Source: Streptomyces sp. AM 4-1-1
GTDB taxonomy: Bacteria; Actinomycetota; Actinomycetes; Streptomycetales; Streptomycetaceae
Length of the DNA stretch: 64,000 nucleotides
Direction: 5' to 3'
Assembly (NCBI RefSeq): GCF_029167625.1
Contig: NZ_CP119145.1
Location: 2,108,001 to 2,172,000 of the forward strand
Part shown: positions 1 to 64,000 of the stretch, piece after piece
Position numbering within the stretch: the stretch's first letter is position 1
Layout of the letters: every line of letters starts with the position of its first letter
Notes under the pieces: model-generated
Told to the model about the DNA's origin: nothing
The model's input: the letters and a program-made list of their open reading frames with translations, nothing else
Database searches by the model: none
Translations under genes and position numbers: made by a program

Positions 1-1
1 C

Positions 2-1810
2 TCGGGCAACGTCACGTCCGTCACCGACGCCTCGCGCCAGGGCACGGACCGGCAGTGCTTCCACTACGACTACCTCCAGCGGCTGACCGAGGCGTGGACA
101 CCGGCCGGTGACTGCGCGCCCACGCCCGGTGCGACCGCGCTCGGCGGACCGGCGCCGTACTGGCAGTCGTACACCTACACGGCGGCCGGGAACCGCGACA
201 CCGACACCGCGCACGACCCCGCGCTGAACGCCTCCCGGGACACCAAGCGCACCTACCGCTACGACGAGAACGGAAAGGGCCAGCCGAACACCCTGACGTC
301 GGTCACCTCCGCCGGCGCCGTCACCGGGAAGGACACGTACACCTACGAGCCCGGCGGCGGCACCGAGTCCCGTACCCCGAGCGGTGCGGCGAAGCAGTCG
401 TTCGCCTGGGACTCCGAGGGCAACCTCGCCTCGGTCACCGAGGGTTCGTCGGTCACCTCCTACCTGTACGACGCCGACGGCAAGCGGCTGATCAGCCACG
501 GCCCCGGCAACACCTCGACGCTGTACCTGGGCGCCACGGAGATCACCTGGACCAAGGCCACCGGCAGGACGACGGCCCGGCGGTACTACGACCTCGGCGG
601 GGCGAGCGCCGTACGGCAGGACAACGGCTCGCTCTCCTTCGTCGTCGCGGACCACCACGGCACCGGTGAACTCGCCGTCGACGCGAGCACCCAGACCATG
701 GTCCAGCGCCGGAACATGCCCTTCGGTGAACCACGCGGCACGAGGCCGCCCACCGGCAGCTGGCCGGGGACCAAGGGCTTCGTCGGTGGTACGCAGGACT
801 CCACCGGCCTCACCCACCTCGGAGCCCGGGAGTACGAACCGGGCACGGGCCGCTTCATCAGCGCCGACCCGGTGGTCGACCCGTCGGACCCGCAGCAGCT
901 GAACGGCTACGCGTACGCGCACAGCAATCCGCTGCGGCGCAGCGACCCCTCGGGGATGTACGACCCGGACGAGCGGGACTACTGCAACAAGAACCCCGGG
1001 AAGTGCTCGGGCGGAAAGCTCATCCGGAGCAAGCCCAAGCCGTCCAAGCCGAAGAAGAACCCCAACCCGGGGATGGACAAGAAGCGCGCCCACATGCCGG
1101 CGGTCCAGAACGAGCGCCTCGAAAGGATCATCAAGGAGCTGTACATCCGGCCGCAGGTGGCGGACTCGGACGTGGTGGGCGACGGCAAGACGGCCACCGC
1201 CCTGATCGAGGAGCTGAACGAGGGCAAGGCGTTCGGCGGCGACGGGACGAAGTGGCACATCGAGAAGGCCACGGCGAAACTGGGCGGTCTGCGGGATCTG
1301 CTGGAGGACGACCGGAAGGCGAAGGAGAGCACCGGGAAGGGGATTCTCTCCGATTCCGACCGCAAGATCGCGCTCAACGAGTCGAAGGAGCTGTGGACGG
1401 CCATCAACGCGAACGACGTGGCCGGTCAGGTGACGAAGAACGTGAAGGCGTCACCGGCCTTCGCGAAGACGCTGTCCAAACTCGTCAAGACCGTCATCTC
1501 GTCGGAGTCGATGAGCGAGGTCACCGGCCAGAAGTTCGCGATCCCCGAGAACCTGCACCCGAAGGCCCCGCAGCGGGCCGCGCCCACCGGTGAACGGGTG
1601 CAGGGGCGTGGCTTCGCCAAGGCGTTCGGGGTGGTGGGCGGCGCCGCCAGTGCCGCGCAGTATCCGATGGACGTCTACAACTACGGGTTCGAGGAAGCCA
1701 CGAAGAAGCTCACGGAATCGCTCACGGACCCGCTCGACATGATCCCCGACGGGCAGGGCGCGGGATGCGCGCTCTTCGGCGACTGCTACGTGGTCGTGCC
1801 GGTGATCTGA
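2..1810 (+). CDS. RHS/YD-repeat polymorphic toxin, C-terminal part (5' end outside window)
   Basis: The frame is open from base 2 and gives 602 residues, so the start lies upstream. The first ~230 residues carry degenerate YD repeats (YDYLQRL, YRYDENGKG, YLYDADGKRL). The conserved RHS core terminus follows (GAREYEPGTGRFISADPV, then NPLRRSDPSG). After this junction a unique ~280-residue C-terminal region begins with a Lys/Pro-rich linker and contains a VVGDGKTATALIEEL segment. In the RHS/polymorphic toxin family the part after the DPxG junction is the effector, released inside a shell of YD repeats and used in contact-dependent competition. I do not recognise the toxin fold, and no nuclease or ADP-ribosyl motif is obvious. 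The small gene at 1917 fits as its immunity gene. Confidence 0.9.
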   Translation, partial: SGNVTSVTDASRQGTDRQCFHYDYLQRLTEAWTPAGDCAPTPGATALGGPAPYWQSYTYTAAGNRDTDTAHDPALNASRDTKRTYRYDENGKGQPNTLTSVTSAGAVTGKDTYTYEPGGGTESRTPSGAAKQSFAWDSEGNLASVTEGSSVTSYLYDADGKRLISHGPGNTSTLYLGATEITWTKATGRTTARRYYDLGGASAVRQDNGSLSFVVADHHGTGELAVDASTQTMVQRRNMPFGEPRGTRPPTGSWPGTKGFVGGTQDSTGLTHLGAREYEPGTGRFISADPVVDPSDPQQLNGYAYAHSNPLRRSDPSGMYDPDERDYCNKNPGKCSGGKLIRSKPKPSKPKKNPNPGMDKKRAHMPAVQNERLERIIKELYIRPQVADSDVVGDGKTATALIEELNEGKAFGGDGTKWHIEKATAKLGGLRDLLEDDRKAKESTGKGILSDSDRKIALNESKELWTAINANDVAGQVTKNVKASPAFAKTLSKLVKTVISSESMSEVTGQKFAIPENLHPKAPQRAAPTGERVQGRGFAKAFGVVGGAASAAQYPMDVYNYGFEEATKKLTESLTDPLDMIPDGQGAGCALFGDCYVVVPVI

Positions 1811-1846
1811 CACCGGGCCGACCCGCGGGGAACACCAGAGGAACGC

Positions 1847-1883
1847 GCACGGCCGGCCGGGAATCCCTCCCGGCCGGCCGTGC
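1847..1883 (+). terminator. Very strong hairpin between toxin and immunity genes
   Basis: A perfect 16-bp stem (GCACGGCCGGCCGGGA and its reverse complement) with a 5-nt loop is followed by GGTATTTT. It lies 37 bases after the RHS stop and 33 bases before the ATG of the next gene. It should end or strongly attenuate transcription from the toxin gene. Confidence 0.85.
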
Positions 1884-1916
1884 GGTATTTTGCGCGAGAC
1901 GAAGGAGTACGGACAC

Positions 1917-2372
1917 ATGCAGGGAATCTCCTCCCGGGACCTGGTCGGGCAGCTCGTCCGGCTGCTGCCGGAAGTGGAGCCGTACCTTGAGACGGCGGCC
2001 CGGCGGCACGGCAGGCGGGCATCCCAGGTGACCCACTGGGACCAGGTCAACACCCACCCCGGGACGCTGCTTTCCGAAGTCCTCGCCCATCCGCTGTTCC
2101 AGCCCAGGATGGAGTCCGCCGAGATCGACGGGGCGGACGAGGAATTCCTCGCGCGCTGCTTCGAATTCATCGAGGGCCTGGAGGAGAGTCCGGGGGGCGA
2201 ACTCGTGGAGACGGCGTACTTCACCTTCGTGGAACCCCTCATGGAGAGCAGGGAAGTGCTCGATCGCGCCTTCCGGTTCGCCGGTCCCAGGACGCGTGCG
2301 GAGGTCCTGGCCATGCTGCGGGGCTGGAACGTCCCCGTGGATACCTCGTGGGAGCAGGAACGGCGGGCATAG
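1917..2372 (+). CDS. Probable immunity protein for the upstream RHS toxin
   Basis: This 151-residue acidic cytoplasmic protein has no signal peptide or membrane segment. ATG at 1917 is preceded by GAAGGAG at 1901-1907, spacing 9, which beats the in-frame TTG at 1890. The sequence is helical and rich in Glu/Leu (LLPEVEPYLE, FEFIEGLEESPGG, FVEPLMESREVLDRAF). I cannot name the family with certainty; the length and helical pattern resemble DUF7674-type proteins often found near toxins. Its role as immunity protein rests on position directly after a polymorphic toxin C-terminus, which is the usual arrangement. The hairpin between the two genes implies either read-through or an independent promoter inside 1884-1900. 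Confidence 0.65.
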   Translation: MQGISSRDLVGQLVRLLPEVEPYLETAARRHGRRASQVTHWDQVNTHPGTLLSEVLAHPLFQPRMESAEIDGADEEFLARCFEFIEGLEESPGGELVETAYFTFVEPLMESREVLDRAFRFAGPRTRAEVLAMLRGWNVPVDTSWEQERRA

Positions 2373-2451
2373 CCGCGGTACCCGGCCGCCCGGACGCCCA
2401 TTCGGTCCCCTGCCGTTGCGCGTTGCCGGTCCCCGGGGAAACGTGGTGCGC

Positions 2452-2919
2452 ATGATCCGAACGGTGGGACGCGGCCTGCTCGCGGGCGCTGCGGGAACGA
2501 CCGCGCTTAACGTGGTGACGTACGCGGACATGGCCCTGCGCGGCAGGCCGACCAGCAGCGCGCCCGAGACGACGGTGAGCAGACTGGCGGACCTGGTCGG
2601 CCGCCCGGTGCCGGGCGACGACGAGCATCGCGGCAACCGGCTGTCGGGGCTCGGCGCGCTGTCCGGGCTGCTGGTCGGCACGGGGGCCGGAGCGGTCGCG
2701 GCGGTGACCCGCCGGGCCGGACTGCGGCTGCCGGTGTGGCTGGGCGGCGTACTCACCGGGGCGCTGGTGATGGCCGCGACCGACGCGCCGATGGCCGGTC
2801 TGAAAGTGTCGGACCCCCGGACCTGGTCGGCCACCGACTGGATCTCGGACGCGGTCCCGCACCTGGTCCACGGCCTGGTCACGTACGCCGCCGTGGTGAC
2901 GTACGAGGACCGGCGGTGA
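2452..2919 (+). CDS. Small membrane protein, about four transmembrane segments
   Basis: 155 residues starting MIRTVGRGLLAG, with hydrophobic segments near residues 5-25, 65-85, 95-115 and 137-152. ATG at 2452 is chosen, with GGGGAA about 11 bases upstream; GTG codons at 2443 and 2446 are alternatives. The glycine-rich helices (GLLAGAAGTTALN, LSGLLVGTGAGAVAAV) resemble small actinobacterial membrane proteins of unknown function. Its 3' end overlaps by about 40 bp the opposite-strand open frame of the decayed gene downstream. No enzyme motif is visible and the role is unknown. Confidence 0.7.
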   Translation: MIRTVGRGLLAGAAGTTALNVVTYADMALRGRPTSSAPETTVSRLADLVGRPVPGDDEHRGNRLSGLGALSGLLVGTGAGAVAAVTRRAGLRLPVWLGGVLTGALVMAATDAPMAGLKVSDPRTWSATDWISDAVPHLVHGLVTYAAVVTYEDRR

Positions 2920-3533
2920 ACGGGGTGACGCGCCCGTCGGCCTTCGCCGGCCGGACGGCACACACCGCGCTCGTCGGCCTCGCGTCCGGCCTCCGCAGCC
3001 GATTCGGGGTGGCGGCCGTCGCGCTGGTGGGGGCGTAGGCGACGATCCGTTCGTCCAGGGCTTCCCATATGACTTTCGCCGCTGCGTCCCACTGCTCGGC
3101 GGTCATCTCGTCGAAGGCCGACAGAAGCCGGTCGGCGAGGCCCACGCCGTCGCAGTCCAGGGCGGGGAGGACGGACGCCCCCATGTTGCCCGGCATGAAG
3201 TACGCCGTCCCGGACGCCTGCCAGAGCTTGAACCAGAAGTCCTCGTACGGTTCATCGGTCGGAACGGGGAGCCCGGCAAGCAGCGGCAGCATGTGCCGGG
3301 TGGCGATGTAACGGTCGCAGTGGGCTGTGGTCAGCAACGCCATCCTGCTGACGTTGTCGACCGAGAGCCGGACTCCCGAAGTCCGGCGGCAGGCCCGCAT
3401 AGCGGTCCAGATACTCGGGCGGCCGCGGGGAGGAGACCATCACCACTTCTTCGGGACTTTGTGGAAGATCGTCCAGCGACAAGATCTCCCCTGGCGCCTG
3501 GCCTCCGCAGGTGAACCGGAGAAGTTGGCCGGT
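2879..3533 (-). pseudogene. Frameshifted hypothetical gene
   Basis: Two minus-strand frames join into one plausible protein. The upstream frame (from about 3533) reads QLLRFTCGGQ, then ILSLDDLPQSPEEVV and YLDRYAGLPPDFG. The downstream frame (from about 3377) reads VRLSVDNVSRMALL and continues to FDEMTAEQWDAAAKVIWEAL. The switch needs one base removed near 3376-3380 (the A of GGGA on the minus strand). The coding character on both sides, the Trp/Phe content and the natural continuation all favour one ancestral ORF. The family was not recognised. The C-terminal tail overlaps the convergent gene at 2452 and is probably not native. A sequencing error is the main alternative to a real mutation. 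Confidence 0.6.
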
Positions 3534-3650
3534 CTGCGCCGGCCGGGACGGAGTGGGTGCCGGACCCGCGCCCCGCCCGCCGCCCTCGGCCCAGGCAGTG
3601 CGATCTCGGTCATCGCCTACGCCCGGTTACTGGGCAAGCCGGTGCCGAAA

Positions 3651-3679
3651 GGGCCGCCGTGCCTCACGGACGGCGGCCC
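3651..3679. terminator. Bidirectional hairpin
   Basis: GGGCCGCCGT at 3651-3660 pairs perfectly with ACGGCGGCCC at 3670-3679 across a 9-nt loop. It lies downstream of the secreted-protein gene that ends at 3805 on the minus strand. Confidence 0.6.
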
Positions 3680-3804
3680 CCTCGTGGTGCTCGGACCTGC
3701 TACTCGCCAGGCTTCACCTGGAAGCGGCTGACGTGGGAGACCGGCGGGTCCGTCTGGTCCCGCTTCAGCCTTGGTGTGGGCTCAGGGGCACGGGTGGCCT
3801 CTGG

Positions 3805-4239
3805 TCAGCAGGACACCACGGCCGAGACGGTCGCGGTCGACGGGGGCCAGCCCCACTGGTTCACGGAGAAGCTGCCGGTGACCGTCGAACCGCACGGCGC
3901 GGTGGTGACAATGCTGCCGACCGAGGTCGTGCCCGCCGGCACGAGCACGGTCGGGTTGATGGGCGCGATCGGGGCGCCGCCGACGACCGTGCCGGAGACC
4001 GTGAAGCCGACCTGCTGGGGCTGCCACCCGGAGTTGATCGTGGCTGCGACCCCGTAGAAGCGGACCTGGTTGCCGGTCACCTCGACACAGGCTCGGGTCA
4101 GTAAGATCCCGGGCGCACCGGGGGTGCCGCAGGTGATGACGGCGCCGACCGGCCCGGTCGGCGCGGCGACGGCTTCCTGGCCGGTGGCCAGGGTGGCCAG
4201 GGTCGCAGCGGCGACCGCAACAGTGGCAAGACTCTTCAC
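3805..4239 (-). CDS. Small secreted protein with four cysteines
   Basis: 144 residues. GTG at 4239 has AGAGAGGG a few bases upstream and starts a classic Sec signal (VKSLATVAVAAATLATLA, cleavage near QEAVAA). Longer in-frame starts would place charged residues before the signal. The mature ~120 residues are Gly/Thr/Val-rich and neutral, with four Cys (GAVITCG, RACVEV, TTAPCG, terminal VVSC), enough for two disulfides, and a beta-rich pattern (VTGNQVRFYG, FTVSGTVVGG). There is no catalytic motif. It is probably an extracellular all-beta protein of unknown role. The upstream region is A+T-rich and contains a widely spaced inverted repeat (4291-4359). Confidence 0.75.
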   Translation of the reverse strand: MKSLATVAVAAATLATLATGQEAVAAPTGPVGAVITCGTPGAPGILLTRACVEVTGNQVRFYGVAATINSGWQPQQVGFTVSGTVVGGAPIAPINPTVLVPAGTTSVGSIVTTAPCGSTVTGSFSVNQWGWPPSTATVSAVVSC

Positions 4240-4290
4240 TGGGTCCCTCTCTCTTCCGTTGCCCTCACCAGAGAGCAATGTGAAATGTCA

Positions 4291-4359
4291 CATACCTTTC
4301 GGGTGAATCATGGCAGTGCACCGAGATGGGCAGCGCCGGATTCCGAGGGGAAAGGTATG
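4291..4359. promoter_or_regulatory. Spaced inverted repeat upstream of secreted-protein gene
   Basis: CATACCTTTC (4291-4300) and GAAAGGTATG (4350-4359) form a perfect 10-bp inverted repeat 49 bp apart, in a locally A+T-rich stretch upstream of the gene that starts at 4239 on the minus strand. It could be a looping operator or a degenerate element end. Confidence 0.4.
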
Positions 4360-4402
4360 TTTCTACTATTTCCGGCCAATAAATGGCCTGAATTCCGCGT
4401 CA

Positions 4403-4600
4403 ATGGCCACGCGAGAAGTTGCCGCACTCGTGCACGTGGCTGGTCCGGAGGCGAGCGGCGGACGTGGACTGGTCCTGGTCGACGCGCTGGCGGACCGATG
4501 GGGGTTCGGGGAGCGGGCCGGGGTCGGAAAGGTCGTCCGGGCGGAGCTGTCCGCGTCCGCGACGGGACCGGTGGACGGCTCCGGTGAGTGCGGGGACTGA
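4403..4600 (+). pseudogene. C-terminal fragment of a HATPase-type anti-sigma-like regulator
   Basis: The frame from ATG 4403 encodes about 65 residues. GGRGLVLVDALADRWGF followed by GKVVRAEL is the C-terminal G-box and last strand of the small actinobacterial HATPase_c (RsbW/SpoIIAB-like) proteins. The N-box and Mg-binding Asn that should lie about 70 residues upstream are absent, so it cannot bind ATP as a complete domain. I call it a 5'-truncated relic. A start further upstream in the same frame (4310) does not restore the missing motifs. Confidence 0.6.
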
Positions 4601-4784
4601 ACCGCGTCTGTGCGCGGTGACCGTACGACCCGGCGACCGGGTGCGGGTCCAGGGGCAGTGGCGTCAGATGCTCAGCTCGCGGATGGACCGCTTCCCGTCC
4701 GGTGGCTCGGCGGTCGTACTCGTCTTCACCGCCGGACACGCCTTGCGCGTACCCGCCTCCCAGGAGATGGCGATCTCCCGGTGA
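4584..4784 (+). CDS. Small hypothetical protein (66 aa)
   Basis: GTG at 4584 overlaps the end of the HATPase relic by 17 bases. The product begins VSAGTEPRLCAVTVRPGDRV and ends PASQEMAISR. The compact beta-rich pattern (AVTVRPGDRVRVQGQW, AVVLVFTAGHALRV) looks coding and resembles the short proteins that accompany regulatory HATPase genes in Streptomyces. The function is unknown. No strong ribosome site precedes it, which suggests translational coupling to the now broken upstream frame. Confidence 0.5.
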   Translation: MSAGTEPRLCAVTVRPGDRVRVQGQWRQMLSSRMDRFPSGGSAVVLVFTAGHALRVPASQEMAISR

Positions 4785-4933
4785 CCTGGCGGATCACGTA
4801 CGTGGTCGAGGTCCGGGGCGGCGGGGGCAGCGAGGCGGGCGCGACACGACGTTCGCGGGCCCGCCCGTCCGCACCGGAACGCGTACGGGCGGATACGACT
4901 CCCCCGCACGGAGTCGCCGCGAAGGCCCCGGCC

Positions 4934-5674
4934 TCAGCCCTCGTCCGCACGGGCGCCGGAAGGCCGCCGGGTGGGCCGCGTCCACAGCGCGCGCAGATGG
5001 GCGTGCAGGATGTCCCGCGCCTCCTGCGGGGTGATGCGGCCGATGAGGACGTGGGTGGTGAGGCCGTCCGCGAGGGCGAGGAGGGTGCCGGCCTCGCGGC
5101 GCGGATCGAGGACCGGCTCGGGGGCGGGGCCGGCGGCGGAGGCGCGGAGCGGGCCATGCCGTACGGCGGCGTCCCCGGGCCCCTCCGCCTGCCCGGCCCC
5201 CTTGCCGTCCTCCGCGTTCTTACCGTCCTCCGCGCCCTCGGCGGCCTCCGCGATGAGGGCGGCGAACGCCTCTTGCAGGGCTGCGTAGTTCGTCTGCAAC
5301 GTCGTGGCAAGCGACTCACTGACAGCCGCCTGCGCGACGAACGCGAGCCACACCCGGGCCTCCGCGCGGTGCTCCTCCTCGACCAGCGCGACCTCGGTGA
5401 CCGCGTGACCCAGGACCGTCGCCGCCGATTGGGCCGGGCTTTCGACGAGGCGGGCCCGTACCCTTTCGCCGATCCGGTCGCCGATGTGGCCGAGGGCGAA
5501 CACGAGCATGTCGTCCTTGGTCCGGAAGCAGCGCTGCACGGCGCCCATCGACACCTGCGCACGGGCGGCGACATCGCGGAGGGTCACACCCTCCAGACCT
5601 CGTTCGCCCGCGAGCAGACAGACGGCCTCCGCGATGAGACGGCGTCGGCCCATGTGATCCACCTGCCTGGGCAT
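4934..5674 (-). CDS. TetR-family transcriptional regulator
   Basis: 246 residues. The N-terminal helix-turn-helix lies at about residues 29-50 (VTLRDVAARAQVSMGAVQ followed by RCFRTKDDML), and a helical ligand domain follows. ATG at 5674 is chosen because GGGAGAGG sits 8 bases upstream; an in-frame GTG at 5683 abuts that site and is too close. An internal Ala/Glu/Gly-rich loop (EAAEGAEDGKNAEDGK) is an expansion within the ligand domain. It is divergent from the amidase at 5906, and the shared 231-bp intergenic region carries two matching palindromes that are its probable operators. It is therefore likely to repress itself and the amidase. The inducer is unknown. Confidence 0.88.
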   Translation of the reverse strand: MPRQVDHMGRRRLIAEAVCLLAGERGLEGVTLRDVAARAQVSMGAVQRCFRTKDDMLVFALGHIGDRIGERVRARLVESPAQSAATVLGHAVTEVALVEEEHRAEARVWLAFVAQAAVSESLATTLQTNYAALQEAFAALIAEAAEGAEDGKNAEDGKGAGQAEGPGDAAVRHGPLRASAAGPAPEPVLDPRREAGTLLALADGLTTHVLIGRITPQEARDILHAHLRALWTRPTRRPSGARADEG

Positions 5675-5803
5675 GTCGGGCACCTCTCCCTTTACGTCCG
5701 TTCCGTTCGATCACGCGTTCACGCGACCCCACTGCGGGCCCGGACCCGGAGCCGTAACCCGTACCACGCGCCCCGTACCCGCGACCGTCCTCCGAACTTT
5801 ATG

Positions 5804-5865
5804 CGATGCGACCGCATCGGTTCCCGGGCTACAGTTCCGGTGTTCCGATGCGATCGCATCGGAAC
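5804..5865. promoter_or_regulatory. Tandem TetR operators in the divergent TetR/amidase promoter
   Basis: A perfect 24-bp palindrome lies at 5842-5865 (half-site GTTCCGATGCGA plus its reverse complement). A second site at 5804-5820, CGATGCGACCGCATCGG, matches its 17-bp core with a single central mismatch. The centres are 42 bp apart, four helical turns, so two dimers would bind the same DNA face. Confidence 0.8.
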
Positions 5866-5905
5866 GTATGGACGTACGGACGTACGGGAAGAAGGGGGAA
5901 CGCCC

Positions 5906-7348
5906 ATGCCGGACGACTTGTGGAGGATGTCGGCCGTCGAACAGGCGGAGGCCGTACGCGATGCGGATGTCTCGGCCGTCGAACTGGTCGACAGCCACCT
6001 GGACCGCATCGCGGAGGTCAATCCGCGCGTGAACGCGGTGACACAGCTTCTGGCCGAGCGGGCGCGCGAGGCCGCCGCGTTCGTCGACGCCCGGCGGGCC
6101 GCGGGCGAACCCCTGGGGCCGCTCGCGGGTGTGCCGTTCACGGTGAAGGAGAGCACCCCCGTCGAAGGGGTACCGACCACCTTCGGAGTGAAACGGTTCC
6201 GCACCCTGGTGGCGTCGGCCGACGCTCCCCCGGTGGCGCGGCTGCGCGCGGCCGGGGCCGTCCCCATCGGGCACAGCAACATCCCCACGCTGATCCTGGC
6301 GGGCATGCACACGCGCAGCGAACTGTTCGGCGACACGGTCAATCCGTGGGACCGTGCCGTGACTCCGGGCGGCTCCAGCGGGGGTGACGCGGTGGCCGTC
6401 GCCACGGGCATGGCGGCGTTCGGGCTCGGCAACGACTCCGGTGGGTCGGTGCGGATTCCGGCGCAGTTCTGCGGGGTCGCGGGGCTGAAGCCGTCCACGG
6501 GCCGGTTCCCCGCCGACCACCGTGCGCTCGGCCCGGACGATCCCGGACCGGCGTCCCAAATGTTGGTGACCGACGGCCCGTTGGCGCGGACCGTGCGTGA
6601 TCTGCGGCTGACGTACGAGGTGCTGGCCGGGACCGATCCGCGCGATCCACGGGCCGTACCGGTGCCCGCGTACGGCGCACCGCTCCCCCGTCCCGTGAAG
6701 GTCGCCGTCGTGGCGAATCCCGGCGGGCACGGCGTCCACCTCACGGTCCGCCGGGCGGTCGGGACCGCCGCCGACGCGCTGCGCGACGCCGGGTACGACG
6801 TGTGCGAGGTGCCAGACGTGCCGCGTCTGGACGAGGCCCTTGAGGTGTACGGCCGGATCGTCGTGACGGAGTTCGCCCCGACCTGGCCCGCGGTGCGCAC
6901 GCTGCTCGGCGAGGGCGGTGACCGCTACATCGCGATGACGATGGAGCGGACCCCGCCCGCGACCGTGGACGAGTTCATGAAGCTGATGGGCAGTTGGCTG
7001 GGCATCCGCCGGTCCTGGGCCGAATTCCTCCATGAGTACCCGCTGCTGCTCGGCCCCTCGTTCACGGAACCACCGGTCGAGCCGGGGCTGGAGTCGCGCG
7101 ACCGGGCCGGCCTGGAACGCGTCGCGTCGGGGATGCGCCTGTGCACCGCGACCAGCTTCGTGGGCGTGCCCGCGATCGCCGTCCCGACCGGTGTGGTCGA
7201 CGGCCTCCCCTGCGGAGTACAGGTCGTCGGACGGGCGTTCCGGGAGGACCTGTGCCTGGACGCGGCCCAGGCGATCGAGGACCGGCTCGGTGTCCTCACC
7301 CCGATGAATCCGGTCGGTCCCCGGGTGGGGAGCGGCCCCGGCGTCTGA
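5906..7348 (+). CDS. Amidase-signature family hydrolase
   Basis: 480 residues, the usual length. It hydrolyses amide bonds of an unknown substrate in the cytoplasm. The catalytic Ser-cisSer-Lys triad is visible: Lys81 in FTVKES, the GGSSGG loop at 155-160, and the nucleophile Ser181 in NDSGGSVRIP. The C-terminal CTATSFVGVPAIAVPTG segment is typical of fungal/bacterial amidases that are not GatA. ATG 5906 has GAAGGGGG 8 bases upstream. It stands alone, divergent from a TetR gene, with two operators upstream of the start, so it is probably induced by its substrate or product. A nearby tRNA amidotransferase partner (GatB/C) is absent, which argues against GatA. Confidence 0.9.
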   Translation: MPDDLWRMSAVEQAEAVRDADVSAVELVDSHLDRIAEVNPRVNAVTQLLAERAREAAAFVDARRAAGEPLGPLAGVPFTVKESTPVEGVPTTFGVKRFRTLVASADAPPVARLRAAGAVPIGHSNIPTLILAGMHTRSELFGDTVNPWDRAVTPGGSSGGDAVAVATGMAAFGLGNDSGGSVRIPAQFCGVAGLKPSTGRFPADHRALGPDDPGPASQMLVTDGPLARTVRDLRLTYEVLAGTDPRDPRAVPVPAYGAPLPRPVKVAVVANPGGHGVHLTVRRAVGTAADALRDAGYDVCEVPDVPRLDEALEVYGRIVVTEFAPTWPAVRTLLGEGGDRYIAMTMERTPPATVDEFMKLMGSWLGIRRSWAEFLHEYPLLLGPSFTEPPVEPGLESRDRAGLERVASGMRLCTATSFVGVPAIAVPTGVVDGLPCGVQVVGRAFREDLCLDAAQAIEDRLGVLTPMNPVGPRVGSGPGV

Positions 7349-7413
7349 GCCCGGCGCGGCGCGGGCGCACCCGCACTCGTCGGCTCGACAGCGGCGGACG
7401 GCCGGGCTGTCGA

Positions 7414-7944
7414 TCACTCGACATGTGCGGCGATGGCCCGTGCGCACTCCATCGATTCGGCGCGCGTGGTGTCCACCTCCAGGTCATAGGCCACGCCCTG
7501 GTGGACGAGATCCGCCTGGGCCGCTGCCATCCCGATGATCCGGTCGCCGCGTGCGACCTCACGCCCCGTGGCAACCGCACTGTCACACCGCACGCCGACC
7601 CACAGCACCCGCAGGTCACGCAGAGCTTCCTGCCACCGCCGCTGTGAGTCCGCTCCGCCGAGGAAGACCTCGTCGACGATGATTCGGGCACCCGCGTGGA
7701 CCATCGCCGCGACCCCCGCGATCCATGCCGCTTCCAGCGTCCGGAACTCCGGCCCGACGACCACCTCCCCGTCCGGAGCGAACTCGATCCCCGCGTCCGA
7801 CGCCTGCATGGACGCGGGCATGGCGTCAACCAGCGTGTCAGTCCCCAGAGCCAGCCACGGCTCCGGAAGGACCGCCTGCAGGCACCGGGCGATCCCGGTC
7901 TTCCCCGAGCTGGAGCCGCCGTTGAGGACGATCACCGTAGTCAT
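7414..7944 (-). CDS. cpt: Chloramphenicol phosphotransferase-like kinase
   Basis: 176 residues, against 178 for the Streptomyces venezuelae enzyme that phosphorylates the primary hydroxyl of chloramphenicol. The P-loop is [10 protein letters not shown] (residues 8-17). Asp36 in [10 protein letters not shown] matches the catalytic Asp of the family. The segments [23 protein letters not shown] and VLWVGVRCD, and the ending [10 protein letters not shown], follow the CPT pattern closely from memory. ATG 7944 begins [11 protein letters not shown] CmlR-like exporter lies 0.5 kb further on, on the same strand, with only a convergent DUF6584 gene between them. The two therefore form a likely chloramphenicol or amphenicol self-protection pair. 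Substrate specificity is inferred; related kinases of unknown substrate exist. Confidence 0.85.
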
Positions 7945-8027
7945 CACCGGGCCACAGTAGAGGTCCGAAGCGGCATCCCTTCGAAAAATCGTTCGGACAC
8001 ATCCCCCGCGTGGCCGATCATGGGCGC

Positions 8028-8558
8028 ATGGCACCGACAGAAACCCTCGCGCGCGTCGACGCGGACCTCGCCGCCGGTCGCGTACCCGTGGCGCGGCAGC
8101 GGTTGCGCGGGCTGGTCTCCTCCTTCCCGACCGACCTGACGCTCCGGCGGCGCCTCGCCGAGGTCTACCGGCTGTACGGGGACGAGGCGGAGGCCGGGCG
8201 GTGGACGTATCTGGACGAGGACCGCGCCCCCGAGGAGGTCGCCGCCTTCGAGGCGAGGTACCGCACCCCCGTACGGCGGATGCGGGCGCTCGCCTGGCGC
8301 GGGCCCGAGGCGTTGGCCGAATCAGCCTTCGCCGCAGGGCAGTTGGCCGCCGTACGGGCCGAGTGCGCCGAGGCCGTCGGGCGCCCGGTCGACTGGGACA
8401 GCGTCCCGGAGGCGGACGACGACCGGGCGCACAAGTCACTCGGGGAGAACCTGGCGGGGCTCGGATGCATGGTGGCGGTGTTCGGCCTCCTGGCGATCTG
8501 GGTGTTCGGCCTGCTGACGCTCCTCGACGTCGTCGGCCTCTTCGAGCTGTTCGGCTGA
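8028..8558 (+). CDS. DUF6584-like protein with C-terminal membrane anchor
   Basis: 176 residues from ATG 8028; a GTG at 8010 is possible. The N-terminal [20 protein letters not shown] and [20 protein letters not shown] look like a TPR-type helical unit common to a Streptomyces family I believe is DUF6584. A single hydrophobic segment near residues 142-170 ([20 protein letters not shown]) anchors it in the membrane. Its last 123 bp overlap the 3' end of the convergent exporter gene. The function is unknown; its place between two amphenicol-resistance-type genes may be accidental because its strand is opposite. Confidence 0.75.
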
Positions 8559-9779
8559 CCGGTCGGGGCCGGGAGCCGGGGGTACGGGCCGGGCGGGTGC
8601 GCCGCCTCGTACCGGCGCCGGCCGCCGCACCATCCGGAGCAGTACCGCCGTGACGGTCGCCAGGGCCATCAGCGCCGCACTCGTCCAGGCCGGGGCGCGG
8701 AACCCGTACCCGCCGCCGATCGCGAGCCCACCGGCCCACGGCCCCAGCGCGGCACCGATGTTGAACGCGGCGGTGGCGAACGAGCCCGCCATCGTCGGCG
8801 CGTCCGGCGCCGCGCGGAACACCCGGGAGATCAGCGCGGTCCCCGTGGCGAACGCCAACGCCCCTTGCACCAGGACGAGTACGAGCGCCGCCACCGGGTT
8901 CCCCGCGGTCAGGGCGAGGGCGGACCAGCCGAGGGTGAGCGTGACCGGTCCGACCGCCACCAGGGCGTCGGGGCGCGCGTCGCCGATCCGGCCCGCGACC
9001 GTGACACCGATGAACGAGCCCACCCCGAACAGCGCGAGCACCGCGGGCACCCACCCCGCGCCGAACCCGGTGACCCGTGTGACCAACGGCTCCAGATAGG
9101 CGAACGCGCAGAACGTCGCGCCCTGGACCAGCGCGCTGATCAACAGCGTCAGCAGGAGCCGGGGACGCCTGAGGGCACGCAGCTCGTGGCCCGCGCTCAC
9201 GCCCGCGCCGGTCTCCGTCCCCGTGGTCGCGGGCCGCTCGTCCGGGATCGTCCGGGCGACCGCGACGAGCGCGGGCACGGAGACGACGGCCACCGCCCAG
9301 AACGCCGACCGCCACCCCCAGTGACCGCCGAGCAGCGCCCCGGCCGGAACACCCACCACGCAGGCGAGGGTGACCCCGCCGACGACGACGGACGTGGCAC
9401 GCGCCCTGGCCGAGGGTTCGACCATGCCGAGCGCGGTCACCAGGGCGACGGCCCAGAAACCGGCGTTGGCGAGCGCTCCGACGACGCGGGTCGCGAGCAG
9501 CACCCCGTATCCGGGTGTGAGCGCGCCGATGACGTGGACGGCGACGAACACGCCCAGAAAGAACAACAGGGCCCGTCGCCGGGGCCAGTTCCGGCTGAGG
9601 AGCGCGGTCAACGGCGCACCGACCACCATCCCGACCGCGAACGCCGAGGTCAGCAGCCCGGCGTCCGGGATCGACACGTGCAGGTCGTCGGCGATGCCCG
9701 AGACCAGACCGGACAGCATGAACTCCGAGGTGCCCTGGGCGAAGACCGCGAGCCCGAGCACGTAGACAGCGAAAGGCAT
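8436..9779 (-). CDS. MFS exporter of the CmlR/Cmx chloramphenicol-resistance type
   Basis: 447 residues, 12 predicted membrane helices. The start [20 protein letters not shown], the helix-4 region [17 protein letters not shown] and the repeat-like [16 protein letters not shown] match, from memory, the Streptomyces chloramphenicol exporters (CmlR, Cmx). It should act as a proton antiporter in the cell membrane. GGGGG lies about 8 bases before ATG 9779. The fold should end near residue 388 ([10 protein letters not shown]). The following ~60 residues are a hydrophilic Pro/Glu/His tail translated antisense to the convergent DUF6584 gene, so the original stop has probably been lost. Taken with the phosphotransferase-like gene at 7414, export of an amphenicol is the best guess. 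Confidence 0.85.
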
Positions 9780-10097
9780 GGAAGAGCCCCCATGGGTGAC
9801 TGACGACTGATGAACCGGTCAGGCGGGGAGGGGGTGCGGGCCGCGCCCACGCGTCGACGACGTGTCGCGACGTGTGGCAACGCGGAGGAGTGTCCGGCGT
9901 CCGGTGTGTTCACCGACGGAACGGGACGGGACGGGCAGGACACGACATGCCGGCCGGGCTTCGGGGCGGCCCACACCACGGTGGTCCGGTGGCGCCGACC
10001 ATGGAGAACGCGCCGCGCGGCCTGAGGGCGGGGCGGCGTCTCGACAGCGGATCAGCCACCGGAGAACCGGTGGCTAGCCTCTGTTGGCCTCGGGGCT
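9780..10097. other. Intergenic region upstream of the exporter
   Basis: No convincing gene. It holds the exporter promoter side (a CAGTCGTCAGTCAC direct repeat just upstream of ATG 9779) and low-complexity GC-rich sequence. I see no clear leader peptide. Confidence 0.5.
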
Positions 10098-10330
10098 GGA
10101 CATGCGCGCGAAGCTACCAGGCCGGGCTGGGGATCTCCACCTCCGGCGCGATGCCCGACCGGCTCAGGGGGGCGGTGGTCGATGGTCGAAAGCAGCGGTC
10201 AGGCGTTCATGAACGGGATGCACACCGCCGTGACCGTGACGGGTGTCCTGTGTCCGGCGGGGGCCGCCGTCGCCGTGGTGGGCCTGCGCGGCGCATCCGG
10301 TCCGGGACGCGCCGAGCCCCGGACCGGGGC
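10098..10330 (+). pseudogene. C-terminal remnant of a DHA2-type MFS transporter
   Basis: One frame gives SGAMPDRLRGAVV and, after a one-base shift near 10178, the frame from 10182 gives ESSGQAFMNGMHTAVTVTGV then AVAVVGLRGA. Together these match the last periplasmic loop and last helix of drug:H+ antiporter-2 transporters (typically GQAFxDGMHTAxxVxG). The rest of the transporter is missing, so only about 60 residues of a 450-500 residue protein survive. It lies beside the CmlR-like exporter, suggesting past gain and loss of efflux genes here. Confidence 0.6.
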
Positions 10331-10472
10331 CGGATGCCGGGCGGCCCTGGTCTCCTCCTCGTACCGGGCGGGCCACGGGCGGCCCGGCCGGTGGTCGGGG
10401 CCGGGCGGTGTCGGTAGTCGGTCAGTGCTGGTAGTCGGTCAGTGCCGGTGGCCGGGCGGTGCCGGTGGCCGG
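10331..10472. repeat. Short degenerate repeats after the transporter relic
   Basis: From about 10385 the sequence is built from near-copies of GTCGGTCAGTGCTGGTA and GGTGCCGGTGGCCGG in tandem. No gene is visible. It ends at the stop codon of the mmsA gene. Confidence 0.5.
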
Positions 10473-11996
10473 TCAGCGGTTGTGGGGGAAGCCCAGGTCG
10501 ATGCCGGTCGGAGTGTCGGAGGGGTCCGGCCAGCGGGTGGTGACGACCTTGCCGCGGGTGTAGAAGTGGACGCCGTCGTTGCCGTAGACGTGGTGGTCAC
10601 CGAAGAGCGAGTCCTTCCAGCCGCCGAACGAGTGGTAGCCCACCGGTACCGGGATCGGGACGTTGACGCCGACCATGCCCGCCTCGACCTCCAGTTGGAA
10701 GCGGCGGGCGGCGCCTCCGTCGCGGGTGAAGATCGCGGTGCCGTTGCCGTACGGGGAGGCGTTGACGAGGGCGACGCCCTCCTCGTACGTATCGACGCGC
10801 AGGACGCACAGGACCGGGCCGAAGATCTCGTCCCGGTACGCGTCCGAGTCGGTGGGGACGTGGTCCAGGAGCGACAGGCCGATCCAGTGGCCGTCCTCGA
10901 AACCCTCGACCGTGTGACCGGTGCCGTCGAGGACGACCTCGGCGCCCTGGGCGGCGGCGCCCGTGATGTAGGAGGCCACCTTGTCGCGGTGTGCCCTGGT
11001 GATCAGCGGGCCCATCTCGGACGTGGGGTCGTCGCCCGGTCCGATCTTGATCTTCTCGGCGCGTTCGCGGATTCGCCGGACCAGTTCGTCGGCGACGGAG
11101 CCGACCACGACGACCGCCGAGACCGCCATGCAGCGCTCCCCGGCGGAACCGTACGCCGCGGAGACCGCCGCGTCGGCGGCGGCGTCGAGGTCCGCGTCGG
11201 GGAGGACCAGCATGTGGTTCTTGGCTCCGCCGAGCGCCTGGACCCGCTTCCCGTTCGCGGAGGCGGTCGCGTGGACATGGCGGGCGATGGGGGTGGAGCC
11301 GACGAAGGAGACCGCGGCGACGTCCGGGTGGCCCAGCAGGCTGTCGACGGCGACCCTGTCGCCGTGCACGACGTTCAGCACACCGTCCGGGAGTCCCGCC
11401 CCGGCCGCCAGCTCCGCCAGCAGGTTGGCCGGTGACGGGTCCTTCTCGCTGGGCTTCAGCACGAAGGTGTTGCCGCAGGCGACGGCCAGCGGGAACATCC
11501 ACATCGGCACCATGGCCGGGAAGTTGAAGGGCGTGATGCCCGCGACGACACCGAGCGGTTGACGGATCGACGCGACGTCCACCCGGTGGGAGACCTGGGT
11601 GGACAGTTCGCCCTTGAGCTGGGTGGTGATCCCGCAGGCCAGCTCCACGATCTCCAGCCCGCGCGCCACCTCGCCGAGCGCGTCCGAACGCACCTTGCCG
11701 TGCTCGGCGGTGATCAGCGCGGCGATGTCGTCGCGGTGGGCGTCGAGCAGTGCGCGGTACCGGAAGAGGACCGCGGTCCTGGTGGAGAGCGAGGACGTGC
11801 CCCAGGCGCGGTACGCGGCCTTCGCGGCGGCCACCGCCGTGTCCACCTCCTCCGCCGAGGCGAACGCGACCCGCCCGGTGACCTGCCCGGTGGCGGGGTC
11901 GGTGACCGGGCCGTGGTCGCCCGAGGTGCCCTCGACGGTCCGGCCACCGATCCAGTGGTCGACGGTCTTCATCCCATGCTCCATCCCGTACTCCAT
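10473..11996 (-). CDS. mmsA: Methylmalonate-semialdehyde dehydrogenase (CoA-acylating), inositol pathway
   Basis: 507 residues. It converts malonate semialdehyde (inositol pathway) or methylmalonate semialdehyde (valine) plus CoA and NAD to acetyl- or propionyl-CoA and CO2. Landmarks are TPFNFPAMVPMWMFPLA, the nucleotide-binding SFVGSTPIARHV, the catalytic Cys in GSAGERCMAVS, and the family-specific GYHSFGGWKDSLFGDHH. The start at 11996 is fixed by AAGGAG six bases upstream. It gives a curious N-terminus MEYGMEHGMKT, where a 12-bp unit is tandemly repeated and supplies three in-frame ATGs (11996, 11984, 11972). It follows iolD by 11 bp on the same strand and is the last gene of the iol operon. 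Confidence 0.95.
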   Translation of the reverse strand: MEYGMEHGMKTVDHWIGGRTVEGTSGDHGPVTDPATGQVTGRVAFASAEEVDTAVAAAKAAYRAWGTSSLSTRTAVLFRYRALLDAHRDDIAALITAEHGKVRSDALGEVARGLEIVELACGITTQLKGELSTQVSHRVDVASIRQPLGVVAGITPFNFPAMVPMWMFPLAVACGNTFVLKPSEKDPSPANLLAELAAGAGLPDGVLNVVHGDRVAVDSLLGHPDVAAVSFVGSTPIARHVHATASANGKRVQALGGAKNHMLVLPDADLDAAADAAVSAAYGSAGERCMAVSAVVVVGSVADELVRRIRERAEKIKIGPGDDPTSEMGPLITRAHRDKVASYITGAAAQGAEVVLDGTGHTVEGFEDGHWIGLSLLDHVPTDSDAYRDEIFGPVLCVLRVDTYEEGVALVNASPYGNGTAIFTRDGGAARRFQLEVEAGMVGVNVPIPVPVGYHSFGGWKDSLFGDHHVYGNDGVHFYTRGKVVTTRWPDPSDTPTGIDLGFPHNR

Positions 11997-12007
11997 CCCG
12001 TGCTCCT

Positions 12008-13942
12008 TCAGAGGTGGCGGCGCCGGTCCGCGCGATGACGGTCGTACTCTTCCCGGGCCTCGACCGCCGCCGGGCGGGTGGCCGTCCCGGCGACGGGAAC
12101 GTCCCACCACGCCTGCGCGGGCGGAGGCCCTGACAGCGGGGCGTCCGGCGCGGTCTCGACGTGGACGCAGGTGGGGCGATCGGACGCGCGCGCGTCGGCG
12201 AGGGCTTCGCGCAGTTCGCCGACGGTGTCGGCGCGCAGCACGCGCATGCCCAGCGAGGCGGCGTTGGCCGCGAGATCGACCGGCAGCGGCGGGCCGGTGA
12301 GGGAACCGTCCGGGCCGCGCAGGCGGTAGGCCGTACCGAGGCGTTCGCCGCCGACCGCGTCGGAGAGGCCGCCGATGGACGCGTATCCGTGGTTCTGGAC
12401 GATCACGACCTTGATGGGCAGGTCCTGCTGCACGGCGGTCACCAGCTCGGTCGGGTTCATCAGATACGTGCCGTCGCCGACCAGTGCCCAGACGGGCCGG
12501 TCGGGGGCGGCCAGCCGCACGCCGATGGCCGCCGGGATCTCGTAACCCATGCAGGAGTAGCCGTACTCGACGTGGTACTGACGCGGTGAGCGGGCCCGCC
12601 ACAGCTTGTGCAGGTCGCCGGGGAGCGAACCCGCCGCGTTGATCACGATGTCCTCGTCGGTGACCAGCGCGTCGAGGAGGCCGAGCACCTGGGCCTGGGT
12701 CGGCCGGGCCGCCGGGTCGTCGGCCGCGAACGCCGCGTCGACGCGCCGCTCCCAGCGGGCCTTCGCCTCGGCCCAGGGGGCGGGGCGAACGGCTTCGGCG
12801 CCGGGAGCTTCGGGGCGAACGGCTTCGGCGCCGGGGGTGTGTTCGGCGAGCGCGGTGGTGAGTGCTTCGAGCGCGGTACGGGCGTCCGCCACGAGCGGGA
12901 GGGCGGCGAGCTTGTGCGCGTCGAAGCCGGTGATGTTGATGTTGAGGAACCGCACATCGGGGTGGCGGAAGAGGGTGCCGGACGCGGTGGTGAAGTCGGA
13001 GTACCGGGTGCCGATCCCGATCACCAGGTCGGCGTCGCGGGCCAGTTCGTCGGCGGTCGCGGTGCCGGTGTGGCCGATGCCTCCGACGTCCGCCGGGTGG
13101 TCGTACCGCAAGCACCCCTTGCCCGCCTGGGTGGCCGCGACGGGGACGCCGGCGGCGGTGGCGAACGCGGCGAGTGCCTCCTCGGCCGCGCTGTGGTGGA
13201 CTCCGCCGCCCGCGACGACCAGGGGGCGGCGGGCGGAGCGCACGGCCCGTACCGCCTCCGCCAGTTCGTACGGATCGGGGGCGGGTCTGCGGACGTGCCA
13301 GACGCGCTCCGCGAAGAACTCCTCCGGCCAGTCGTACGCCTCCACCTGCACGTCCTGCGGCAGCGCCAGCGTGACCGCACCCGTCGCGGCGGGATCGGTC
13401 AGGGTGCGCATGGCGTGCAGTGCGGCCGGGATCAGCGCCTCGGGGCGGGTGATCCGGTCGAAGTAGCGGGAGACGGGGCGCAGACAGTCGTTGACCGAGA
13501 CGTCCCCCGCCGTGGGCACTTCGAGCTGTTGCAGTACGGGGTCGGCGGGCCGGGTGGCGAAGGTGTCGCCGGGGAGCAGGAGCACGGGGAGGTGGTTGAC
13601 GGTGGCGAGGGCGGCCCCGGTGACGAGATTGGTGGCGCCGGGGCCGATGGAGGTGGTGACGGCGTGCGTGGAGAGCCGGCCGCACTGCCGGGCGTACCCG
13701 ACGGCGGCGTGCACCATGGCCTGTTCGTTGCGGCCCTGGAGATACGGCATGGCGGCGCCGGATTCGAGGAGCGCCTGTCCGATCCCGGCGACGTTCCCGT
13801 GGCCGAAGATGCCCCAGGTGGCGTTGATCAGCCGGTGGCGGGCGCCGTCGCGCTCGCTGTACTGGCGGCAGAGGAACGCCATCAGGGCCTGAGCGGTGGT
13901 CAGTCTGCGGGCGCCGCGGGTGGTACGCGTCCGGGACGTCAT
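12008..13942 (-). CDS. iolD: 3D-(3,5/4)-trihydroxycyclohexane-1,2-dione acylhydrolase
   Basis: 644 residues. This thiamine-diphosphate enzyme opens the inositol-derived ring to 5-deoxy-glucuronate. The three acetolactate-synthase-like domains are present: the N-terminal Pyr domain (LTTAQALMAFLCRQYSERDG, GRNEQAMVHAAVGYARQ), a central domain, and the C-terminal PP domain with GDGTYLMNPTEL and the Mg-binding Asn. ATG 13942 overlaps the iolB stop by ATGA, so translation is coupled. A short in-frame duplication (PGAEAVRPEAPGAEAVRP near residues 375-392) is an expansion in the linker between the central and PP domains. It is in an operon with iolB upstream and mmsA downstream. Confidence 0.95.
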   Translation of the reverse strand: MTSRTRTTRGARRLTTAQALMAFLCRQYSERDGARHRLINATWGIFGHGNVAGIGQALLESGAAMPYLQGRNEQAMVHAAVGYARQCGRLSTHAVTTSIGPGATNLVTGAALATVNHLPVLLLPGDTFATRPADPVLQQLEVPTAGDVSVNDCLRPVSRYFDRITRPEALIPAALHAMRTLTDPAATGAVTLALPQDVQVEAYDWPEEFFAERVWHVRRPAPDPYELAEAVRAVRSARRPLVVAGGGVHHSAAEEALAAFATAAGVPVAATQAGKGCLRYDHPADVGGIGHTGTATADELARDADLVIGIGTRYSDFTTASGTLFRHPDVRFLNINITGFDAHKLAALPLVADARTALEALTTALAEHTPGAEAVRPEAPGAEAVRPAPWAEAKARWERRVDAAFAADDPAARPTQAQVLGLLDALVTDEDIVINAAGSLPGDLHKLWRARSPRQYHVEYGYSCMGYEIPAAIGVRLAAPDRPVWALVGDGTYLMNPTELVTAVQQDLPIKVVIVQNHGYASIGGLSDAVGGERLGTAYRLRGPDGSLTGPPLPVDLAANAASLGMRVLRADTVGELREALADARASDRPTCVHVETAPDAPLSGPPPAQAWWDVPVAGTATRPAAVEAREEYDRHRADRRRHL

Positions 13943-15069
13943 CGGGACGCCTCCGGACCGTAGAGGGGCAGACGTGGGTCCACGGGCCGGGTGGGCCAGG
14001 TGTCGCGCATCCAGCCGTGGTCCGGATGGTCGCTGATCAGCCACTCCCGCCCGGGTCCCGGGCCCGCCATCACATTGAGGTAGTAGAGGGTGTGGCCGGG
14101 GGAGGCGATGGACGGCCCGTGCCAGCCGTCCGGGACGAGGACCGTGTCACCGGTACGGACTTCGGCGAGGACATCCGTACCGCCGGGGCCGGACGGAGTC
14201 ACCCGGTGGTAAGCGACGGCGTCCCGCCCGTGCCCCGCCCCCTCCGCGCCGGGGTGCGACGGATTGAGGTGCGACGGGCCGGAGTGCGCTGTCCCGACGT
14301 GCGCCGCGCCCGTGTGCGCCGCGCCCGTGTGCGACGTGTCGGGGCCGTCGATCTCGAAGTAGTAGATCTCCTCCAGTTCGGACTCGACGCCGGGGCGGTG
14401 CTCGTCGTGTTTGTGGGGCGGGTACGAGGACCAGTTGCCACCGGGCGTCAGCACCTCCACCGCGATCAGCCGGTCGCACTCGAAGGTGTCAGCGGCGGCG
14501 AAGTTGTTGACCTGACGGGAGCAGTTCCCCGAGCCGCGCAGCTCGACGGGTACCTCCGACGCGGAGCCGTAACGGGCGGGGAGTCGTCGCTCGCACTTCG
14601 CTCCTGCCAGGGCAAAGCGGCCTCCCGCGTCGGAGGCGATCTGCGCGTGGGCGTCACGCGGTACGTACGCGAAGTCGGTCACACCGCTGAACACGCTTTC
14701 ACGACCGAGTAGTTCAAAGATCTCATTCGCGAGCCGCACCGTACAGCCACCTGCCAGGGGCAACACGATCCATTCGCGTTCCCCGGTGGCCAGGGTGTGC
14801 GTTCCGCCTGGCTCCAGCTCCAGCACGCGCAGACTCGACCAGTCCCAGCCCGCTCGCTCCGGATCGATGTCGAGGGCGTACGGTCCACGCGCCGCACTGC
14901 CGGCCGGCAGGTGATGGCGGTGTCCGGGACGGTGCCCGGGGCGGTGCCCGGCGCGCTGACCGTCACGTCGGCCGTCGCGCTGGTCTTCGCGCCGGTCGGC
15001 GCCCTGATCGTCGCGCCGGTCGGCGTGCTGATCGTCGCGCCGGTGGTCGCGGTGATGGTGTGTCGTCAT
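13939..15069 (-). CDS. iolB: 5-deoxy-glucuronate isomerase with repeat-rich N-terminus
   Basis: 376 residues, against about 270-300 for the family. It isomerises 5-deoxy-glucuronate to 2-deoxy-5-keto-gluconate, using two cupin-like domains and a bound metal. Diagnostic parts are GSGNCSRQVNNF, the metal site PPHKHDEHRPGVESELEEIY, and GPSIASPGHTLYYLNVMAG. ATG 15069 has AGGGAG five bases upstream. The first ~55 residues are a His/Arg/Asp-rich repeat (RDHRRDDQHADRRDDQGADR and similar) that is not part of the fold. A second insertion after FEIDGPDTSH repeats HTGAAHTGAAHVGTAH. The His-rich extension could bind metal, but I infer only a repeat expansion. Confidence 0.93.
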   Translation of the reverse strand: MTTHHHRDHRRDDQHADRRDDQGADRREDQRDGRRDGQRAGHRPGHRPGHRHHLPAGSAARGPYALDIDPERAGWDWSSLRVLELEPGGTHTLATGEREWIVLPLAGGCTVRLANEIFELLGRESVFSGVTDFAYVPRDAHAQIASDAGGRFALAGAKCERRLPARYGSASEVPVELRGSGNCSRQVNNFAAADTFECDRLIAVEVLTPGGNWSSYPPHKHDEHRPGVESELEEIYYFEIDGPDTSHTGAAHTGAAHVGTAHSGPSHLNPSHPGAEGAGHGRDAVAYHRVTPSGPGGTDVLAEVRTGDTVLVPDGWHGPSIASPGHTLYYLNVMAGPGPGREWLISDHPDHGWMRDTWPTRPVDPRLPLYGPEASR

Positions 15070-15108
15070 GAGCACTCCCTACCCGCCGTCGGCCGGGCCG
15101 TCCCGGCC

Positions 15109-15216
15109 GACCTGACCGTCTCGGATGGTCCGGCCGACCTGACCGTCTCGGATGGTCCGGCCGACCTGGCCGTCTCGGGCGGCCCGGCCGACCTGACCGT
15201 CTTGGGCGGTCGGGCC
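15109..15216. repeat. Four 27-bp tandem repeats between iolC and iolB
   Basis: Units start at 15109, 15136, 15163 and 15190. The first two are identical and the others carry a few substitutions. Each begins GACCTGACCGTCTCGG (or a close variant) and ends GGCC. The length is a multiple of three, but no annotated frame uses it. It lies in the leader of iolB and could influence coupling with iolC. Confidence 0.85.
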
Positions 15217-15271
15217 ATCCCGGGGGGCCCGGCTCTCACACCTGGTCCGGTCGACCCGGACACCCCGGCTC

Positions 15272-16765
15272 TCACGGCCGGTCCGGCCGATCCGGCCCGC
15301 CCGCGCGGCCCACCCTGACGGTCTGCCCGGCCGCGCACCGCTCCTCGGCCAGGGCCGCTTCGACCTCGTACGCGTACGGCATCGCCGACGAACAGGCCAG
15401 TCGGGAGGCGACGATCGCACCGGCCGCGTTCGCGTACCGCACGACCCGCTCCAGATCCCAGCCGGCGAGCAGGCCGTGGCAGAGCGCCCCGCCGAACGCG
15501 TCGCCCGCGCCCAGTCCGTTGACCACCTCGACCGGTACCGGCGGTACGTCCGCGACCGTGCCGTCGCGGTGCATGGCCAGCACCCCACGCGGACCCTGCT
15601 TGACGACGGCCAGCTCGACTCCGGCGGCGAGCAGCGCCCTGGCGGCGGCGTACGGTTCGCGCTCCCCCGTCGCGATCTCACACTCGTCGAGATTGCCGAC
15701 GGCGACCGTGGCATGGGCAAGGGCTTCCCGATAGCGCGCGGGAGCGGACACCGGGCGGGGCGGGGCGGACGCGCTGCGCGCCGGGGCGGACGCGCTGCGC
15801 GCCGGGGCTGACGCGGCGGGCACAGGGGCAGGCGCCGTATTGGGCGGGGCCGGGATGCCGGGGGCGGAACCGTTGCCAGGTCCGTTGTCTGAACCTGACC
15901 CGGGACCCGAGCTGACGTCAGGGCCATTGCCCGAGCTGACGTCAGGGCCATTGCCCGAGCCGACGTCAGGGCCATTGCCCGAGCCGACGTCAGGGCCATT
16001 GCCCGAGCCGACGTCAGGGCCATTGCTTGAGCCGGAGCCGAGGCCCGAGCCGACATCAGGGCCGTCGCCTGAGCCCGACCCGGGACCCGAGCCGATGCCG
16101 CGATCATCCGGGCCGGTGCCCGCCGCGCCCTCGGTCCAGAACATCGGCCGCCAGTCGAGGTCGAACACCGTGAAACGCCGACCCGGTCCCGGTCCCGGTC
16201 CGGAGCCGCGATCCGGTACGGGCCCCGGCCAGGACTCCGAACCGGAACCCGCGTCGGAGTCCTGGCCGGGGCCCGGGGCGCGGGCCTCGCTCCGCGCTCG
16301 CAGGGCGGTGAGCGTGGCCGAACGGCTCGGTTCGGCGCAGAGGCCCGTGCCCGTCATCCAGAAGATACGGGCGGCGCGGATCGCGTCGAGGTCGAGTTCC
16401 GGTGCGTTGATCTCCAGGTCGGGAGCCTTGGGCTGCCGATAGAAGTAGAGGGGAAAGTCGTCGGGCGGGAAGATCTCGCAGAAGGTGACCGGCGTCGGAT
16501 ACTCGGCGACGGGTGTCACCCAGCGATCGTCCACCCCGAACTGCCGCAGCTCCTGGCGCAGATAGTCCCCGAAGGCGTCCTGTCCGGTCCGGGTGACCAC
16601 CGCCGCCCGGCGTCCCAGCCGGGCCGCCGCCACCGCGACGTTCGTGGGTGAACCGCCGAGGAACTTCCCGAACGTCTCGACCCGTGCCAGCGGGACCCCG
16701 CTCTGCAACGGGTAGATGTCCACCCCGATCCGGCCCATGGTGATCACGTCGTAAGGCTCGGCCAT
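15272..16765 (-). CDS. iolC: 5-dehydro-2-deoxygluconokinase with a long Gly/Asp/Ser repeat insertion
   Basis: 497 residues, against about 325-345 for the family. This PfkB-family kinase phosphorylates 2-deoxy-5-keto-gluconate. The N-terminal GKFLGGSPTNVAVAAARLG and the anion-hole motif NGLGAGDAFGGALCHGLL, with the catalytic Asp, are intact. After FTVFDLDWRPMFW an insertion of about 150 residues appears, made of GSGNGPDV-type octapeptides followed by an Ala/Pro/Ser linker, and then the fold resumes at YREALAHATVAVGNLDECE. ATG 16765 has AAGGGGG five bases before it. It is the first iol gene in this operon; MMPL ends 195 bp upstream on the same strand, so that gap probably holds the iol promoter. 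No iolE or iolG is present nearby. Confidence 0.92.
   Translation of the reverse strand: MAEPYDVITMGRIGVDIYPLQSGVPLARVETFGKFLGGSPTNVAVAAARLGRRAAVVTRTGQDAFGDYLRQELRQFGVDDRWVTPVAEYPTPVTFCEIFPPDDFPLYFYRQPKAPDLEINAPELDLDAIRAARIFWMTGTGLCAEPSRSATLTALRARSEARAPGPGQDSDAGSGSESWPGPVPDRGSGPGPGPGRRFTVFDLDWRPMFWTEGAAGTGPDDRGIGSGPGSGSGDGPDVGSGLGSGSSNGPDVGSGNGPDVGSGNGPDVGSGNGPDVSSGNGPDVSSGPGSGSDNGPGNGSAPGIPAPPNTAPAPVPAASAPARSASAPARSASAPPRPVSAPARYREALAHATVAVGNLDECEIATGEREPYAAARALLAAGVELAVVKQGPRGVLAMHRDGTVADVPPVPVEVVNGLGAGDAFGGALCHGLLAGWDLERVVRYANAAGAIVASRLACSSAMPYAYEVEAALAEERCAAGQTVRVGRAGGPDRPDRP
15909..16028. repeat. Five 24-bp tandem repeats inside iolC
   Basis: Units at 15909, 15933, 15957, 15981 and 16005 are nearly identical (GAGCYGACGTCAGGGCCAT core), and a diverged sixth sits at 16047-16070. 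Read on the minus strand each adds eight residues (NGPDVGSG or NGPDVSSG) without breaking the iolC frame. No unique spacers separate them. Confidence 0.9.
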
Positions 16766-16960
16766 GCGTACCCCCTTCCCGACCGCGAAATCGACGCCCG
16801 GTGCGACGGTCGCGGGTCCCTGGGGCGCCCCGGGGACTCGCGACCGTTGGCGTCCTCTTCGTCTCACCTTCTCCGATCTTCGCTCCGAAATCCTGTCAAC
16901 GCGTCGGCCGGTGCGTTGCCCGGTACGTGGTCGGCCGGTGAGCCGTCCCGTGACGGACTC

Positions 16961-19348
16961 TCAGCGCTTCGAGGATTCGGGGACCGTCACCTCCGCTTCG
17001 CTCGACGCGTCCACGGAGGCAGCCCCTGGGGAGAGGCCCTGACCTGCTTCAGGCCCGGAATCCGACCCAGGCCCCGGCCCCGCTCCCAGCCCCGGCCCCG
17101 AGCCCGATCCCGCCCCCGGTATCCGCTCGCCCCGGGCCCGGTCCTGCGGCGACGGCGACTCCCCCTCGCTCAGCCCGAACTTCCGGTGGAAGGCACGCAG
17201 TGGTGCCGGCGCCCACCAGGTGGCACGGCCCATCAGCTTCATCACCGACGGCACCAGCAGGCTGCGCACCACCATGGCGTCCATCAGCACCGCGAGCGCG
17301 ATCCCCAGACCGAGCATCTTGGTGTTGGTCACCCGTGAGGTGCCGATGGCGACCATGACCATCGCCAGGATCACCGCGGCGGCGGTGATCAGACCGCCCG
17401 TGTGCCGGAGCCCGTAGGTCACCGCGTGCTCGTGATCACCCGTGCGGTCGTACTCCTCCTTGATCCGGGAGAGCAGGAACACGCCGTAGTCCATGGACAG
17501 CCCGAAGGCGACGCAGAACATGAGCACCGGCAAGGTCGTCTCGATGTCCCCGGTGCTGGTGAAGGAGAGCGGTCCGGACAGATGGCCGTCCTGGAAGATC
17601 CAGACGACCGCGCCGAACATCGCCGTCAGGCTCAGCGCGTTGAGCACCACCGCCTGGAGCGGGATCAGCACACTGCCGGTGAGCAGGAAGACCAGCAGCA
17701 GCGTCACGACGGCGATGATGCCGAGGGCCCAGGGCAGCCGGTCCCCGATGGCGTGCTTGGAGTCGACCAGGACGGCCGCCGTGCCGGTCACCGAGGTGTC
17801 GAAGGGGGCGGACTGGGCTCGTAGTTCCTTGACGAGCCGCTGGGAGTCCTCGCCCACCGACTCCCCTTCGGGCAGCACGCTGAAGTAGGCCGCTGTCGCG
17901 TCGGGAGGGGTGGCACCCGCCCGCTCCGCCATGACCGGGCCCTCGACCCGCCGTACTCCGGGGAGCGCTGCGATCCTGTCCCGGTACTCGGCGTACTGGC
18001 CGGGGCTCGCCTTCCCCTCGGCGAGGACCGTGAGGCCGCCGCCGGGACTGCCGGGGAAGCCGTCACGGATCTGCTGCTGGACGACGTGGGACTCGGCCGA
18101 CGCGGGGAGTTGGCGATCGTCCGCGGTGCCGAAATTGACCCCGGCGAACGGCAGCCCGAGCAGCACGAGCCCGACCGTGGTGGCGACCGCGAAGACCGGA
18201 GCCCTGCGCATCACCAGTGCCGCGAGCCTCCCCCATCCTCGGCCCGGTCCGGCGTTCGGGCCGTCGGGCTTCGTGGCGTCACGCCGCCGTCGCAGCAGGC
18301 GGCGCAGATCCAGCGCGTCGACCCGGGGGCCGAGCAGCATCAGCGCGGCCGGCAGCAGGATCAGTGCGGCGGCGGCCGCCAGGGCCACGACGGCGATCCC
18401 GGCGTAGGCGAAGGACCGCAGGAAGTACTGCGGGAAGACCATCATCGCGGCCAGCGACACCGCCACGGTCAACGCGGAGAAGAGCACGGTCCGCCCCGCC
18501 GTGCGCAGGGTGATTCCGATGGCCGACCTGGGGTCCGCCCCGGCCGCAAGCTCTTCGCGGAACCGGCGGACGATGAACAGCGCGTAGTCGATGGCGAGGC
18601 CGAGACCGAGCGCCGTGGTGAGGTTCTGGGCGAAGACGGAGACGTCCGTGAACTCGGTGATCCCGCGCAGCACCGCGTTGGTCCCCAGGATCGCGACGAT
18701 GCCCACCCCGAGCGGCAGCAGGGCGGCGATCGCGCTGCCGAAGACCATGACCAGCAGCACCAGCGTCACCGGCATGGCGATCATCTCGGCCCGCAGCAGA
18801 TCGTCCTGGATGATCGTCTGCATCTCGTGCCGGACGGCGACGGGCCCTCCGATCGAGACGGTCACCGGTCCGTGCGCGCCCCGGTACCGGGGCGCCACCC
18901 GGTCCAGGGTCTCGCCCAGCTCCTTGTCGTGCCCCTCGATGCGGGCCGCGATCACCGCCTGGTGACCGTCCTCGGAGCGAAGCGCGGGTGCCCTGGTCCG
19001 CCAGTAGGAGCCGACGCCCGTGATGCCCTTCTCGGCCGTCAGCCGCTCGGTGAGCCGGGCGGCCTCCGCCGCGACCGCCGGATCGTCGACCGAGGCGGTT
19101 TTGGTGTCGACCAGCAACAGCAGATTCGGCTGGGACGCGGGGAACTCGCGCTCCAGCACCTGGGTGGTGTAGGTCGACTCGGCGTCCGGGTCCTCCCAGC
19201 CGCCGCTGCCCATCCGGTCGGCGACCCCACTGCCCGCGAACACCGCGAGGACCGTGATGACCAGCGCCGCCAGCAGCGCGAGCCGTGGCCGCGCGGTGAC
19301 GAACCGGGTCCAGCCTCCGACGCTCGCCGGACTCTTGACTTCGGGCAT
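16961..19348 (-). CDS. MMPL-family RND exporter
   Basis: 795 residues. Two MMPL halves each have one N-terminal helix, a large extracytoplasmic loop and a five-helix bundle. The proton-relay Asp pair regions read GLGLAIDYALFIVRRFREE and AFGLSMDYGVFLLSRIKEE, the two signature repeats of the family. ATG 19348 has GGGGAGGGG about ten bases upstream. The longer frame to 19753 runs antisense through the TetR gene and is rejected. The C-terminal 50 residues are a Gly/Ser/Pro repeat tail (GSGSGPGLGAGPGPGSDSGP). It is divergent from a TetR gene with a dense set of inverted repeats between them. The likely role is export of a lipid or hydrophobic compound at the cell membrane. Confidence 0.93.
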   Translation of the reverse strand: MPEVKSPASVGGWTRFVTARPRLALLAALVITVLAVFAGSGVADRMGSGGWEDPDAESTYTTQVLEREFPASQPNLLLLVDTKTASVDDPAVAAEAARLTERLTAEKGITGVGSYWRTRAPALRSEDGHQAVIAARIEGHDKELGETLDRVAPRYRGAHGPVTVSIGGPVAVRHEMQTIIQDDLLRAEMIAMPVTLVLLVMVFGSAIAALLPLGVGIVAILGTNAVLRGITEFTDVSVFAQNLTTALGLGLAIDYALFIVRRFREELAAGADPRSAIGITLRTAGRTVLFSALTVAVSLAAMMVFPQYFLRSFAYAGIAVVALAAAAALILLPAALMLLGPRVDALDLRRLLRRRRDATKPDGPNAGPGRGWGRLAALVMRRAPVFAVATTVGLVLLGLPFAGVNFGTADDRQLPASAESHVVQQQIRDGFPGSPGGGLTVLAEGKASPGQYAEYRDRIAALPGVRRVEGPVMAERAGATPPDATAAYFSVLPEGESVGEDSQRLVKELRAQSAPFDTSVTGTAAVLVDSKHAIGDRLPWALGIIAVVTLLLVFLLTGSVLIPLQAVVLNALSLTAMFGAVVWIFQDGHLSGPLSFTSTGDIETTLPVLMFCVAFGLSMDYGVFLLSRIKEEYDRTGDHEHAVTYGLRHTGGLITAAAVILAMVMVAIGTSRVTNTKMLGLGIALAVLMDAMVVRSLLVPSVMKLMGRATWWAPAPLRAFHRKFGLSEGESPSPQDRARGERIPGAGSGSGPGLGAGPGPGSDSGPEAGQGLSPGAASVDASSEAEVTVPESSKR

Positions 19349-19404
19349 GGTGCGGTAACCCCTCCCCTGGACCCGGGCAGCACAAGGCAGCATGGGGTCA
19401 CTCA

Positions 19405-19478
19405 TTGCCACGTAAACTGGCAAACACGAGCCATCACTCGCGTTTGCCAAGAATGCGAGTGACCGCTCGCGTTTGTCA
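19405..19478. promoter_or_regulatory. Operator cluster between MMPL and TetR genes
   Basis: TGGCAAACACGAG (19418-19430) and CTCGCGTTTGCCA (19437-19449) form an inverted repeat with one mismatch across six bases. A further half-site CTCGCGTTTGTCA follows at 19466-19478, and TTGCCA precedes at 19405-19410. This fits autoregulation by the adjacent TetR protein and repression of the exporter. Confidence 0.7.
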
Positions 19479-19505
19479 ACCGCGTCAGGAAAGCTGGGGA
19501 TCACC

Positions 19506-20396
19506 GTGCCGGAGGCCAAGGGCGAGAACAGGGGCGGGACCGGGAGCAGGACCGGGGCCGGGAACAGGGGCGGGACCGAAGACAGCACCGGGGACGAGAA
19601 CAGGACGGAGGCCGGGGACGAGGTCATGGGCGCGACCAGGAGAGAGACCAGGGGTGCAGCCCGGGACAGGACCGGGAAAGCGGCCAGGGACAGGGGCGGG
19701 AGCAGAGGTGAAGCAAGGGACGGGACCGGAGGCGGAACCCAGGACGGCGCCACCGGCCCGGACGAGACCCCCGCCCGCCCGCGCCGCCGTCAGGCCCGGG
19801 GCGAGGCCCGCGTCGCCCAGCTCCTCAAGGCGGCCGCCGACGTCTTCTGCGCCAGCGGATACAACGCGGCCAGCACCAACGCCATCGCCCGCGAGGCCGG
19901 CGTCTCACCCGGCACGCTCTACCAGTTCTTCCCGAACAAGGAGGCCATCGCCGTCGAGCTGGGCGGCGACCTGCTCGGCCGCTGGCGCGAGAGCTACGGG
20001 AACGCGCTCCTGCCGGTCCACCTCGCCCTTCCCCTCGACCAGATGCTCGACGCCACCCTGGACCCGCTGATCGCCTTCAACTGCGAAAATCCGGCGTTCA
20101 CGGTCCTCATGCACGGCCCCGACGTGCCCGGCCTGCTCACCCAGGGGCACGACGCCATCCACACCACGATGCTGGAGCGGGTCGAGATGATCCTCGGCGA
20201 CTACCTCCCGGACATCCCGCCTGCGCAGATCAACCGCATGGCCCACATGATCTTCATCCTCTTCAAGTCCGGTCTCGATCTGATCCTCGCCCACGAGGGA
20301 GCTGAACGGGAGGCGTACATCGCGGAGTTGAAGACCGTCATGTTCCGCTATCTGGAACCGGTGACGGGCTCCGACCCCTGCCCGGCGCCGAAGTAG
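19506..20396 (+). CDS. TetR-family regulator with disordered repeat-rich N-terminus
   Basis: 296 residues from GTG 19506 (GGGGA about five bases upstream). ATG 19626 would remove 40 residues and is a plausible alternative. The first ~95 residues are repeats of the GNRGGTEDSTGDENRTEA kind, with no predicted fold. The HTH domain follows (AAADVFCASGYNAASTNAIA, then REAGVSPGTLYQFFPNKEAI), and then a normal ligand domain with LDLILAHEGAEREAYIAELK. It is divergent from the MMPL exporter and probably represses it. Such N-terminal extensions are rare in TetR proteins; this one shares its Gly-rich repeat style with the MMPL tail and the iolC insertion. Confidence 0.88.
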   Translation: MPEAKGENRGGTGSRTGAGNRGGTEDSTGDENRTEAGDEVMGATRRETRGAARDRTGKAARDRGGSRGEARDGTGGGTQDGATGPDETPARPRRRQARGEARVAQLLKAAADVFCASGYNAASTNAIAREAGVSPGTLYQFFPNKEAIAVELGGDLLGRWRESYGNALLPVHLALPLDQMLDATLDPLIAFNCENPAFTVLMHGPDVPGLLTQGHDAIHTTMLERVEMILGDYLPDIPPAQINRMAHMIFILFKSGLDLILAHEGAEREAYIAELKTVMFRYLEPVTGSDPCPAPK

Positions 20397-20425
20397 GGCG
20401 CGTCACCGCGCACCTCGATGACTGG

Positions 20426-20440
20426 TACCCCCTAGGGGTA
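20426..20440 (+). promoter_or_regulatory. CsoR-type copper operator
   Basis: TACCCCCTAGGGGTA matches the pseudo-inverted GTACCCC/GGGGTAT operators bound by copper-sensing CsoR repressors upstream of copZ and copA genes. It lies 104 bp upstream of the chaperone gene and partly overlaps a TATAGTGT segment that may be its -10 region. Confidence 0.75.
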
Positions 20441-20543
20441 TAGTGTCGAGTGTGTTCGGGCGCCTCGGGCTTCCCTCGGACCACTCCGACGGCATCCCGT
20501 CACACCGCCCGCCACCAACGCACCTGTCGAAGAGGAGAACGTC

Positions 20544-20861
20544 ATGGCCGCCGAGACCGAGACCCAGCCCCAGACCCCCCAGTCCACCGGCTCCTGCTGC
20601 TCACCCACCGGTTCCTGCCACGACGGCGCGGCCGACGTCCAGGTCGGCGGCGTCACCACCGTCTACCAGGTGTCAGGAATGACCTGCGGCCACTGCGAGG
20701 GCGCGGTCTCCGAGGAGATCTCCGGCATCGAGGGCGTCACCTCGGTACGGGCCGACGCCGCGACCGGCCAGGTCACCGTCGCCTCCCGGGCACCGCTGGA
20801 CGAAACAGCCGTACGGGCCGCCGTCGACGAGGCGGGTTACGAGCTCACCGGCCAGATCTGA
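20544..20861 (+). CDS. copZ: CopZ-like copper chaperone (HMA domain)
   Basis: 105 residues. A heavy-metal-associated domain occupies residues ~38-105, with the metal site GMTCGHC (Cys48 and Cys51). It would carry Cu(I) to a P1B-type ATPase that is not in this window. AAGAGGAG lies before ATG 20544. The N-terminal 35 residues are unusual: Gln/Pro-rich with three extra Cys and a His (GSCCSPTGSCHD), which could form a second metal site; Streptomyces CopZ proteins often lack this. The CsoR-type operator upstream predicts induction by copper. No CopA lies downstream; a 1.16-kb region follows instead. Confidence 0.85.
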   Translation: MAAETETQPQTPQSTGSCCSPTGSCHDGAADVQVGGVTTVYQVSGMTCGHCEGAVSEEISGIEGVTSVRADAATGQVTVASRAPLDETAVRAAVDEAGYELTGQI

Positions 20862-21498
20862 CCCACCCGACGCTCCACACCCACGCCACCCCAGCAATCC
20901 AGCCACCCCGGCCACACCCTCGCAACACCACGCCGACCCCATCGGGCCGGGCCCCGCCGACCGACTCCGGCGGGACCCGGCCCGGCCGCTTCCCGGAAGC
21001 CGCACACCGGAGAAGCCCCCGCCCCCTAAACCGCGCACAGGGACCACAGGGAGATACCGCACCACCGCACCCCACACACAGGGAGAACGCACCTCCGAGG
21101 CCGCACACAGGGTGACCCACACATGGAGATCCCGAGGTGGCGACCGGCGCACCCCACCCGTCCCGGCGGCACTCACCGACCCCCCGGCACCACCTGGATC
21201 AAGCCCCAGGACCCTTCGCGGCGACCCCGCCGACCGGGGTCCTCCGCCAGGTGACCCCCATGATTCCGGTCGCCGCCATGGCCCTGGCACCTCCGCCGGG
21301 AGAGCCGTCGCCCTCCACTTCGCAACCCTTCACGCAACTTCCACAAAGAGACTTAGATCACACTGTTTTCGGGGTAACCATCCGGCGAGTTCGCGAGTCT
21401 AAGAGTGCGATGCCAAGGATGTCTTGGGGGACGTCCATCGAAGTGTCTTGGGGGACGCTTCTGGCAAGCGTTGGCCGGGGCACGTGCACCGGGGAGCT
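20862..21498. other. Long region without a firm gene; possible leader ORF at its end
   Basis: 20862-21300 is Pro/His-codon-rich filler with no supported ORF. From about 21320 base composition changes (CAACTTCCACAAAGAGACTT, then ATCACACTGTTTTCGGGGTA), suggesting a promoter. A short frame then begins near ATG 21411 or 21417 and reads MSWGTSIEVSWGTLLASVG, ending at a TGA that overlaps ATG 21499 (ATGA). Two direct repeats of TGTCTTGGGGGACG at 21420-21433 and 21444-21457 (24-bp period) encode its SWGT repeat. Confidence 0.4.
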
Positions 21499-21705
21499 AT
21501 GAGCGGCCCACCCGTGCGTACGTACCCCGGCAGACCGCACAAAAGAAGAAGAAAACGCACCAAGAGGTACAGCGCACAGCGCCAAGGAGCTTCGGCTCCC
21601 GAAAGACGCCCGGCCGGATCCCGTGGGGGGAATCCGCTCCGGGACATGGGGAGCGCCCCGTCCGTCGACCCGTGGGGGGATCGGCGGCGGGGCGCTTCTC
21701 GCTGA
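21499..21705 (+). CDS. Possible small basic protein coupled to a leader ORF
   Basis: The frame ATG 21499 to TGA 21705 would encode 68 residues starting MSGPPVRTYPGRPHKRRRKR, strongly basic, with GGGGAG just upstream at short spacing. Its start overlaps the stop of the upstream short frame by ATGA. Inside it are a GGAGC-TTCG-GCTCC hairpin (21586-21599) and a longer hairpin (21652-21696). Because structured RNA crosses the frame, the region may instead be a noncoding RNA with terminator. I cannot decide between these from sequence alone. Confidence 0.3.
   Translation: MSGPPVRTYPGRPHKRRRKRTKRYSAQRQGASAPERRPAGSRGGNPLRDMGSAPSVDPWGDRRRGASR
21652..21696. terminator. GC hairpin
   Basis: AGCGCCCCG (21652-21660) pairs with CGGGGCGCT (21688-21696), followed by TCTCGC. 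It could end a transcript that starts near 21350. Confidence 0.45.
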
Positions 21706-22022
21706 GCGGGCCCGCCCCGCAAGCCCGCCAAGCCCGCCCCCACATCCCGTACACACACCCCGGAACGCCGAATCGCCCCGGCACACCGCGCTCTCGACGA
21801 GGCGCGGTACGCGGGGCGAAGGCAGTCGCACGGTCGGACGGTGCGGCGGACGTACGGCGTTGCTGTTCTGTTGTCGTACGAGAGCGGTCACAGGCTCGCG
21901 TGGTCGCCCACGGGCCCTGCCTCGTACTACTACTGCGTCGACCACGGGACCGACTCGTGCCACGGGAACGGTGGGCGCTCCCCCGGACCGGGGCTTCCCG
22001 CGGATCGGGCCGGACCGGTGTC
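21706..22022. other. Intergenic region downstream of citrate synthase
   Basis: No supported gene. A plus-strand frame from 21841 runs into the antisense of the citrate synthase gene and is probably chance. GC-rich CCCCCGGACCGGGG near 21980 may act as the citrate synthase terminator. Confidence 0.4.
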
Positions 22023-23312
22023 TCAGCGGCTCTCGACCGGAACGAAGTCGCGCAGGACCTCGCCCGTGTAGATCTGGCGCGGGCGGCCGATGCGCGATCC
22101 CGGCTCCTTGATCATCTCGTGCCACTGGGCGATCCAGCCCGGAAGCCGGCCGATCGCGAAGAGCACGGTGAACATCTCGGTCGGGAAGCCCATGGCCCGG
22201 TAGATCAGACCGGTGTAGAAATCCACGTTGGGGTAGAGGTTGCGCGAGACGAAGTAGTCGTCGGAGAGCGCGTGCTCCTCCAGCTTCAGCGCGATGTCCA
22301 GCAGTTCGTCGGACTTGCCGAGCGCCGAGAGGACATCGTGCGCCGCCGCCTTGATGATCTTCGCCCGGGGGTCGAAGCTCTTGTAGACGCGGTGCCCGAA
22401 GCCCATCAGGCGGACGCCGTCCTCCTTGTTCTTCACCTTGCGGATGAAGGAGTCGACATCGCCGCCGTTGGCCTGGATGCCTTCCAGCATCTCCAGCACC
22501 GACTGGTTGGCGCCGCCGTGCAGGGGGCCCCAGAGCGCCGAGATGCCGGCGGAGATCGAGGCGAACATGTTCGCCTGCGAGGAACCGACCAGACGGACCG
22601 TGGACGTCGAACAGTTCTGCTCGTGGTCCGCGTGCAGGATGAGCAGCTTCTCCAGCGCCGAGACGACGACCGGGTCCGGGACGTACTCCTGGGCGGGGAC
22701 CGAGAAGGTCATCCGCAGGAAGTTCTCGACGTACCCGAGGTCGTTGCTCGGGTAGACGAAGGGGTGCCCGATCGACTTCTTGTACGCGTACGCCGCGATC
22801 GTCGGCAGCTTGGCCAGCAGCCGGATCGTGGAGAGGTGACGCTGCTCCTCGTCGAACGGGTTGTGGCTGTCCTGGTAGAACGTGGACAGCGCGCTGACGA
22901 CCGACGAGAGCATGGCCATCGGGTGGGCGTCGCGCGGGAAGCCGTCGAAGAACCGCTTGACGTCCTCGTGCAGCAGCGTGTGCTGGGTGATCTCGTTCTT
23001 GAAGGCCGACAGCTCGTCGACCTTGGGAAGCTCACCGTTGATCAGCGTGTACGCGACCTCAAGGAAGGTCGACTGCTCCGCCAGCTGCTCGATGGGGTAA
23101 CCGCGGTAGCGCAGGATGCCCTGCTCACCGTCGAGGTAGGTGATGGCGGATTTATAGGCTGCGGTGTTGCCGTACCCGCTGTCGAGCGTCACCAGTCCGG
23201 TGTTGGCCCGGAGCTTCCCGATATCGAAGCCCTTGTCTCCGACGGTGCTGTCGATCACCGGGTAGGTGTACTCGTCATCGCCGTACCGCAGTACTACAGA
23301 GTTGTCGCTCAC
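22023..23312 (-). CDS. gltA: Citrate synthase
   Basis: 429 residues, the type-II hexameric length. It condenses oxaloacetate and acetyl-CoA in the TCA cycle. The catalytic residues sit in LHADHEQNCSTSTVRLVGSS, ALWGPLHGGANQSVLEML and GFGHRVYKSFDPRAKI, and the catalytic Asp lies in NVDFYTGLIY. GTG 23312 (VSDNSVVLRYGDDEYTYPV) is chosen because GAGGG stands five bases upstream and homologues begin there. The gene is monocistronic, lying between a putative terminator of recD2 (23419-23439) and a long gene-poor region. Actinomycete papers also call it citA. Confidence 0.97.
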   Translation of the reverse strand: MSDNSVVLRYGDDEYTYPVIDSTVGDKGFDIGKLRANTGLVTLDSGYGNTAAYKSAITYLDGEQGILRYRGYPIEQLAEQSTFLEVAYTLINGELPKVDELSAFKNEITQHTLLHEDVKRFFDGFPRDAHPMAMLSSVVSALSTFYQDSHNPFDEEQRHLSTIRLLAKLPTIAAYAYKKSIGHPFVYPSNDLGYVENFLRMTFSVPAQEYVPDPVVVSALEKLLILHADHEQNCSTSTVRLVGSSQANMFASISAGISALWGPLHGGANQSVLEMLEGIQANGGDVDSFIRKVKNKEDGVRLMGFGHRVYKSFDPRAKIIKAAAHDVLSALGKSDELLDIALKLEEHALSDDYFVSRNLYPNVDFYTGLIYRAMGFPTEMFTVLFAIGRLPGWIAQWHEMIKEPGSRIGRPRQIYTGEVLRDFVPVESR

Positions 23313-23418
23313 GTCATCCCTCACCGACGTAGTGCCTCTTCTTCGAGGTGCCCTGACTGGTTCCACCCTCCCCCATTTGGCGCAGGAGAGTGCACTCGGG
23401 GTCGTCCATTGGACCTAC

Positions 23419-23439
23419 TGGCGGCACTGAGTGCCGCCA
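23419..23439 (-). terminator. Hairpin after recD2, ahead of citrate synthase
   Basis: TGGCGGCACT and AGTGCCGCCA form a perfect 10-bp stem around a single base, 71 bp past the recD2 stop. The minimal loop means several stem bases must open. It could terminate recD2 or serve as an operator-like palindrome in the citrate synthase promoter. Confidence 0.6.
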
Positions 23440-23509
23440 ACTTACTCATCCTGCCCCCTTGCCTCCGGTTCCGGAAGACCTGCGTGATGTTTCCCACCGA
23501 TTTGATCGA

Positions 23510-25744
23510 TCATTTTTCGGTGCTTCCTCCTTCGGATTCTCCCCGCAGCCGGTGATCCAGCGCCGTACAGCGTCTCCCGGCGGAAACCGTACGCACCGCC
23601 TGGGCTATCGCCCTGCGCGAACCGACCAGCACCACGAGCTTCTTCGCCCTGGTCACGGCCGTGTAGAGGAGGTTGCGCTGGAGCATCATCCAGGCGCTGG
23701 TGGTGACCGGGACGACCACCGCCGGATACTCGCTGCCCTGGGAGCGGTGGATGGTCATGGCGTACGCGTGGGACAGCTCGTCCAGCTCGTCGAAGTCGTA
23801 CGGGATCTCCTCGTCCTCGTCGGTCAGGACCGTCAGCCGCTGCTCGTCCGGGTCGAGCGAGGTGACCACCCCGACGGTGCCGTTGAAGACTCCGTTCTCG
23901 CCCTTCTCGTAGTTGTTGCGGATCTGGGTGACCTTGTCGCCGACGCGGAAGACCCGGCCGCCGAACCGCTTCTCGGGCAGCTCCGGGCGGGCCGGGGTGA
24001 TGGCCTGCTGGAGCAGTCCGTTGAGCGTGCCCGCACCGGCCGGACCCCGGTGCATCGGGGCGAGGACCTGCACGTCACGACGGGGGTCCAGGCCGAACTT
24101 CGCCGGAATCCGACGGGCCGCGACATCGACCGCGAGCGCCCCGGCGTCCTCGGTCTCCTCCGCCACGAAGAGGAAGAAGTCGGCCAGTCCCTCGGTGAGG
24201 GGCGGTACCCCGGAGTTGATCCGGTGGGCGTTGGTGACGACGCCCGACTGCTGGGCCTGCCGGAAGATGCGGGTCAGCCGGACGGCGGGGACCGGGCCGC
24301 CCTCGGCGAGCAGATCACGCAGCACCTCCCCCGCGCCGACCGACGGCAGCTGGTCGACGTCCCCCACCAGCAGCAGATGGGCACCGGGTGCCACCGCCTT
24401 CACCAGCTTGTTGGCGAGCAGCAGGTCCAGCATCGACGCCTCGTCGACGACGACCAGATCCGCGTCGAGCGGCCGGTCCCGGTCGTACGCGGCGTCACCG
24501 CCCGGCCGCAGCTCCAGCAGCCGGTGCACGGTGGACGCCTCGGCCCCGGTCAGCTCCGACAGCCGTTTCGCCGCCCGGCCGGTGGGCGCGGCCAGCACCA
24601 CCTTGGCCTTCTTGGCTCGCGCGAGCTCCACGATGGAGCGGACGGTGAACGACTTGCCGCAGCCGGGGCCGCCGGTGAGGACCGCGACCTTCCGGCTCAG
24701 CGCGAGCCGGACAGCGGCCTCCTGCTCGGGGGCCAGCTTCGCCCCGGTGCGCTGGGCGAGCCAGGCCAGCGCCTTGTCCCAGTCCACGTCCTGGAAGTCG
24801 GGCATCCGGTCCTCCGGCGCCCTCAGCAGCCGCCGCACCTGTCCGGCGAGGGAGAGCTCGGCGCGGTGGAAGGGCACCAGATAGACGGCGGTGACGGGGG
24901 CCCCTTCGTCGTCCGGGCCGGGGACCGTCTCGCGTACGACGCCCTCCGGGTCGGCGGCCAGTTCGGCGAGGCATTCGATGACCAGGCCGGTGTCGACCTG
25001 GAGCAGCTTCACCGCGTCGGTGATCAGGCGCTCCTCGGGGAGGAAGCAGTGGCCCTGGTCGGTGGACTGCGACAGCGCGTACTGGAGTCCGGCCTTGACC
25101 CGCTCGGGGCTGTCGTGCGGAATTCCCACCGCCTGGGCGATGCGGTCCGCAGTGAGGAAGCCGATGCCCCAGACGTCGGCGGCCAGCCGGTAGGGCTGGT
25201 TCTTGACGACGGAGATCGAGGCGTCCCCGTACTTCTTGTAGATGCGGACGGCGATGGAGGTGGAGACGCCGACGCTCTGGAGGAAGACCATGACCTCCTT
25301 GATCGCCTTCTGCTCCTCCCAGGCCGCGGCGATCATCTTGGTCCGCTTCGGGCCGAGGCCGGGGACCTCCACGAGGCGTTCGGGCGCCGTCTCGATGATG
25401 TCGAGGGTGTCGACCCCGAAGTGGGTGGTGATCCGGTCGGCCATCACCGGGCCGATGCCCTTGATCAGGCCGGAGCCGAGATAGCGGCGGATGCCCTGGA
25501 TGGTGGCGGGGAGGATCGTCGTGTAGTTCTCCACGGTGAACTGCTTGCCGAACTGCGGGTGGGAGCCCCAACGGCCCTCCATCCGCACCGACTCGCCGAC
25601 CTGCGCGCCGAGCAGCGAACCGACCACGGTGAGGAGGTCCCCGGCGCCCCGGCCGGTGTCGACCCGGGCGACGGTGTACCCGTTCTCCTCATTGGCGTAG
25701 GTGATCCGCTCCAGCACTCCTTCGACCACCGCGAGACTCAGCAT
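23510..25744 (-). CDS. recD2: RecD2-type ATP-dependent DNA helicase
   Basis: 744 residues. This SF1B 5'-3' helicase acts in DNA repair without RecBC. It has the N-terminal OB-like and helix-hairpin-helix region (LGSGLIKGIGPVMADRI, VEVPGLGPKRTKMI), then Walker A GGPGCGKS at 358-365, Walker B LVVVDEASMLD, motif III LLLVGDVDQLPSVGAGEV, and the C-terminal UvrD-like SH3 domain ending with the motif VI region AYAMTIHRSQGSEYPAVVV and LLYTAVTRAKKLVVLVG. ATG 25744 starts MLSLAVVEGV. All motifs are intact and the length is typical. Confidence 0.96.
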   Translation of the reverse strand: MLSLAVVEGVLERITYANEENGYTVARVDTGRGAGDLLTVVGSLLGAQVGESVRMEGRWGSHPQFGKQFTVENYTTILPATIQGIRRYLGSGLIKGIGPVMADRITTHFGVDTLDIIETAPERLVEVPGLGPKRTKMIAAAWEEQKAIKEVMVFLQSVGVSTSIAVRIYKKYGDASISVVKNQPYRLAADVWGIGFLTADRIAQAVGIPHDSPERVKAGLQYALSQSTDQGHCFLPEERLITDAVKLLQVDTGLVIECLAELAADPEGVVRETVPGPDDEGAPVTAVYLVPFHRAELSLAGQVRRLLRAPEDRMPDFQDVDWDKALAWLAQRTGAKLAPEQEAAVRLALSRKVAVLTGGPGCGKSFTVRSIVELARAKKAKVVLAAPTGRAAKRLSELTGAEASTVHRLLELRPGGDAAYDRDRPLDADLVVVDEASMLDLLLANKLVKAVAPGAHLLLVGDVDQLPSVGAGEVLRDLLAEGGPVPAVRLTRIFRQAQQSGVVTNAHRINSGVPPLTEGLADFFLFVAEETEDAGALAVDVAARRIPAKFGLDPRRDVQVLAPMHRGPAGAGTLNGLLQQAITPARPELPEKRFGGRVFRVGDKVTQIRNNYEKGENGVFNGTVGVVTSLDPDEQRLTVLTDEDEEIPYDFDELDELSHAYAMTIHRSQGSEYPAVVVPVTTSAWMMLQRNLLYTAVTRAKKLVVLVGSRRAIAQAVRTVSAGRRCTALDHRLRGESEGGSTEK

Positions 25745-26251
25745 GATCCGACGCTACCGCCGGGGTACGACACGCTCGTACCGGTCTGTGGAAACTCGTA
25801 CGGGCCTGTGGAGAGCCGTCCGCCGCACCGGCCGCCGGGAACGGTCCGAGGGCAGGGCCGAGGAGGTGCGCGGACGGGACGTGCAGGACCGGGGGCAACG
25901 AAACGGGGCCCGGTCGACCGACCGGGCCCCCCTCGCTCTCCCCCTGCCGGAACTTCCCGAATCCCCCCGGATTCCTCCCCGGAAGCTTCCGACGAGAGTT
26001 ACGACACGGTGGGGCCGGGAACGGTTGCACGGCTTGGCCATCTCTTGCCCCGAGGCAGTCCGATCTTTGACCGGAGCCATTGCCCCACGTCTTCGTGTCG
26101 GGTCCGGCAGGGGGTGGATGCCCGGATACAGGTGGATTGTGGCGGCGATGCGGGGTAGAGGGGACACGTCCGGTCCGCACCGGGGCCGAGGCCACAGGAC
26201 CGATGCCACAGACCGGGGCCCCGAGGCCCGGGGACGACGGAAGGAACACGC
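25745..26251. other. Divergent intergenic region with a strong hairpin
   Basis: This lies between recD2 and the TIM-barrel gene. A plus-strand ORF (25701-26255) spans it but is Arg-rich with no homology cue and is rejected. It contains the hairpin at 25905-25930 and, around 25990-26110, moderately A+T-richer sequence that should include the promoter of the gene at 26252. No tRNA cloverleaf was seen. Confidence 0.5.
25905..25930. terminator. Perfect GC hairpin
   Basis: GGGGCCCGGT (25905-25914) and ACCGGGCCCC (25921-25930) form a perfect 10-bp stem with a 6-nt loop, followed by CCTCGCTCTCC. It lies between two divergent genes, so it may end an unannotated short RNA rather than an mRNA of either gene. 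Confidence 0.55.
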
Positions 26252-27040
26252 GTGAAGCTCGCTTTCTCGACCCTCGGAGTGCCGGGGATGCCGATGTCCG
26301 ACGTGGCACGGCTGGCGGTGAGCCACGGCTACCAGGGGGTGGAACTGCGCGCCGATCCCGAGGAGCCCGTGCACCCCGGGCTCAGCCCGGCCGAACGGGC
26401 CGCCGTGGCCGAGGAGTTCGGCAGGAGCGGGGTCGAAGTGCTCGCGGTCGCCGGGAACACCCGGGTGGCGGCCGAGGGCGACGACGAACCGTTCGTCGCC
26501 GAACTCGCCCAACTGATCGAGCTGGCACACGACTTGGGTGCCACCCAGGTCCGGGTCCTGCCGGGCGCCGACGAGCGGGACCTGGCCGAGGCGGACGCGG
26601 CGGCCGCCCGCCGCCTCGGCGCGGCTGCCCCGTACGCCACCGATCTGGGCGTACGCGTCCTCCTGGAGACCCATGGATCACATCCCGCGGGAGCCGACGC
26701 GGCCCGCGTGCTCGGCACGGTCGGGCACGGGCAGGTCGGCGCGGTGTGGGACGTCATGCGGACCTGGCTGGCGGGCGAGGAACCGGTGGCGAGCCATGCG
26801 GTCCTGGCCCCGCATCTGGGATACGTACGGGTGAAGGACATCGCCTCGGCCGAGGACACGGCCCCGCTGCCGCTGGGGGCCGGGGTGCTGCCGCTCAGGG
26901 AGTGTCTGGACACGCTGGGGCCGGACGGCTGGGTCTGCTGGGAGTACGAGAAGCGGTGGTACCCGGAGGCGGCGGAGCTGCCGGGACTGCTGGGCGCGGG
27001 CCGGGACCATCTGCTGCGGCTGGGCGCGCCGAAGCAGTAG
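26252..27040 (+). CDS. Sugar phosphate isomerase/epimerase-like TIM barrel
   Basis: 262 residues with GAAGGAA ahead of GTG 26252. The xylose-isomerase-like (AP endonuclease 2) fold is shown by KLAFSTLGVPGM, GYQGVELRAD, VLLETHGSHP (metal Glu), VGAVWDVMRTW (metal Asp), GYVRVKDI (metal His replaced or shifted) and WVCWEYEKRWYPE (metal Glu). Members include IolE, hydroxypyruvate isomerase and tagatose epimerase-like enzymes; the substrate cannot be told. An IolE role for the inositol genes 10 kb away is possible but unsupported. The 3' end overlaps the EamA gene tail by 146 bp on the opposite strand. Confidence 0.85.
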   Translation: MKLAFSTLGVPGMPMSDVARLAVSHGYQGVELRADPEEPVHPGLSPAERAAVAEEFGRSGVEVLAVAGNTRVAAEGDDEPFVAELAQLIELAHDLGATQVRVLPGADERDLAEADAAAARRLGAAAPYATDLGVRVLLETHGSHPAGADAARVLGTVGHGQVGAVWDVMRTWLAGEEPVASHAVLAPHLGYVRVKDIASAEDTAPLPLGAGVLPLRECLDTLGPDGWVCWEYEKRWYPEAAELPGLLGAGRDHLLRLGAPKQ

Positions 27041-28076
27041 GGGCAGTTGGGAGAACAAGAGGGGCGCGAGGGGCGCGAGGGGCAGGAAGGGCAAGAGGGG
27101 TGCGGGTGGCAGGAGCGGCGAGAGGGGCGGTGGAGGCAGGAGCGCCGGCAGGACGCGGGCCCGGGGCACCGACGGACCCCGGGCCGCCGACCGGCCCGTG
27201 GCTGCCGACGGGCCCGCGCCCCCGGCCCCCGGCCCACGAGGTCAGCGCCACCCCGCCGACCAGCAGCGCCGCCGCGCACCAGCGCAGCGGGGTCGGCGAC
27301 TCACCGAGCAGCAGCGCGGCCGAGGACATCCCGAACACCGGCACCAGCAGGGTGAAGGGCGCCACGGACGACGCCGGGTAGTGGCGCAGCAGGAAGCCCC
27401 AGGCCCCGAAGCCGAAGACGGTGGTGATCCAGGCGACGTACAGGATGATCCCGGCGCCGCTCCGGTCCAGCGCCGCCAGCGCTTCGGCGTCCCGGTCCCA
27501 GCCCTCGAAGAGGAGGGAGAGGCCGAGCAGCGGGAGTACGGGCACGGTCGAGACCCACACCATGAAGTTGAGGGGGTCGGGCGGGGCGGCCTTGCGGGTC
27601 AGGACGTTCGAGACGCCCCAGCAGGCCGCCGCGGCGACGACCAGGACGAAGGCGAGTACGGGTCCGCCCGCGCCCTCGTCCACGGCGGCCACCCCGATGC
27701 CCGCGAGCGCGACGCCCATGCCCAGTACCCGGAGCCTCCCCGGCCGTTCGCCGAGTACCAGGGCCGCGAACAGGGTGGTGAAGACGGCCTGCACCTGGAG
27801 CACCAGCGAGGAGAGTCCGGCCGGCATCCCCCGGTCCATGCCGATGAAGAGCAGACCGAACTTGGCCACGCCCAGCGCGAGCCCGACGCCCACGAGCCAT
27901 TTCCAGGCGACCTTCGGGCGGCCGACGAAGAAGACGGCGGGCAGCGCGGCGGCCAGGAAGCGCAGGGCGGAGAAGAGGAGTGGCGGGAAGTGGCCGAGAC
28001 CGACCTCGATGACGACGAAGTTCACACCCCAGACGGCGGCGACCAGCGCGGCCAGGGCGATGTGGAGGGGGCGCAT
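26895..28076 (-). CDS. EamA-family (DMT) transporter with long Pro/Ala tail
   Basis: 393 residues. Ten membrane helices in two EamA repeats occupy residues ~1-285 (ALVAAVWGVNFVVIEVGLG, ACWGVSNVLTRKAAPPDPLN, GFGAWGFLLRHYPASSVAPF). It probably exports a small metabolite such as an amino acid. The fold ends near LLVGGVALTSWAGG; after it come ~110 residues of Gly/Pro/Ala low complexity (APAPGPRPAGAPAS style), partly translated antisense to the TIM-barrel gene at 26252. The usual family length is 290-310, so the native stop has probably been lost. It is divergent from a LysR regulator that is its likely controller. Confidence 0.9.
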   Translation of the reverse strand: MRPLHIALAALVAAVWGVNFVVIEVGLGHFPPLLFSALRFLAAALPAVFFVGRPKVAWKWLVGVGLALGVAKFGLLFIGMDRGMPAGLSSLVLQVQAVFTTLFAALVLGERPGRLRVLGMGVALAGIGVAAVDEGAGGPVLAFVLVVAAAACWGVSNVLTRKAAPPDPLNFMVWVSTVPVLPLLGLSLLFEGWDRDAEALAALDRSGAGIILYVAWITTVFGFGAWGFLLRHYPASSVAPFTLLVPVFGMSSAALLLGESPTPLRWCAAALLVGGVALTSWAGGRGRGPVGSHGPVGGPGSVGAPGPRPAGAPASTAPLAAPATRTPLALPAPRAPRAPLVLPTAPTASARPAAADGPGPRPAVPAAPPPPGTTASRTPSRPSRPAPACPDTP

Positions 28077-28158
28077 GGACCGAGCATCGGTCGCGTGGAC
28101 CCTGTAGCACCAGCGCGGATTTCTGCATGGTGGAATTGAGCAACGCTACCGAGTGAGC

Positions 28159-28266
28159 GACGCCGTCGAGTCGAGCGATGCGGTCGGGCCGGGTGACGCC
28201 GTCGAGTCGAGCGATGCGGTCGGGCCGGGTGACGCCGTCGAGTCGAGCCGTGCGGCCGGGCCGAGC
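28159..28266. repeat. Three 36-bp tandem repeats in the EamA/LysR intergenic region
   Basis: Units begin at 28159, 28195 and 28231 (GACGCCGTCGAGTCGAG core). The first two are identical and the third diverges at its end. They lie between the divergent EamA and LysR genes, so they lengthen the shared regulatory region. Confidence 0.88.
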
Positions 28267-28319
28267 ATCGTCGCCGGGTGACGCCACCCAAGCCACCCGA
28301 AGGCCCTCCGGAGGTCCCC

Positions 28320-29228
28320 GTGCTCGATCTCGCCCGGCTGCGCGCTCTGCACGCCGTCTCCGTCCACGGGTCCGTCGCGGGCGCCGCCGCCGCGCTCGGC
28401 TACACGCCGTCGGCGGTGTCGCAGCAGATCACCAAGCTGGAGCGGGAGACCCGCACGGTCCTCCTTGAGCGCCAGGGGCGTGGGGTCGCGCTCACCGAGG
28501 AGGCGCTGCATCTGGTCGCCGCCGCCCAGCGGTTGCTGGCGATCGTGGAGGACGCCGAGACGACGCTGGAGGAACGCAGAGGCCGGCCGACGGGACGGCT
28601 GTCGATCGGCGCGTTCGCGTCCGCCGCACGGGGGCTGCTTCCGGGAGTCCTGGCGGAACTGGACCGTGAACACCCGGCGCTGGAGACCCGGATGACGGAG
28701 GTGGACCCCCACCTCTCGGTCGATCTGGTCGCCAAGGGGGTGATCGATCTCGCGGTGGTGCACGACTGGGACATCGCACCGCTGCCCGTCCCGGAAGGGG
28801 TGGCGCAGGCGGTGATCGGTGACGACGGGTGCGATCTGCTGGTGCCCGAGGGGCACGCGCTCACCGCGCGGGACGCGGTGCGGCGCGAGGAACTGGCGAA
28901 GGAGCGGTGGATCTGCCAGCCGCCGGGGACCGTCTGCCACGACTGGCTCATCCGCACCCTGCGCGCCTCGGGCTACAAGCCGGACATCCGGCACCAGGCG
29001 GAGGAGAACCACACCCAGCTGGCACTGATCGCCGCCGGGCTGGGGGTGGCGATGATCCCCCGGCTGGGGCGCGGACCGCTGCCGCCGGGCGTGGTGGCGG
29101 TGCGGCTCGATCCCGTACCGGTACGGCGGCTGTACGCGCTGTGGCGTACGGGGGCCGCGCGGCGTCCGGCGATCACGGCGGCGGTGTCGGCGCTCCGGGC
29201 GCACGGTACGGCGCTCGGCCTCGCGTGA
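28320..29228 (+). CDS. LysR-family regulator
   Basis: 302 residues. GTG 28320 follows a good GGAGG at 28310-28314; the upstream GTG 28278 would add a Pro-rich leader (MTPPKPPEGPPEVP) unlike family members. The winged HTH is LRALHAVSVHGSVAGAAAAL, then GYTPSAVSQQITKLE. The C-terminal periplasmic-binding-like domain follows with AEENHTQLALIAAGLGVAMI. It is divergent from the EamA exporter, the common LysE/EamA-type arrangement in which LysR senses the exported solute. Confidence 0.93.
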   Translation: MLDLARLRALHAVSVHGSVAGAAAALGYTPSAVSQQITKLERETRTVLLERQGRGVALTEEALHLVAAAQRLLAIVEDAETTLEERRGRPTGRLSIGAFASAARGLLPGVLAELDREHPALETRMTEVDPHLSVDLVAKGVIDLAVVHDWDIAPLPVPEGVAQAVIGDDGCDLLVPEGHALTARDAVRREELAKERWICQPPGTVCHDWLIRTLRASGYKPDIRHQAEENHTQLALIAAGLGVAMIPRLGRGPLPPGVVAVRLDPVPVRRLYALWRTGAARRPAITAAVSALRAHGTALGLA

Positions 29229-29403
29229 CGCGCGAACCCCATCCGCACCCCTCGCCCCACCCCTCCCGCCCCACCCTCTCCCCTACCGGAGTGCTTGTCG
29301 GACTGTCCTCTTGACTGGAAGTTACTTTCCGGATATCCGTGACTCCTTGGCAGTTTCCTTCACCACCCCTCTCTCTCGCTGAGTACGGCCGGAAGGAGCT
29401 CAC

Positions 29404-31227
29404 GTGCACCACCGCACCTCACGACGCACCCTTCTCACCGCTACCGCCGCCGCGGTCGCCGCCGGCGCCGTCGCCGCCCCGGGCGCGTCCGCCACCGCAT
29501 TCGTCCCCGCCTCGACCACCCGACGCCTCGAACGGCTCATCGCCCGGATGAGCCTGGAGGAGAAGGTCGGCCAGCTCTTCGTGATGCGGGTGTACGGGCA
29601 CTCCGCCACCGCCCCGGACCAGGCCGACATCGACGCCAACCTCGCCGAGATCGGGGTCAGGACCGCCGCCGAGATGATCGCGAAGTACCACGTCGGCGGG
29701 ATCATCTACTTCACGTGGGCGCACAACACCCGTGATCCGCACCAGATCGCCGAGCTGTCCAACGGCATCCAGCGGGCCGGGCTCGCCGGCCCCACCCCGC
29801 TGCCGCTCGTCGTCGCCACCGACCAGGAGCACGGCATCGTCGCGCGGGTCGGCGAACCCGCCACCCTGCTGCCCGGTGCGATGGCGCTCGGCGCGGGGGG
29901 CTCCCGCTCCGACGCCCGGCTGGCCGGGCGGATCGCGGGCGCCGAACTGGCCGCCCTCGGCATCACGCAGAACTACGCCCCGGACGCCGACGTCAACGTC
30001 AACCCCGCCAACCCGGTGATCGGCGTCCGCTCCTTCGGCTCCGACCCACAGTCCGTGGCCGCCCTGGCCGCCGCCCAGGTGAAGGGGTATCAGAGCGCCG
30101 GGATCGCGGCCACGGCCAAGCACTTCCCGGGCCACGGCGACACCACGGACGACAGCCACTCCAAGCTGCCGTACATCCGTCACACCCGCGAGCAGTGGTC
30201 CCGGCTGGACGCGCCGCCGTTCCGCGCGGCGGTCGCCGCGGGCATCGACTCGATCATGACCGCGCACATCGTGGTCCCCGCCCTCGATCCGGCGGAGGAC
30301 CCGGCGACCCTCTCCCACCCGATCCTGACCGGCATCCTCCGCGAGGAGCTGGGGTACGACGGCGTGGTGGTCACCGACTCGCTGGGCATGGAGGGGGTGC
30401 GGACGAAGTACGGCGACGAGCGCGTACCGGTACTGGCCCTGAAGGCGGGCGTCGACCAGCTGCTCAATCCGCCCAGCCTCGACCTCGCCTGGCACGCCGT
30501 GCTGAACGCCGTCAAGAACGGAGAACTCACCGAGCGCAGACTCGACGAATCGATTCTGCGCATTCTGCGGATGAAGACCCGGCTCGGCCTGTTCGACGAC
30601 CCGTTCGTCACCCGGCGGGGCGTGGACCGCACGGTCGGTGTCCCGGAGCACCGCGCCGCCGCCGACCGGATCGCCGAGCGCACCACCACGCTGCTCGCCG
30701 ACCCCGGCGCGCTGCTGCCGCTGTCGCGCCGCTCGCACCGGAGGCTGCTGGTCGTCGGCGCCGACCCGGCCTCCCCCTCCGGTACGACGGGCCCGCCGAC
30801 CGCCACCCTCGCCGCCGCCTTCGGCGAGCTGGGCTTCACGGCGACGGCGCTGTCCACCGGCACCGCCCCCACCCCGGCGAAGATCGCCGACGCGGTGGCC
30901 GCCGCGCGGGACAGCGACGCGGTCGTCGTGGGGACGTACAACGTCACGGCGGGCGGATCGCAGCGGACCCTCGTCAGCGCGCTCGCCGCGACCGGGGTCC
31001 CGGTGATCACCGTCGCGATCCGCAATCCCTACGACATCGCGCAGCTGTCCGGGACCGGGTACGCGGCGAGTCTGGCCACGTACTCCTGGACCGATGTCGA
31101 ACTCCGCGCCGCCGCCCGGGTGATCGCGGGTCACGCCCGTCCCCGGGGAAGGCTCCCGGTCCCGGTGCAGCGCGCGGACGACCCGACGCGGGTGCTGTAT
31201 CCCGTGGGCCACGGGCTGTCGTACTGA
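29404..31227 (+). CDS. Tat-exported GH3 beta-N-acetylhexosaminidase
   Basis: 607 residues. GTG 29404 is preceded by GGAAGGAG. The N-terminus HHRTSRRTLLTATAAAVAAG is a twin-arginine signal. The catalytic (beta/alpha)8 domain has the NagZ-type loop AKHFPGHGDTTDDSH (residues 238-252), whose Asp-His dyad acts as acid/base, and the nucleophile Asp325 in VVVTDSLGMEG. The additional C-terminal domain (~residues 420-605) is the second GH3 domain. It cleaves terminal GlcNAc from chitin or peptidoglycan fragments outside the cell. An imperfect GGAAGTTACTTTCC palindrome at about 29319-29332, upstream of the start, may be a ROK-type operator. Confidence 0.92.
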   Translation: MHHRTSRRTLLTATAAAVAAGAVAAPGASATAFVPASTTRRLERLIARMSLEEKVGQLFVMRVYGHSATAPDQADIDANLAEIGVRTAAEMIAKYHVGGIIYFTWAHNTRDPHQIAELSNGIQRAGLAGPTPLPLVVATDQEHGIVARVGEPATLLPGAMALGAGGSRSDARLAGRIAGAELAALGITQNYAPDADVNVNPANPVIGVRSFGSDPQSVAALAAAQVKGYQSAGIAATAKHFPGHGDTTDDSHSKLPYIRHTREQWSRLDAPPFRAAVAAGIDSIMTAHIVVPALDPAEDPATLSHPILTGILREELGYDGVVVTDSLGMEGVRTKYGDERVPVLALKAGVDQLLNPPSLDLAWHAVLNAVKNGELTERRLDESILRILRMKTRLGLFDDPFVTRRGVDRTVGVPEHRAAADRIAERTTTLLADPGALLPLSRRSHRRLLVVGADPASPSGTTGPPTATLAAAFGELGFTATALSTGTAPTPAKIADAVAAARDSDAVVVGTYNVTAGGSQRTLVSALAATGVPVITVAIRNPYDIAQLSGTGYAASLATYSWTDVELRAAARVIAGHARPRGRLPVPVQRADDPTRVLYPVGHGLSY

Positions 31228-31230
31228 GGG

Positions 31231-31290
31231 GCCGCCGCCCCCGGGCGCGGTCGCCAGGGGCGCGCCCCGTGCGGCCCCGGGGCGCGGCGG
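31231..31290. terminator. GC-rich bidirectional terminator
   Basis: CCGCCGCCCCCGGG near 31233 pairs with a bulge to CCCCGGGGCGCGGCGG ending at 31290. It lies between the convergent GH3 and amidohydrolase genes. Confidence 0.55.
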
Positions 31291-31335
31291 ATGGCGGCCG
31301 GCTCCGTACCGCCGTTCCGCCACCGGCCGTCGTGG

Positions 31336-32559
31336 TCAGTCGGTGGCGGAAGGGCGGACCACGGAGCGTCCTTCCCGCATGACGAAGTCGACCCGGCCGG
31401 TGGCGTCGATGTCCTCGAACGGATCGCCGCGCAGGGCGACCAGGTCCGCGGTCGCCCCCGGCTCGATCCGGCCGAGATCGGGCCGGCCCAGCAGTTCGGC
31501 GGCGACACCGGTGGCCGCGCGCAGGGCACGCAGCGGGGACAGACCGTTGGTGACCAGGGTGCGGAATTCCCGCCAGTTGTCGGCGTGCGGGAACATCCCC
31601 GCGTCCGTACCGAAGGCGATCTTCACGTCGGAGCGGGCGGGCCGGGCCAGGCCCGCGCGCAGACGCTCGGCGTGTTGACGGTACGTACTCCGCATCCGGG
31701 GCGGGCGCCCGCGCCAGACGTCGTCGTCGTCCAGTCCCTCCAGGAAGTAGGTCTGCACGTACTGGGTGGGCACCAGGAAGGTGCCGGTGGATTCCATCAG
31801 GCGGTAGACGGACGGTGAGGCCAGACAGGCGTGTTCGACGCTCCGCACGCCCGCGCGGATGGCACGAGTGATGGACTCGTCGTCGAAGGCGTGGGTGGCG
31901 CAAGGGAGTTGGAGATCGGTGGCCGTACCCACCAGCGTGTCCATCTCCGTCTGGGAGTACGCGGTCTGGGAGGGCCCGTCGACCGGTGAGGAGAAGCCTC
32001 CGCTGCCCGCGAACTTGATCCAGTCCGCGCCCGCACGCGCCTGCCGGCGCACGGCACGGCGCAGTTCCTCGGGACCGTCCGCCAGGGTGCCGACCTCCGC
32101 GCCGTACCGTTCCGCGAGTTCGGGTGCCTTGTCGGCGTGCCCGGCGCGCGGCGAGAGGATGTTCGGCGCCACCACCATGCGGGGGCCGAGTGTGAGCCCT
32201 TCTTCGACCGCGCGCCGCAGCGCCGGGTTGAGCGCCTGCTGAGCGCCGCCCAGGTCGCGGACGGTGGTGAAGCCGCCCGCCAGGAGGGTGCGCAGCACGG
32301 GCAGGGCGCTGAGCACCTGGTAGGCCGCGGACGAGGTGTCCAGCCGTTCGTCGAGGCAGTGCACATGGCAGTCGATGAATCCGGGGAGGAGCGTACAGCC
32401 GGTCAGTTCCTTGATCTCGGCCCCGCCGGGCGGGGTGCCCAGCTCGGCCACCCGCCCGTCGCGCACGCGCACGGAGACGCCGTCGACGGGCGCGTCCGCG
32501 ACCCCGTCCCACACGCGATCCGCCGAGAGCCAGATGTCACGACAGGGTGAGAGGTGCAT
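31336..32559 (-). CDS. Metal-dependent amidohydrolase (imidazolonepropionase-like)
   Basis: 407 residues. GGAGG stands five bases before ATG 32559. The amidohydrolase metal ligands are all visible: HxH in GFIDCHVHCLD, the bridging Lys in ADWIKFAGSGGF, His in CATHAFDD, His in SVEHACLAS, and Asp in AFGTDAGMFPH. This is the COG1228 type (Xaa-Pro dipeptidase or organophosphate hydrolase relatives). It is cytoplasmic, with no signal. It lies 136 bp downstream of the FAD oxidase on the same strand, probably in one operon with the GCS2-like ligase, so it may hydrolyse an amide or cyclic product of that pathway. Confidence 0.9.
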   Translation of the reverse strand: MHLSPCRDIWLSADRVWDGVADAPVDGVSVRVRDGRVAELGTPPGGAEIKELTGCTLLPGFIDCHVHCLDERLDTSSAAYQVLSALPVLRTLLAGGFTTVRDLGGAQQALNPALRRAVEEGLTLGPRMVVAPNILSPRAGHADKAPELAERYGAEVGTLADGPEELRRAVRRQARAGADWIKFAGSGGFSSPVDGPSQTAYSQTEMDTLVGTATDLQLPCATHAFDDESITRAIRAGVRSVEHACLASPSVYRLMESTGTFLVPTQYVQTYFLEGLDDDDVWRGRPPRMRSTYRQHAERLRAGLARPARSDVKIAFGTDAGMFPHADNWREFRTLVTNGLSPLRALRAATGVAAELLGRPDLGRIEPGATADLVALRGDPFEDIDATGRVDFVMREGRSVVRPSATD

Positions 32560-32695
32560 GGTGTCCTCCAGTGGGCGGGCGCGGGGCCGGGGCGCGGGCG
32601 GCGGTCCGCCGTGGCCGTCACCTCTCGGTGCGGTGGGCCGTTCGCCAGGTGGTCATGGGGCTGAGAGCTGTCGGGCCGGGGATTGCGGGACACCC

Positions 32696-34453
32696 TCAAC
32701 CCCTCGTTCCCTCGTGGGCGGCGGGGGTGAGGTCGGGGTCTCCCCAGTGATCGCCGGGGCCGGGGTTGCCGGGGTCGGACCGGCCGCCGAGCATCCGCAG
32801 CACACCCCAGGCCGCGTTGATGCCCGAGGCGAGGGCGTGGTCGAGCCAGCCCGGCGACCAGGCCGTGTCGTCACCGGCGAGGAACAGCGCGTTGGGCGGT
32901 TCGCCCGGTACGACGGGGTGTCCGGGAAAGTCCTTCATGAAGTGCGCGAACAGGTCCCACTGGTAGGGGTATTCGCCGGGGCGGGCCAGTCGGCACAGCC
33001 CCCGGAAGTTGCGCCGGGCCTCCCAGGAGATCGTCGCGGCGTCGGCGTCCGCCGCCTGCCTCGCCAGTTCGTCGGCGACGTCCGGATGCACCCGGCCCAG
33101 TTCCCGGGTGAAGAGCCCGACACGTTCGTCGAGGTCGGACGCGGCCACCTTCATGGCGTCCTGGGCCCAGGTGAAGCTGAGCACCAGCACCCCCCGCCTT
33201 CCGCCGTCCCCGCGCGGTTCGCCGTAGTCCATGGTGTACGTGGCCCGGGGCAACCGGTCCGTGAGGGTGACCCCGTCCAGACCGGTGCCCTCCCAGAACG
33301 GCTCCCGCGTGACCAGGGCGGTCTTCGACGACTCCCAGTAGCTCAGCCCCCGCACCGCCCGCCACAGCCGGGGGCCGAAGGGCGAACCGCCGGCCCGGGT
33401 GGACCGCAGGTCGACATTGGTTTCGAGCAGGTGCAGTTGGGGGGTGAAGACGGCCGCCGCGAAGCGCTGGGCGCGCCCGTCCTCGCTGTGCACCACCACA
33501 CCGCGGGACGGGTCGTCCTCGACGTCCAGCGCCGTGACGCCGGGCCGGGGCGCGCCGCCGTTGATCTCCTCCAGGCTCGTGGACCCGCCGTCGGGGCCGG
33601 TGGCCCGGTGGGTCCAGAACCGCTCGGCGAGCGCGCTGACGCCTTCCTGGAGGTAGTACAGATCGGCCCCCTGGCTGGTCAGGAGCATCCGCACGATCTC
33701 CAGGAAGCTCACGTCGAAGAAGCAGTCCCAGGCGGCCGGTCCGATTCCCGCCGTACCCAGCAGGCGTGCCTGGTCCTGGGTGAGTCCTGCCCCCTCCGGA
33801 GCGCGCAGAAAGCGGTAGAAGCTCCAGTCCGTGTACCGCCGCAGGAGCGTCCTCCACAGTTCCGCGACCGTCGCGCGGTCGCGTGTCGCGAGTCCGCGCA
33901 GCAGTCGCGGAAGGCCGATGCGCTCCAGGGCGGCCTCCCAGCGCAGGTGTGCCTGGCGGAATTCCTCGTTGAGCGGGTAGAGGTCGGTGATCCGTTCTGT
34001 CTCGTACCGGTTTCCGTCGACCTCCAGGACGGTGCGCGGTGTGACGCCCGCCGCGTAGTTCTCCCGGAACGGCAGCCACCGCAGGCCGAAGGTGTCGGTG
34101 TAATGACGCAGGAGCCGTGCGGTGTCGGGGAAGCGCATGCAGCCCAGTTCCACCACCGCGCTGTCGGTCTCCGCCAGCCGCCGGGAGAACATGCGGCCAC
34201 CCAGCCGGTGCCCTCCTGGCCCCTCCCCGTCCCGCTCGGCCTCGTACAGGATGGGGCGACAGCCCGCGCGCATCAGTTCGTAGGCGGCGGTGAGCCCGCT
34301 GCCGCCCGCGCCGATGACCGCGATCTCGGTCCCCACGGCGTCGTCGGGCAGTCGGCCGATCCCCCGGCCTTCCGAGACGTGGGCGGTGTAGTCGAAGGGG
34401 AAGTCGATCTGCAGGTCGGTCGCGACGGGGGGCTGCTCGGACATTGCTGTCAC
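32696..34453 (-). CDS. FAD-dependent amine/amino-acid oxidase
   Basis: 585 residues. The FAD-binding Rossmann motif VIGAGGSGLTAAYELMRAG lies at ~47-65. VELGCMRFPDTARLLRHYTD and the closing GDDTAWSPGWLDHALASGIN are the flavin-contact regions of L-amino-acid oxidases and tryptophan 2-monooxygenases. It would oxidise an amine or amino acid to imine with release of H2O2. The start is GTG 34453, because it overlaps the stop of the upstream ligase by GTGA (coupled); ATG 34444 is an alternative. No signal peptide is seen, so it is intracellular. The pairing with a glutamate-cysteine-ligase-like enzyme is the notable context. Confidence 0.88.
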   Translation of the reverse strand: MTAMSEQPPVATDLQIDFPFDYTAHVSEGRGIGRLPDDAVGTEIAVIGAGGSGLTAAYELMRAGCRPILYEAERDGEGPGGHRLGGRMFSRRLAETDSAVVELGCMRFPDTARLLRHYTDTFGLRWLPFRENYAAGVTPRTVLEVDGNRYETERITDLYPLNEEFRQAHLRWEAALERIGLPRLLRGLATRDRATVAELWRTLLRRYTDWSFYRFLRAPEGAGLTQDQARLLGTAGIGPAAWDCFFDVSFLEIVRMLLTSQGADLYYLQEGVSALAERFWTHRATGPDGGSTSLEEINGGAPRPGVTALDVEDDPSRGVVVHSEDGRAQRFAAAVFTPQLHLLETNVDLRSTRAGGSPFGPRLWRAVRGLSYWESSKTALVTREPFWEGTGLDGVTLTDRLPRATYTMDYGEPRGDGGRRGVLVLSFTWAQDAMKVAASDLDERVGLFTRELGRVHPDVADELARQAADADAATISWEARRNFRGLCRLARPGEYPYQWDLFAHFMKDFPGHPVVPGEPPNALFLAGDDTAWSPGWLDHALASGINAAWGVLRMLGGRSDPGNPGPGDHWGDPDLTPAAHEGTRG

Positions 34454-35943
34454 CTGTTCTTCTCCCGGGCCGGTACCGGCCAGGTGTGCACCGGACGGCG
34501 TGTCACGCTCAGCTCCGAGTAGGCGAGCACCAGCCGGCGCAGCGCGGACTCGTGGTCGTCATGCCTTTCGTACGCGTTCAGCGCGCGCCGCTGCCACACC
34601 GCACCGGTCTGTCCGGTGGACACCCGGTCCTCGATCACGCCCAGCGACTCCTCGGCCTCCGCCACGTCGACCCCGGCGGAGACCAGCCCGTCGAGGGCTG
34701 CGGGCAGCAACGCGCGGATGAGGTCCGGCGCCGGGCTCTGTTCCGGCGACGCCCTGCTTTCGCCGGGCCAGTGCAGCTGGGCGCCGAGCCCCAGTCGGGC
34801 CGCGCGGTAGAAGTTCTCCCGGACCGCCTCGAACGGCAGTGCGGCGTCCAGGTCTTCCGGCCGCGCGGCCAGATGGAGGGTCAGCCCGAGGAGGAACGCG
34901 GAGTTGGCGGTCATGTCGGCCGGAGTGGGGCCGCTCGGCAACGCGCGGAACTCGACGCGCAGATGGCCGGACGGGTCGTACACCGGGCGGTTCCACGTCC
35001 ACACCGTCCCCTGGTGCAGGGACAGTTCGTCCAGGCGGGGGAACTCGCCGGGCGCCAGGGGGTGGGCGGGGTGCTGCTCGGAGAGCACCGGCAGCAGGAC
35101 CTCGTGCCGGTGCACCGCGTCCGCGAAGAGCTGGACCGCGCCTCCCTTCAGCCAGCCGTCACCGAAGGCGACCCGGCCTCGCGAACCGGCCGGGTCCCCC
35201 GCGCCGCTCTCGCCGAAGCCCTGTTCGTACATGGGGATACGGGCCTCCTGCCACCCCCCGCGCCCCATCGGCAGGGACGAGTTGCCCGCCGCGGCGAGCA
35301 CCGGGGCGATCGCGAGCTGGGCCGCGTTGTACACGCGGGTGAACTCGTCGGGACGCACCAGCAGATGGACCTGCCACGAGCAGTTGGCCCCCTGTACGGC
35401 GATGGAGTCGGCGATGAGCGTGCTGTGCTCGTCGTCGGGCAGCACGAGGGCGTACGGAGTGGCCCGGAGCCGGGTCAGGGTGTGGTCGAGGACGCGGAAG
35501 CGGCGGTCGGCCGTCAGGAACGGTCTGCCCAGATCCGAGCGGGTGAGGGTGGGCAGGGTACCGATCATCACCGGCGCCGCTCCGTGCGCGCCGGCCGCCG
35601 CGGCGACGGCGGACAGCAGCTCCTCGGTCTCGGACCGCATCGCGGTGAACGGTCTGCCCCGCAGGGGGACGGGTCTGAGATTCACTTCGAGGTTGAATTG
35701 ATCGACTTCGAGAGCGACCCGGTCGTCCGCCACGGTTCGCCTGACTTGTTCGTTCAACGCGGTCGGGCGGCCGTCGTCCGTCATCAGGAACATTTCCAGT
35801 TCCGCGCCCACCGTGGTCTCGCACCGACCGAAGCCGGGACTGTCCACCACTTTTTCCAGAGCCGTGAGGCAATCCGTCAGACGCTCGCGGAAGATCGAAT
35901 AATCGGACTCCTCGAATTCGCTCTGCTTGATCTCTTTTCCCAT
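34450..35943 (-). CDS. Glutamate-cysteine ligase-like (GCS2) enzyme
   Basis: 497 residues, ATG 35943 with AGGAG upstream. The GCS2 fold features are TTVGAELEMFLMTDDG (first metal/glutamate site), EVDQFNLEVNLRP, PMGRGGWQEARIPMY and HLRVEFRALPSGPTPADM. GCS2 enzymes ligate the gamma-carboxyl of glutamate to an amine such as Cys, using ATP. Streptomyces lacks glutathione, and EgtA (ergothioneine) is one relative; no other ergothioneine gene is present here. Four-base coupling to the FAD oxidase argues that the two products work together, perhaps on a gamma-glutamylated amine. The exact substrate is unknown. Confidence 0.82.
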   Translation of the reverse strand: MGKEIKQSEFEESDYSIFRERLTDCLTALEKVVDSPGFGRCETTVGAELEMFLMTDDGRPTALNEQVRRTVADDRVALEVDQFNLEVNLRPVPLRGRPFTAMRSETEELLSAVAAAAGAHGAAPVMIGTLPTLTRSDLGRPFLTADRRFRVLDHTLTRLRATPYALVLPDDEHSTLIADSIAVQGANCSWQVHLLVRPDEFTRVYNAAQLAIAPVLAAAGNSSLPMGRGGWQEARIPMYEQGFGESGAGDPAGSRGRVAFGDGWLKGGAVQLFADAVHRHEVLLPVLSEQHPAHPLAPGEFPRLDELSLHQGTVWTWNRPVYDPSGHLRVEFRALPSGPTPADMTANSAFLLGLTLHLAARPEDLDAALPFEAVRENFYRAARLGLGAQLHWPGESRASPEQSPAPDLIRALLPAALDGLVSAGVDVAEAEESLGVIEDRVSTGQTGAVWQRRALNAYERHDDHESALRRLVLAYSELSVTRRPVHTWPVPAREKNR

Positions 35944-36180
35944 GCCGGGCTCCTAGTCCGAGGAGTGCGTACCGTGTCACACGGACCCGCCCATCCAAAG
36001 TACCCAGAAATCGGCGTGGGAATTTGATCACAATGCTTTTCGGCCTCTCCGCGAAGGCCGGGAAAACGCGGACGGACGAACGGCCGGGCGGGATTCCCGG
36101 TCCAGGAGTGGGCAGGCCGGCCCGAGCGAAGGGACGGCCGGAGGCAGGCAGCGGACGGAGGGAAGGGGAGGACAGCGAAA
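35944..36180. other. Promoter region of the ligase/oxidase operon
   Basis: TTGATCACAATGC and an adjacent AT-richer stretch (35985-36040) probably contain the promoter for the gene starting at 35943. No gene is seen. The S28 peptidase terminator follows at 36181. Confidence 0.5.
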
Positions 36181-36219
36181 GGCGGGCCGGGCACGCGAGA
36201 GGCGCGTACCCGGCCCGCC
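36181..36219 (-). terminator. Terminator of the S28 peptidase gene
   Basis: GGCGGGCCGGG (36181-36191) and CCCGGCCCGCC (36209-36219) form a perfect 11-bp stem. On the minus strand it is followed by TTTCGC, 29 bp after the peptidase stop. Confidence 0.75.
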
Positions 36220-36247
36220 GGGAGGAAACGCGGGGAGTCCCGCCGCG

Positions 36248-37738
36248 TCACGGACGCAGCGGACCGCCCAGCCGGTGCTCGGTCACGTCCCGCTTGTCGA
36301 GGCGCGCGTCGTACGTCGCGAGCGGCTTCGCCTTCGTCGGGTCGGCCTGCACGGCGGCCGGGGCGACGCCCGCCCAGCGCAGGATGGCCGCGGTGGCCTT
36401 CGCGTTGTCGGCGGGGTTCAGACCGGCCACGTTGGCGCCGTGGTTGGCACCGGGCGCGGTGAACACATAGCTGTCACGGGCGCCCGAGCCGAGGCGGAAG
36501 CGCTCGGAGCCCCACGGGTCGTTCTGCCCGTACACGTACATCATCCGGTCGGCGTGGTGCTTCACCCAGTTGTCCACGTCCCTCATCACCGCGGGCTGGA
36601 ACCGCATCGGGATCGAGCGCGGCACGAAGGTGCGCGGCGGCTGGTAGCCGTACCTGCTGAGGTTGCCGAGCCACGGCTGCTTGATGTCGGGCGAGCCGAG
36701 CTGTGTACCGGCCTGGTAGTAGTACGGGGTGTACGTCTCCAGGCCCTGGTCGGCGTAGGCCGAGAAGCCGGAGATCGCGTCGATCGAGTCCCAGATCGCC
36801 TGGTCGGACGCGTGCCGGGCGTCGGCCGGGATGGTGTCGCAGTCGGCCAGCAGGCTGTACTGCCAGAACGCCCAGATGTAGTCGAGGACGACCGCCTCGT
36901 ACGCCTTGTCGAGCGAGCCGACGGTGTTGAAGGTGTAGCCGTTGGCGGCGGCGTACTCCTTGTACTTCTTCTCCAGCGGCGCGCGGCGGATCAGTGCCTC
37001 GCGCTGCACGCCGTTCAGCTTGTCGCGGCACTCCTTGGTGCCGACGTTCCTGAAGAACCGGTCGTACGCCGAGTCCTCGTCGTTCACCACGTCGTTGGGC
37101 GCGACGTAGGCGACGACGCCGTCCATGTCACGCGGGTAGAAGCGCTCGAAGTAGGTGGCGGTCATCCCGCCCTTGGAGCCGCCCGTGGTGAGCCACTTCT
37201 TGTCGTAGATCTTCTTCAGCGCGGTGAAGACCCGGTGCTGGTCACTGGCGGCCTGCCAGATGTCGAGCTTGGACCAGTCCGCGGGGGACGGCCGGGACGG
37301 GGTGAAGAAACGGTACTCCAGGGAGACCTGGTTGCCGTCGACAATGCGGGTGGGCTCCGAACGGCTGGGATTGGTGGAGACGTTGTAACCGCTGGTGTAG
37401 AAGACCGTCGGCCGGGACGTGTCCTTGTGCAGCAGGGTGATGCGCTGCTTGAACGTCCCCTTGCCCGGGTGCCGGTGGTCGATCGGCTGGGTGTATTCGA
37501 GGACGAAGAATCGGTATCCGGTATAGGGCTTCTCCTCGATCAGGCTCATTCCCGGGATCGCCAGGATACGGTCCTTGATGTCCGAACTGCTGGCGTTTCC
37601 GCCGTTGCCGGTGACGCTGTTGCTGCTCCGCGTTGTGGCCGGTTCCGCGGCGGTGGCCGCACCGACCGAGGTTCCGGTCGCACCCACCGTGCCGATGAGC
37701 ACCGCGAGCGACAGAATTCCCCTGAGCGCCTTGCGCAT
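36248..37738 (-). CDS. Secreted S28-family prolyl aminopeptidase
   Basis: 496 residues with a Sec signal (MRKALRGILSLAVLIGTVGA, then a long Ala/Thr stretch). The alpha/beta hydrolase catalytic Ser lies in LTTGGSKGGMTATYFERFYP, the Asp in YVYGQNDPWGSERF and the His in APGANHGANV. Trp/Tyr-rich substrate-binding segments resemble the Streptomyces prolyl tri/tetrapeptidyl aminopeptidases. It would release N-terminal tri- or tetrapeptides ending in Pro from extracellular proteins. GGAGGG lies three bases before ATG 37738, close but usable. Confidence 0.9.
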   Translation of the reverse strand: MRKALRGILSLAVLIGTVGATGTSVGAATAAEPATTRSSNSVTGNGGNASSSDIKDRILAIPGMSLIEEKPYTGYRFFVLEYTQPIDHRHPGKGTFKQRITLLHKDTSRPTVFYTSGYNVSTNPSRSEPTRIVDGNQVSLEYRFFTPSRPSPADWSKLDIWQAASDQHRVFTALKKIYDKKWLTTGGSKGGMTATYFERFYPRDMDGVVAYVAPNDVVNDEDSAYDRFFRNVGTKECRDKLNGVQREALIRRAPLEKKYKEYAAANGYTFNTVGSLDKAYEAVVLDYIWAFWQYSLLADCDTIPADARHASDQAIWDSIDAISGFSAYADQGLETYTPYYYQAGTQLGSPDIKQPWLGNLSRYGYQPPRTFVPRSIPMRFQPAVMRDVDNWVKHHADRMMYVYGQNDPWGSERFRLGSGARDSYVFTAPGANHGANVAGLNPADNAKATAAILRWAGVAPAAVQADPTKAKPLATYDARLDKRDVTEHRLGGPLRP

Positions 37739-37807
37739 ACACCCTCCACTTGGTTCACGACAGTCGCCGTGAACCTAGCGGGGTGTCACCCGCACCGCCA
37801 GACCCGG

Positions 37808-38179
37808 TCAGCAGAGAATCCAGCCGGTGTCGGCCGACTTCCCCGCTATCGTGCCGGACACCCGTACGCAGCGATTCAGCGCATGGACCGTCACCGGGCC
37901 CGCCTGGGAGGTGAATGTGCCGCTGTCGACGACGGCGCGTCCGCCGCGCGGCTGCACCCGTACGGTCATGGGGCGGGCCGCCCCCGGTTTCCTGGCGACG
38001 GCGAGGGCGCAGGCGTAGGCGCGGCTCTTGTAGACGCGCAGTTCCCCGGTGGCGAACGGCACGACCTTGGCGGGCCGTCCGGCGCAGACCGACACGGCAC
38101 GCGCGTGGGGCGTGTCGAAGCCGGCGAGGACCAGTCCGAGAGCGGCGACCAGGGGCAGGACGAGGAACCGCGTCAGCAC
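37808..38179 (-). CDS. Small secreted hypothetical protein
   Basis: 123 residues from GTG 38179: a hydrophobic signal (VLTRFLVLPLVAALGLVLAG), then a mature ~95 residues with Cys in SVCAGRPAK, YACALAV, LNRCVRVSG and the terminal WILC, that is, four Cys. The upstream frame to 38302 is an Arg/Thr-rich GC-repeat and is not taken. The beta-strand-like pattern (MTVRVQPRGGRAVVDSGTF) suggests a small extracellular domain of unknown function. No motif for an enzyme is seen. Confidence 0.7.
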   Translation of the reverse strand: MLTRFLVLPLVAALGLVLAGFDTPHARAVSVCAGRPAKVVPFATGELRVYKSRAYACALAVARKPGAARPMTVRVQPRGGRAVVDSGTFTSQAGPVTVHALNRCVRVSGTIAGKSADTGWILC

Positions 38180-38471
38180 CGCCCCCCGCCGACCGCACGA
38201 CGCCGTCCGGGCCGTGCGGGCCATTCCGGCCACGCGCGCCGTCCGGGCCACGCACGCCGTCCAGGTCGTTCGGATCGTCCGCGACCTCGGCGGTTCCACC
38301 ATTGACGCTCACCCCATCGAACACTCTCGCCCTTGGCTGGCACATGCACGTACATGCGTACGACGCCCGGGGCCATCCGGAGGTTGCGCTCGGCGCGGTA
38401 CCCACGCACAGTCACGAAAACGGACACCATGATTCCAACAGGACATACCCGTACGAGAGTTAGGAATCGCC

Positions 38472-38942
38472 ATGCTTCGTTCGCCCAGTCCCCGCACCGC
38501 GGGCCGCGCGCTGCTCGTCTCCGCTCTGCTCACCGCCGTGTCGGCGCTCCCGGCCACCGCCGCCGCCCCGCAGGCGCCCACGGCCCCGGCCGCGCACAGC
38601 GTCGCACTCGCCCCGGCCGTGCAGCAGGTCGGCCACTTCTACGGCGCGTACATCGACGCGCTCGGCGGCCACGACCGGGCACTGGCCACCGCGCTCCGGA
38701 CGTTCTACCTGACGCCGCGGCTCCGCGCCGAGCTGCGCGACTGGGAGAGCCGGCACCACGCCGACGGCGTGCTCCGCTCGCAGAACGTCCCGACGGGCTA
38801 CCAGGTCACCCAGGGCAGCAGCGGCGCCGGGCACACCTGGTCGCGCGTCCGGCTCGCCTGGGGCACCGGCGAGCACCGCACGTACACCCAGCTGACCGTG
38901 CAGTCGGATCTGCGGACCGGGAAGATCTCGTACATCCGCTGA
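38472..38942 (+). CDS. Secreted hypothetical protein
   Basis: 156 residues, ATG 38472 with a TTAGGA site upstream. A Sec signal (residues 1-30, ALLVSALLTAVSALPATAAA) precedes a mature domain with VGHFYGAYIDALGGHDRALA and RTYTQLTVQSDLRTGKISYI. This resembles small actinobacterial exported proteins without assigned function (NTF2/cystatin-like alpha+beta pattern). It has no cysteines. Confidence 0.75.
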   Translation: MLRSPSPRTAGRALLVSALLTAVSALPATAAAPQAPTAPAAHSVALAPAVQQVGHFYGAYIDALGGHDRALATALRTFYLTPRLRAELRDWESRHHADGVLRSQNVPTGYQVTQGSSGAGHTWSRVRLAWGTGEHRTYTQLTVQSDLRTGKISYIR

Positions 38943-39086
38943 CGCCGCCCCGACCGCACGGGCACGCCCCGGAACTCCGGCGGCCGGACCCCTCCGCCGC
39001 CGGACCGGGCCTCGCCGCCCGGACCGGGCTCCCCGGCCGGACCGGTTCCCGCCGCCGGGCCCGCCCGCGCTCTCACACCCCGCCGG

Positions 39087-42000
39087 TCACACCCCGGCGG
39101 GCTCGTCCTCCCCTATGAAGGTCCGCCACAACAGGGCGTAATGCCCTTCCCCGCGCAGCAGTTCGTCATGGGTGCCGTCCTCGACGACACGGCCGTGGTC
39201 CATCACCACGACCCGGTCGGCGCGGGCGGCCGTGGTCAGCCGGTGGGCCACGACCAGCGTGGTGCGCCTGCCGGTGAGCCGGTCGGTGGCCTGGTTGACC
39301 AGGGCCTCCGACGCGAGGTCGAGCGCGGCGGTCGCCTCGTCCAGGAGCAGGATGTCGGGATCGACCAGCTCGGCGCGGGCCAGCGCGATGAGCTGGCGCT
39401 GACCGGCCGACAGATTCCGGCCCCGCTCGGCCACCTCGTACAGATAGCCCCCGTCCAGGGTGGCGATCATGTCGTGGGCGCCGACCGCGCGGGCCGCCGC
39501 CTCCACCGCCGCGTCGGTGGCCTCGGGCCGTCCGTACGCGATGGCGTCACGGACCGTCCCCGCGAAGAGGTACGCCTCCTGCGGCACGACGCCGAGCCGG
39601 TGCCGGTACGCGGTGAGGCCCAGCTCGCGCAGATCGGTGCCGTCGACGGTGATCCGCCCGCTCGTCGGGTCGTAGTAGCGGGCGACCAGCTTGACCAGGG
39701 TCGACTTCCCGGCGCCCGTCTCGCCGACGAACGCGACCGTCTGGCCGGCCGGAATCCGCAGATCGACGTCGCTGAGCGCCTCTTCGGCGTCCTCCCCGGC
39801 CCCGTACACGAACGACACGTTCTCGAACGCGATCTCCCCGCGCAGCACCGTGACGTCCTTCGGCCGATCGGTGTCGGCGGTGGAGGTCGGCTCCCGCAGG
39901 AGTTCCTGGATGCGGCCCAGCGAGACCGTGGCCTGCTGATAGCCGTCGAAGACCTGCGAGAGCTGCTGCACGGGCGCGAAGAACAGGTCGATGTAGAGGA
40001 GGTACGCCACCAGCGCGCCCGTGGTGAGCGTGCCGTTGTCGACCCGGCCCGCGCCGACGATCAGCACGGCGGCGGCGGCCACGGACGACAGCAGCTGGAC
40101 GAACGGGAAGTAGACCGAGATCAGCCACTGGCCGCGCACCCGGGCCTGCCGGTAGTGGTCGCTGCGCGCGGCGAACCGGTCGGCGCCGTCCCGCTCGCGC
40201 CGGAACGCCTGCACGATCCGCAGCCCGGACACGGACTCCTGGAGGTCGGCGTTGACGGCGCTGATGCGCTCACGGGCCAGCTCGTACGCCTTGACGCTCC
40301 GGCGGCGGAAGAAGAACGTGCCGACGACCAGCAGCGGAAGCGTGGCGAAGACGACCAGCGCCAGCTGCACGTCGAGCACCAGCAGCGCGAGCATGATGCC
40401 GAAGAAGGTGACGACCGAGACGAACGCCGTGACCAGACCGGTCTGGAGGAACGTCGACAGCGCGTCCACGTCCGTCGTCATCCGGGTCATGATGCGGCCG
40501 GTCAGCTCGCGCTCGTAGTAGTCGAGGCCGAGCCGCTGGAGCTGCGCGAAGATCTTCAGCCGCAGTGAGTACAGGACGCGCTCACCGGTCCGGCCCGTCA
40601 TCCGGGTCTCGCCGATCTGGGCGACCCACTGCACGAGCACCACGACCAGCGCGAGCGCGGACGCCGCCCAGACGGCGCCGAGTGCCATCTTCGTGACGCC
40701 CTGGTCGATGCCGTGCCGGATCAGTACGGGAAGCAGCAGGCCCGCGCCCGCGTCCACGGCCACCAGGCCCAGGCTGACCAGCAGCGGCAGCCCGAAGCCG
40801 CCCAGCAGCCTGCGCAGTCCGTACGAGTCCTCGGCGCGCACCGCGCGGGCCTCGTCGATGGCGGGGGTGTCGGTGGCGGGGGGCAGCGCCTCGACCTGGG
40901 CGAGGAGTTCCGGGGTGGCCGGCATGCCCGCGGCCCCGGTGGACAGCGGTTTCTCGTCGCGAATCCACAGCTCGGGGGTGATGCCCCGTTCCGCGTCGAA
41001 CTCGGCGTCCAGCTCCTCCTGGAGCGCGCGGTCGTCCTCGACGCCCGCCGGCCCTGCGGTCGCCGGCCGGTGGCCGGGCGAGGCGCCGCCCAGCTCGTCC
41101 GGATCGGTGAGCAGGCGCCGGTAGAGGGCGGAGCGGGCCTCCAGCTCCTCGTGCGTACCGATGTCGGCGAGCCGTCCCGCGTCGAGGACGGCGATCCGGT
41201 CGGCGAGGCCGAGGGTGGAACGGCGGTGGGCTATGAGGAGGGTGGTGCGGCCCTCCATGACGTGCCGCAGCGCTTCGTGGATCTCGTGCTCGACGCGGGC
41301 GTCGACGGCGGAGGTGGCGTCGTCGAGGAGGAGCAGCCGGGGGTCGGCGAGGATGGCGCGGGCGAGGGCGACGCGCTGGCGCTGGCCGCCGGAGAGGGTC
41401 AGTCCGTGCTCGCCGACCGTGGTGCCGTAACCCTCGGGGAGTTCACTGATGAAGCCGTGGGCCTGCGCGGCGCGGGCGGCCCGCTCGATCTGTTCCTGGG
41501 TGGCGTCGGGGACTCCGTACGCGATGTTGGCTCGGACGGTGTCGGAGAACAGGAAGCTGTCCTCCGGTACGAGGCCGATGAGGGCCCGGAGCGAGTCGTG
41601 GGTCAGTTCGCGGACGTCGTGGCCGCCGACCAGGACGGCGCCGCGCGTCACGTCGTAGAAGCGGGGCAGCAGGAGCGAGACGGTGGACTTGCCGCTGCCG
41701 GAGGCGCCCACGAGGGCGACGGTCTCACCGGGCTCGATGGTGAGCGAGAACCCGTCGAGGACGGGCCGGTCGTCGTCGTACCCGAACCGTACGTCGTCGA
41801 ACTCGACGCTCGCCGGTGCGTCGGCGGGCAGTTCCTTCGTACCGTCCGTCATCGTCGGCTCGGTGTCGATGAGCTCCAGGACGCGCTCCACACCGGCCCG
41901 TGCCTGCTGTCCGACGGTGAGGACCATGGCGAGCATCCGGACCGGGCCGACGAGCTGGGCGAGGTAGGTGGAGAACGCGACGAAGGTGCCGAGGGTGATC

Positions 42001-42869
42001 TCGCCCCGGGTGGCGAGCCAGCCGCCGAGGGCGAGCATCGCGACCTGGCCGAGCGCGGGGACGGACTGGAGGGCGGGGGTGTAGCGGGAGTTCAGCCGGA
42101 TCGTGCGGAGCCGTCCGGCGAAGAGCCTGCGGCTGACCTCGCGGAGCTTGCCGGTCTCCTGGTCCTCCTGCCCGAACCCCTTGACGACCCGCACCCCGGA
42201 GACGGCGCCGTCGACGACCCCGGCGACGGCGGCGGCCTGCCCCTGGGCGTACCAGGTGGCGGGGAAGAGACGGGTGCGGCTGCGGCGCGCGATGTACCAG
42301 AGGGCGGGGGCGACGGCGAGCGCGACGAGGGTCAGCAGCGGGGAGAGCCACGCCATGATCACCAGGGACAGCAGGAAGAGCAGGACGTTCCCGATGGTCA
42401 TCGGGAGCATGAAGAGGAGCCCCTGGATCAGCTGGAGGTCGCTGGTGGCCCGCCCGACGACCTGCCCGGTGGACAGCTCGTCCTGCCGCTTCCCGTCGAG
42501 CCGGGTGATCGTGGCGTACATGTCGGTACGGAGGTCGTGCTGCACGTCGAGGGCGAGCCGGCCGCCGTAGTAGCGGCGGATGTACGTGGAGACGTACACG
42601 AGCACGGCGGCGCCGATCAGGAGCCCGGTCCAGACGGCGAGGGAACGGGTGTGGTCGCCGACCACGTCGTCGATGATGACCTTCGTGATGAGCGGTACGA
42701 GGGCCATCACCGCCATGCCGGCGAGCGACGAGCCGAGCGCCAGGAGGACGTTGCGCCGGTAACGCCAGGCGTAACCGCCGAGCCGCCGGCCCCATCCCTG
42801 GTCCTGGCGCGGCCGGCCGGTCGCAGGTGTCTCCCGTTCGAGCCCCTGCTCGTGGTCCTGGTCCGTCAC
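39087..42869 (-). CDS. Fused ABC exporter: two TMD-NBD halves in one chain
   Basis: 1260 residues. The order is TMD1 (~40-330), NBD1 (~360-595), linker, TMD2 (~690-980) and NBD2 (~1020-1250). NBD1 has Walker A GASGSGKST and signature LSGGQRQR, but Walker B ends LLLLDDATSAVD, so the catalytic Glu is Asp. NBD2 has Walker A GETGAGKST and Walker B ILLLDEATAALD with the Glu, but its signature is LSAGQRQL. This is the asymmetric-site pattern of heterodimeric exporters (TM287/288, BmrCD), here fused as in mycobacterial Rv0194. It is probably a drug or lipid exporter. GTG 42869 is chosen for GGGGAGG five bases upstream. Confidence 0.93.
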   Translation of the reverse strand: MTDQDHEQGLERETPATGRPRQDQGWGRRLGGYAWRYRRNVLLALGSSLAGMAVMALVPLITKVIIDDVVGDHTRSLAVWTGLLIGAAVLVYVSTYIRRYYGGRLALDVQHDLRTDMYATITRLDGKRQDELSTGQVVGRATSDLQLIQGLLFMLPMTIGNVLLFLLSLVIMAWLSPLLTLVALAVAPALWYIARRSRTRLFPATWYAQGQAAAVAGVVDGAVSGVRVVKGFGQEDQETGKLREVSRRLFAGRLRTIRLNSRYTPALQSVPALGQVAMLALGGWLATRGEITLGTFVAFSTYLAQLVGPVRMLAMVLTVGQQARAGVERVLELIDTEPTMTDGTKELPADAPASVEFDDVRFGYDDDRPVLDGFSLTIEPGETVALVGASGSGKSTVSLLLPRFYDVTRGAVLVGGHDVRELTHDSLRALIGLVPEDSFLFSDTVRANIAYGVPDATQEQIERAARAAQAHGFISELPEGYGTTVGEHGLTLSGGQRQRVALARAILADPRLLLLDDATSAVDARVEHEIHEALRHVMEGRTTLLIAHRRSTLGLADRIAVLDAGRLADIGTHEELEARSALYRRLLTDPDELGGASPGHRPATAGPAGVEDDRALQEELDAEFDAERGITPELWIRDEKPLSTGAAGMPATPELLAQVEALPPATDTPAIDEARAVRAEDSYGLRRLLGGFGLPLLVSLGLVAVDAGAGLLLPVLIRHGIDQGVTKMALGAVWAASALALVVVLVQWVAQIGETRMTGRTGERVLYSLRLKIFAQLQRLGLDYYERELTGRIMTRMTTDVDALSTFLQTGLVTAFVSVVTFFGIMLALLVLDVQLALVVFATLPLLVVGTFFFRRRSVKAYELARERISAVNADLQESVSGLRIVQAFRRERDGADRFAARSDHYRQARVRGQWLISVYFPFVQLLSSVAAAAVLIVGAGRVDNGTLTTGALVAYLLYIDLFFAPVQQLSQVFDGYQQATVSLGRIQELLREPTSTADTDRPKDVTVLRGEIAFENVSFVYGAGEDAEEALSDVDLRIPAGQTVAFVGETGAGKSTLVKLVARYYDPTSGRITVDGTDLRELGLTAYRHRLGVVPQEAYLFAGTVRDAIAYGRPEATDAAVEAAARAVGAHDMIATLDGGYLYEVAERGRNLSAGQRQLIALARAELVDPDILLLDEATAALDLASEALVNQATDRLTGRRTTLVVAHRLTTAARADRVVVMDHGRVVEDGTHDELLRGEGHYALLWRTFIGEDEPAGV

Positions 42870-43139
42870 CGGTGCCTCCCCGTTCGAGCTGTTCTGCCGC
42901 AAGGCAGCAACGCGCTGGGCAGCGCATTTCATCCCGCTGTAACAAAAGACCGGTCTTCTGACCTAGGTCCTGGGGGCGTTCCGGCGCGCAGAGGGCGCTT
43001 GTGGGGGTGGGGGCGCGGGATGGGGTGACGGCCGGCGCGCGGGGAGCGACGTCAACGTATGAGGGCGCGTCCACTCGTTCTGCTGACTTCACAGCCACTT
43101 CATGGCGTCATACAGTGAGAGATATATACGTTGCCCCAT

Positions 43140-43508
43140 ATGGATGCGCCTTTCATCATCGAGATCGAGCCGGAGGTCCGACTGTGGCTGACCAATCTGC
43201 CGAAACACGACTACGAGCGGGCTGAGCATGCCGCCGACCGCCTGGCCCGCAGCGCCAGGACACTCGGAGAGCCACACTCCCGGCATCTGGGCGACGGCGT
43301 GCGGGAGCTGAGATTCGAGATGGGACGGGCCCGCGAAGCAGTGCGAATTTCGTACTGGCTGGCCCCGGAGCGCCGGGTCGTGCTCCTGACCGTCTTCCGT
43401 AAGACGCGACAGCGCGAGAATGCCGAGGTCGCTCGCGCCAGACGCGCGAAGACCGCCTGTGAGGCGGAGCACAAGCCGGCACATGACACATTCACCCGCG
43501 ACGTCTAG
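43140..43508 (+). CDS. HigB/RelE-like toxin (Gp49 family)
   Basis: 122 residues (ATG 43140; TTG 43131 is possible). The sequence FIIEIEPEVRLWLTNLPKHD, then LGDGVRELRFEMGRAREAVRISYWL and VVLLTVFRKTRQRENAEVAR, is the HigB-type mRNA interferase pattern. The upstream DNA is unusually A+T-rich (AGTGAGAGATATATACG). It is followed 14 bp later by an XRE gene, the toxin-first order of HigBA. The pair may stabilise the nearby accessory region. The conserved RExR and FRKT residues look intact, so it is probably functional. Confidence 0.85.
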   Translation: MDAPFIIEIEPEVRLWLTNLPKHDYERAEHAADRLARSARTLGEPHSRHLGDGVRELRFEMGRAREAVRISYWLAPERRVVLLTVFRKTRQRENAEVARARRAKTACEAEHKPAHDTFTRDV

Positions 43509-43522
43509 AAAGGAAGCGCCTC

Positions 43523-43993
43523 GTGGTCAGTCACGCGGAGTGGAAGCTCGCCCGGGATCGGAAGGTCGCCGAAAGCATCTCGGAGGGCGAGGACAACGCA
43601 GAAAGCGCGGAGCGCGTAAGGCGCCGCCAGGAGCTCGACCTGGCATGGGATCTCGGGCAGGCGGTGTACGACCGTCGCACCGCGCTGGGGATCGCGCAGA
43701 CCGAGCTGGCGCGGCGCGCGAAGATGACACAACCGCAGGTCTCCAAGCTGGAGCTGGGCGGCACGATGCCCACGGTCCCGCTGCTCGCCCGGTTGGCGCG
43801 GGCCATGGACTCCGTCTTCACACTGGAGATCGACGGTGAGGCGATTCGTATCGCCTTCACCGCGCAGACGGAGTCAGGTGCCGCCGGCACCGCGGCACGG
43901 AGGCCCCACGCCGGGTCCGCACCCGGCACCGCCCATGCCGAGCCGGACGACGAGGAGGTCTCGGCGCCACAGGCTCGGGCCGTGGGCGGCTGA
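43523..43993 (+). CDS. HigA-like XRE antitoxin
   Basis: 156 residues from GTG 43523 (AAGGAAG 9 bases upstream). The XRE helix-turn-helix lies at residues ~51-90 (LGIAQTELARRAKMTQPQVS), followed by a strand-like segment (VFTLEIDGEAIRIAF). It neutralises the toxin encoded just upstream and probably represses the promoter. The last ~40 residues are an Ala/Pro/Gly-rich tail beyond the usual length of the family. Confidence 0.85.
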   Translation: MVSHAEWKLARDRKVAESISEGEDNAESAERVRRRQELDLAWDLGQAVYDRRTALGIAQTELARRAKMTQPQVSKLELGGTMPTVPLLARLARAMDSVFTLEIDGEAIRIAFTAQTESGAAGTAARRPHAGSAPGTAHAEPDDEEVSAPQARAVGG

Positions 43994-44028
43994 GGCGGCA
44001 GTGCGGGTGCGGCGGGCGGGGATCAGGG

Positions 44029-44208
44029 GCGCTCGGGCGCCGGACCGAGAGACGTACGCACGCCGGACCGTAGAGGCACGGCGCCGGACTCAGGGGCACT
44101 CGCGCACCTGACTCAGGGACACTCGCGCGCCGGACCGAGAGACGTACGCACGCCGGACCGTAAGGGCACGGCGCCGGACTCGCGGGCACCCCGACGCCGG
44201 ACTCAGGA
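44029..44208. repeat. 90-bp tandem duplication with degenerate sub-repeats
   Basis: Two copies (period 90 bp; CGGACCGAGAGACGTACGCA at 44041 and 44131) are composed of shorter CGCCGGACTCAGGGACAC-like units, which continue to 44272. No gene is seen in 43994-44272. Confidence 0.8.
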
Positions 44209-44272
44209 ACACTCCGGCGCCGGACTCCGCGGGCACCCCGACGCCGGACTCAGGGACGCCCGGACGCCGGAC

Positions 44273-45259
44273 TCAAGGGCGCTCGGGCGCCGTGATCAGC
44301 GTCCTACCGGGCGCCTCGGGCAGCGGCGGCACCGCCTCCTGCGCGACGGCGGGCGGGACGAAGACCGACGCGGTCTTCGACGCGGCCGGCTTCAGGTCCT
44401 TGTGCACGGCGCGGGCCACGGCCTGGATGGTGTTGATGCCGTCGTTCATCGTCCTGTTGTCCTGGGTGAGCACGGTGATCGCGTAGTCGTTCCCCTTGCC
44501 CGTGAAGGCGCCGATGCTGTGCACCCGCCAGCCGTGGCTCGCGCGCGACAGCCAGCCGTTCTTCACCTGTATCGCCGGCCCGGCCGGGGCGCCCGCCGGG
44601 GTGCCCCAGCGCTGCGAGGAAACCACGGCACGCATCAGCTTCAGCTCGTAGCTGCGCGCGTTGTCGCTCAGCACGGCGTTCTTCGTGGTCAGCAGAGTGA
44701 GCAGCCGCTGCTGGTCCTGCGCGGTGATCTGGGTCAGTCCCCAGTAACCGCCGGAACCGGGCACGGTCTGCGTCATCCCCGCGGCCTTGAGGAACGCCTT
44801 GACCTTGGTCACCCCGAGCTGCTTCCACAGGGCGGTGGTCGCGTTGTTGTCGGACTTCGTGATCATGGCGGTCGTGAGAGCGGTCTCGCGCGAGGTCAGC
44901 AGACGGTTGCTCCTCTTCGCGTCCCAGAGCAGCGTGGCGAGCACGGTCGCCTTGACGACGCTCGCCGAGTCGAACTTCTGCGTGGCGCGCAGGGTGCAGG
45001 TCGTCTTCGTCGTGCGGTCGTAGAGCGCCACGGCCGTCGTCGACTTGCGCCCCTTGAGCGCGGCGGTGATGTCCTTCGTCAGCTTGGCGGCGAGCCCCGC
45101 CCTGCCCGAGGTGCAGCTGACCGTGGCGGTCGCCGCCGTGGCCGGTGCGGCGCCCGCGGCCAGTGGCGCGAGCACACCCGCGGCGACGGCCACGGCCAGC
45201 GCGCCCCGGGTGCGGCGCGACACACGCGCATGACGCATGCGTATATGGGGTGTTTTCAT
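44273..45259 (-). CDS. Secreted class A beta-lactamase-fold serine hydrolase
   Basis: 328 residues. An Arg-rich signal peptide (SRRTRGALAVAVAAGVLAPL; possible Tat) precedes the fold. The three active-site motifs are present: SVVK at 100-103, SDN at 136-138, KNG at 233-235. The Glu166 omega-loop residue of true penicillinases is not evident, so a D-Ala-D-Ala carboxypeptidase-like or other peptidoglycan-associated function is as likely as antibiotic hydrolysis. ATG 45259. The C-terminal Pro-rich tail (EAVPPLPEAPGRTLITAPER) is extended. It is expected to be extracellular or wall associated. Confidence 0.85.
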   Translation of the reverse strand: MKTPHIRMRHARVSRRTRGALAVAVAAGVLAPLAAGAAPATAATATVSCTSGRAGLAAKLTKDITAALKGRKSTTAVALYDRTTKTTCTLRATQKFDSASVVKATVLATLLWDAKRSNRLLTSRETALTTAMITKSDNNATTALWKQLGVTKVKAFLKAAGMTQTVPGSGGYWGLTQITAQDQQRLLTLLTTKNAVLSDNARSYELKLMRAVVSSQRWGTPAGAPAGPAIQVKNGWLSRASHGWRVHSIGAFTGKGNDYAITVLTQDNRTMNDGINTIQAVARAVHKDLKPAASKTASVFVPPAVAQEAVPPLPEAPGRTLITAPERP

Positions 45260-45398
45260 GACGTTTCCCCGTCCCCTGAGCCAAGTGTTTCGGGGACGCC
45301 CCCGGCATCCCCGAAAGCTTGACTCCCAGGCACCCGAAAAGTTGTACGCATGCCATGCGTGGAATGGACACGAGTTCGGGTCCGGGTACCCGCACGGC

Positions 45399-46367
45399 TC
45401 AGCCGGCGCGGACCGCCGCGATCTGCCGGGACATGATCGTCGTCAGCTCGTACGCCGTGTGGGAGGCGGCGACGGAGGTGATCTCCGCGTGGTCGTACGC
45501 GGGCGCGACCTCGACGAGGTCCGCCGAGACCAGGTTGCAGGAGGACAGTCCCCGGACGATCTCCAGCAGTTCCCGGGAGGTGAGCCCACCGGCCTCGGGC
45601 GTGCCGGTGCCGGGCGCGTGCGCCGGGTCGAGCACGTCGATGTCGATGGAGATGTAGAGCGGGCGGTCCCCGATGCGCTGCCGCAGCTGGTCGGCGATCT
45701 CATCGACCCCGCGCCGCATCACATCGGCGGAGGTGACGATGCCGAAGCCCATCTTGGCGTCGTCGGTCAGGTCCTGCTTGCCGTAGAGCGGTCCGCGCGT
45801 GCCGACGTGGGAGAGGGCGGAGGTGTCGAGGATGCCCTCCTCGACGGCCCGGCGGAACGGCGTGCCGTGGGTGTACTCCGCGCCGAAGTACGTGTCCCAG
45901 GTGTCGAGGTGCGCGTCGAAGTGGAGCAGGGCGACCGGGCCGTGCTTCTTCGCGACGGAACGCAGCAACGGCAGGGCGATGGTGTGGTCCCCGCCGAGCG
46001 TCATCAGCCGGGCGCCGGTCGACAGCAGATCGTCGGCGGCGGCCTCGATCGTGTCGACGGCCTCGTTGATGTTGAACGGGTTCGCCGCGATGTCACCGGC
46101 GTCGGCGACCTGGGCGAGTGCGAACGGCGAGGCGTCCTGCGCCGGGTTGTACGGGCGCAGCAGGCGCGACGCCTCACGGATCGCGTTGCCGCCGAACCGG
46201 GCGCCGGGGCGGTAGGAGACACCGGAGTCGAAGGGCACGCCGACGACGGCGACGTCCGCCGTGCCGACCTCGTCGAGCCTCGGCAGCCGGGCGAACGTCG
46301 CCGGGCCCGCGAACCGGGGGACGAGGGAGGAGTCGACGGGGCCGCGCGGAGTCTCGTTGCTGCTCAT
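45399..46367 (-). CDS. speB: Agmatinase (ureohydrolase)
   Basis: 322 residues. Mn-cluster ligands are all present: GGDHT with His128, HFDAHLDTW with Asp151/His153/Asp155, and [19 protein letters not shown] with Asp242/Asp244. It hydrolyses agmatine (or a guanidino acid) to putrescine and urea; the HAPGTGTPE segment matches agmatinases and guanidinobutyrases rather than arginases. GGAAGG lies seven bases before ATG 46367. It is divergent from a PucR regulator, with a 272-bp region full of TTCGGA half-sites between them, so it is probably controlled by that regulator. Guanidinobutyrase is an alternative substrate class. Confidence 0.9.
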
Positions 46368-46397
46368 GTGGGTGCCTTCCGGGTGCTACGGACGGTC

Positions 46398-46546
46398 TCC
46401 GGACGTCTCCGAACACTCTCGGACGTTTCCGAATACCCGTTCCCGAATACTTTCGGACGTCTCCGAACGCCTCGGGTGCCTCCCGAAGCCTTCGGACCTC
46501 TTCGGACCTCTTCGGACCTCTTCGGACCTCTTCGGACCTCTTCGGA
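46398..46546. promoter_or_regulatory. Array of TTCGGA/TCCGAA half-sites between speB and pucR
   Basis: Palindrome-like CGGACGTCTCCGAAC occurs at 46400-46414 and 46454-46468, with a variant CGGACGTTTCCGAAT at 46420-46434. Then six TTCGGA elements follow at exact 10-bp steps (46491, 46501, 46511, 46521, 46531, 46541), each in a TTCGGACCTC unit. The 10-bp period places them on one face of the helix. Confidence 0.75.
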
Positions 46547-46639
46547 CAGTGGTACGTGTGGTCGAGGCTAGGCGCCCGCGCGACCGGCCAGAAGTGTACG
46601 TTTCATCCATCAGAGCCACCCGAAGTGGATGGACCGTCC

Positions 46640-48115
46640 ATGCCGAACCACTCCACCCCCGCGACCCCACCGACACCGCCCGTCCCTCTGGCCGCCCTCC
46701 TCGCCGACGAGGACTTGGGGCTGCGCTCCCTCACGGAACCCGCCGACCCGGCGGACATCCTGTGGGTGCACGCGTCGGAGATGGCCGACCCGTACCCGTA
46801 TCTGCTCGGCGGCGAGCTGGTCCTGACGGCAGGCGTGCAGCTCGGCGATCCGTTCGCCTACGTGACCCGGCTGGTGGCGGCGGGCGCGGTGGCACTCGGT
46901 TTCGGGGTGGCCCCGGTGCACGAGGCGGTGCCGCCGGACCTGGTGGCGGCCTGCGAACGGTACGGGCTGCCGCTGCTGGAGGTGCCGCCCCGGACCCCGT
47001 TCACGGCGGTCGCGCGGGCGGTGTGGCGGCTGATGTCCGAGGCCCGCCACCGCGAGCTGCGCCGGGTGACCCGGGCGCAGCAGGCATTGGCCACGGCGGC
47101 GGCCCGCCCCGACCCGGTACGGGCGGTACTGCACCGGCTCGCGGCCCGACTGGACGGCCACGCGGCGCTGTACGGGACGGACGGCGAGGTACTGCGCACG
47201 GCGGGCCCCGAGCCGGCGCCGGAGGTGGCCGCCGCACTGGCGCGCCTCGCCCGGCTGGTCTCCTCCACGACAGCCCGCGCCCCCGCCTCGGCGGCCGACA
47301 CCCTCGGAGCCGTACACCTCTCCGCGTACGCGCTCGGCGGTGGCAGTGACGAACCGGCCCTCGGGATCGCCACGCCCCGACGCACCCCGGGCGACCACAC
47401 GATCACCGCGGTCGCGACCGTCCTGCTCTCACTTCTCACGGCCGCGCCCCACCGGAGCACCGCCGGGACGGAGGGACGCGACGCCGCACTCGTACGGCTG
47501 CTGCTGGGCGCGGCACCGACCGAGGTGGCGGGCCTGCTGACGGAAACCCAGGAGTGGACGGTCGCCCACGCCCACCCCACAACTCCCACCGCCACGACCG
47601 AGACCCTGACCACCGCGCTGACCACCGCCCTGACCAACGCGTCGGGCCCGGCCCTGCTGGACGCGAACTCCGACTCCGAACCCGTACGCCTGCTGCTCCC
47701 CGGCCGCCCGGAGGTGCCCCGAGTCCCCGGCTGGACACTGGGCATCTCCTCCCCCACCCCCATGACCGAACTGCGCACCGCCGACACCCAGGCGGCCCGC
47801 GCCCTCGCCCACGCGAGGGCGACCCGCGCCCCCCTGGTCCACCACCGTCCCGCCACGGCCCTGACCGACCTGGTGCCCCCCGCCGAGGCCGCCGCCCGCG
47901 CCCGCACCCTCCTCGCCCCGCTGACCGCGCCCCTGCCGGAGACCCTGCGCTGCTGGCTGAGCCTCCACGGCAACTGGGACCGCACGGCGGTGGCACTCGG
48001 CGTCCACCGCAACACGGTCCGCCAACGCATCGCCAGATGCGCCGGGTTGCTGGACATGGACCTGGACGACATGGACGTACGTACGGAGTTGTGGTTCGCG
48101 CTACGGCACCTCTGA
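46640..48115 (+). CDS. PucR-family transcriptional regulator
   Basis: 491 residues from ATG 46640. The N-terminal PucR domain (ADPADILWVHASEMADPYPY, LLGGELVLTAGVQLGD, ERYGLPLLEVPPRTPFTAVA) is followed by a middle GGDEF-like/CdaR region and a C-terminal HTH_30 (HGNWDRTAVALGVHRNTVRQ, then RIARCAGLLDMDLDD). PucR proteins control purine, allantoin or polyamine catabolism genes. Its divergence from agmatinase and the half-site array between them point to control of agmatine or guanidino-compound use. Repeats at 46491 lie 100-150 bp upstream of its start. Confidence 0.92.
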   Translation: MPNHSTPATPPTPPVPLAALLADEDLGLRSLTEPADPADILWVHASEMADPYPYLLGGELVLTAGVQLGDPFAYVTRLVAAGAVALGFGVAPVHEAVPPDLVAACERYGLPLLEVPPRTPFTAVARAVWRLMSEARHRELRRVTRAQQALATAAARPDPVRAVLHRLAARLDGHAALYGTDGEVLRTAGPEPAPEVAAALARLARLVSSTTARAPASAADTLGAVHLSAYALGGGSDEPALGIATPRRTPGDHTITAVATVLLSLLTAAPHRSTAGTEGRDAALVRLLLGAAPTEVAGLLTETQEWTVAHAHPTTPTATTETLTTALTTALTNASGPALLDANSDSEPVRLLLPGRPEVPRVPGWTLGISSPTPMTELRTADTQAARALAHARATRAPLVHHRPATALTDLVPPAEAAARARTLLAPLTAPLPETLRCWLSLHGNWDRTAVALGVHRNTVRQRIARCAGLLDMDLDDMDVRTELWFALRHL

Positions 48116-48409
48116 GAGCGCCGACGCTTCGAGCCGGGCGCCCCGGCTCTCGGCGATCCGGTGAAGATCCCGCAGCGACTCCCTCATCCGCGCCACCAGA
48201 AAGCGGAGCTGTTCCCACGTCACGCTGTCGTCGTCGAGCATGTCGGCCGCGTGGCCGAGGAGTTCGGTCGACATGGAGAGCTGCACGCTCTCGATCTCGT
48301 CCGCGAGCCGGGACACATAGCCGTCCCCGCCCCCGATGACGTAGCAGGGCTTGCCGTCCGGCCCGGCCCACGGCAGCAGCCGCACCGCACCGATTTGTTC
48401 GCTGATCAT
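48101..48409 (-). CDS. Small helical protein divergent from XRE regulator
   Basis: 102 residues from ATG 48409, with AGAGGTG upstream; the upstream extension (to 48505) is not needed. The body is acidic and helical (VTWEQLRFLVARMRESLRDL, YVSRLADEIESVQLSMSTEL). Small proteins of this type are commonly divergent from the XRE-DUF397 pairs of Streptomyces. Its function is unknown; a role as modulator of the regulator is inferred only from position. Its last 15 bp overlap the PucR gene end. Confidence 0.65.
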   Translation of the reverse strand: MISEQIGAVRLLPWAGPDGKPCYVIGGGDGYVSRLADEIESVQLSMSTELLGHAADMLDDDSVTWEQLRFLVARMRESLRDLHRIAESRGARLEASALSEVP

Positions 48410-48465
48410 GCGAGTCACCTCTTTCGGTCTCTGTAGGTAGCAATCCACACACAGAGTGAGACAGT

Positions 48466-48494
48466 GCGAGCTAGGCTCGCCAGCAACTAGCTGG
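48466..48494. promoter_or_regulatory. Paired palindromes between divergent small gene and XRE gene
   Basis: GCGAGC-TAG-GCTCGC (48466-48480) abuts CCAGC-AACTA-GCTGG (48480-48494). Both are perfect inverted repeats and lie 30-60 bp from the XRE start. They are candidate operators for that regulator. Confidence 0.65.
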
Positions 48495-48525
48495 TGACAT
48501 CGCATTAGTCGCAGGGGAGTTCACT

Positions 48526-49320
48526 GTGAGTAGCACCTATGGCGAATGGATCAGGGAACAGCGCGTGGCGGCGGGCCTGACGCAGCAGGACCTGGCCGAC
48601 GCGGCGATCATGACGCGTTCGCACATCTCACACATCGAGGCGGGCCGCCGGGTGCCGTCGCAGGACGACGCACGGAGGCTGGACAAGGCACTGAACACGG
48701 GGAACGTACTCAGCCGCTTCCGGCCGCAGGACGACGTGGCGGTCGCTGACTACTTCGAGGCTGGACGTCAACTCGAACAACAGGCGACGACCATCCGAGA
48801 GTTCGCCCTGTCCTATGTGCCTGGAATCCTTCAGACCGAGGCATACGCGCAAGCAGTGCTGCGTATTGCGTATCCTCCCCGGGGCACCGAAGAGCGCGAC
48901 AGGCTCGTTGTCTCGCGAATCGAGCGAGCGCGAATCCTTGACGACCCGTTGACCCCAGTAGTTTCAGTCCTGCTGGACGAGGCCGTGCTTCGCCGCCCGA
49001 TCGGCGGGTCGACAGTCATGGCCGACCAGATCACATCCATGATCCACCTCGTGGAAAGGGAGAGGGTCCGCATTCACGTTCTTCCCTTTGGGCTGGGCGG
49101 GCACCCTCTCCTCCTGGGCATGATGACGCTCATGTGGTTCGAGGACCAACCCCCGGCCGTATACAGCGAAGGGGCGTTCATGGGAACGGTGCACGACTCC
49201 CCTGGCCTGGTTCAACGCATCCAGGGCACATACGATTTGGCTTTGGGAGACGCGCTTCCACTCAAGGAGTCCGTCGCCTTCATGAGGACAATTGCGAAGG
49301 AATACGGGCATCATGACTGA
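48526..49320 (+). CDS. XRE regulator with DUF5753 domain
   Basis: 264 residues from GTG 48526 (GGGGAG 7 bases upstream). The N-terminal XRE HTH (VAAGLTQQDLADAAIMTRSH, then ISHIEAGRR) is followed by the DUF5753 domain with its hallmark LSYVPGILQTEAYAQAVLRI. This WhiJ/BldB-partner family pairs with a DUF397 protein to control development and antibiotic genes in Streptomyces. The gene overlaps the DUF397 gene by eight bases, so the two are co-translated. Confidence 0.93.
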   Translation: MSSTYGEWIREQRVAAGLTQQDLADAAIMTRSHISHIEAGRRVPSQDDARRLDKALNTGNVLSRFRPQDDVAVADYFEAGRQLEQQATTIREFALSYVPGILQTEAYAQAVLRIAYPPRGTEERDRLVVSRIERARILDDPLTPVVSVLLDEAVLRRPIGGSTVMADQITSMIHLVERERVRIHVLPFGLGGHPLLLGMMTLMWFEDQPPAVYSEGAFMGTVHDSPGLVQRIQGTYDLALGDALPLKESVAFMRTIAKEYGHHD

Positions 49321-49534
49321 ACACATCGTCAAGACCTCGGCAGCAATGCACGGCTGGCGCAAGTCGTCATACAGCAACAGCGACGGTGGCAGCTGCGTCG
49401 AGGTGGGGGACAGCCACCCCTCCGGCATCCCCGTCCGCGACTCGAAGAACCCCCACGGTCCCGCGCTCGTCTTCCCGACCGCCGCGTGGACCTCGTTCGT
49501 CACGAATCTCCGGGCGGGCACGTTCCCGTCCTGA
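49313..49534 (+). CDS. DUF397 partner protein
   Basis: 73 residues from ATG 49313, overlapping the XRE stop. It shows the DUF397 signature WRKSSYSNSDGGSCVEVGD, then GIPVRDSKNPHGPALVFPTA and WTSFVTNLRAG. This is the standard small partner of the XRE/DUF5753 regulator; it is cytoplasmic and probably acts as an antagonist by direct binding, as proposed for BldB/WhiJ-like systems. Confidence 0.92.
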   Translation: MTEHIVKTSAAMHGWRKSSYSNSDGGSCVEVGDSHPSGIPVRDSKNPHGPALVFPTAAWTSFVTNLRAGTFPS

Positions 49535-49690
49535 GCCTCGTTCCACACTTCAAGCACTCCGTCTCCGCCCGTAGGCACACACACTGCCTGTCGAGGCGGA
49601 GACGATCCGCTCTTTCCGTCGGCGCTCCGATACGCAAGGGCTTCAACGCGCCGTGGTTCCAGGCCGCCGCGTCACGGCTCGGCCGACGAA
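49535..49690 (+). pseudogene. DUF6879 gene fragment
   Basis: This stretch aligns with the intact DUF6879 gene at 53714. TTCCACACTTCAAGCACTCC here matches TTCCACGACTTCAAGCACTC at 53771 with one base missing, then GGCGGAGACGATCCGCTCTT against GGCGGACACGGTCCGCTCCT, then GGCTTCAACGCGCCGTGG against GGTTTCAATGCGCCGTGG. Residues HFKHSVS and KGFNAPW remain in one frame. The start and the C-terminal half are absent. Confidence 0.75.
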
Positions 49691-49780
49691 ACCTCTCGCT
49701 CAGGCTCTCCCCCCGCACCGCCGGATCGCGCGCCGCATCGCCGACTCCGCTCTCACGGGTGAACTCACGCGTTTCCGGCC

Positions 49781-49860
49781 AATAAATGCACACACGTTCC
49801 AGCCATAATGGATTTTGAGCCATTCAAATATGGCGCGAAAAAGCGTTGCGTGCATTTATC
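49781..49860. repeat. A+T-rich 80-bp inverted-repeat element
   Basis: ATAAATGCAC (49782-49791) is repeated inverted as GTGCATTTAT (49850-49859). Inside, CCATAATGG and CCATTCAAATATGG add a second, imperfect inverted pair. The block is far richer in A+T than its surroundings and precedes the promoter of the small secreted protein. It could be a miniature transposable element relic or a structured regulatory site. Confidence 0.5.
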
Positions 49861-50008
49861 GCTAAGAAATTGAACGGAACTCAACATTCCACTGCGTGCG
49901 ATAGATCACATGTGTACGAAATTGCTGCGCGGATTATGAAGAACCTCCAAGATCGGTCGGTGAGCAGGTTCGGCATGAGAACCGAACCGTTCAGTCGAGG
50001 AGCGGGAA
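49861..50008 (+). promoter_or_regulatory. A+T-rich promoter region of the secreted-peptide gene
   Basis: The stretch GAAATTGAACGGAACTCAAC through GATTATGAAGAACCTCC is unusually A+T-rich for this genome and ends with GAGGAGCGGGAA directly before ATG 50009. GGTTCGGCATGAGAACCGAACC (49969-49990) contains the inverted pair GGTTCGG/CCGAACC around ATGAGAA-type spacing and may be an operator. Confidence 0.5.
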
Positions 50009-50359
50009 ATGAATATGCGTAGGATCAAGGCGATCGCCGGGATCATGCTGGCTGCCGGTATCGTCCTGCCGACCAGTAGCGCTGTGGCGCTCAGCGTCAC
50101 GGGTGGCGGGGTGACCGCCACGAGCCCGTGGGACGGCGACAGTGGCCGGATATCCGTCTATGACGGCAGCGACGACGGCGATCCGGGCAAGGCGGAGTAC
50201 TACCGGCAGGACAGCGCCGGTACCCTTCGTACGCTGTGGAACCAGAGCGGTTATAAGACCCGTGCGACCTCGGCCGGCGGGTCGAAGATCATCAAATTCA
50301 AGGCCTGCGACGACAACGACTGGGCCTCCGACGACTGCTCCGGCTGGGTCGCACCGTAA
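50009..50359 (+). CDS. Secreted small protein; candidate bacteriocin or signal peptide precursor
   Basis: 116 residues with GAGGAG before ATG 50009. The Sec signal is MNMRRIKAIAGIMLAAGIVL, with cleavage near SSAVALS. The mature ~88 residues are Asp/Gly/Ser-rich (DSGRISVYDGSDDG, AEYYRQDSAGTLRTLWNQSG) and end with a two-cysteine loop KACDDNDWASDDCSGW. A strong hairpin follows the gene, then an ABC ATPase and permease. That arrangement is seen in lactococcin-972-like loci, though I cannot confirm sequence membership; lactococcin 972 lacks Cys, and this peptide has two. The function is inferred only from layout. Confidence 0.8.
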   Translation: MNMRRIKAIAGIMLAAGIVLPTSSAVALSVTGGGVTATSPWDGDSGRISVYDGSDDGDPGKAEYYRQDSAGTLRTLWNQSGYKTRATSAGGSKIIKFKACDDNDWASDDCSGWVAP

Positions 50360-50389
50360 CCCGGAGCCGCCATTTCGTCATTCCAGCGT

Positions 50390-50424
50390 TCGCCGGGCAA
50401 GCCGCACCAAGGCTTGCCCGGCGA
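50390..50424 (+). terminator. Strong hairpin between peptide and ABC genes
   Basis: TCGCCGGGCAAGCC (50390-50403) and GGCTTGCCCGGCGA (50411-50424) make a perfect 14-bp stem with a 7-nt loop, followed by TTCC. A partial terminator here would give a high peptide-to-transporter mRNA ratio. Confidence 0.85.
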
Positions 50425-50468
50425 TTCCAGTTCCCCCAGCCTGCCCTCTTCAAAGATACGGACGTACT

Positions 50469-51167
50469 GTGACCCGCACACTGCCGCCGGACGGTGGCCT
50501 CCGGGTGGAAAGCCTGAGCTACCAGGTTGAAGACCGACTCCTTCTCGACAACGTCGACCTCACCGTGGCTCCGGGAGAGTCCGTCGCCATCACAGGGCCG
50601 AGCGGCTCGGGCAAGTCCACGCTCTTGATGTGCGTGCTGGGACTGGTCAAGCCCGACTCCGGCACCGTCACCGCAGGCGGCCACCGGGTTACCGGCCTGC
50701 TTCCGGGCGCTCTGGCCAAAGCACGCCGTAAGTACCTCGGCGTGGTCTTCCAGTTCGGTGAGCTGCTGCCCGAATTGACGCCCGTGGAGAACGTAGCGCT
50801 GCCGATGCTCCTCGACGGCTCCGACCATCGCCATGCCTACGCGAGCGCCGCTCAACTCCTCGACGAACTCGAAGTCCCCCACGGAAGTACTCCCACAGGT
50901 CTGCTCTCCGGTGGGGAACGGCAACGCACCGCCGTCGCCCGTGCCCTGATCGCGCAGCCTCCTGTGCTGCTGGCGGACGAACCCACTGGTGCGCTCGATC
51001 CCAAGGCGCGGGAGAACGTCGCCGACCAACTGTTCCGGATCTGCCGTGAACGTCGCTGCGCACTCCTGGTCGTCACGCACGACCCTGCGATCGCTGCCCG
51101 TGCTTCTCGTGCCTTCGAACTCGAGAACAGCGTCCTCGTCCCCGCTCATCAAGGGACACCCGCGTGA
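50469..51167 (+). CDS. ABC transporter ATP-binding protein (MacB/LolD type)
   Basis: 232 residues from GTG 50469. Walker A is GPSGSGKST at 43-51, the signature LSGGERQRTAVARAL, Walker B PPVLLADEPTGALD and the switch His in VVTHDPAIAARA; all are canonical. These enzymes drive mechanotransmission permeases. It ends by overlapping the permease start with GTGA, so the two subunits are co-translated. It should be the energy subunit for the permease that follows, and either exports or gives immunity to the peptide encoded upstream. Confidence 0.93.
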   Translation: MTRTLPPDGGLRVESLSYQVEDRLLLDNVDLTVAPGESVAITGPSGSGKSTLLMCVLGLVKPDSGTVTAGGHRVTGLLPGALAKARRKYLGVVFQFGELLPELTPVENVALPMLLDGSDHRHAYASAAQLLDELEVPHGSTPTGLLSGGERQRTAVARALIAQPPVLLADEPTGALDPKARENVADQLFRICRERRCALLVVTHDPAIAARASRAFELENSVLVPAHQGTPA

Positions 51168-53350
51168 ACACTCCATCGCGCGCACCGGTGCGACGTCCAG
51201 GACGACTGTGGCTCCAGCTCCTCAGGATCGGGCTGGCCGCAGCACGCGCAACTCCAGGTACACGGCTGCGGTTCTGGGCGTTGATGGCGGCCGCAGCGGC
51301 CTTGGCCTTGACAGCCCTGGCTCTTGTCACCGCGAGTGCCACCTTCGACGGACGCGCCCAGCGCGAACAGGCCCGCGGACCGATTATCGCCGAGGACCCC
51401 ACGCGGGCCACCGCGCTGTGGAAGGAGGCCTACGACTCCTTCGGTGCCACACCGCACGGCGTCATCTACATCGAGCCCCTCACCCCTGACGCGGCACCGC
51501 CACCGGGTCTGTCACGTTGGCCCGCTCCGGGGGAGGCCTTCTTCTCTCACGAGCTGGCACAGGCCGCGCGAGAGTACGACAGCCTTGACCGTTACGGCCG
51601 ATACGGCGGAACCATCACGGCGCAGGGGCTGAGGTCGCCTTCCGAACGCATCGTGTACGTCCGCGCCGCCCAGGCGCCGGCCGACCCCGTCGCGCAGTCC
51701 TGGCAGTACATCGCCGGCTTCGGCCAGACGTTCCCGATGAACCAGGAGATCTACCCCCGCACGCTGCCGGAGACCGCCGGGACGATCGCCGTCCTGATGG
51801 CCGTCCCGGCTCTCGCGCTGCTCGTGGTCGCCACCCGTGTAGGGTCGGCGACCCGCGACCGCCGCAGCCGGCTCGTCAACGCCCTGGGCGCCTCATGGAC
51901 GCACCGGGCGCTGATCAACGTCGGGGAGGGGTTCGTCCCCGCCGCGTCCGGCACCCTGCTCTGCCTCATCCCGGCGGCCCTGCTGCTGGCCACCGACGTC
52001 CGGCTCCCTCTGACCGGTTACGTCATCAGCGCCGCCGACATGCGACAGATGTGGCCCCAGCTCGTCGCCGCCCTGTTCGCGTCTTTGGTGTTGACGCTGC
52101 TGCTGCTGGTCCTTCTGCACCGGGTACAGCGTTCCGGGACCGCGACCCGGCCGAGTGTCTCTTCCTCGCGTCTGCCGAAATGGCGCCTCGCGCTGTGTGT
52201 GGCCGGTGTTCTGGCGATCGCTCTGAGCCAGTACGCTCCCAAGGGTGCCGATGTCGGGATCTTCCTCTCCGGCACCGTCCTGATGTGGGCCATGCTCCCG
52301 TCGGTGATCGCTATGGTGAGCGTCGCCAACGGTAGACGCATCGCGGCCAGTGGCTACCGCAAAGGCAACCCCGGGCGTCTCATCGCCGGCCGCTGGACCG
52401 CGTCCCACCCCGGTGTCCTGGTACGGCTCTCCGTGGTCTTCATCATCGGTATCGGGCTCATCAGCCATCTCCAGGTCTGGAACAGCCGTCTGGGGGACAG
52501 CGCCGCCGCAGCCCAGGAGCTCACCCGACGCGTAGGCGACACCCTCTACCTCGTCCACAGCAGCACCCTGCCCCCCACCGCGGTCAAGGACCTCTCACGT
52601 TCCCTGCCCAAGGGCGCACACCTGCTGGCCGCAACGGCCCATCCCGAAGGGGATCGCCCTCGCATCGACCTGGTGGCATCCTGCCGCGACCTGTCAGCGC
52701 TGCGCCTGCCGTGCCCCACGTCGGCGCAGCGGATCACCACGCGTGACCCGCGGCTTGAGGAGCTGGGACGCCCCTACCACGGCAACCTCACTGTCCGGGC
52801 CACCAGCGGGGATCTGGATACCCCGCACGCCGACGGGTCTCTCATCGTGACCGCCGACGAGCCCGGCCACCGGGCACAGATCGAGAAAGCCGCCTACGCG
52901 GTACATCCCGGCATCAACGTCGACACACCGGGTGAGTCGTGGGTGATCGGAGCCCGGGAGAAGAACAGTCTGAACAACTGGCTCTTCTTCTTCGGCGGCC
53001 TGGGCCTGACGCTGCTTCTGATCGCCGGACTGATCAGCGCTGCCGCCGAGTTCGTCCGTATCAGAGCAGGACTGGCTCCCCTGAGCGTGCTGACCGGAAA
53101 CGACCGGGTCTTCCGTGCGATCGCCCTGTGGTACCTGACGGTGCCGCTACTGATCGCGACCGCCGCCGCTACGCTCATCACCGACTGGCACTCCCTGTTC
53201 TTCGTCATCTCCCTGCGTGAGGGGAAGTTCTCCTGGCCGGTCCTTGCCACAGCATCCGCCGGCTTCGCTCTGGCCGCAGTGGCGATCGGAGTTCTCGCCG
53301 CGCGTTCCGCCCGCCGGGCCGCCCCGTCCTGGAGACCCCACGCCGACTGA
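51164..53350 (+). CDS. FtsX/MacB-like ABC permease
   Basis: 728 residues from GTG 51164. About ten hydrophobic segments are seen: one near the N-terminus (~35-60), a large extracytoplasmic domain, a first bundle (~210-440), a second extracytoplasmic domain (~450-605), and a last bundle (NWLFFFGGLGLTLLLIAGLI and two more). This two-domain layout resembles bacteriocin-associated integral membrane proteins and FtsX-type permeases, rather than transporters with a substrate-lined pore. No separate membrane-fusion protein is present, as expected for a Gram-positive. It is likely to handle, or protect against, the 50009 peptide or an attacking peptide. Confidence 0.88.
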   Translation: MNTPSRAPVRRPGRLWLQLLRIGLAAARATPGTRLRFWALMAAAAALALTALALVTASATFDGRAQREQARGPIIAEDPTRATALWKEAYDSFGATPHGVIYIEPLTPDAAPPPGLSRWPAPGEAFFSHELAQAAREYDSLDRYGRYGGTITAQGLRSPSERIVYVRAAQAPADPVAQSWQYIAGFGQTFPMNQEIYPRTLPETAGTIAVLMAVPALALLVVATRVGSATRDRRSRLVNALGASWTHRALINVGEGFVPAASGTLLCLIPAALLLATDVRLPLTGYVISAADMRQMWPQLVAALFASLVLTLLLLVLLHRVQRSGTATRPSVSSSRLPKWRLALCVAGVLAIALSQYAPKGADVGIFLSGTVLMWAMLPSVIAMVSVANGRRIAASGYRKGNPGRLIAGRWTASHPGVLVRLSVVFIIGIGLISHLQVWNSRLGDSAAAAQELTRRVGDTLYLVHSSTLPPTAVKDLSRSLPKGAHLLAATAHPEGDRPRIDLVASCRDLSALRLPCPTSAQRITTRDPRLEELGRPYHGNLTVRATSGDLDTPHADGSLIVTADEPGHRAQIEKAAYAVHPGINVDTPGESWVIGAREKNSLNNWLFFFGGLGLTLLLIAGLISAAAEFVRIRAGLAPLSVLTGNDRVFRAIALWYLTVPLLIATAAATLITDWHSLFFVISLREGKFSWPVLATASAGFALAAVAIGVLAARSARRAAPSWRPHAD

Positions 53351-53514
53351 CCATCCGCGGTCGTCCTCCGCCGTTCGCGCGCCGTCACCGACGTGCGCAC
53401 ATCCGCACAGAGACGGCCGGTCCATGCGATTACGTGACTGAACAACGGTTCTTACTTGCGGACAGGAGCAGCGGTCCTTAACTTGCTGAACACACCGAAC
53501 CGGGAGGGACCTCG

Positions 53515-53733
53515 GTGGAAGCGTTACGTGTGATCGCGGGCGGCCCGTGCGGCAAGGGTGACGAGGACACGTGCGGGAACGGCGACTGCCCGACCGTGTA
53601 CGCCGTGCCGGAGCCCGGCATGTTGGCCATCCAGGGGTATGACGTCATTCACCCGACTCCGGACGGCGAGTCCGTGGTAATGGTTCCGGAGAAGATCCTG
53701 AAGGAGGCGGCCCGTGCCCGTGGATGGCTCTGA
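53515..53733 (+). CDS. Small Cys-containing protein of the regulator module
   Basis: 72 residues from GTG 53515 (GGGAGG 6 bases upstream). The N-terminal AGGPCGKGDEDTCGNGDCPT holds three Cys and could bind a metal. The remainder (VYAVPEPGMLAIQGYDVI and MVPEKILKEAARARGWL) is a compact alpha+beta unit. Such short proteins frequently precede DUF6879 genes in Streptomyces. It overlaps the next gene by 20 bases, so it is in the same operon. The function is unknown. Confidence 0.75.
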   Translation: MEALRVIAGGPCGKGDEDTCGNGDCPTVYAVPEPGMLAIQGYDVIHPTPDGESVVMVPEKILKEAARARGWL

Positions 53734-54250
53734 TCGCGTGCTCCTGGACGGCGAGGAATGGCAGGCATACTTCCACGACTTCAAGCACTCCGCGTTCCGC
53801 TTGGAGGTCCACCAGACGTACACCATGCCCGCGGAGGCGGACACGGTCCGCTCCTTTCTGGCCGGCGCACCGATGCCCGAGGGTTTCAATGCGCCGTGGC
53901 ACCGGACCGTCCGTGACCATGCCGCGGCCGGACGGACGATGACCCGGGCAAAGATCGTGCGCCGCCCCCTCACCCCCTACAGCCGCTATCTGTTCGAGTG
54001 GTGCATTCCCGGAAATGTGGCAGCGGGGGAGAACTATCAGATCACCGATGTCACGGATCGACCGGACTCAAGAATACCCGCACAGGACTTCTGGCTGTTC
54101 GACGAATCGATCGTGGTGCATCTCAACTACCGGCCCGACGGCACCCAGATCGACCGGGAACTGATCCGCTCCCCGGACATCGCACAGTATCTCGCCCGGC
54201 GGGATCTCGCCCTGGAAGGCGCCGTACCGTTCAGTGCCTATCGACCCTGA
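53714..54250 (+). CDS. DUF6879 family protein
   Basis: 178 residues. GTG 53714 has AAGGAGG six bases upstream. It shows the DUF6879 pattern: YFHDFKHSAFRLEVHQTYTM, then FLAGAPMPEGF, RRPLTPYSRYLFEWCIPGNV, AAGENYQITDVTDRP and QDFWLFDESIVVHLNYRPDG. It is cytoplasmic. The family commonly sits with XRE/DUF397 regulators, as here, where the XRE start overlaps its stop by 17 bp. Its biochemical role is not established. A decayed paralogue lies at 49535-49690. Confidence 0.93.
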   Translation: MPVDGSDRVLLDGEEWQAYFHDFKHSAFRLEVHQTYTMPAEADTVRSFLAGAPMPEGFNAPWHRTVRDHAAAGRTMTRAKIVRRPLTPYSRYLFEWCIPGNVAAGENYQITDVTDRPDSRIPAQDFWLFDESIVVHLNYRPDGTQIDRELIRSPDIAQYLARRDLALEGAVPFSAYRP

Positions 54251-55091
54251 TACCCAACTACGGGAACGGAAGAGTCTGGCGGAGGCCCTTCGGGGTCTCC
54301 GTCGCGCTTCCGGCCTCAGTGGTGAGCGCTTGGCGCTTCGCTGCAACATGAGTCAGACGAAGATCAGCCGTATCGAGACCGGTCGGGCTTTGCCGACCGT
54401 CATCGATGTCGACCGAATTCTCAAGGCACTCGCGGTGCCCGATGAAGTCGCCGACGAAATCCTCCGGATGGCACGCAGAGCAAATGTCTCCTATGCGTCC
54501 TGGCGTACCTACGCGCGTGTCGGTCTGTACCGCAAACAGTTGGAACTCGGCTCCCTGGAGTCCTCGTCCCGGGTGGTGCGCCACTTTCTTCCTGCCGTCC
54601 CGACGGGCTTGCTGCACGTACGCGAGTACGCCACGGAGACGCTGTCCCCGACCGTTCCCGGTGAACCGACGAGGGACGTGGAGAAGGCGGTGGAGGCACG
54701 TACGCGCCGTCAGACCATCCTGGATGACACGTCTCGTACGTTCTGGTTCCTGATGACCGAGCAGGCCGTCATGTGGCGGCGGGCCGGCAACGACGTCATG
54801 GCGGCGCAGTGCGCGCACATGGCCGAGGTCAACAGAAGACCGAACGTCGAGATCGGGGTAATCCCACAAACAGCACACGTACCTGGCACACCCATGAACA
54901 TCTTCGTCATCTATGACGATCGACTGGTCACGGTCGAATTGTTTTCGGGAGAGGTCACGCTGCGCGACCCGAAGGACGTGACGCAACACCAAAACCTGTT
55001 TGAGCTCTTCTGGTCGCATGCCCTTACGGGCGAAAATGCGAGCGAATTCTTGAGTGCGGCCTCTCACTCTTTCATGCATCAACGTGACTGA
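54234..55091 (+). CDS. XRE regulator, DUF5753-like C-terminus
   Basis: 285 residues from GTG 54234, overlapping the DUF6879 gene. The XRE HTH is LRRASGLSGERLALRCNMSQ, then TKISRIETGRALPTV. The C-terminal ligand-like domain has HFLPAVPTGLLHVREYATET, corresponding to the DUF5753 core, and VIPQTAHVPGTPMNIFVIYD. It differs from the gene at 48526 but belongs to the same general class. It is co-translated with DUF6879 and followed by a DUF397-type gene 167 bp later. Confidence 0.9.
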   Translation: MPIDPDTQLRERKSLAEALRGLRRASGLSGERLALRCNMSQTKISRIETGRALPTVIDVDRILKALAVPDEVADEILRMARRANVSYASWRTYARVGLYRKQLELGSLESSSRVVRHFLPAVPTGLLHVREYATETLSPTVPGEPTRDVEKAVEARTRRQTILDDTSRTFWFLMTEQAVMWRRAGNDVMAAQCAHMAEVNRRPNVEIGVIPQTAHVPGTPMNIFVIYDDRLVTVELFSGEVTLRDPKDVTQHQNLFELFWSHALTGENASEFLSAASHSFMHQRD

Positions 55092-55258
55092 CCATTAATC
55101 ATCACCGATGGGTGCGCAATACTGTCTTCACGGGAAGCTCGATGCGGCAGTTTCTCCCTCGGCTTCTGTTCACCGGGAAAAACCGGGGATGCTGATGGAT
55201 TCTGTCCGGCACGGGCGAATGGGCGGTTACGTCGCCCGACCACCAGGAAGGCACACCC

Positions 55259-55492
55259 ATGCAGAACGGCATCGATCTCTACGCGCTCGACATCGACATG
55301 GCCGCGTTCGCCAAGGCATGCGGCGGCAGTACGCACCCCGACGGCGAATCCTGCGTGACTCTCGCCCGTATCGGTGAGAACGCATGGGCGCTGGGTGACA
55401 GCAAGCGTCCCGGAACGGAGCCGCTGCGGTTCACCACCGAGGAGCTGGAAGCCGCCGGTATCCGACCGGCGCGCTTCGGGCTCTCCGTCTGA
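55259..55492 (+). CDS. DUF397-type partner protein
   Basis: 77 residues from ATG 55259 (AGGAAGG 7 bases upstream). ESCVTLARIGENAWALGDSK, then RPGTEPLRFTTEELEA, matches the DUF397 strand pattern. The N-terminal IDLYALDIDMAAFAKACGG replaces the usual WRKSS segment. It is the likely partner of the XRE protein encoded upstream, and is followed immediately by a strong terminator. Confidence 0.8.
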   Translation: MQNGIDLYALDIDMAAFAKACGGSTHPDGESCVTLARIGENAWALGDSKRPGTEPLRFTTEELEAAGIRPARFGLSV

Positions 55493-55496
55493 CAGA

Positions 55497-55540
55497 CCCC
55501 GCCCGGCCGGTCTCCTCTGAAGGGGATCAGCCGGGCGGGG
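55497..55540 (+). terminator. Terminator of the second XRE/DUF397 module
   Basis: CCCCGCCCGGC (55497-55507) and GCCGGGCGGGG (55530-55540) form a perfect 11-bp stem, five bases past the DUF397 stop. The coding remnant of the next gene begins right after it. Confidence 0.85.
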
Positions 55541-56390
55541 AGGGCCGGGCGGCGAGTCGCTGCTGATCGTCGGCTCCAACCTCGGCGCCCCTCACCACCC
55601 GGACTGGTACCACAATCTGCTCGCCCACCCGGTGGTACGGGTGGAGGTCGGCACCCGCTCCTTCCAGGCCCTGGCCGTCCCCGCCGAGGGGGCCCGGCGC
55701 GATGAGCTCTTCGCGCACGCCGTGCGGACCGCTTCCGGATACGGCGACTACCAGGCCCGGACCACGCGGGTGCTGCCAGTCGTCGTACTGGAGCGCGCCG
55801 AACCCGACGGCTGGCAGGCTGCCCGCGAAGTGCGCACGCTCGCCGACAAGTTGATGGAGGTGCACACCTGGCTGCGTGGCCAGTTGCGCCAGGTGGGGGC
55901 CGAGGTGGACGCCTACTTCGCCGCACGCGCGGCCCACCAGGGTCCTGGCGAACCACCGGCCCCCGGCCTCGGACTACAGATCCGGCAGCGCTGCCTCGCG
56001 TTCTGCCAGGCCCTGGAGTTCCACCACATCAGCGAGGACGCGCACCTGTTCCCCGGAATCGCCCGCCACCACCCCGACCTGGCCGATGTCTTCGACCGGC
56101 TCCGCGACGAACACCGCGTGGTCGCACGCATCCAAGGTGAGCTGGTGGCCCTGCTGGCCGACATCGGCGCCACGGACCCGCGGCGTTTCCGCGCCGAGCT
56201 GGCGGGGATGTCCACGGAGCTGAACGCACACCTCGACCATGAGGAAGCGTCGATCCTCCCCCTCCTCGTGGACGTGCCGTGGCCGCCCGCTCCTCCCTCG
56301 AATTCCACGGCTCCCTCGGCTCCCTCGGCTCCCTCGGCTCCCTCGGATTCCTCCGGGACGGCCGAGGACGGAGGGGACGGTCCTCGCTGA
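55521..56390 (+). pseudogene. 5'-truncated deazaflavin nitroreductase fused to a hemerythrin domain
   Basis: The open frame starts after an in-frame stop at 55520, with no ATG/GTG before 55632. The first part (ESLLIVGSNLGAPHHPDWYH, then NLLAHPVVRVEVGTRSFQA and AVPAEGARRDELFA) is the C-terminal two thirds of an F420-dependent (Ddn-type) nitroreductase; ~60 N-terminal residues that hold part of the cofactor site are missing. A hemerythrin HHE domain follows (FHHISEDAHLFPGIARHH, LRDEHRVVARI, NAHLDHEEASILPLL), and then a Ser/Ala/Pro repeat. The HHE part could still be translated from GTG 55632. I treat the gene as truncated by the insertion of the adjacent module. Confidence 0.75.
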
Positions 56391-56502
56391 CGAGCGTCAC
56401 GGCCGACGGGCTCGCCGGGTGGCCGGTCGCGCCCGGCGGGCCCCGTCGTGCCGCGACTCACCCTGGACAGCTCCATGACCCACGGGTAACTTCTACGATG
56501 AA

Positions 56503-56518
56503 CTGAGCAAGCGCTTAG
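56503..56518 (+). promoter_or_regulatory. Candidate TetR-type operator upstream of acyl-CoA dehydrogenase
   Basis: CTGAGCAAGCGCTTAG is a near-palindrome of the type found upstream of fatty-acid-degradation genes controlled by TetR regulators in actinomycetes. It lies 60 bp before the GTG start at 56580. Confidence 0.55.
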
Positions 56519-56579
56519 CCACATCGGACGCTCGCCGAAGGCCGCCGAGCTGCCGCAGCCGACCGAAGGAGGCACCTCC

Positions 56580-57737
56580 GTGCGCCGTACCGTGTACAAC
56601 GAGGACCACGAGGCGTTCCGGGAGACCATCCGGGCCTTCATCGAGGCCGAGGTCGTCCCCGTGTACGACGAGTGGTACGCGGCAGGTCAGGCGCCGCGCG
56701 ACTTCTACCTCACCCTCGGTGAGCTGGGGCTCTTCGGGATCGAGGTGCCGGAGGAGTTCGGCGGTGCGGGCGAGGAGTCCTTCAAGTTCCAGGCGATCAT
56801 CTCCGAGGAGACGGCCCGCGCGGGTGTCTCCTTCGGCGGCTCCGGGGTGCATGTGGCGCTCTGCCTGCCGTATCTGAAGGCGTACGCCACCGACGAGCAG
56901 AAGAAGCGCTGGCTGCCCGACTTCGTGACCGGGAAGTCGATGTACGCCATCGCCATGACCGAGCCGGGCACCGGGTCCGACCTGGCCGGGATGAAGTCCA
57001 CCGCGAAGCTCTCCGAGGACGGTTCGCACTACGTCCTCAACGGCGCGAAGACGTTCATCACCGGTGGCGTCCACGCCGACCGGGTCATCGTGTGCGCGCG
57101 TACCGCCGCGCCCACCGCCGAGGACCGCCGGCACGGCATCTCGCTGTTCGTCGTCGACGCCGGGTCGGAGGGGTACGCCGTCGGCCGCAAGCTCGACAAG
57201 CTCGGACTGAAGACCTCCGACACCGCCGAGCTGTCCTTCACCGACGTCAAGGTCCCGGTCGGGGATCTGCTCGGCGAGGAGAACAAGGGCTTCCACTACC
57301 TCGGGCAGAACCTCCCGCAGGAGCGGCTGGGGATCGCCGTCGGCGCGTACGCGCAGGCCGCCGCCGCCGTCCGGTTCGCCCAGGCGTACGTGAAGGACCG
57401 CACCGTCTTCGGTCAGTCCGTCGCGTCGTTCCAGAACACCAAGTTCGAACTGGCCGCCTGCAAGGCCGAGGTGGACGCCGCCGAGGCCGTCGCCGACCGG
57501 GCCCTGGAGGCCCACGACGCGGGCGAGCTGTCCCCGGCCGAGGCCGCGTCCGCCAAGCTGTTCTGCACCGAGGTCGCCGCCCGTGTCATCGACCGCTGCC
57601 TCCAACTGCACGGCGGCTACGGCTACATGAACGAGTACCCGATCGCCCGTCTCTACGCCGACAACCGGGTCAACCGCATCTACGGCGGCACCAGCGAGGT
57701 CATGAAGATGATCATCGCCAAGTCCATGGGCCTGTAG
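56580..57737 (+). CDS. Acyl-CoA dehydrogenase
   Basis: 385 residues; GTG 56580 with AAGGAGG seven bases upstream. FAD-binding and substrate motifs are YAIAMTEPGTGSDLAGMKST, then GAKTFITGGVHADRVIVCAR and the C-terminal QLHGGYGYMNEYPIARLYAD, then IYGGTSEVMKMIIAKSMGL with the Glu of the active-site region. It catalyses alpha-beta dehydrogenation of acyl-CoA in beta-oxidation or a branched-chain pathway. A TetR-type operator candidate lies upstream. It is followed 19 bp later by a thioesterase, probably co-transcribed. Confidence 0.95.
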   Translation: MRRTVYNEDHEAFRETIRAFIEAEVVPVYDEWYAAGQAPRDFYLTLGELGLFGIEVPEEFGGAGEESFKFQAIISEETARAGVSFGGSGVHVALCLPYLKAYATDEQKKRWLPDFVTGKSMYAIAMTEPGTGSDLAGMKSTAKLSEDGSHYVLNGAKTFITGGVHADRVIVCARTAAPTAEDRRHGISLFVVDAGSEGYAVGRKLDKLGLKTSDTAELSFTDVKVPVGDLLGEENKGFHYLGQNLPQERLGIAVGAYAQAAAAVRFAQAYVKDRTVFGQSVASFQNTKFELAACKAEVDAAEAVADRALEAHDAGELSPAEAASAKLFCTEVAARVIDRCLQLHGGYGYMNEYPIARLYADNRVNRIYGGTSEVMKMIIAKSMGL

Positions 57738-57756
57738 GGCGGTCCCCTCCCCCACC

Positions 57757-58641
57757 ATGAACGCCGCACTCGAATCCCTGCTCGATCTGCTCGACCTGGA
57801 GCGGATCGAGCGGGACATCTTCCGGGGCGCGAGCCGGTCCTCGGTCGTGCCCCGCGTCTTCGGCGGACAGGTCGCGGCCCAGGCCCTGGTGGCCGCGGGC
57901 CGTACCGTCCTGCCGGACCGTGCCGCCCACTCCCTGCACGCGTACTTCCTGCGCCCCGGGGACCCGGGGGCGCCGATCATCTACACCGTCGACCGCATCC
58001 GGGACGGCCGCTCCTTCACCACCCGCCGGGTCGTCGCCGTCCAGCACGGTCAGCCGATCTTCCACCTCTCGGCGTCCTTCCAGGTGCACGAGGAGGGGCT
58101 TGAGCACCAGGCGCGGATGCCGGACGCCCCGGACCCGGAGTCCCTGCCGACCGCCGAGCGGATGCTGCCGGAGTACGCCGCTTCGTTCAGCGATCCGGGA
58201 GTGATGGAGCGGCTGACGGAGGCGCGGGCCGCGGTCGATCTCCGGTACGTCGACGCCCCGCCGTACGCCAGTGTCGGGCAGCGGCGCGAGCCGCGCTCCC
58301 AGGTGTGGTTCCGCACGAACGGCAAGCTGGACGGGGCCGGCGACGAACCGCTGCTGCACGTCTGTCTCGCCACGTACGTCTCCGACATGACGCTGCTCGA
58401 CTCGGTGCTGCTCGCCCACGGGCGCGGCGGCTGGGCGTCCGGTGACGTGGTGGGCGCCAGCCTGGACCACGCGATGTGGTTCCACCGGCCGTTCCGGGCG
58501 GACGAGTGGCTGCTGTACGACCAGGAGTCGCCGTCCGCGTCCGGCGGGCGCGGACTCGGCCAGGCCCGGATGTACACGGCGGACGGGCGGCTGGCCGTCA
58601 CGGTCATCCAGGAGGGTGTGATCCGGGTCCCCCGGGGCTGA
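57757..58641 (+). CDS. tesB: Acyl-CoA thioesterase II
   Basis: 294 residues. It has a double hot-dog fold: the N-terminal RVFGGQVAAQALVAAGRTV, then SLHAYFLRPGDPGAPIIY, and the C-terminal SLDHAMWFHRPFRADEWLLY, then GGRGLGQARMYTADGRL. The TesB catalytic Asp region is the SLDHAMWFHRPF segment. It hydrolyses acyl-CoA to free acid and CoA and would balance CoA release next to the acyl-CoA dehydrogenase. ATG 57757 is 19 bp after the upstream stop. A terminator follows at 58658. Confidence 0.94.
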   Translation: MNAALESLLDLLDLERIERDIFRGASRSSVVPRVFGGQVAAQALVAAGRTVLPDRAAHSLHAYFLRPGDPGAPIIYTVDRIRDGRSFTTRRVVAVQHGQPIFHLSASFQVHEEGLEHQARMPDAPDPESLPTAERMLPEYAASFSDPGVMERLTEARAAVDLRYVDAPPYASVGQRREPRSQVWFRTNGKLDGAGDEPLLHVCLATYVSDMTLLDSVLLAHGRGGWASGDVVGASLDHAMWFHRPFRADEWLLYDQESPSASGGRGLGQARMYTADGRLAVTVIQEGVIRVPRG

Positions 58642-58657
58642 CTCCGCGTGCCGGTGG

Positions 58658-58679
58658 CCCGCCCCCGGGTGGGGGCGGG
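58658..58679 (+). terminator. Terminator of tesB
   Basis: CCCGCCCCC (58658-58666) and GGGGGCGGG (58671-58679) form a perfect 9-bp stem with a four-base loop, 16 bp after the tesB stop. Confidence 0.7.
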
Positions 58680-58722
58680 GACCGGCGGGGGCGGGGACCG
58701 GCGGGGGCGGGGACCGGCGGGG
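58675..58722. repeat. Three 16-bp tandem repeats
   Basis: GCGGGGACCGGCGGGG is repeated exactly three times at 58675, 58691 and 58707, between the convergent tesB and GH114 genes, and overlaps the 3' arm of the tesB terminator. Confidence 0.85.
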
Positions 58723-58723
58723 T

Positions 58724-59737
58724 TCAGCAGGGGCTGCGCCAGGTGTCGAGCTTCAGGTTCTTGCGCATCGAGGAGAGCCCCAGTCTGCGGCTTTCGGCGC
58801 AGAAGTCCTTGTTGGGCACGGTGTATTCGACGTGGAAGACGGCCTTGCGCGCGTTCACGAACGGCCGGTAGCGGTCGCACTCGTCGTACTCCGCGCACTC
58901 CTCGTTGACGGCGAAGTCGAAGACGCCCACCAGGGCGGGGATCTGCGGCAGGTCGTTCTTCAGGCCGACGGACATGCCCCGGTCGTGGGCGAGCCGGGCG
59001 ATCATGCGGTTGTACGTGAGCTGGTGCGCGGCCGTGAGCGGGAATCCGGTGTCGTTGGAGTAGCCCTCGACCAGATCGGGTTCGACCGCGTCGAAGCCCT
59101 TGGCCCGGCACATGTCGAAACGCTTCGCCATCAGGGGTTCGAGCACGTCGACGCGCCGGATGTCGAGCCAGCGCTCGCCCTCCCAGCCGTTGGTGCCGCC
59201 CTGGACCGAGGCCGGGAACGCTCCGCTGTCCGGCCGGAAGCTCTCCCAGGCGCCGACGTTGATGTAGCAGATGACCTTGCGTCCGTCCCGGTGGAGCCGG
59301 GCGACGTCGGCGGCGGTGTTCTCGAATCCGTCGATGTCGTACACGGGCACGTCGACCGACGGGTCCACCCGGGTGTTCAGCTGCCACTGCCAGGCCGTGC
59401 CGGGCCTGGGCTGCCAGCGTCCGGCCCGTGCGGCGGGCGAGGACGGGGACGCGGGCGGGGACGTGGAGGCGGACGAGCGGGCGGAAGGGGTGGCGGAGGG
59501 GGTGTGAGGGGTGGTGGAGGCGGCCGGGGGCGGGGAGCCGGCGCCGGACGGGGTCGGGGACGGGGCGGGCGGGGCCGCCGGGGTCCCGGCGTGCGGCGGG
59601 GCCGAGATCTGCCCGTCGGCCCGCTGGGTGTCCGTCGAACAGCCCGTCAGCAGGAGCAGCGGGAGCAGCACGGCGGAGGCCACCAGCGGCAGGCCGCGGG
59701 CCGCGGGCCTGGACGGGGAACGTCGAATCCGGGTCAT
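58724..59737 (-). CDS. GH114 endo-alpha-1,4-polygalactosaminidase-like lipoprotein
   Basis: 337 residues. The signal peptide ends in a lipobox LLLLTGCS (Cys33), so it is membrane-anchored outside the cell. A Pro/Ser/Thr linker of ~75 residues precedes the GH114 domain: WQWQLNTRVDPSVDVPVYDI, VICYINVGAWESFRPD, GWEGERWLDIRRVDVLEPLM and GFDAVEPDLVEGYSN, the last with acidic catalytic candidates. GH114 enzymes cut galactosamine-containing polysaccharides (Pel-like). The ATG 59737 overlaps the previous stop by ATGA. It is the last gene of the sugar operon, consistent with trimming or degrading the polymer. Confidence 0.9.
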   Translation of the reverse strand: MTRIRRSPSRPAARGLPLVASAVLLPLLLLTGCSTDTQRADGQISAPPHAGTPAAPPAPSPTPSGAGSPPPAASTTPHTPSATPSARSSASTSPPASPSSPAARAGRWQPRPGTAWQWQLNTRVDPSVDVPVYDIDGFENTAADVARLHRDGRKVICYINVGAWESFRPDSGAFPASVQGGTNGWEGERWLDIRRVDVLEPLMAKRFDMCRAKGFDAVEPDLVEGYSNDTGFPLTAAHQLTYNRMIARLAHDRGMSVGLKNDLPQIPALVGVFDFAVNEECAEYDECDRYRPFVNARKAVFHVEYTVPNKDFCAESRRLGLSSMRKNLKLDTWRSPC

Positions 59738-60396
59738 GAGGTCTTCCCGAGGAGAGCGGACGGCGGCGCCGCCCAGGGGTTGGGCAGTTCGCCCGGGACC
59801 GGACAGCACACGGCGGCCCCGCGTTCCCGGGCGGTACGGACGGCGACAGGGGCGAGGGAGGGCGGTACCCCGTACACGAGGTGGCAGAACCGTTCGGGCG
59901 GGTGCCGGCTGGTCCAGCGCGGGCGGACGAAGGCGGACAGATAGCTCGTCCAGTGTCCCTCGAAGGTGACGATCAGGTCGGCGATACGGGCGTATCCGGG
60001 GGCCGGGTGCACGCCGGGGTTGAGGACGACCGTGGTCGCTCCGCCGCGCCGCGCGACCCGGACCAGGCTGCGGCAGTGGCGCAGTCCCGCGGTGTCGGAG
60101 GGTGCCCGGTCGAAGAAGCAGCCGTCGGTGTCGTACAGCTCGCGGTGCCGGGCGAGGTCGTCCGTCACTTCGGCGTCGGGCCGTTTTCCGTAGTCGAGGT
60201 CGACGTATCCGAGGACCCGGGTGCCCGCTTCGCGGAGTGCGCGGGCCGCCGCCACGAACGACGGGTCGCGCAGTTCACCGGGGCCGCTGGCGGGGTTGAG
60301 CACCACGCCGTAGATCTGTTCGGCGGCCCCGGTGAGTTCCTGCCAGCCGTCGGGGTCGAGGACGGGGTGGGCGTAGAGGGGCACGAGCAGCGTCAC
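59734..60396 (-). CDS. Spherulin-4-like family protein (TIM-barrel)
   Basis: 220 residues. GTG 60396 overlaps the upstream SDR stop by GTGA. The start VTLLVPLYAHPVLDPDGWQE, then GVVLNPASGPG, VLGYVDLDYGKRPDAEVTDD and FFDRAPSD match the spherulation-specific family 4 of fungi and bacteria, distant relatives of GH114-type barrels. No signal peptide is seen, so it is probably cytoplasmic. The catalytic role is not established. It is coupled on both sides, to an SDR and to the GH114 gene. Confidence 0.85.
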   Translation of the reverse strand: MTLLVPLYAHPVLDPDGWQELTGAAEQIYGVVLNPASGPGELRDPSFVAAARALREAGTRVLGYVDLDYGKRPDAEVTDDLARHRELYDTDGCFFDRAPSDTAGLRHCRSLVRVARRGGATTVVLNPGVHPAPGYARIADLIVTFEGHWTSYLSAFVRPRWTSRHPPERFCHLVYGVPPSLAPVAVRTARERGAAVCCPVPGELPNPWAAPPSALLGKTS

Positions 60397-61319
60397 CGGT
60401 TCTGGTCCTCGGTCCGTTCGGGGGCCGTGGCGTCCCACAGTGCGGTGAGCGAGTCCCGCAGCCGGTGCCCCGGGGCCCAGCCGAGCGCGTCGCGGGCGGC
60501 GGTCGGGTCGGAGCACTGCCAGGACACCTGGGCGGAGCGGACGGACCCGGCGGACGCACCGGTGGCCTCCTCGACCCTGCCCCGGAATCCGGCCACGTCG
60601 GTGAGCCCGTGAACCAACTCCCGTACGGGCACGGCTTTTCCGCCGCTGATGTTGAGTACGCCGGGCAGTGGGCCCGGTGCGGTGACGGCGAGGACGACCG
60701 CGTGGGCCACATCGCGTGCGTCGACGAAGTCGCGGTACGCGGACAGGTCGCCGAGCCGGACGACGGCGTCCGGTGCGGTGCCCGCCCGGCGCAGTTGCGC
60801 GGCGAGCCGGCCGGGCAGTCCGGCGGCCGGGGCGCCGGGGCCGACCGGGTTGGTCACGCGCAGGACGACGGCGTCGAGCCCGGAGGCGGTGACGGCGACG
60901 GTGCCCGCGAGTTTGGTGGCGCCGTAGGGGCCCTCCGGGCGGGTGGCGGCGTGTTCGGTGACCCTCTCCCCGTGCCCGGTCGGCCCGTACTCGGCGGCCG
61001 AGCCGAGGTGGACCAGCCGGGCACGGGGGGCGGCCTCGCGCAGGGCCGCGCAGAGCACCGCGGGCCCCCGGGCGTTGACCTCGGCGAGTGTCACTGCGTC
61101 ACCGCCGACGGCCCCGGCGCAGTTGACGACCGCGTCCGGGGCGAACGCGGCGACCTTCTCGGCGAGCCGGCCGGGGCCGATCGTGGCGAGGTCGGCCTCG
61201 ATGTCGCCGGGGCCCGGGGACCGGCCGCCGCCGAGCAGTTGGGCACCGGGCAGGGCGCGCAGCTGTTCGGCGGCATGTCCGCCCAGGTATCCGGAGTGAC
61301 CCAGGACGAGGATGCGCAT
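60393..61319 (-). CDS. NAD-dependent epimerase/dehydratase (extended SDR)
   Basis: 308 residues. The Rossmann motif is LVLGHSGYLGGHAAEQL at the N-terminus, and the catalytic YxxxK is in GPYGATKLAGTVAV, with Ser in VHLGSAAEYGPTG. It acts on a nucleotide-activated sugar (reduction, epimerisation or dehydration). ATG 61319 lies eight bases after the nucleotidyltransferase stop. It is in the same operon as NTase, spherulin-4-like and GH114 genes. Confidence 0.92.
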   Translation of the reverse strand: MRILVLGHSGYLGGHAAEQLRALPGAQLLGGGRSPGPGDIEADLATIGPGRLAEKVAAFAPDAVVNCAGAVGGDAVTLAEVNARGPAVLCAALREAAPRARLVHLGSAAEYGPTGHGERVTEHAATRPEGPYGATKLAGTVAVTASGLDAVVLRVTNPVGPGAPAAGLPGRLAAQLRRAGTAPDAVVRLGDLSAYRDFVDARDVAHAVVLAVTAPGPLPGVLNISGGKAVPVRELVHGLTDVAGFRGRVEEATGASAGSVRSAQVSWQCSDPTAARDALGWAPGHRLRDSLTALWDATAPERTEDQNR

Positions 61320-61326
61320 AGAGCGT

Positions 61327-62040
61327 TCAGGCTCCCTTGAGCAGGAGGGACCGGTAGGTGGTGAATTCGGCGTTGGCCCGGTCGTAGTCGTCGGGCCGTC
61401 CGATGTCGAGCCAGTATCCGTCGAATTCGTAGGCGTGCGGCAACTCTCCCTTGCCGAGGAGGTCGAGGACGAGTTCGTCGAAGCCGAGCGGCAGGCCCGG
61501 GGTGTATCCCTCCAGGGTCTTGCGGCTGAGGGCGTACACCCCCATGGACACCCGGTAGTCGATGCTGGGCTTCTCGGTGAAGGCGACGACCTTTCCGGCG
61601 TCCGTGGTGAGGACTCCGAAGTCGATGTTCACCTCGCGGGCGTAGGTGCTGATCGTCAGGGGTGCGCCGGAGGCCCGGTGGGTGGTCAGGACGTCGTGGT
61701 AGTCGAGGTCGGTGAGGATGTCGCCGTTCATCACCAGGAAGGTGTCCGGCAGCCGGTCGCGCATCGTGAGGAGCGGGCCGATCGTGCCGAGCGGGCTCTC
61801 CTCCGTCGCGTAGTCGATGGTCAGTCCCCAGCGCGAGCCGTCGCCGACGTACGCGCTGATGATGTGTCCGAGGTGGCCGATGGCGAGGGTGCAGCTCGTG
61901 AATCCGCCGGCGGCGAGCTGGCGGAGCACGATCTCCAGGATGGCGTGCTGGTCGCCGATCGGCACGAGCGGCTTGGGGAGCGCGGTGGTGTAGGGCCGTA
62001 ACCGGACGCCCTTGCCTCCGGCGAGTATCACTGCGTGCAT
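61327..62040 (-). CDS. Sugar nucleotidyltransferase
   Basis: 237 residues; AGGAAG five bases before ATG 62040. The nucleotide-binding motif MHAVILAGGKGVRLRPYTTA is followed by LPKPLVPIGDQ, then TFLVMNGDILTDLDY (metal Asp) and YWLDIGRPDDYDRANAEF. Members make NDP-sugars from sugar-1-phosphates (GlmU/RfbA/ManC types); the exact sugar is not clear. The lack of a C-terminal left-handed helix domain separates it from GlmU. It supplies the substrate for the neighbouring SDR enzymes. Confidence 0.93.
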   Translation of the reverse strand: MHAVILAGGKGVRLRPYTTALPKPLVPIGDQHAILEIVLRQLAAGGFTSCTLAIGHLGHIISAYVGDGSRWGLTIDYATEESPLGTIGPLLTMRDRLPDTFLVMNGDILTDLDYHDVLTTHRASGAPLTISTYAREVNIDFGVLTTDAGKVVAFTEKPSIDYRVSMGVYALSRKTLEGYTPGLPLGFDELVLDLLGKGELPHAYEFDGYWLDIGRPDDYDRANAEFTTYRSLLLKGA

Positions 62041-62328
62041 GGTGGCTTCCTGTCTCCTGTGGCTGTCGGGGTGGGGACCGGGCGGGCGTGCCCCGGTCCC
62101 CCACCGTTGCCGAACTGTCGGACGGCGTACGGCGGTCTGCCGGACGCCGGGGGCGCCGCACGATGGTGGTCCGTCGGGCGGCGCTGGTGCCGGACGACGG
62201 TCCGTCGTGCGGCGGGGGTGCCGCACGACGGTTGTCGTACGGCGTGATCGGCTGCCGATTCGTGCGGGTGCGGTGGTGCGTGTGCGGTTGTGCGGGATCG
62301 GACGCAGTACGTGTGCGGTCGTGCGGGA
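62041..62328. repeat. Degenerate repeats between SDR and nucleotidyltransferase genes
   Basis: Near-copies of GACGGTCCGTCGTGCGGC and of GTGTGCGGTYGTGCGGGATC fill most of the 288 bp. No gene is present. Confidence 0.6.
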
Positions 62329-63339
62329 TCAGACGTTGTAGACGCCGGTCTTGTACCGGGCGAGGTTGGCCGGGTCGCGGAAGAAGGCGGCCGTGGCGGC
62401 GAGGCCGCTCTCCAGGTTGTGCTCGGGTGCCCAGCCGGTGGCCTCGCGCAGCCGGGTGGCGTCCGCGACGAGGCGCATGACCTCGGAGTCGGCTGGGCGG
62501 ATGCGCTGTTCGTCCTCGGTCACGGTCAGTTCCGCGTCCATGACCTTGCCGATCAGCCGGACGAGGTCACCGATCGAGATCTCCTCGCCGGTGCCCGCGT
62601 TGAAGGTGCGGCCCACGACGGCATCGGCGGGCGCGGTGCCCACGGCGAGGAAGGCGCGGACGGTGTCGGTCACGAAGGTGAAGTCACGGGTGGGGCGCAG
62701 ATCGCCGAGTGTGATGGTGCGCGAGCCGGCGGCGACCTGGCCGATGACGGTGGGGATCACGGCCCGCATCGACTGGCGGGGACCGTAGGTGTTGAAGGGG
62801 CGCAGGGTGACCACCGGGGTGCCGAAGCTCGCGTGGTAGCTGTCCGCGAGCCGGTCCCCGCCCGCCTTGGACGCGGCGTACGGGGACTGGGTGTTGATCG
62901 GGTGGTCCTCGGTGATGGGGACGGTCCGGGCCGTGCCGTACGTCTCGCTGGTGGAGGTGTGCACCAGCCGGGGCGTACCGAGGGCGCGGATCGCCTCCAG
63001 GACGTTGAGGGTGCCGGTGACGTTGGTGTCCACGTAACTGTGCGGGGCCTGGTACGAGTACGGGATCGCGATCAGCGCGGCCAGGTGGTAGACGGTCTCG
63101 GCGCCGTCGGCCAGGGCCCGGACGGAACCCGGGTCCCGGACGTCACCGAGGACGACGTCGACCTGGTCGAGGACGTCGGGGGCCAGGGACTCCAGCCAGC
63201 CGTAGGAGGAGAAGGAGTTGTACTGGACCATGGCGCGGACGCGGTGGCCGGAGGCCACCAGGGCCTCGGTGAGGTGCGAGCCGATGAAGCCCTCGGCTCC
63301 GGTGACCGCTGCGAGCGGTGCGGATGTCACGGAAGTCAA
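62329..63339 (-). CDS. NDP-sugar 4,6-dehydratase-like SDR
   Basis: 336 residues. Rossmann motif GAEGFIGSHLTEALVASGHR, then NTYGPRQSMRAVIP and YHLAALIAIPYSYQAPHSYV, with the catalytic YxxxK in SPYAASKAGGDRLADSYH. The pattern YGPRQSMRAVIPTVI, TSTSETYGTARTVPITEDHP and VYHLAALIAIPYSY is that of LegB-like UDP-GlcNAc 4,6-dehydratases and related enzymes. ATG 63339 starts MTSVTSAPLA. It is the first complete gene of the operon visible here. Confidence 0.92.
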   Translation of the reverse strand: MTSVTSAPLAAVTGAEGFIGSHLTEALVASGHRVRAMVQYNSFSSYGWLESLAPDVLDQVDVVLGDVRDPGSVRALADGAETVYHLAALIAIPYSYQAPHSYVDTNVTGTLNVLEAIRALGTPRLVHTSTSETYGTARTVPITEDHPINTQSPYAASKAGGDRLADSYHASFGTPVVTLRPFNTYGPRQSMRAVIPTVIGQVAAGSRTITLGDLRPTRDFTFVTDTVRAFLAVGTAPADAVVGRTFNAGTGEEISIGDLVRLIGKVMDAELTVTEDEQRIRPADSEVMRLVADATRLREATGWAPEHNLESGLAATAAFFRDPANLARYKTGVYNV

Positions 63340-63654
63340 CTGGGTGTCCCTTCGATCTTGAGGTGGTGCGTCGTGCGTGGCCGGTGCCGGGCGACCGGTG
63401 GTGCGTGGTCGGTGCTGCGTGGCCGGTGCTCGGTGGTTCGGTGGGTACGGGGGTACAGCGGTACGGGGACGCGGTGTCGGCGGTGCGGGCGGCCCGGTCG
63501 GCCGTCGTGCCCCGTGCGGTCGTGCTCCGTACCGTGGCGTTCGTCGTATGCGCCGTGTGCGCCGTGCGTCACGTATGTGCCGTTCGTGTCGTGTGTGCCG
63601 TCCCGTCGGGGCAGGGGCGTCGTGCCGTGGTACCTGGGTCGGTGCCCGCGCCGG
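63340..63654. repeat. Low-complexity repeats ahead of the SDR gene
   Basis: Blocks of GGTGCGTGGTCGGTGCTGCG and GTATGCGCCGTGTGCGCC repeats occupy 63360-63600. No supported gene. The stretch contains the leader of the SDR at 63339. Confidence 0.5.
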
Positions 63655-63999
63655 TCAGGCGTGGGCGGTGGGTCTGCCGAGCAGCCGCAGCGCGCACACG
63701 GCCAGCGCGATCGCCGCCCCGCCGCAGTACAGCCGCAGGGCGAGCGGCCCCTCCGGTACGTCCAGCAGGCGAATGAGCGCGACCCCCGCCGCGGCCGTGA
63801 CACAGATCCCGGCCGGGAGCCAGGCGATGCCGAACGCCTGGAGCAGCAGCGCCGTCCACAGCGTCGCTCCCAGCGCGGTGAGCGCCACGGGATCGGCGCC
63901 GGTCAGCAGCGCCGCCGGGACCAACGGCAGCAGGTAGCACACCAGACAGAGCGCGAGCACGGCCGCCGACCGCAGTTGGAAGCCGCGCACGGTCTCGGC
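63655..63999 (-). CDS. Integral membrane protein, C-terminal part (runs off the right edge)
   Basis: The frame is open to the window end, with a GTG at 63990 preceded in frame by AET, so it may be internal. About 115 residues with four hydrophobic segments (LALCLVCYLLPLVPAALLTG, GATLWTALLLQAFGIAWLPA, GICVTAAAGVALIRLL, GGAAIALAVCALRLLG). It could be the C-terminal part of a polysaccharide export or polymerisation membrane protein, which fits the operon, but no motif proves it. Confidence 0.65.
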   Translation of the reverse strand, partial: AETVRGFQLRSAAVLALCLVCYLLPLVPAALLTGADPVALTALGATLWTALLLQAFGIAWLPAGICVTAAAGVALIRLLDVPEGPLALRLYCGGAAIALAVCALRLLGRPTAHA

Positions 64000-64000
64000 C

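Follow-up and report, generated by a model that had tools for sequence, protein, structure and literature searches.

Based on sequence comparisons, structure prediction and genome surveys, we propose, at just short of even confidence, that a three-gene operon of Streptomyces type encodes a type VII ABC transporter that protects the producer and, in excess over it, a mobile secreted protein resembling a bacteriocin. The operon, with the gene order peptide, ATPase and permease, occupies positions 50009-53350 of the window, i.e. the 64,000-nt stretch of Streptomyces sp. AM 4-1-1 DNA analysed here (Table 1). Their co-occurrence supports a single conserved unit of peptide and ABC pair. In construction the operon resembles the lactococcin 972 system, to which, judged from its sequences and gene order, it does not belong. 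Among the titles and abstract openings listed, no published account of such a three-gene operon was found.

Table 1 Features of the operon and its surroundings (window coordinates).
Feature	Position	Strand	Remark
A+T-rich upstream region	49781..49980	+	lowest G+C of all 200-nt windows in the 64 kb
Small secreted protein precursor, 116 aa	50009..50359	+	predicted beta-sandwich
Sec-type signal peptide, residues 1-27, AVA before presumed cleavage site	50009..50089	+	sequence inspection, alignment
C-terminal two-Cys loop C100-C110, CDDNDWASDDC	50306..50338	+	alignment
Perfect 14-bp hairpin, 7-nt loop	50390..50424	+	between peptide and ATPase genes
ABC ATPase, 232 aa, GTG start	50469..51167	+	LolD/YbbA/FtsE/MacB class
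Permease, 728 aa, 10 TM	51164..53350	+	type VII ABC (FtsX/MacB superfamily), YbbP/BceB-like predicted fold
Permease extracytoplasmic domain 1, about residues 60-205	51341..51778	+	
Permease extracytoplasmic domain 2, about residues 440-608	52481..52987	+	

Secreted peptide, hairpin and upstream region

The sequence-only reading of this DNA had described the first gene product as a 116-aa precursor with a Sec signal and a C-terminal two-cysteine loop, and both features were confirmed, the signal by inspection and the cysteines by alignment. The N-terminus consists of MNMRRIK, a hydrophobic core and AVA, and judged by eye the signal is probably cleaved after residue 27. In the alignment, most full-length relatives start at the position of the second methionine (50015), and the true precursor may be 114 aa long, beginning there. 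Across 34 aligned sequences C100 is invariant and C110 is conserved in at least 90%; a disulfide would link the two in the mature peptide. Database comparison returned no family, neither in Pfam at E≤1 nor in NCBIfam at E≤10. The structural model is all-beta, with weak Ig/FnIII-like matches in fold searches, and the peptide is predicted to be an acidic Ig/FnIII-like beta-sandwich. Mean identity across relatives is 0.38 for the peptide and 0.36 for the permease, and among the near relatives L012-L015 the peptide is 70-71% identical against 49-53% for the permease. Conservation about as strong as that of the permease, and stronger among near relatives, is unusual for a diversifying toxin and speaks against a weapon.

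The perfect 14-bp hairpin reported directly after the peptide gene is present, and belongs to the four distinct perfect stems of at least 11 bp (loop 3-10) in the 64 kb. RNA folding of 50340-50470 gave z = -3.5, and a search of 49500-50500 for intrinsic-terminator-like sites with a T-run found none. According to a shuffle control, a hairpin between the peptide and ATPase genes recurs across loci with differing sequences; the 43 loci of this control include the window itself and one locus with a peptide remnant only (L062), and leave out six whose gap is <30 nt and three that lack a peptide. It is a fairer test than the covariation count, in which 17 short sequences were chosen as best stems, so that selection favoured the pairing percentage, and further pair types did not exceed shuffles (282/500 as high). 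Since the intergenic hairpin recurs, synthesis of the peptide in excess, as suggested earlier, is plausible; the excess itself is what we infer from it.

Upstream of the peptide gene, the anomalous A+T-richness claimed for the promoter region was likewise found, with a G+C content of 0.455 against 0.708 overall (200-nt windows, 20-nt steps, 64 kb). The promoter presumably lies in this region, in which no sigma-70-type match was found; an ECF-sigma-type pattern gave 0 matches in 52 upstream regions. Alignment of upstream regions showed short stretches near the start that the window has in common with its three nearest relatives, and no motif common to all three aligned groups was seen.

ATPase and permease

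The ATPase and FtsX-like permease genes overlap by GTGA as first described, which gene coordinates and the permease fold model bear out. The predicted model (pLDDT 86.7, pTM 0.84) has the FtsX/MacB fold with an outer domain inserted between TM1 and TM2, the ATPase being separate, and all 15 Foldseek matches at E≤0.001 are YbbAP, BceAB, MacB, LolCDE or the pneumococcal 5xu1 transporter. The permease is thus predicted to be a type VII ABC protein with 10 TM segments and two ectodomains, YbbAP and BceAB being the nearest folds. C507 and C517 in the second ectodomain are invariant in 42 sequences. At the sequence level, 19 of these 42 family permeases match Pfam FtsX (PF02687) at E≤0.01 (best 4.4e-6), the window's own reaching E 0.013 and 16 bits against a cut-off of 25.5. 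PADLOC matched the ATPase alone, as a generic ATPase type.

Type VII ABC members act on extracytoplasmic partners or membrane substrates, as stated in the parts of PMC12646458 used here. In E. coli YbbAP-TesA, too, the 10-TM permease carries two outer domains, an arrangement predicted for the present protein, but the partner there is an esterase, whereas the neighbouring gene here encodes a small beta-protein lacking a Pfam match. No esterase-like gene occurs among the genes recurring in at least three loci, and no Pfam or PDB sequence match links the permease to YbbP. BceB, in contrast to the two outer domains here, has one and works with the kinase BceS (PMC12646458, in part), a likely kinase being encoded in only 4/18 of the present loci.

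Distribution and genomic context

In all 17 named loci a related peptide gene lies directly upstream of a related permease gene, with the ATPase gene between them in 13; the other four keep peptide and permease, and no ATPase homologue was found anywhere in these loci. Across 295 genomes of the genus, the sequence-only expectation that peptide and ABC pair would not mostly occur apart was borne out from both sides. The peptide is directly upstream of the permease at 22 of 24 peptide places, two genomes (L101, L102) having a peptide and no permease within about 5 kb. Conversely, a peptide gene accompanies 33 of the 37 strongest permease places (E≤1e-50 only), and an intact one is missing at four, with none found at three and the L062 remnant at one; at a fifth place, L073, the peptide frame has no clear signal. 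A permease match at E≤0.001 occurs in 95 of the 295 genomes, and the weaker matches left out of the 37-place count are in many cases partial and about 30% identical. No peptide was found at five inspected weaker loci (L103-L107), of which L105 had 48 nt upstream only.

Tandem peptide genes upstream of one ABC pair occur, and the operon is present on three Streptomyces plasmids; its distribution is patchy and partly plasmid-borne, with variable neighbours. In a 296-genome phylum sample, with three candidates scored per listed genome, only this genome yielded the permease (query L028, E≤1e-20). Phage origin was rejected for lack of matches in the phages searched. Peptide and permease ectodomains show no covariation beyond that of the membrane part (partial r about -0.1). 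Peptides without permease (L101/L102), permeases without peptide, the 4/17 loci without ATPase and this absence of ectodomain tracking are further observations that speak against a weapon.

The operon had been placed between two XRE/DUF397 regulator modules. Pfam confirmed the upstream one (XRE/DUF5753 and DUF397); the downstream module consists of DUF6879 and XRE/DUF5753, its DUF397 being a weak match below cut-off (55331-55453). Because the genome has 52 DUF397 matches, this neighbourhood is weak evidence. A role of XRE/DUF397 proteins as dedicated operon regulators was borne out neither by that number nor by the neighbourhoods of 18 loci, in which no regulator is conserved with the operon.

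Relation to lactococcin 972 loci

Lactococcin 972 is known from a Lactococcus plasmid (PMC4055356, in part), and a lactococcin 972 locus and the present operon both occur in this genome. In both kinds of locus, a small, beta-rich protein with a Sec-type secretion signal is accompanied by a membrane protein of some 700 residues and an ABC ATPase. The earlier suggestion that the peptide belongs to a separate family held at the sequence level. The window precursor matches neither TIGR01653 nor PF09683 (Pfam E≤1, NCBIfam E≤10), and a scan of 34 family members against TIGR01653 gave no match at E≤1. A mature-only profile comparison (hhalign; 77 family against 17 lactococcin 972 sequences, 10 family sequences having been dropped at signal trimming) gave 0.4% probability and E 0.17, and one lactococcin 972 peptide, used as a protein query, yielded 5 relatives only.

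The permease has no NCBIfam match at E≤10, including TIGR01654, which two Streptomyces lactococcin 972 permeases match at 1.5e-13 and 1e-10 (50 and 41 bits, below the cut-off of 189); permease profiles gave 0.2% probability with 6 comparator sequences only. The window ATPase scores 140.6 bits against TIGR03608 (cut-off 254.85), below LolD, YbbA, FtsE, MacB and DevA, whereas the one comparator lactococcin 972 ATPase scanned has TIGR03608 as its top match, its 232.4 bits likewise falling short of the cut-off. The gene order is peptide-permease-ATPase in 6/7 comparator loci, the seventh (L109) showing no ABC homologue, in contrast to peptide-ATPase-permease here, and the present peptide differs in its C-terminal Cys loop. 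Peptide, permease, ATPase ranking and gene order thus all speak against membership, which was rejected.

Proposed mechanism and alternatives

We propose that the operon is an accessory interference module. The acidic two-Cys beta-sandwich protein, its disulfide presumably formed, would be secreted via Sec in excess and would act at the outer face of competing bacteria, its target perhaps being a cell-wall precursor by analogy with lactococcin 972. The hairpin would end or stabilise most transcripts after the peptide gene, leaving less of the ABC pair. Protection of the producer would fall to that pair, which would clear the protein or its membrane-bound target complex, or displace them, much as BceAB counters UPP-sequestering antibiotics. 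Producer self-immunity is plausible. In its working the operon would thus resemble a lactococcin 972 locus, while its sequences place it outside that group. More broadly, and with less confidence, the operons may represent an actinomycete family, so far without a name, of interference proteins that are secreted via Sec and fold as Ig-like beta-sandwiches. Each would come with a YbbAP-like type VII ABC immunity system and a hairpin expression switch, on chromosomes and plasmids, and the lactococcin 972 layout would have arisen here independently.

The main rival to a weapon is a peptide that acts on the envelope of the producer itself, as a ligand or extracytoplasmic partner of the type VII ABC, like EnvC with FtsEX or TesA with YbbAP. 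Such partners are common among type VII systems (PMC12646458, in part), the strongly conserved peptide is tightly coupled genetically to the ABC and co-diverges with it, and the permease retains both its ectodomains, with an invariant Cys pair in the second. We nevertheless consider it rather unlikely, given the patchy, plasmid-borne distribution with varying neighbours, the solo peptides and the tandem peptides before one ABC, the absence of ectodomain-specific covariation, and a hairpin that suggests unequal expression. An extracellular signal that the ABC senses or clears, triggering a response, would fit the part of BceAB-like transporters in sensing (PMC12646458, in part) and the XRE-type regulators and likely histidine kinases in 7/18 and 4/18 loci, but it is distinctly unlikely, as no regulator is conserved with the operon, DUF397 is abundant in the genome, and a folded protein of about 89 aa would be large for a pheromone.

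Compatible with a weapon, the peptide could instead be a very distant, diverged member of the lactococcin 972 family. The layout is similar, lactococcin 972 is also a beta-sandwich (PMC11796350, in part), and the sub-threshold matches of an iterative HMM (E 0.13-0.85) are nearly all lactococcin 972 peptides, those of the last round (0.18-0.85) all so, though these come from loci fetched for lactococcin 972 and the common part is largely signal peptide; two of four inspected alignments extend into the mature part. Set against the mature-only and permease profile results, the different gene order, the missing TIGR01653 match and the coexistence of both loci in this genome, such kinship appears very improbable. 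Least credible of all is the export option of the earlier reading, with the ABC pair as dedicated exporter of the peptide. Operon order and co-occurrence would agree with it, but ABC export is unlikely because the precursor has a Sec-type signal, and the type VII fold, nearest to YbbAP and BceAB, and the 4/17 named loci with peptide and permease and no ATPase homologue also count against it.

Streptomyces are known chiefly for small-molecule antibiotics. If the proposed weapon with its immunity system is correct, the operons, present in dozens of examined genomes, would represent an uncharacterised class of protein antimicrobials in the genus, and if the interference-family proposal holds, a two-ectodomain type VII transporter would gain a self-protection role. 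Should the peptide instead be a partner of the ABC, it would be one more kind of effector for type VII ABC transporters. On either reading, it becomes possible to test, in non-pathogenic laboratory strains, the role of the ABC pair, called unverified for lactococcin 972 loci in the consulted part of PMC11796350.

Association of the peptide with an ABC transporter

Present at the locus, as the sequence-only reading described, are the three genes with their GTGA overlap, a hairpin with a 14-bp stem and an upstream region rich in A+T. The peptide gene matches only itself in its own genome at E≤0.001, and the nearest named relatives of its product are from Streptomyces. We note that the downstream DUF6879-XRE pair is followed 3' by a weak DUF397 match, below cut-off; DUF397 matches number 52 in this genome.

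Coordinates of the operon and of other features discussed
Feature	Location
Window	G000:C1:2108001-2172000
Peptide gene	window 50009-50359
Perfect hairpin of the operon	window 50390-50424
ABC ATPase gene	window 50469-51167
Permease gene	window 51164-53350
Weak DUF397 match	window 55331-55453
Hairpin outside the operon	window 1846-1884
Solo peptide adjoining yidC-, rsmG-, parA- and parB-like genes	L101:4983-5417
Solo peptide, split into two pieces	L102:4318-5159
Lactococcin 972 locus of the same genome (L085, L108)	C1:3245965-3246234
Linear Streptomyces plasmid, tandem genes	L119:4998-5773
S. albus plasmid, operon beside type I-E CRISPR genes	L118:8823-10339

Among 17 named loci picked up by the peptide profile, from Streptomyces, Streptosporangium, Amycolatopsis and Actinomadura, a permease homologue lies directly 3' of the peptide in all 17, with the ATPase in between in 13. 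The fetched loci L012, L019, L020 and L026 keep peptide and permease but yielded no ATPase homologue (in L020 the permease is also missing its N-terminal part), and at L098 no ATPase match adjoins the permease.

A separate survey covered 295 genus genomes: the peptide profile matched 24 places in 23 of them, and the permease 37 places at E≤1e-50, a count that excludes weaker matches (up to 95 genomes in all at E≤0.001). The neighbourhood survey called for by the sequence-only reading places 22 of the 24 peptides 0.76-1.64 kb upstream of one of these permeases, on the same strand; since one permease, in G039, is preceded by two tandem peptides, they cover 21 permeases. For the remaining 16, an iterative profile on 5980 six-frame fragments and inspection of upstream frames yielded a divergent upstream peptide gene in 12 and a remnant in one (L062), and no peptide upstream in L074, L075 and L080. 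A peptide gene is present at 33 of the 37 permease places, including L073, where the frame shows no clear signal. Two solo peptides have no permease within about 5 kb; the rsmG- and parA-like neighbours of one were recognised by eye. The association between peptide and ABC is not due to chance.

The intergenic hairpin

The hairpin recurs across loci of the operon. In 43 loci where a peptide gene is followed by 30 nt or more, the longest perfect stem has a mean length of 10.7 bp, compared with 5.7 bp for dinucleotide shuffles; it reaches at least 9 bp in 29 and starts 10-60 nt past the stop codon in 32. Six further loci (L078, L079, L081, L082, L097, L099) have gaps of 0-27 nt, too short for a hairpin. 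Two-sided changes occur at 7 of 14 pairs (32 cells versus 9.4 expected from shuffles, in 17 chosen stems and hence with selection bias). No classical T-run was found nearby. The hairpin is likely an attenuator or 3'-end stabiliser that would keep mRNA of the peptide more abundant than that of the ABC pair. Elsewhere, the window carries a perfect hairpin longer than this one, with a stem of 17 bp and a loop of 5 nt.

A peptide family without a name

Protein search returned 34 proteins at E≤0.001, one of them the window's own peptide, and profile search 67 (7991 candidates scored), called hypothetical, uncharacterized or secreted where named at all and with no precomputed Pfam domain. The window's peptide matched no family in Pfam (E≤1) or NCBIfam (E≤10). 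The peptides form a real family without a name. The mature part (residues 30-116) is acidic (pI 4.45). Among 34 aligned sequences, 22 invariant positions are scattered across the mature part and a C-terminal AC..N....DDC pattern is almost fixed; because conservation is spread in this way, a folded protein is favoured over a short cleaved peptide. The AlphaFold2 model is an all-beta domain with pLDDT ≥90 in 82 of 116 residues, for which PDB comparison gave weak matches only, to Ig/FnIII-like sandwiches.

Comparison with lactococcin 972

The same genome also holds a separate lactococcin 972 locus, which exceeds the TIGR01653 cut-off; genes for a TIGR01654-like permease and for an ATPase lie downstream. 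TIGR01653 finds matches in 9 genomes out of 101 from the genus, 6 of these above cut-off, and two scanned lactococcin 972 permeases match TIGR01654 under its cut-off. The order is peptide-permease-ATPase in 6 of 7 comparators (this locus and six others), whereas the studied operon runs peptide-ATPase-permease. The seventh comparator, L109 (G097:C76), has a tandem pair of lactococcin 972 peptide genes, and no ABC ATPase or permease homologue was found on the contig. Membership of the operon was rejected: neither the permease profiles (0.2%; 6 comparator sequences) nor the mature peptides (0.4%) match, and since they fail to do so the likeness is one of layout. The earlier impression that the peptide is unlike lactococcin 972 agrees with this and with the NCBIfam result.

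Possible functions

We tentatively favour, at slightly less than an even chance, a bacteriocin-like secreted protein against which the type VII ABC would provide self-protection. Points against it are how conserved the peptide is compared with the permease, the occurrence of solo peptides, loci that have no ATPase nearby, and the finding of no coupling between peptide and permease specific to the ectodomains, the two predicted extracytoplasmic domains of the permease. The peptide may instead be a partner or ligand of the ABC, which we consider rather unlikely, or a signal, which is less probable again. Less probable still is a distant relative of lactococcin 972, a proposal that overlaps with the bacteriocin-like one; shared layout is consistent with it, and the profile mismatches argue against it.

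Mobility and joint inheritance

The peptide occurs in 23 of 295 genus genomes by profile and in at least 34 when divergent peptides beside permeases are counted. Around 18 loci, surveyed with a crude gene caller, the flanking clusters recurring in at least three were XRE regulators at 7 loci, DUF397 at 5, a likely histidine kinase at 4 and a likely response regulator at 3, and no others. Searches with the peptide gave no match in phage records and three in plasmid records, all with peptide, ATPase and permease in that order (L120 unannotated). On the linear plasmid, two tandem hypothetical-protein genes stand where the peptide gene would be, ahead of a single ATPase-permease pair, with transposases on either side. 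The S. albus plasmid operon adjoins the type I-E CRISPR genes cas2e, cas1e and cas6e. The operon moves as a unit. Distances of peptide, ATPase and permease correlate at r = 0.84-0.87 (37 of 42 loci; 0 of 2000 permutations as high), and because they do so closely, the three genes are taken to be inherited as a set and not shuffled.
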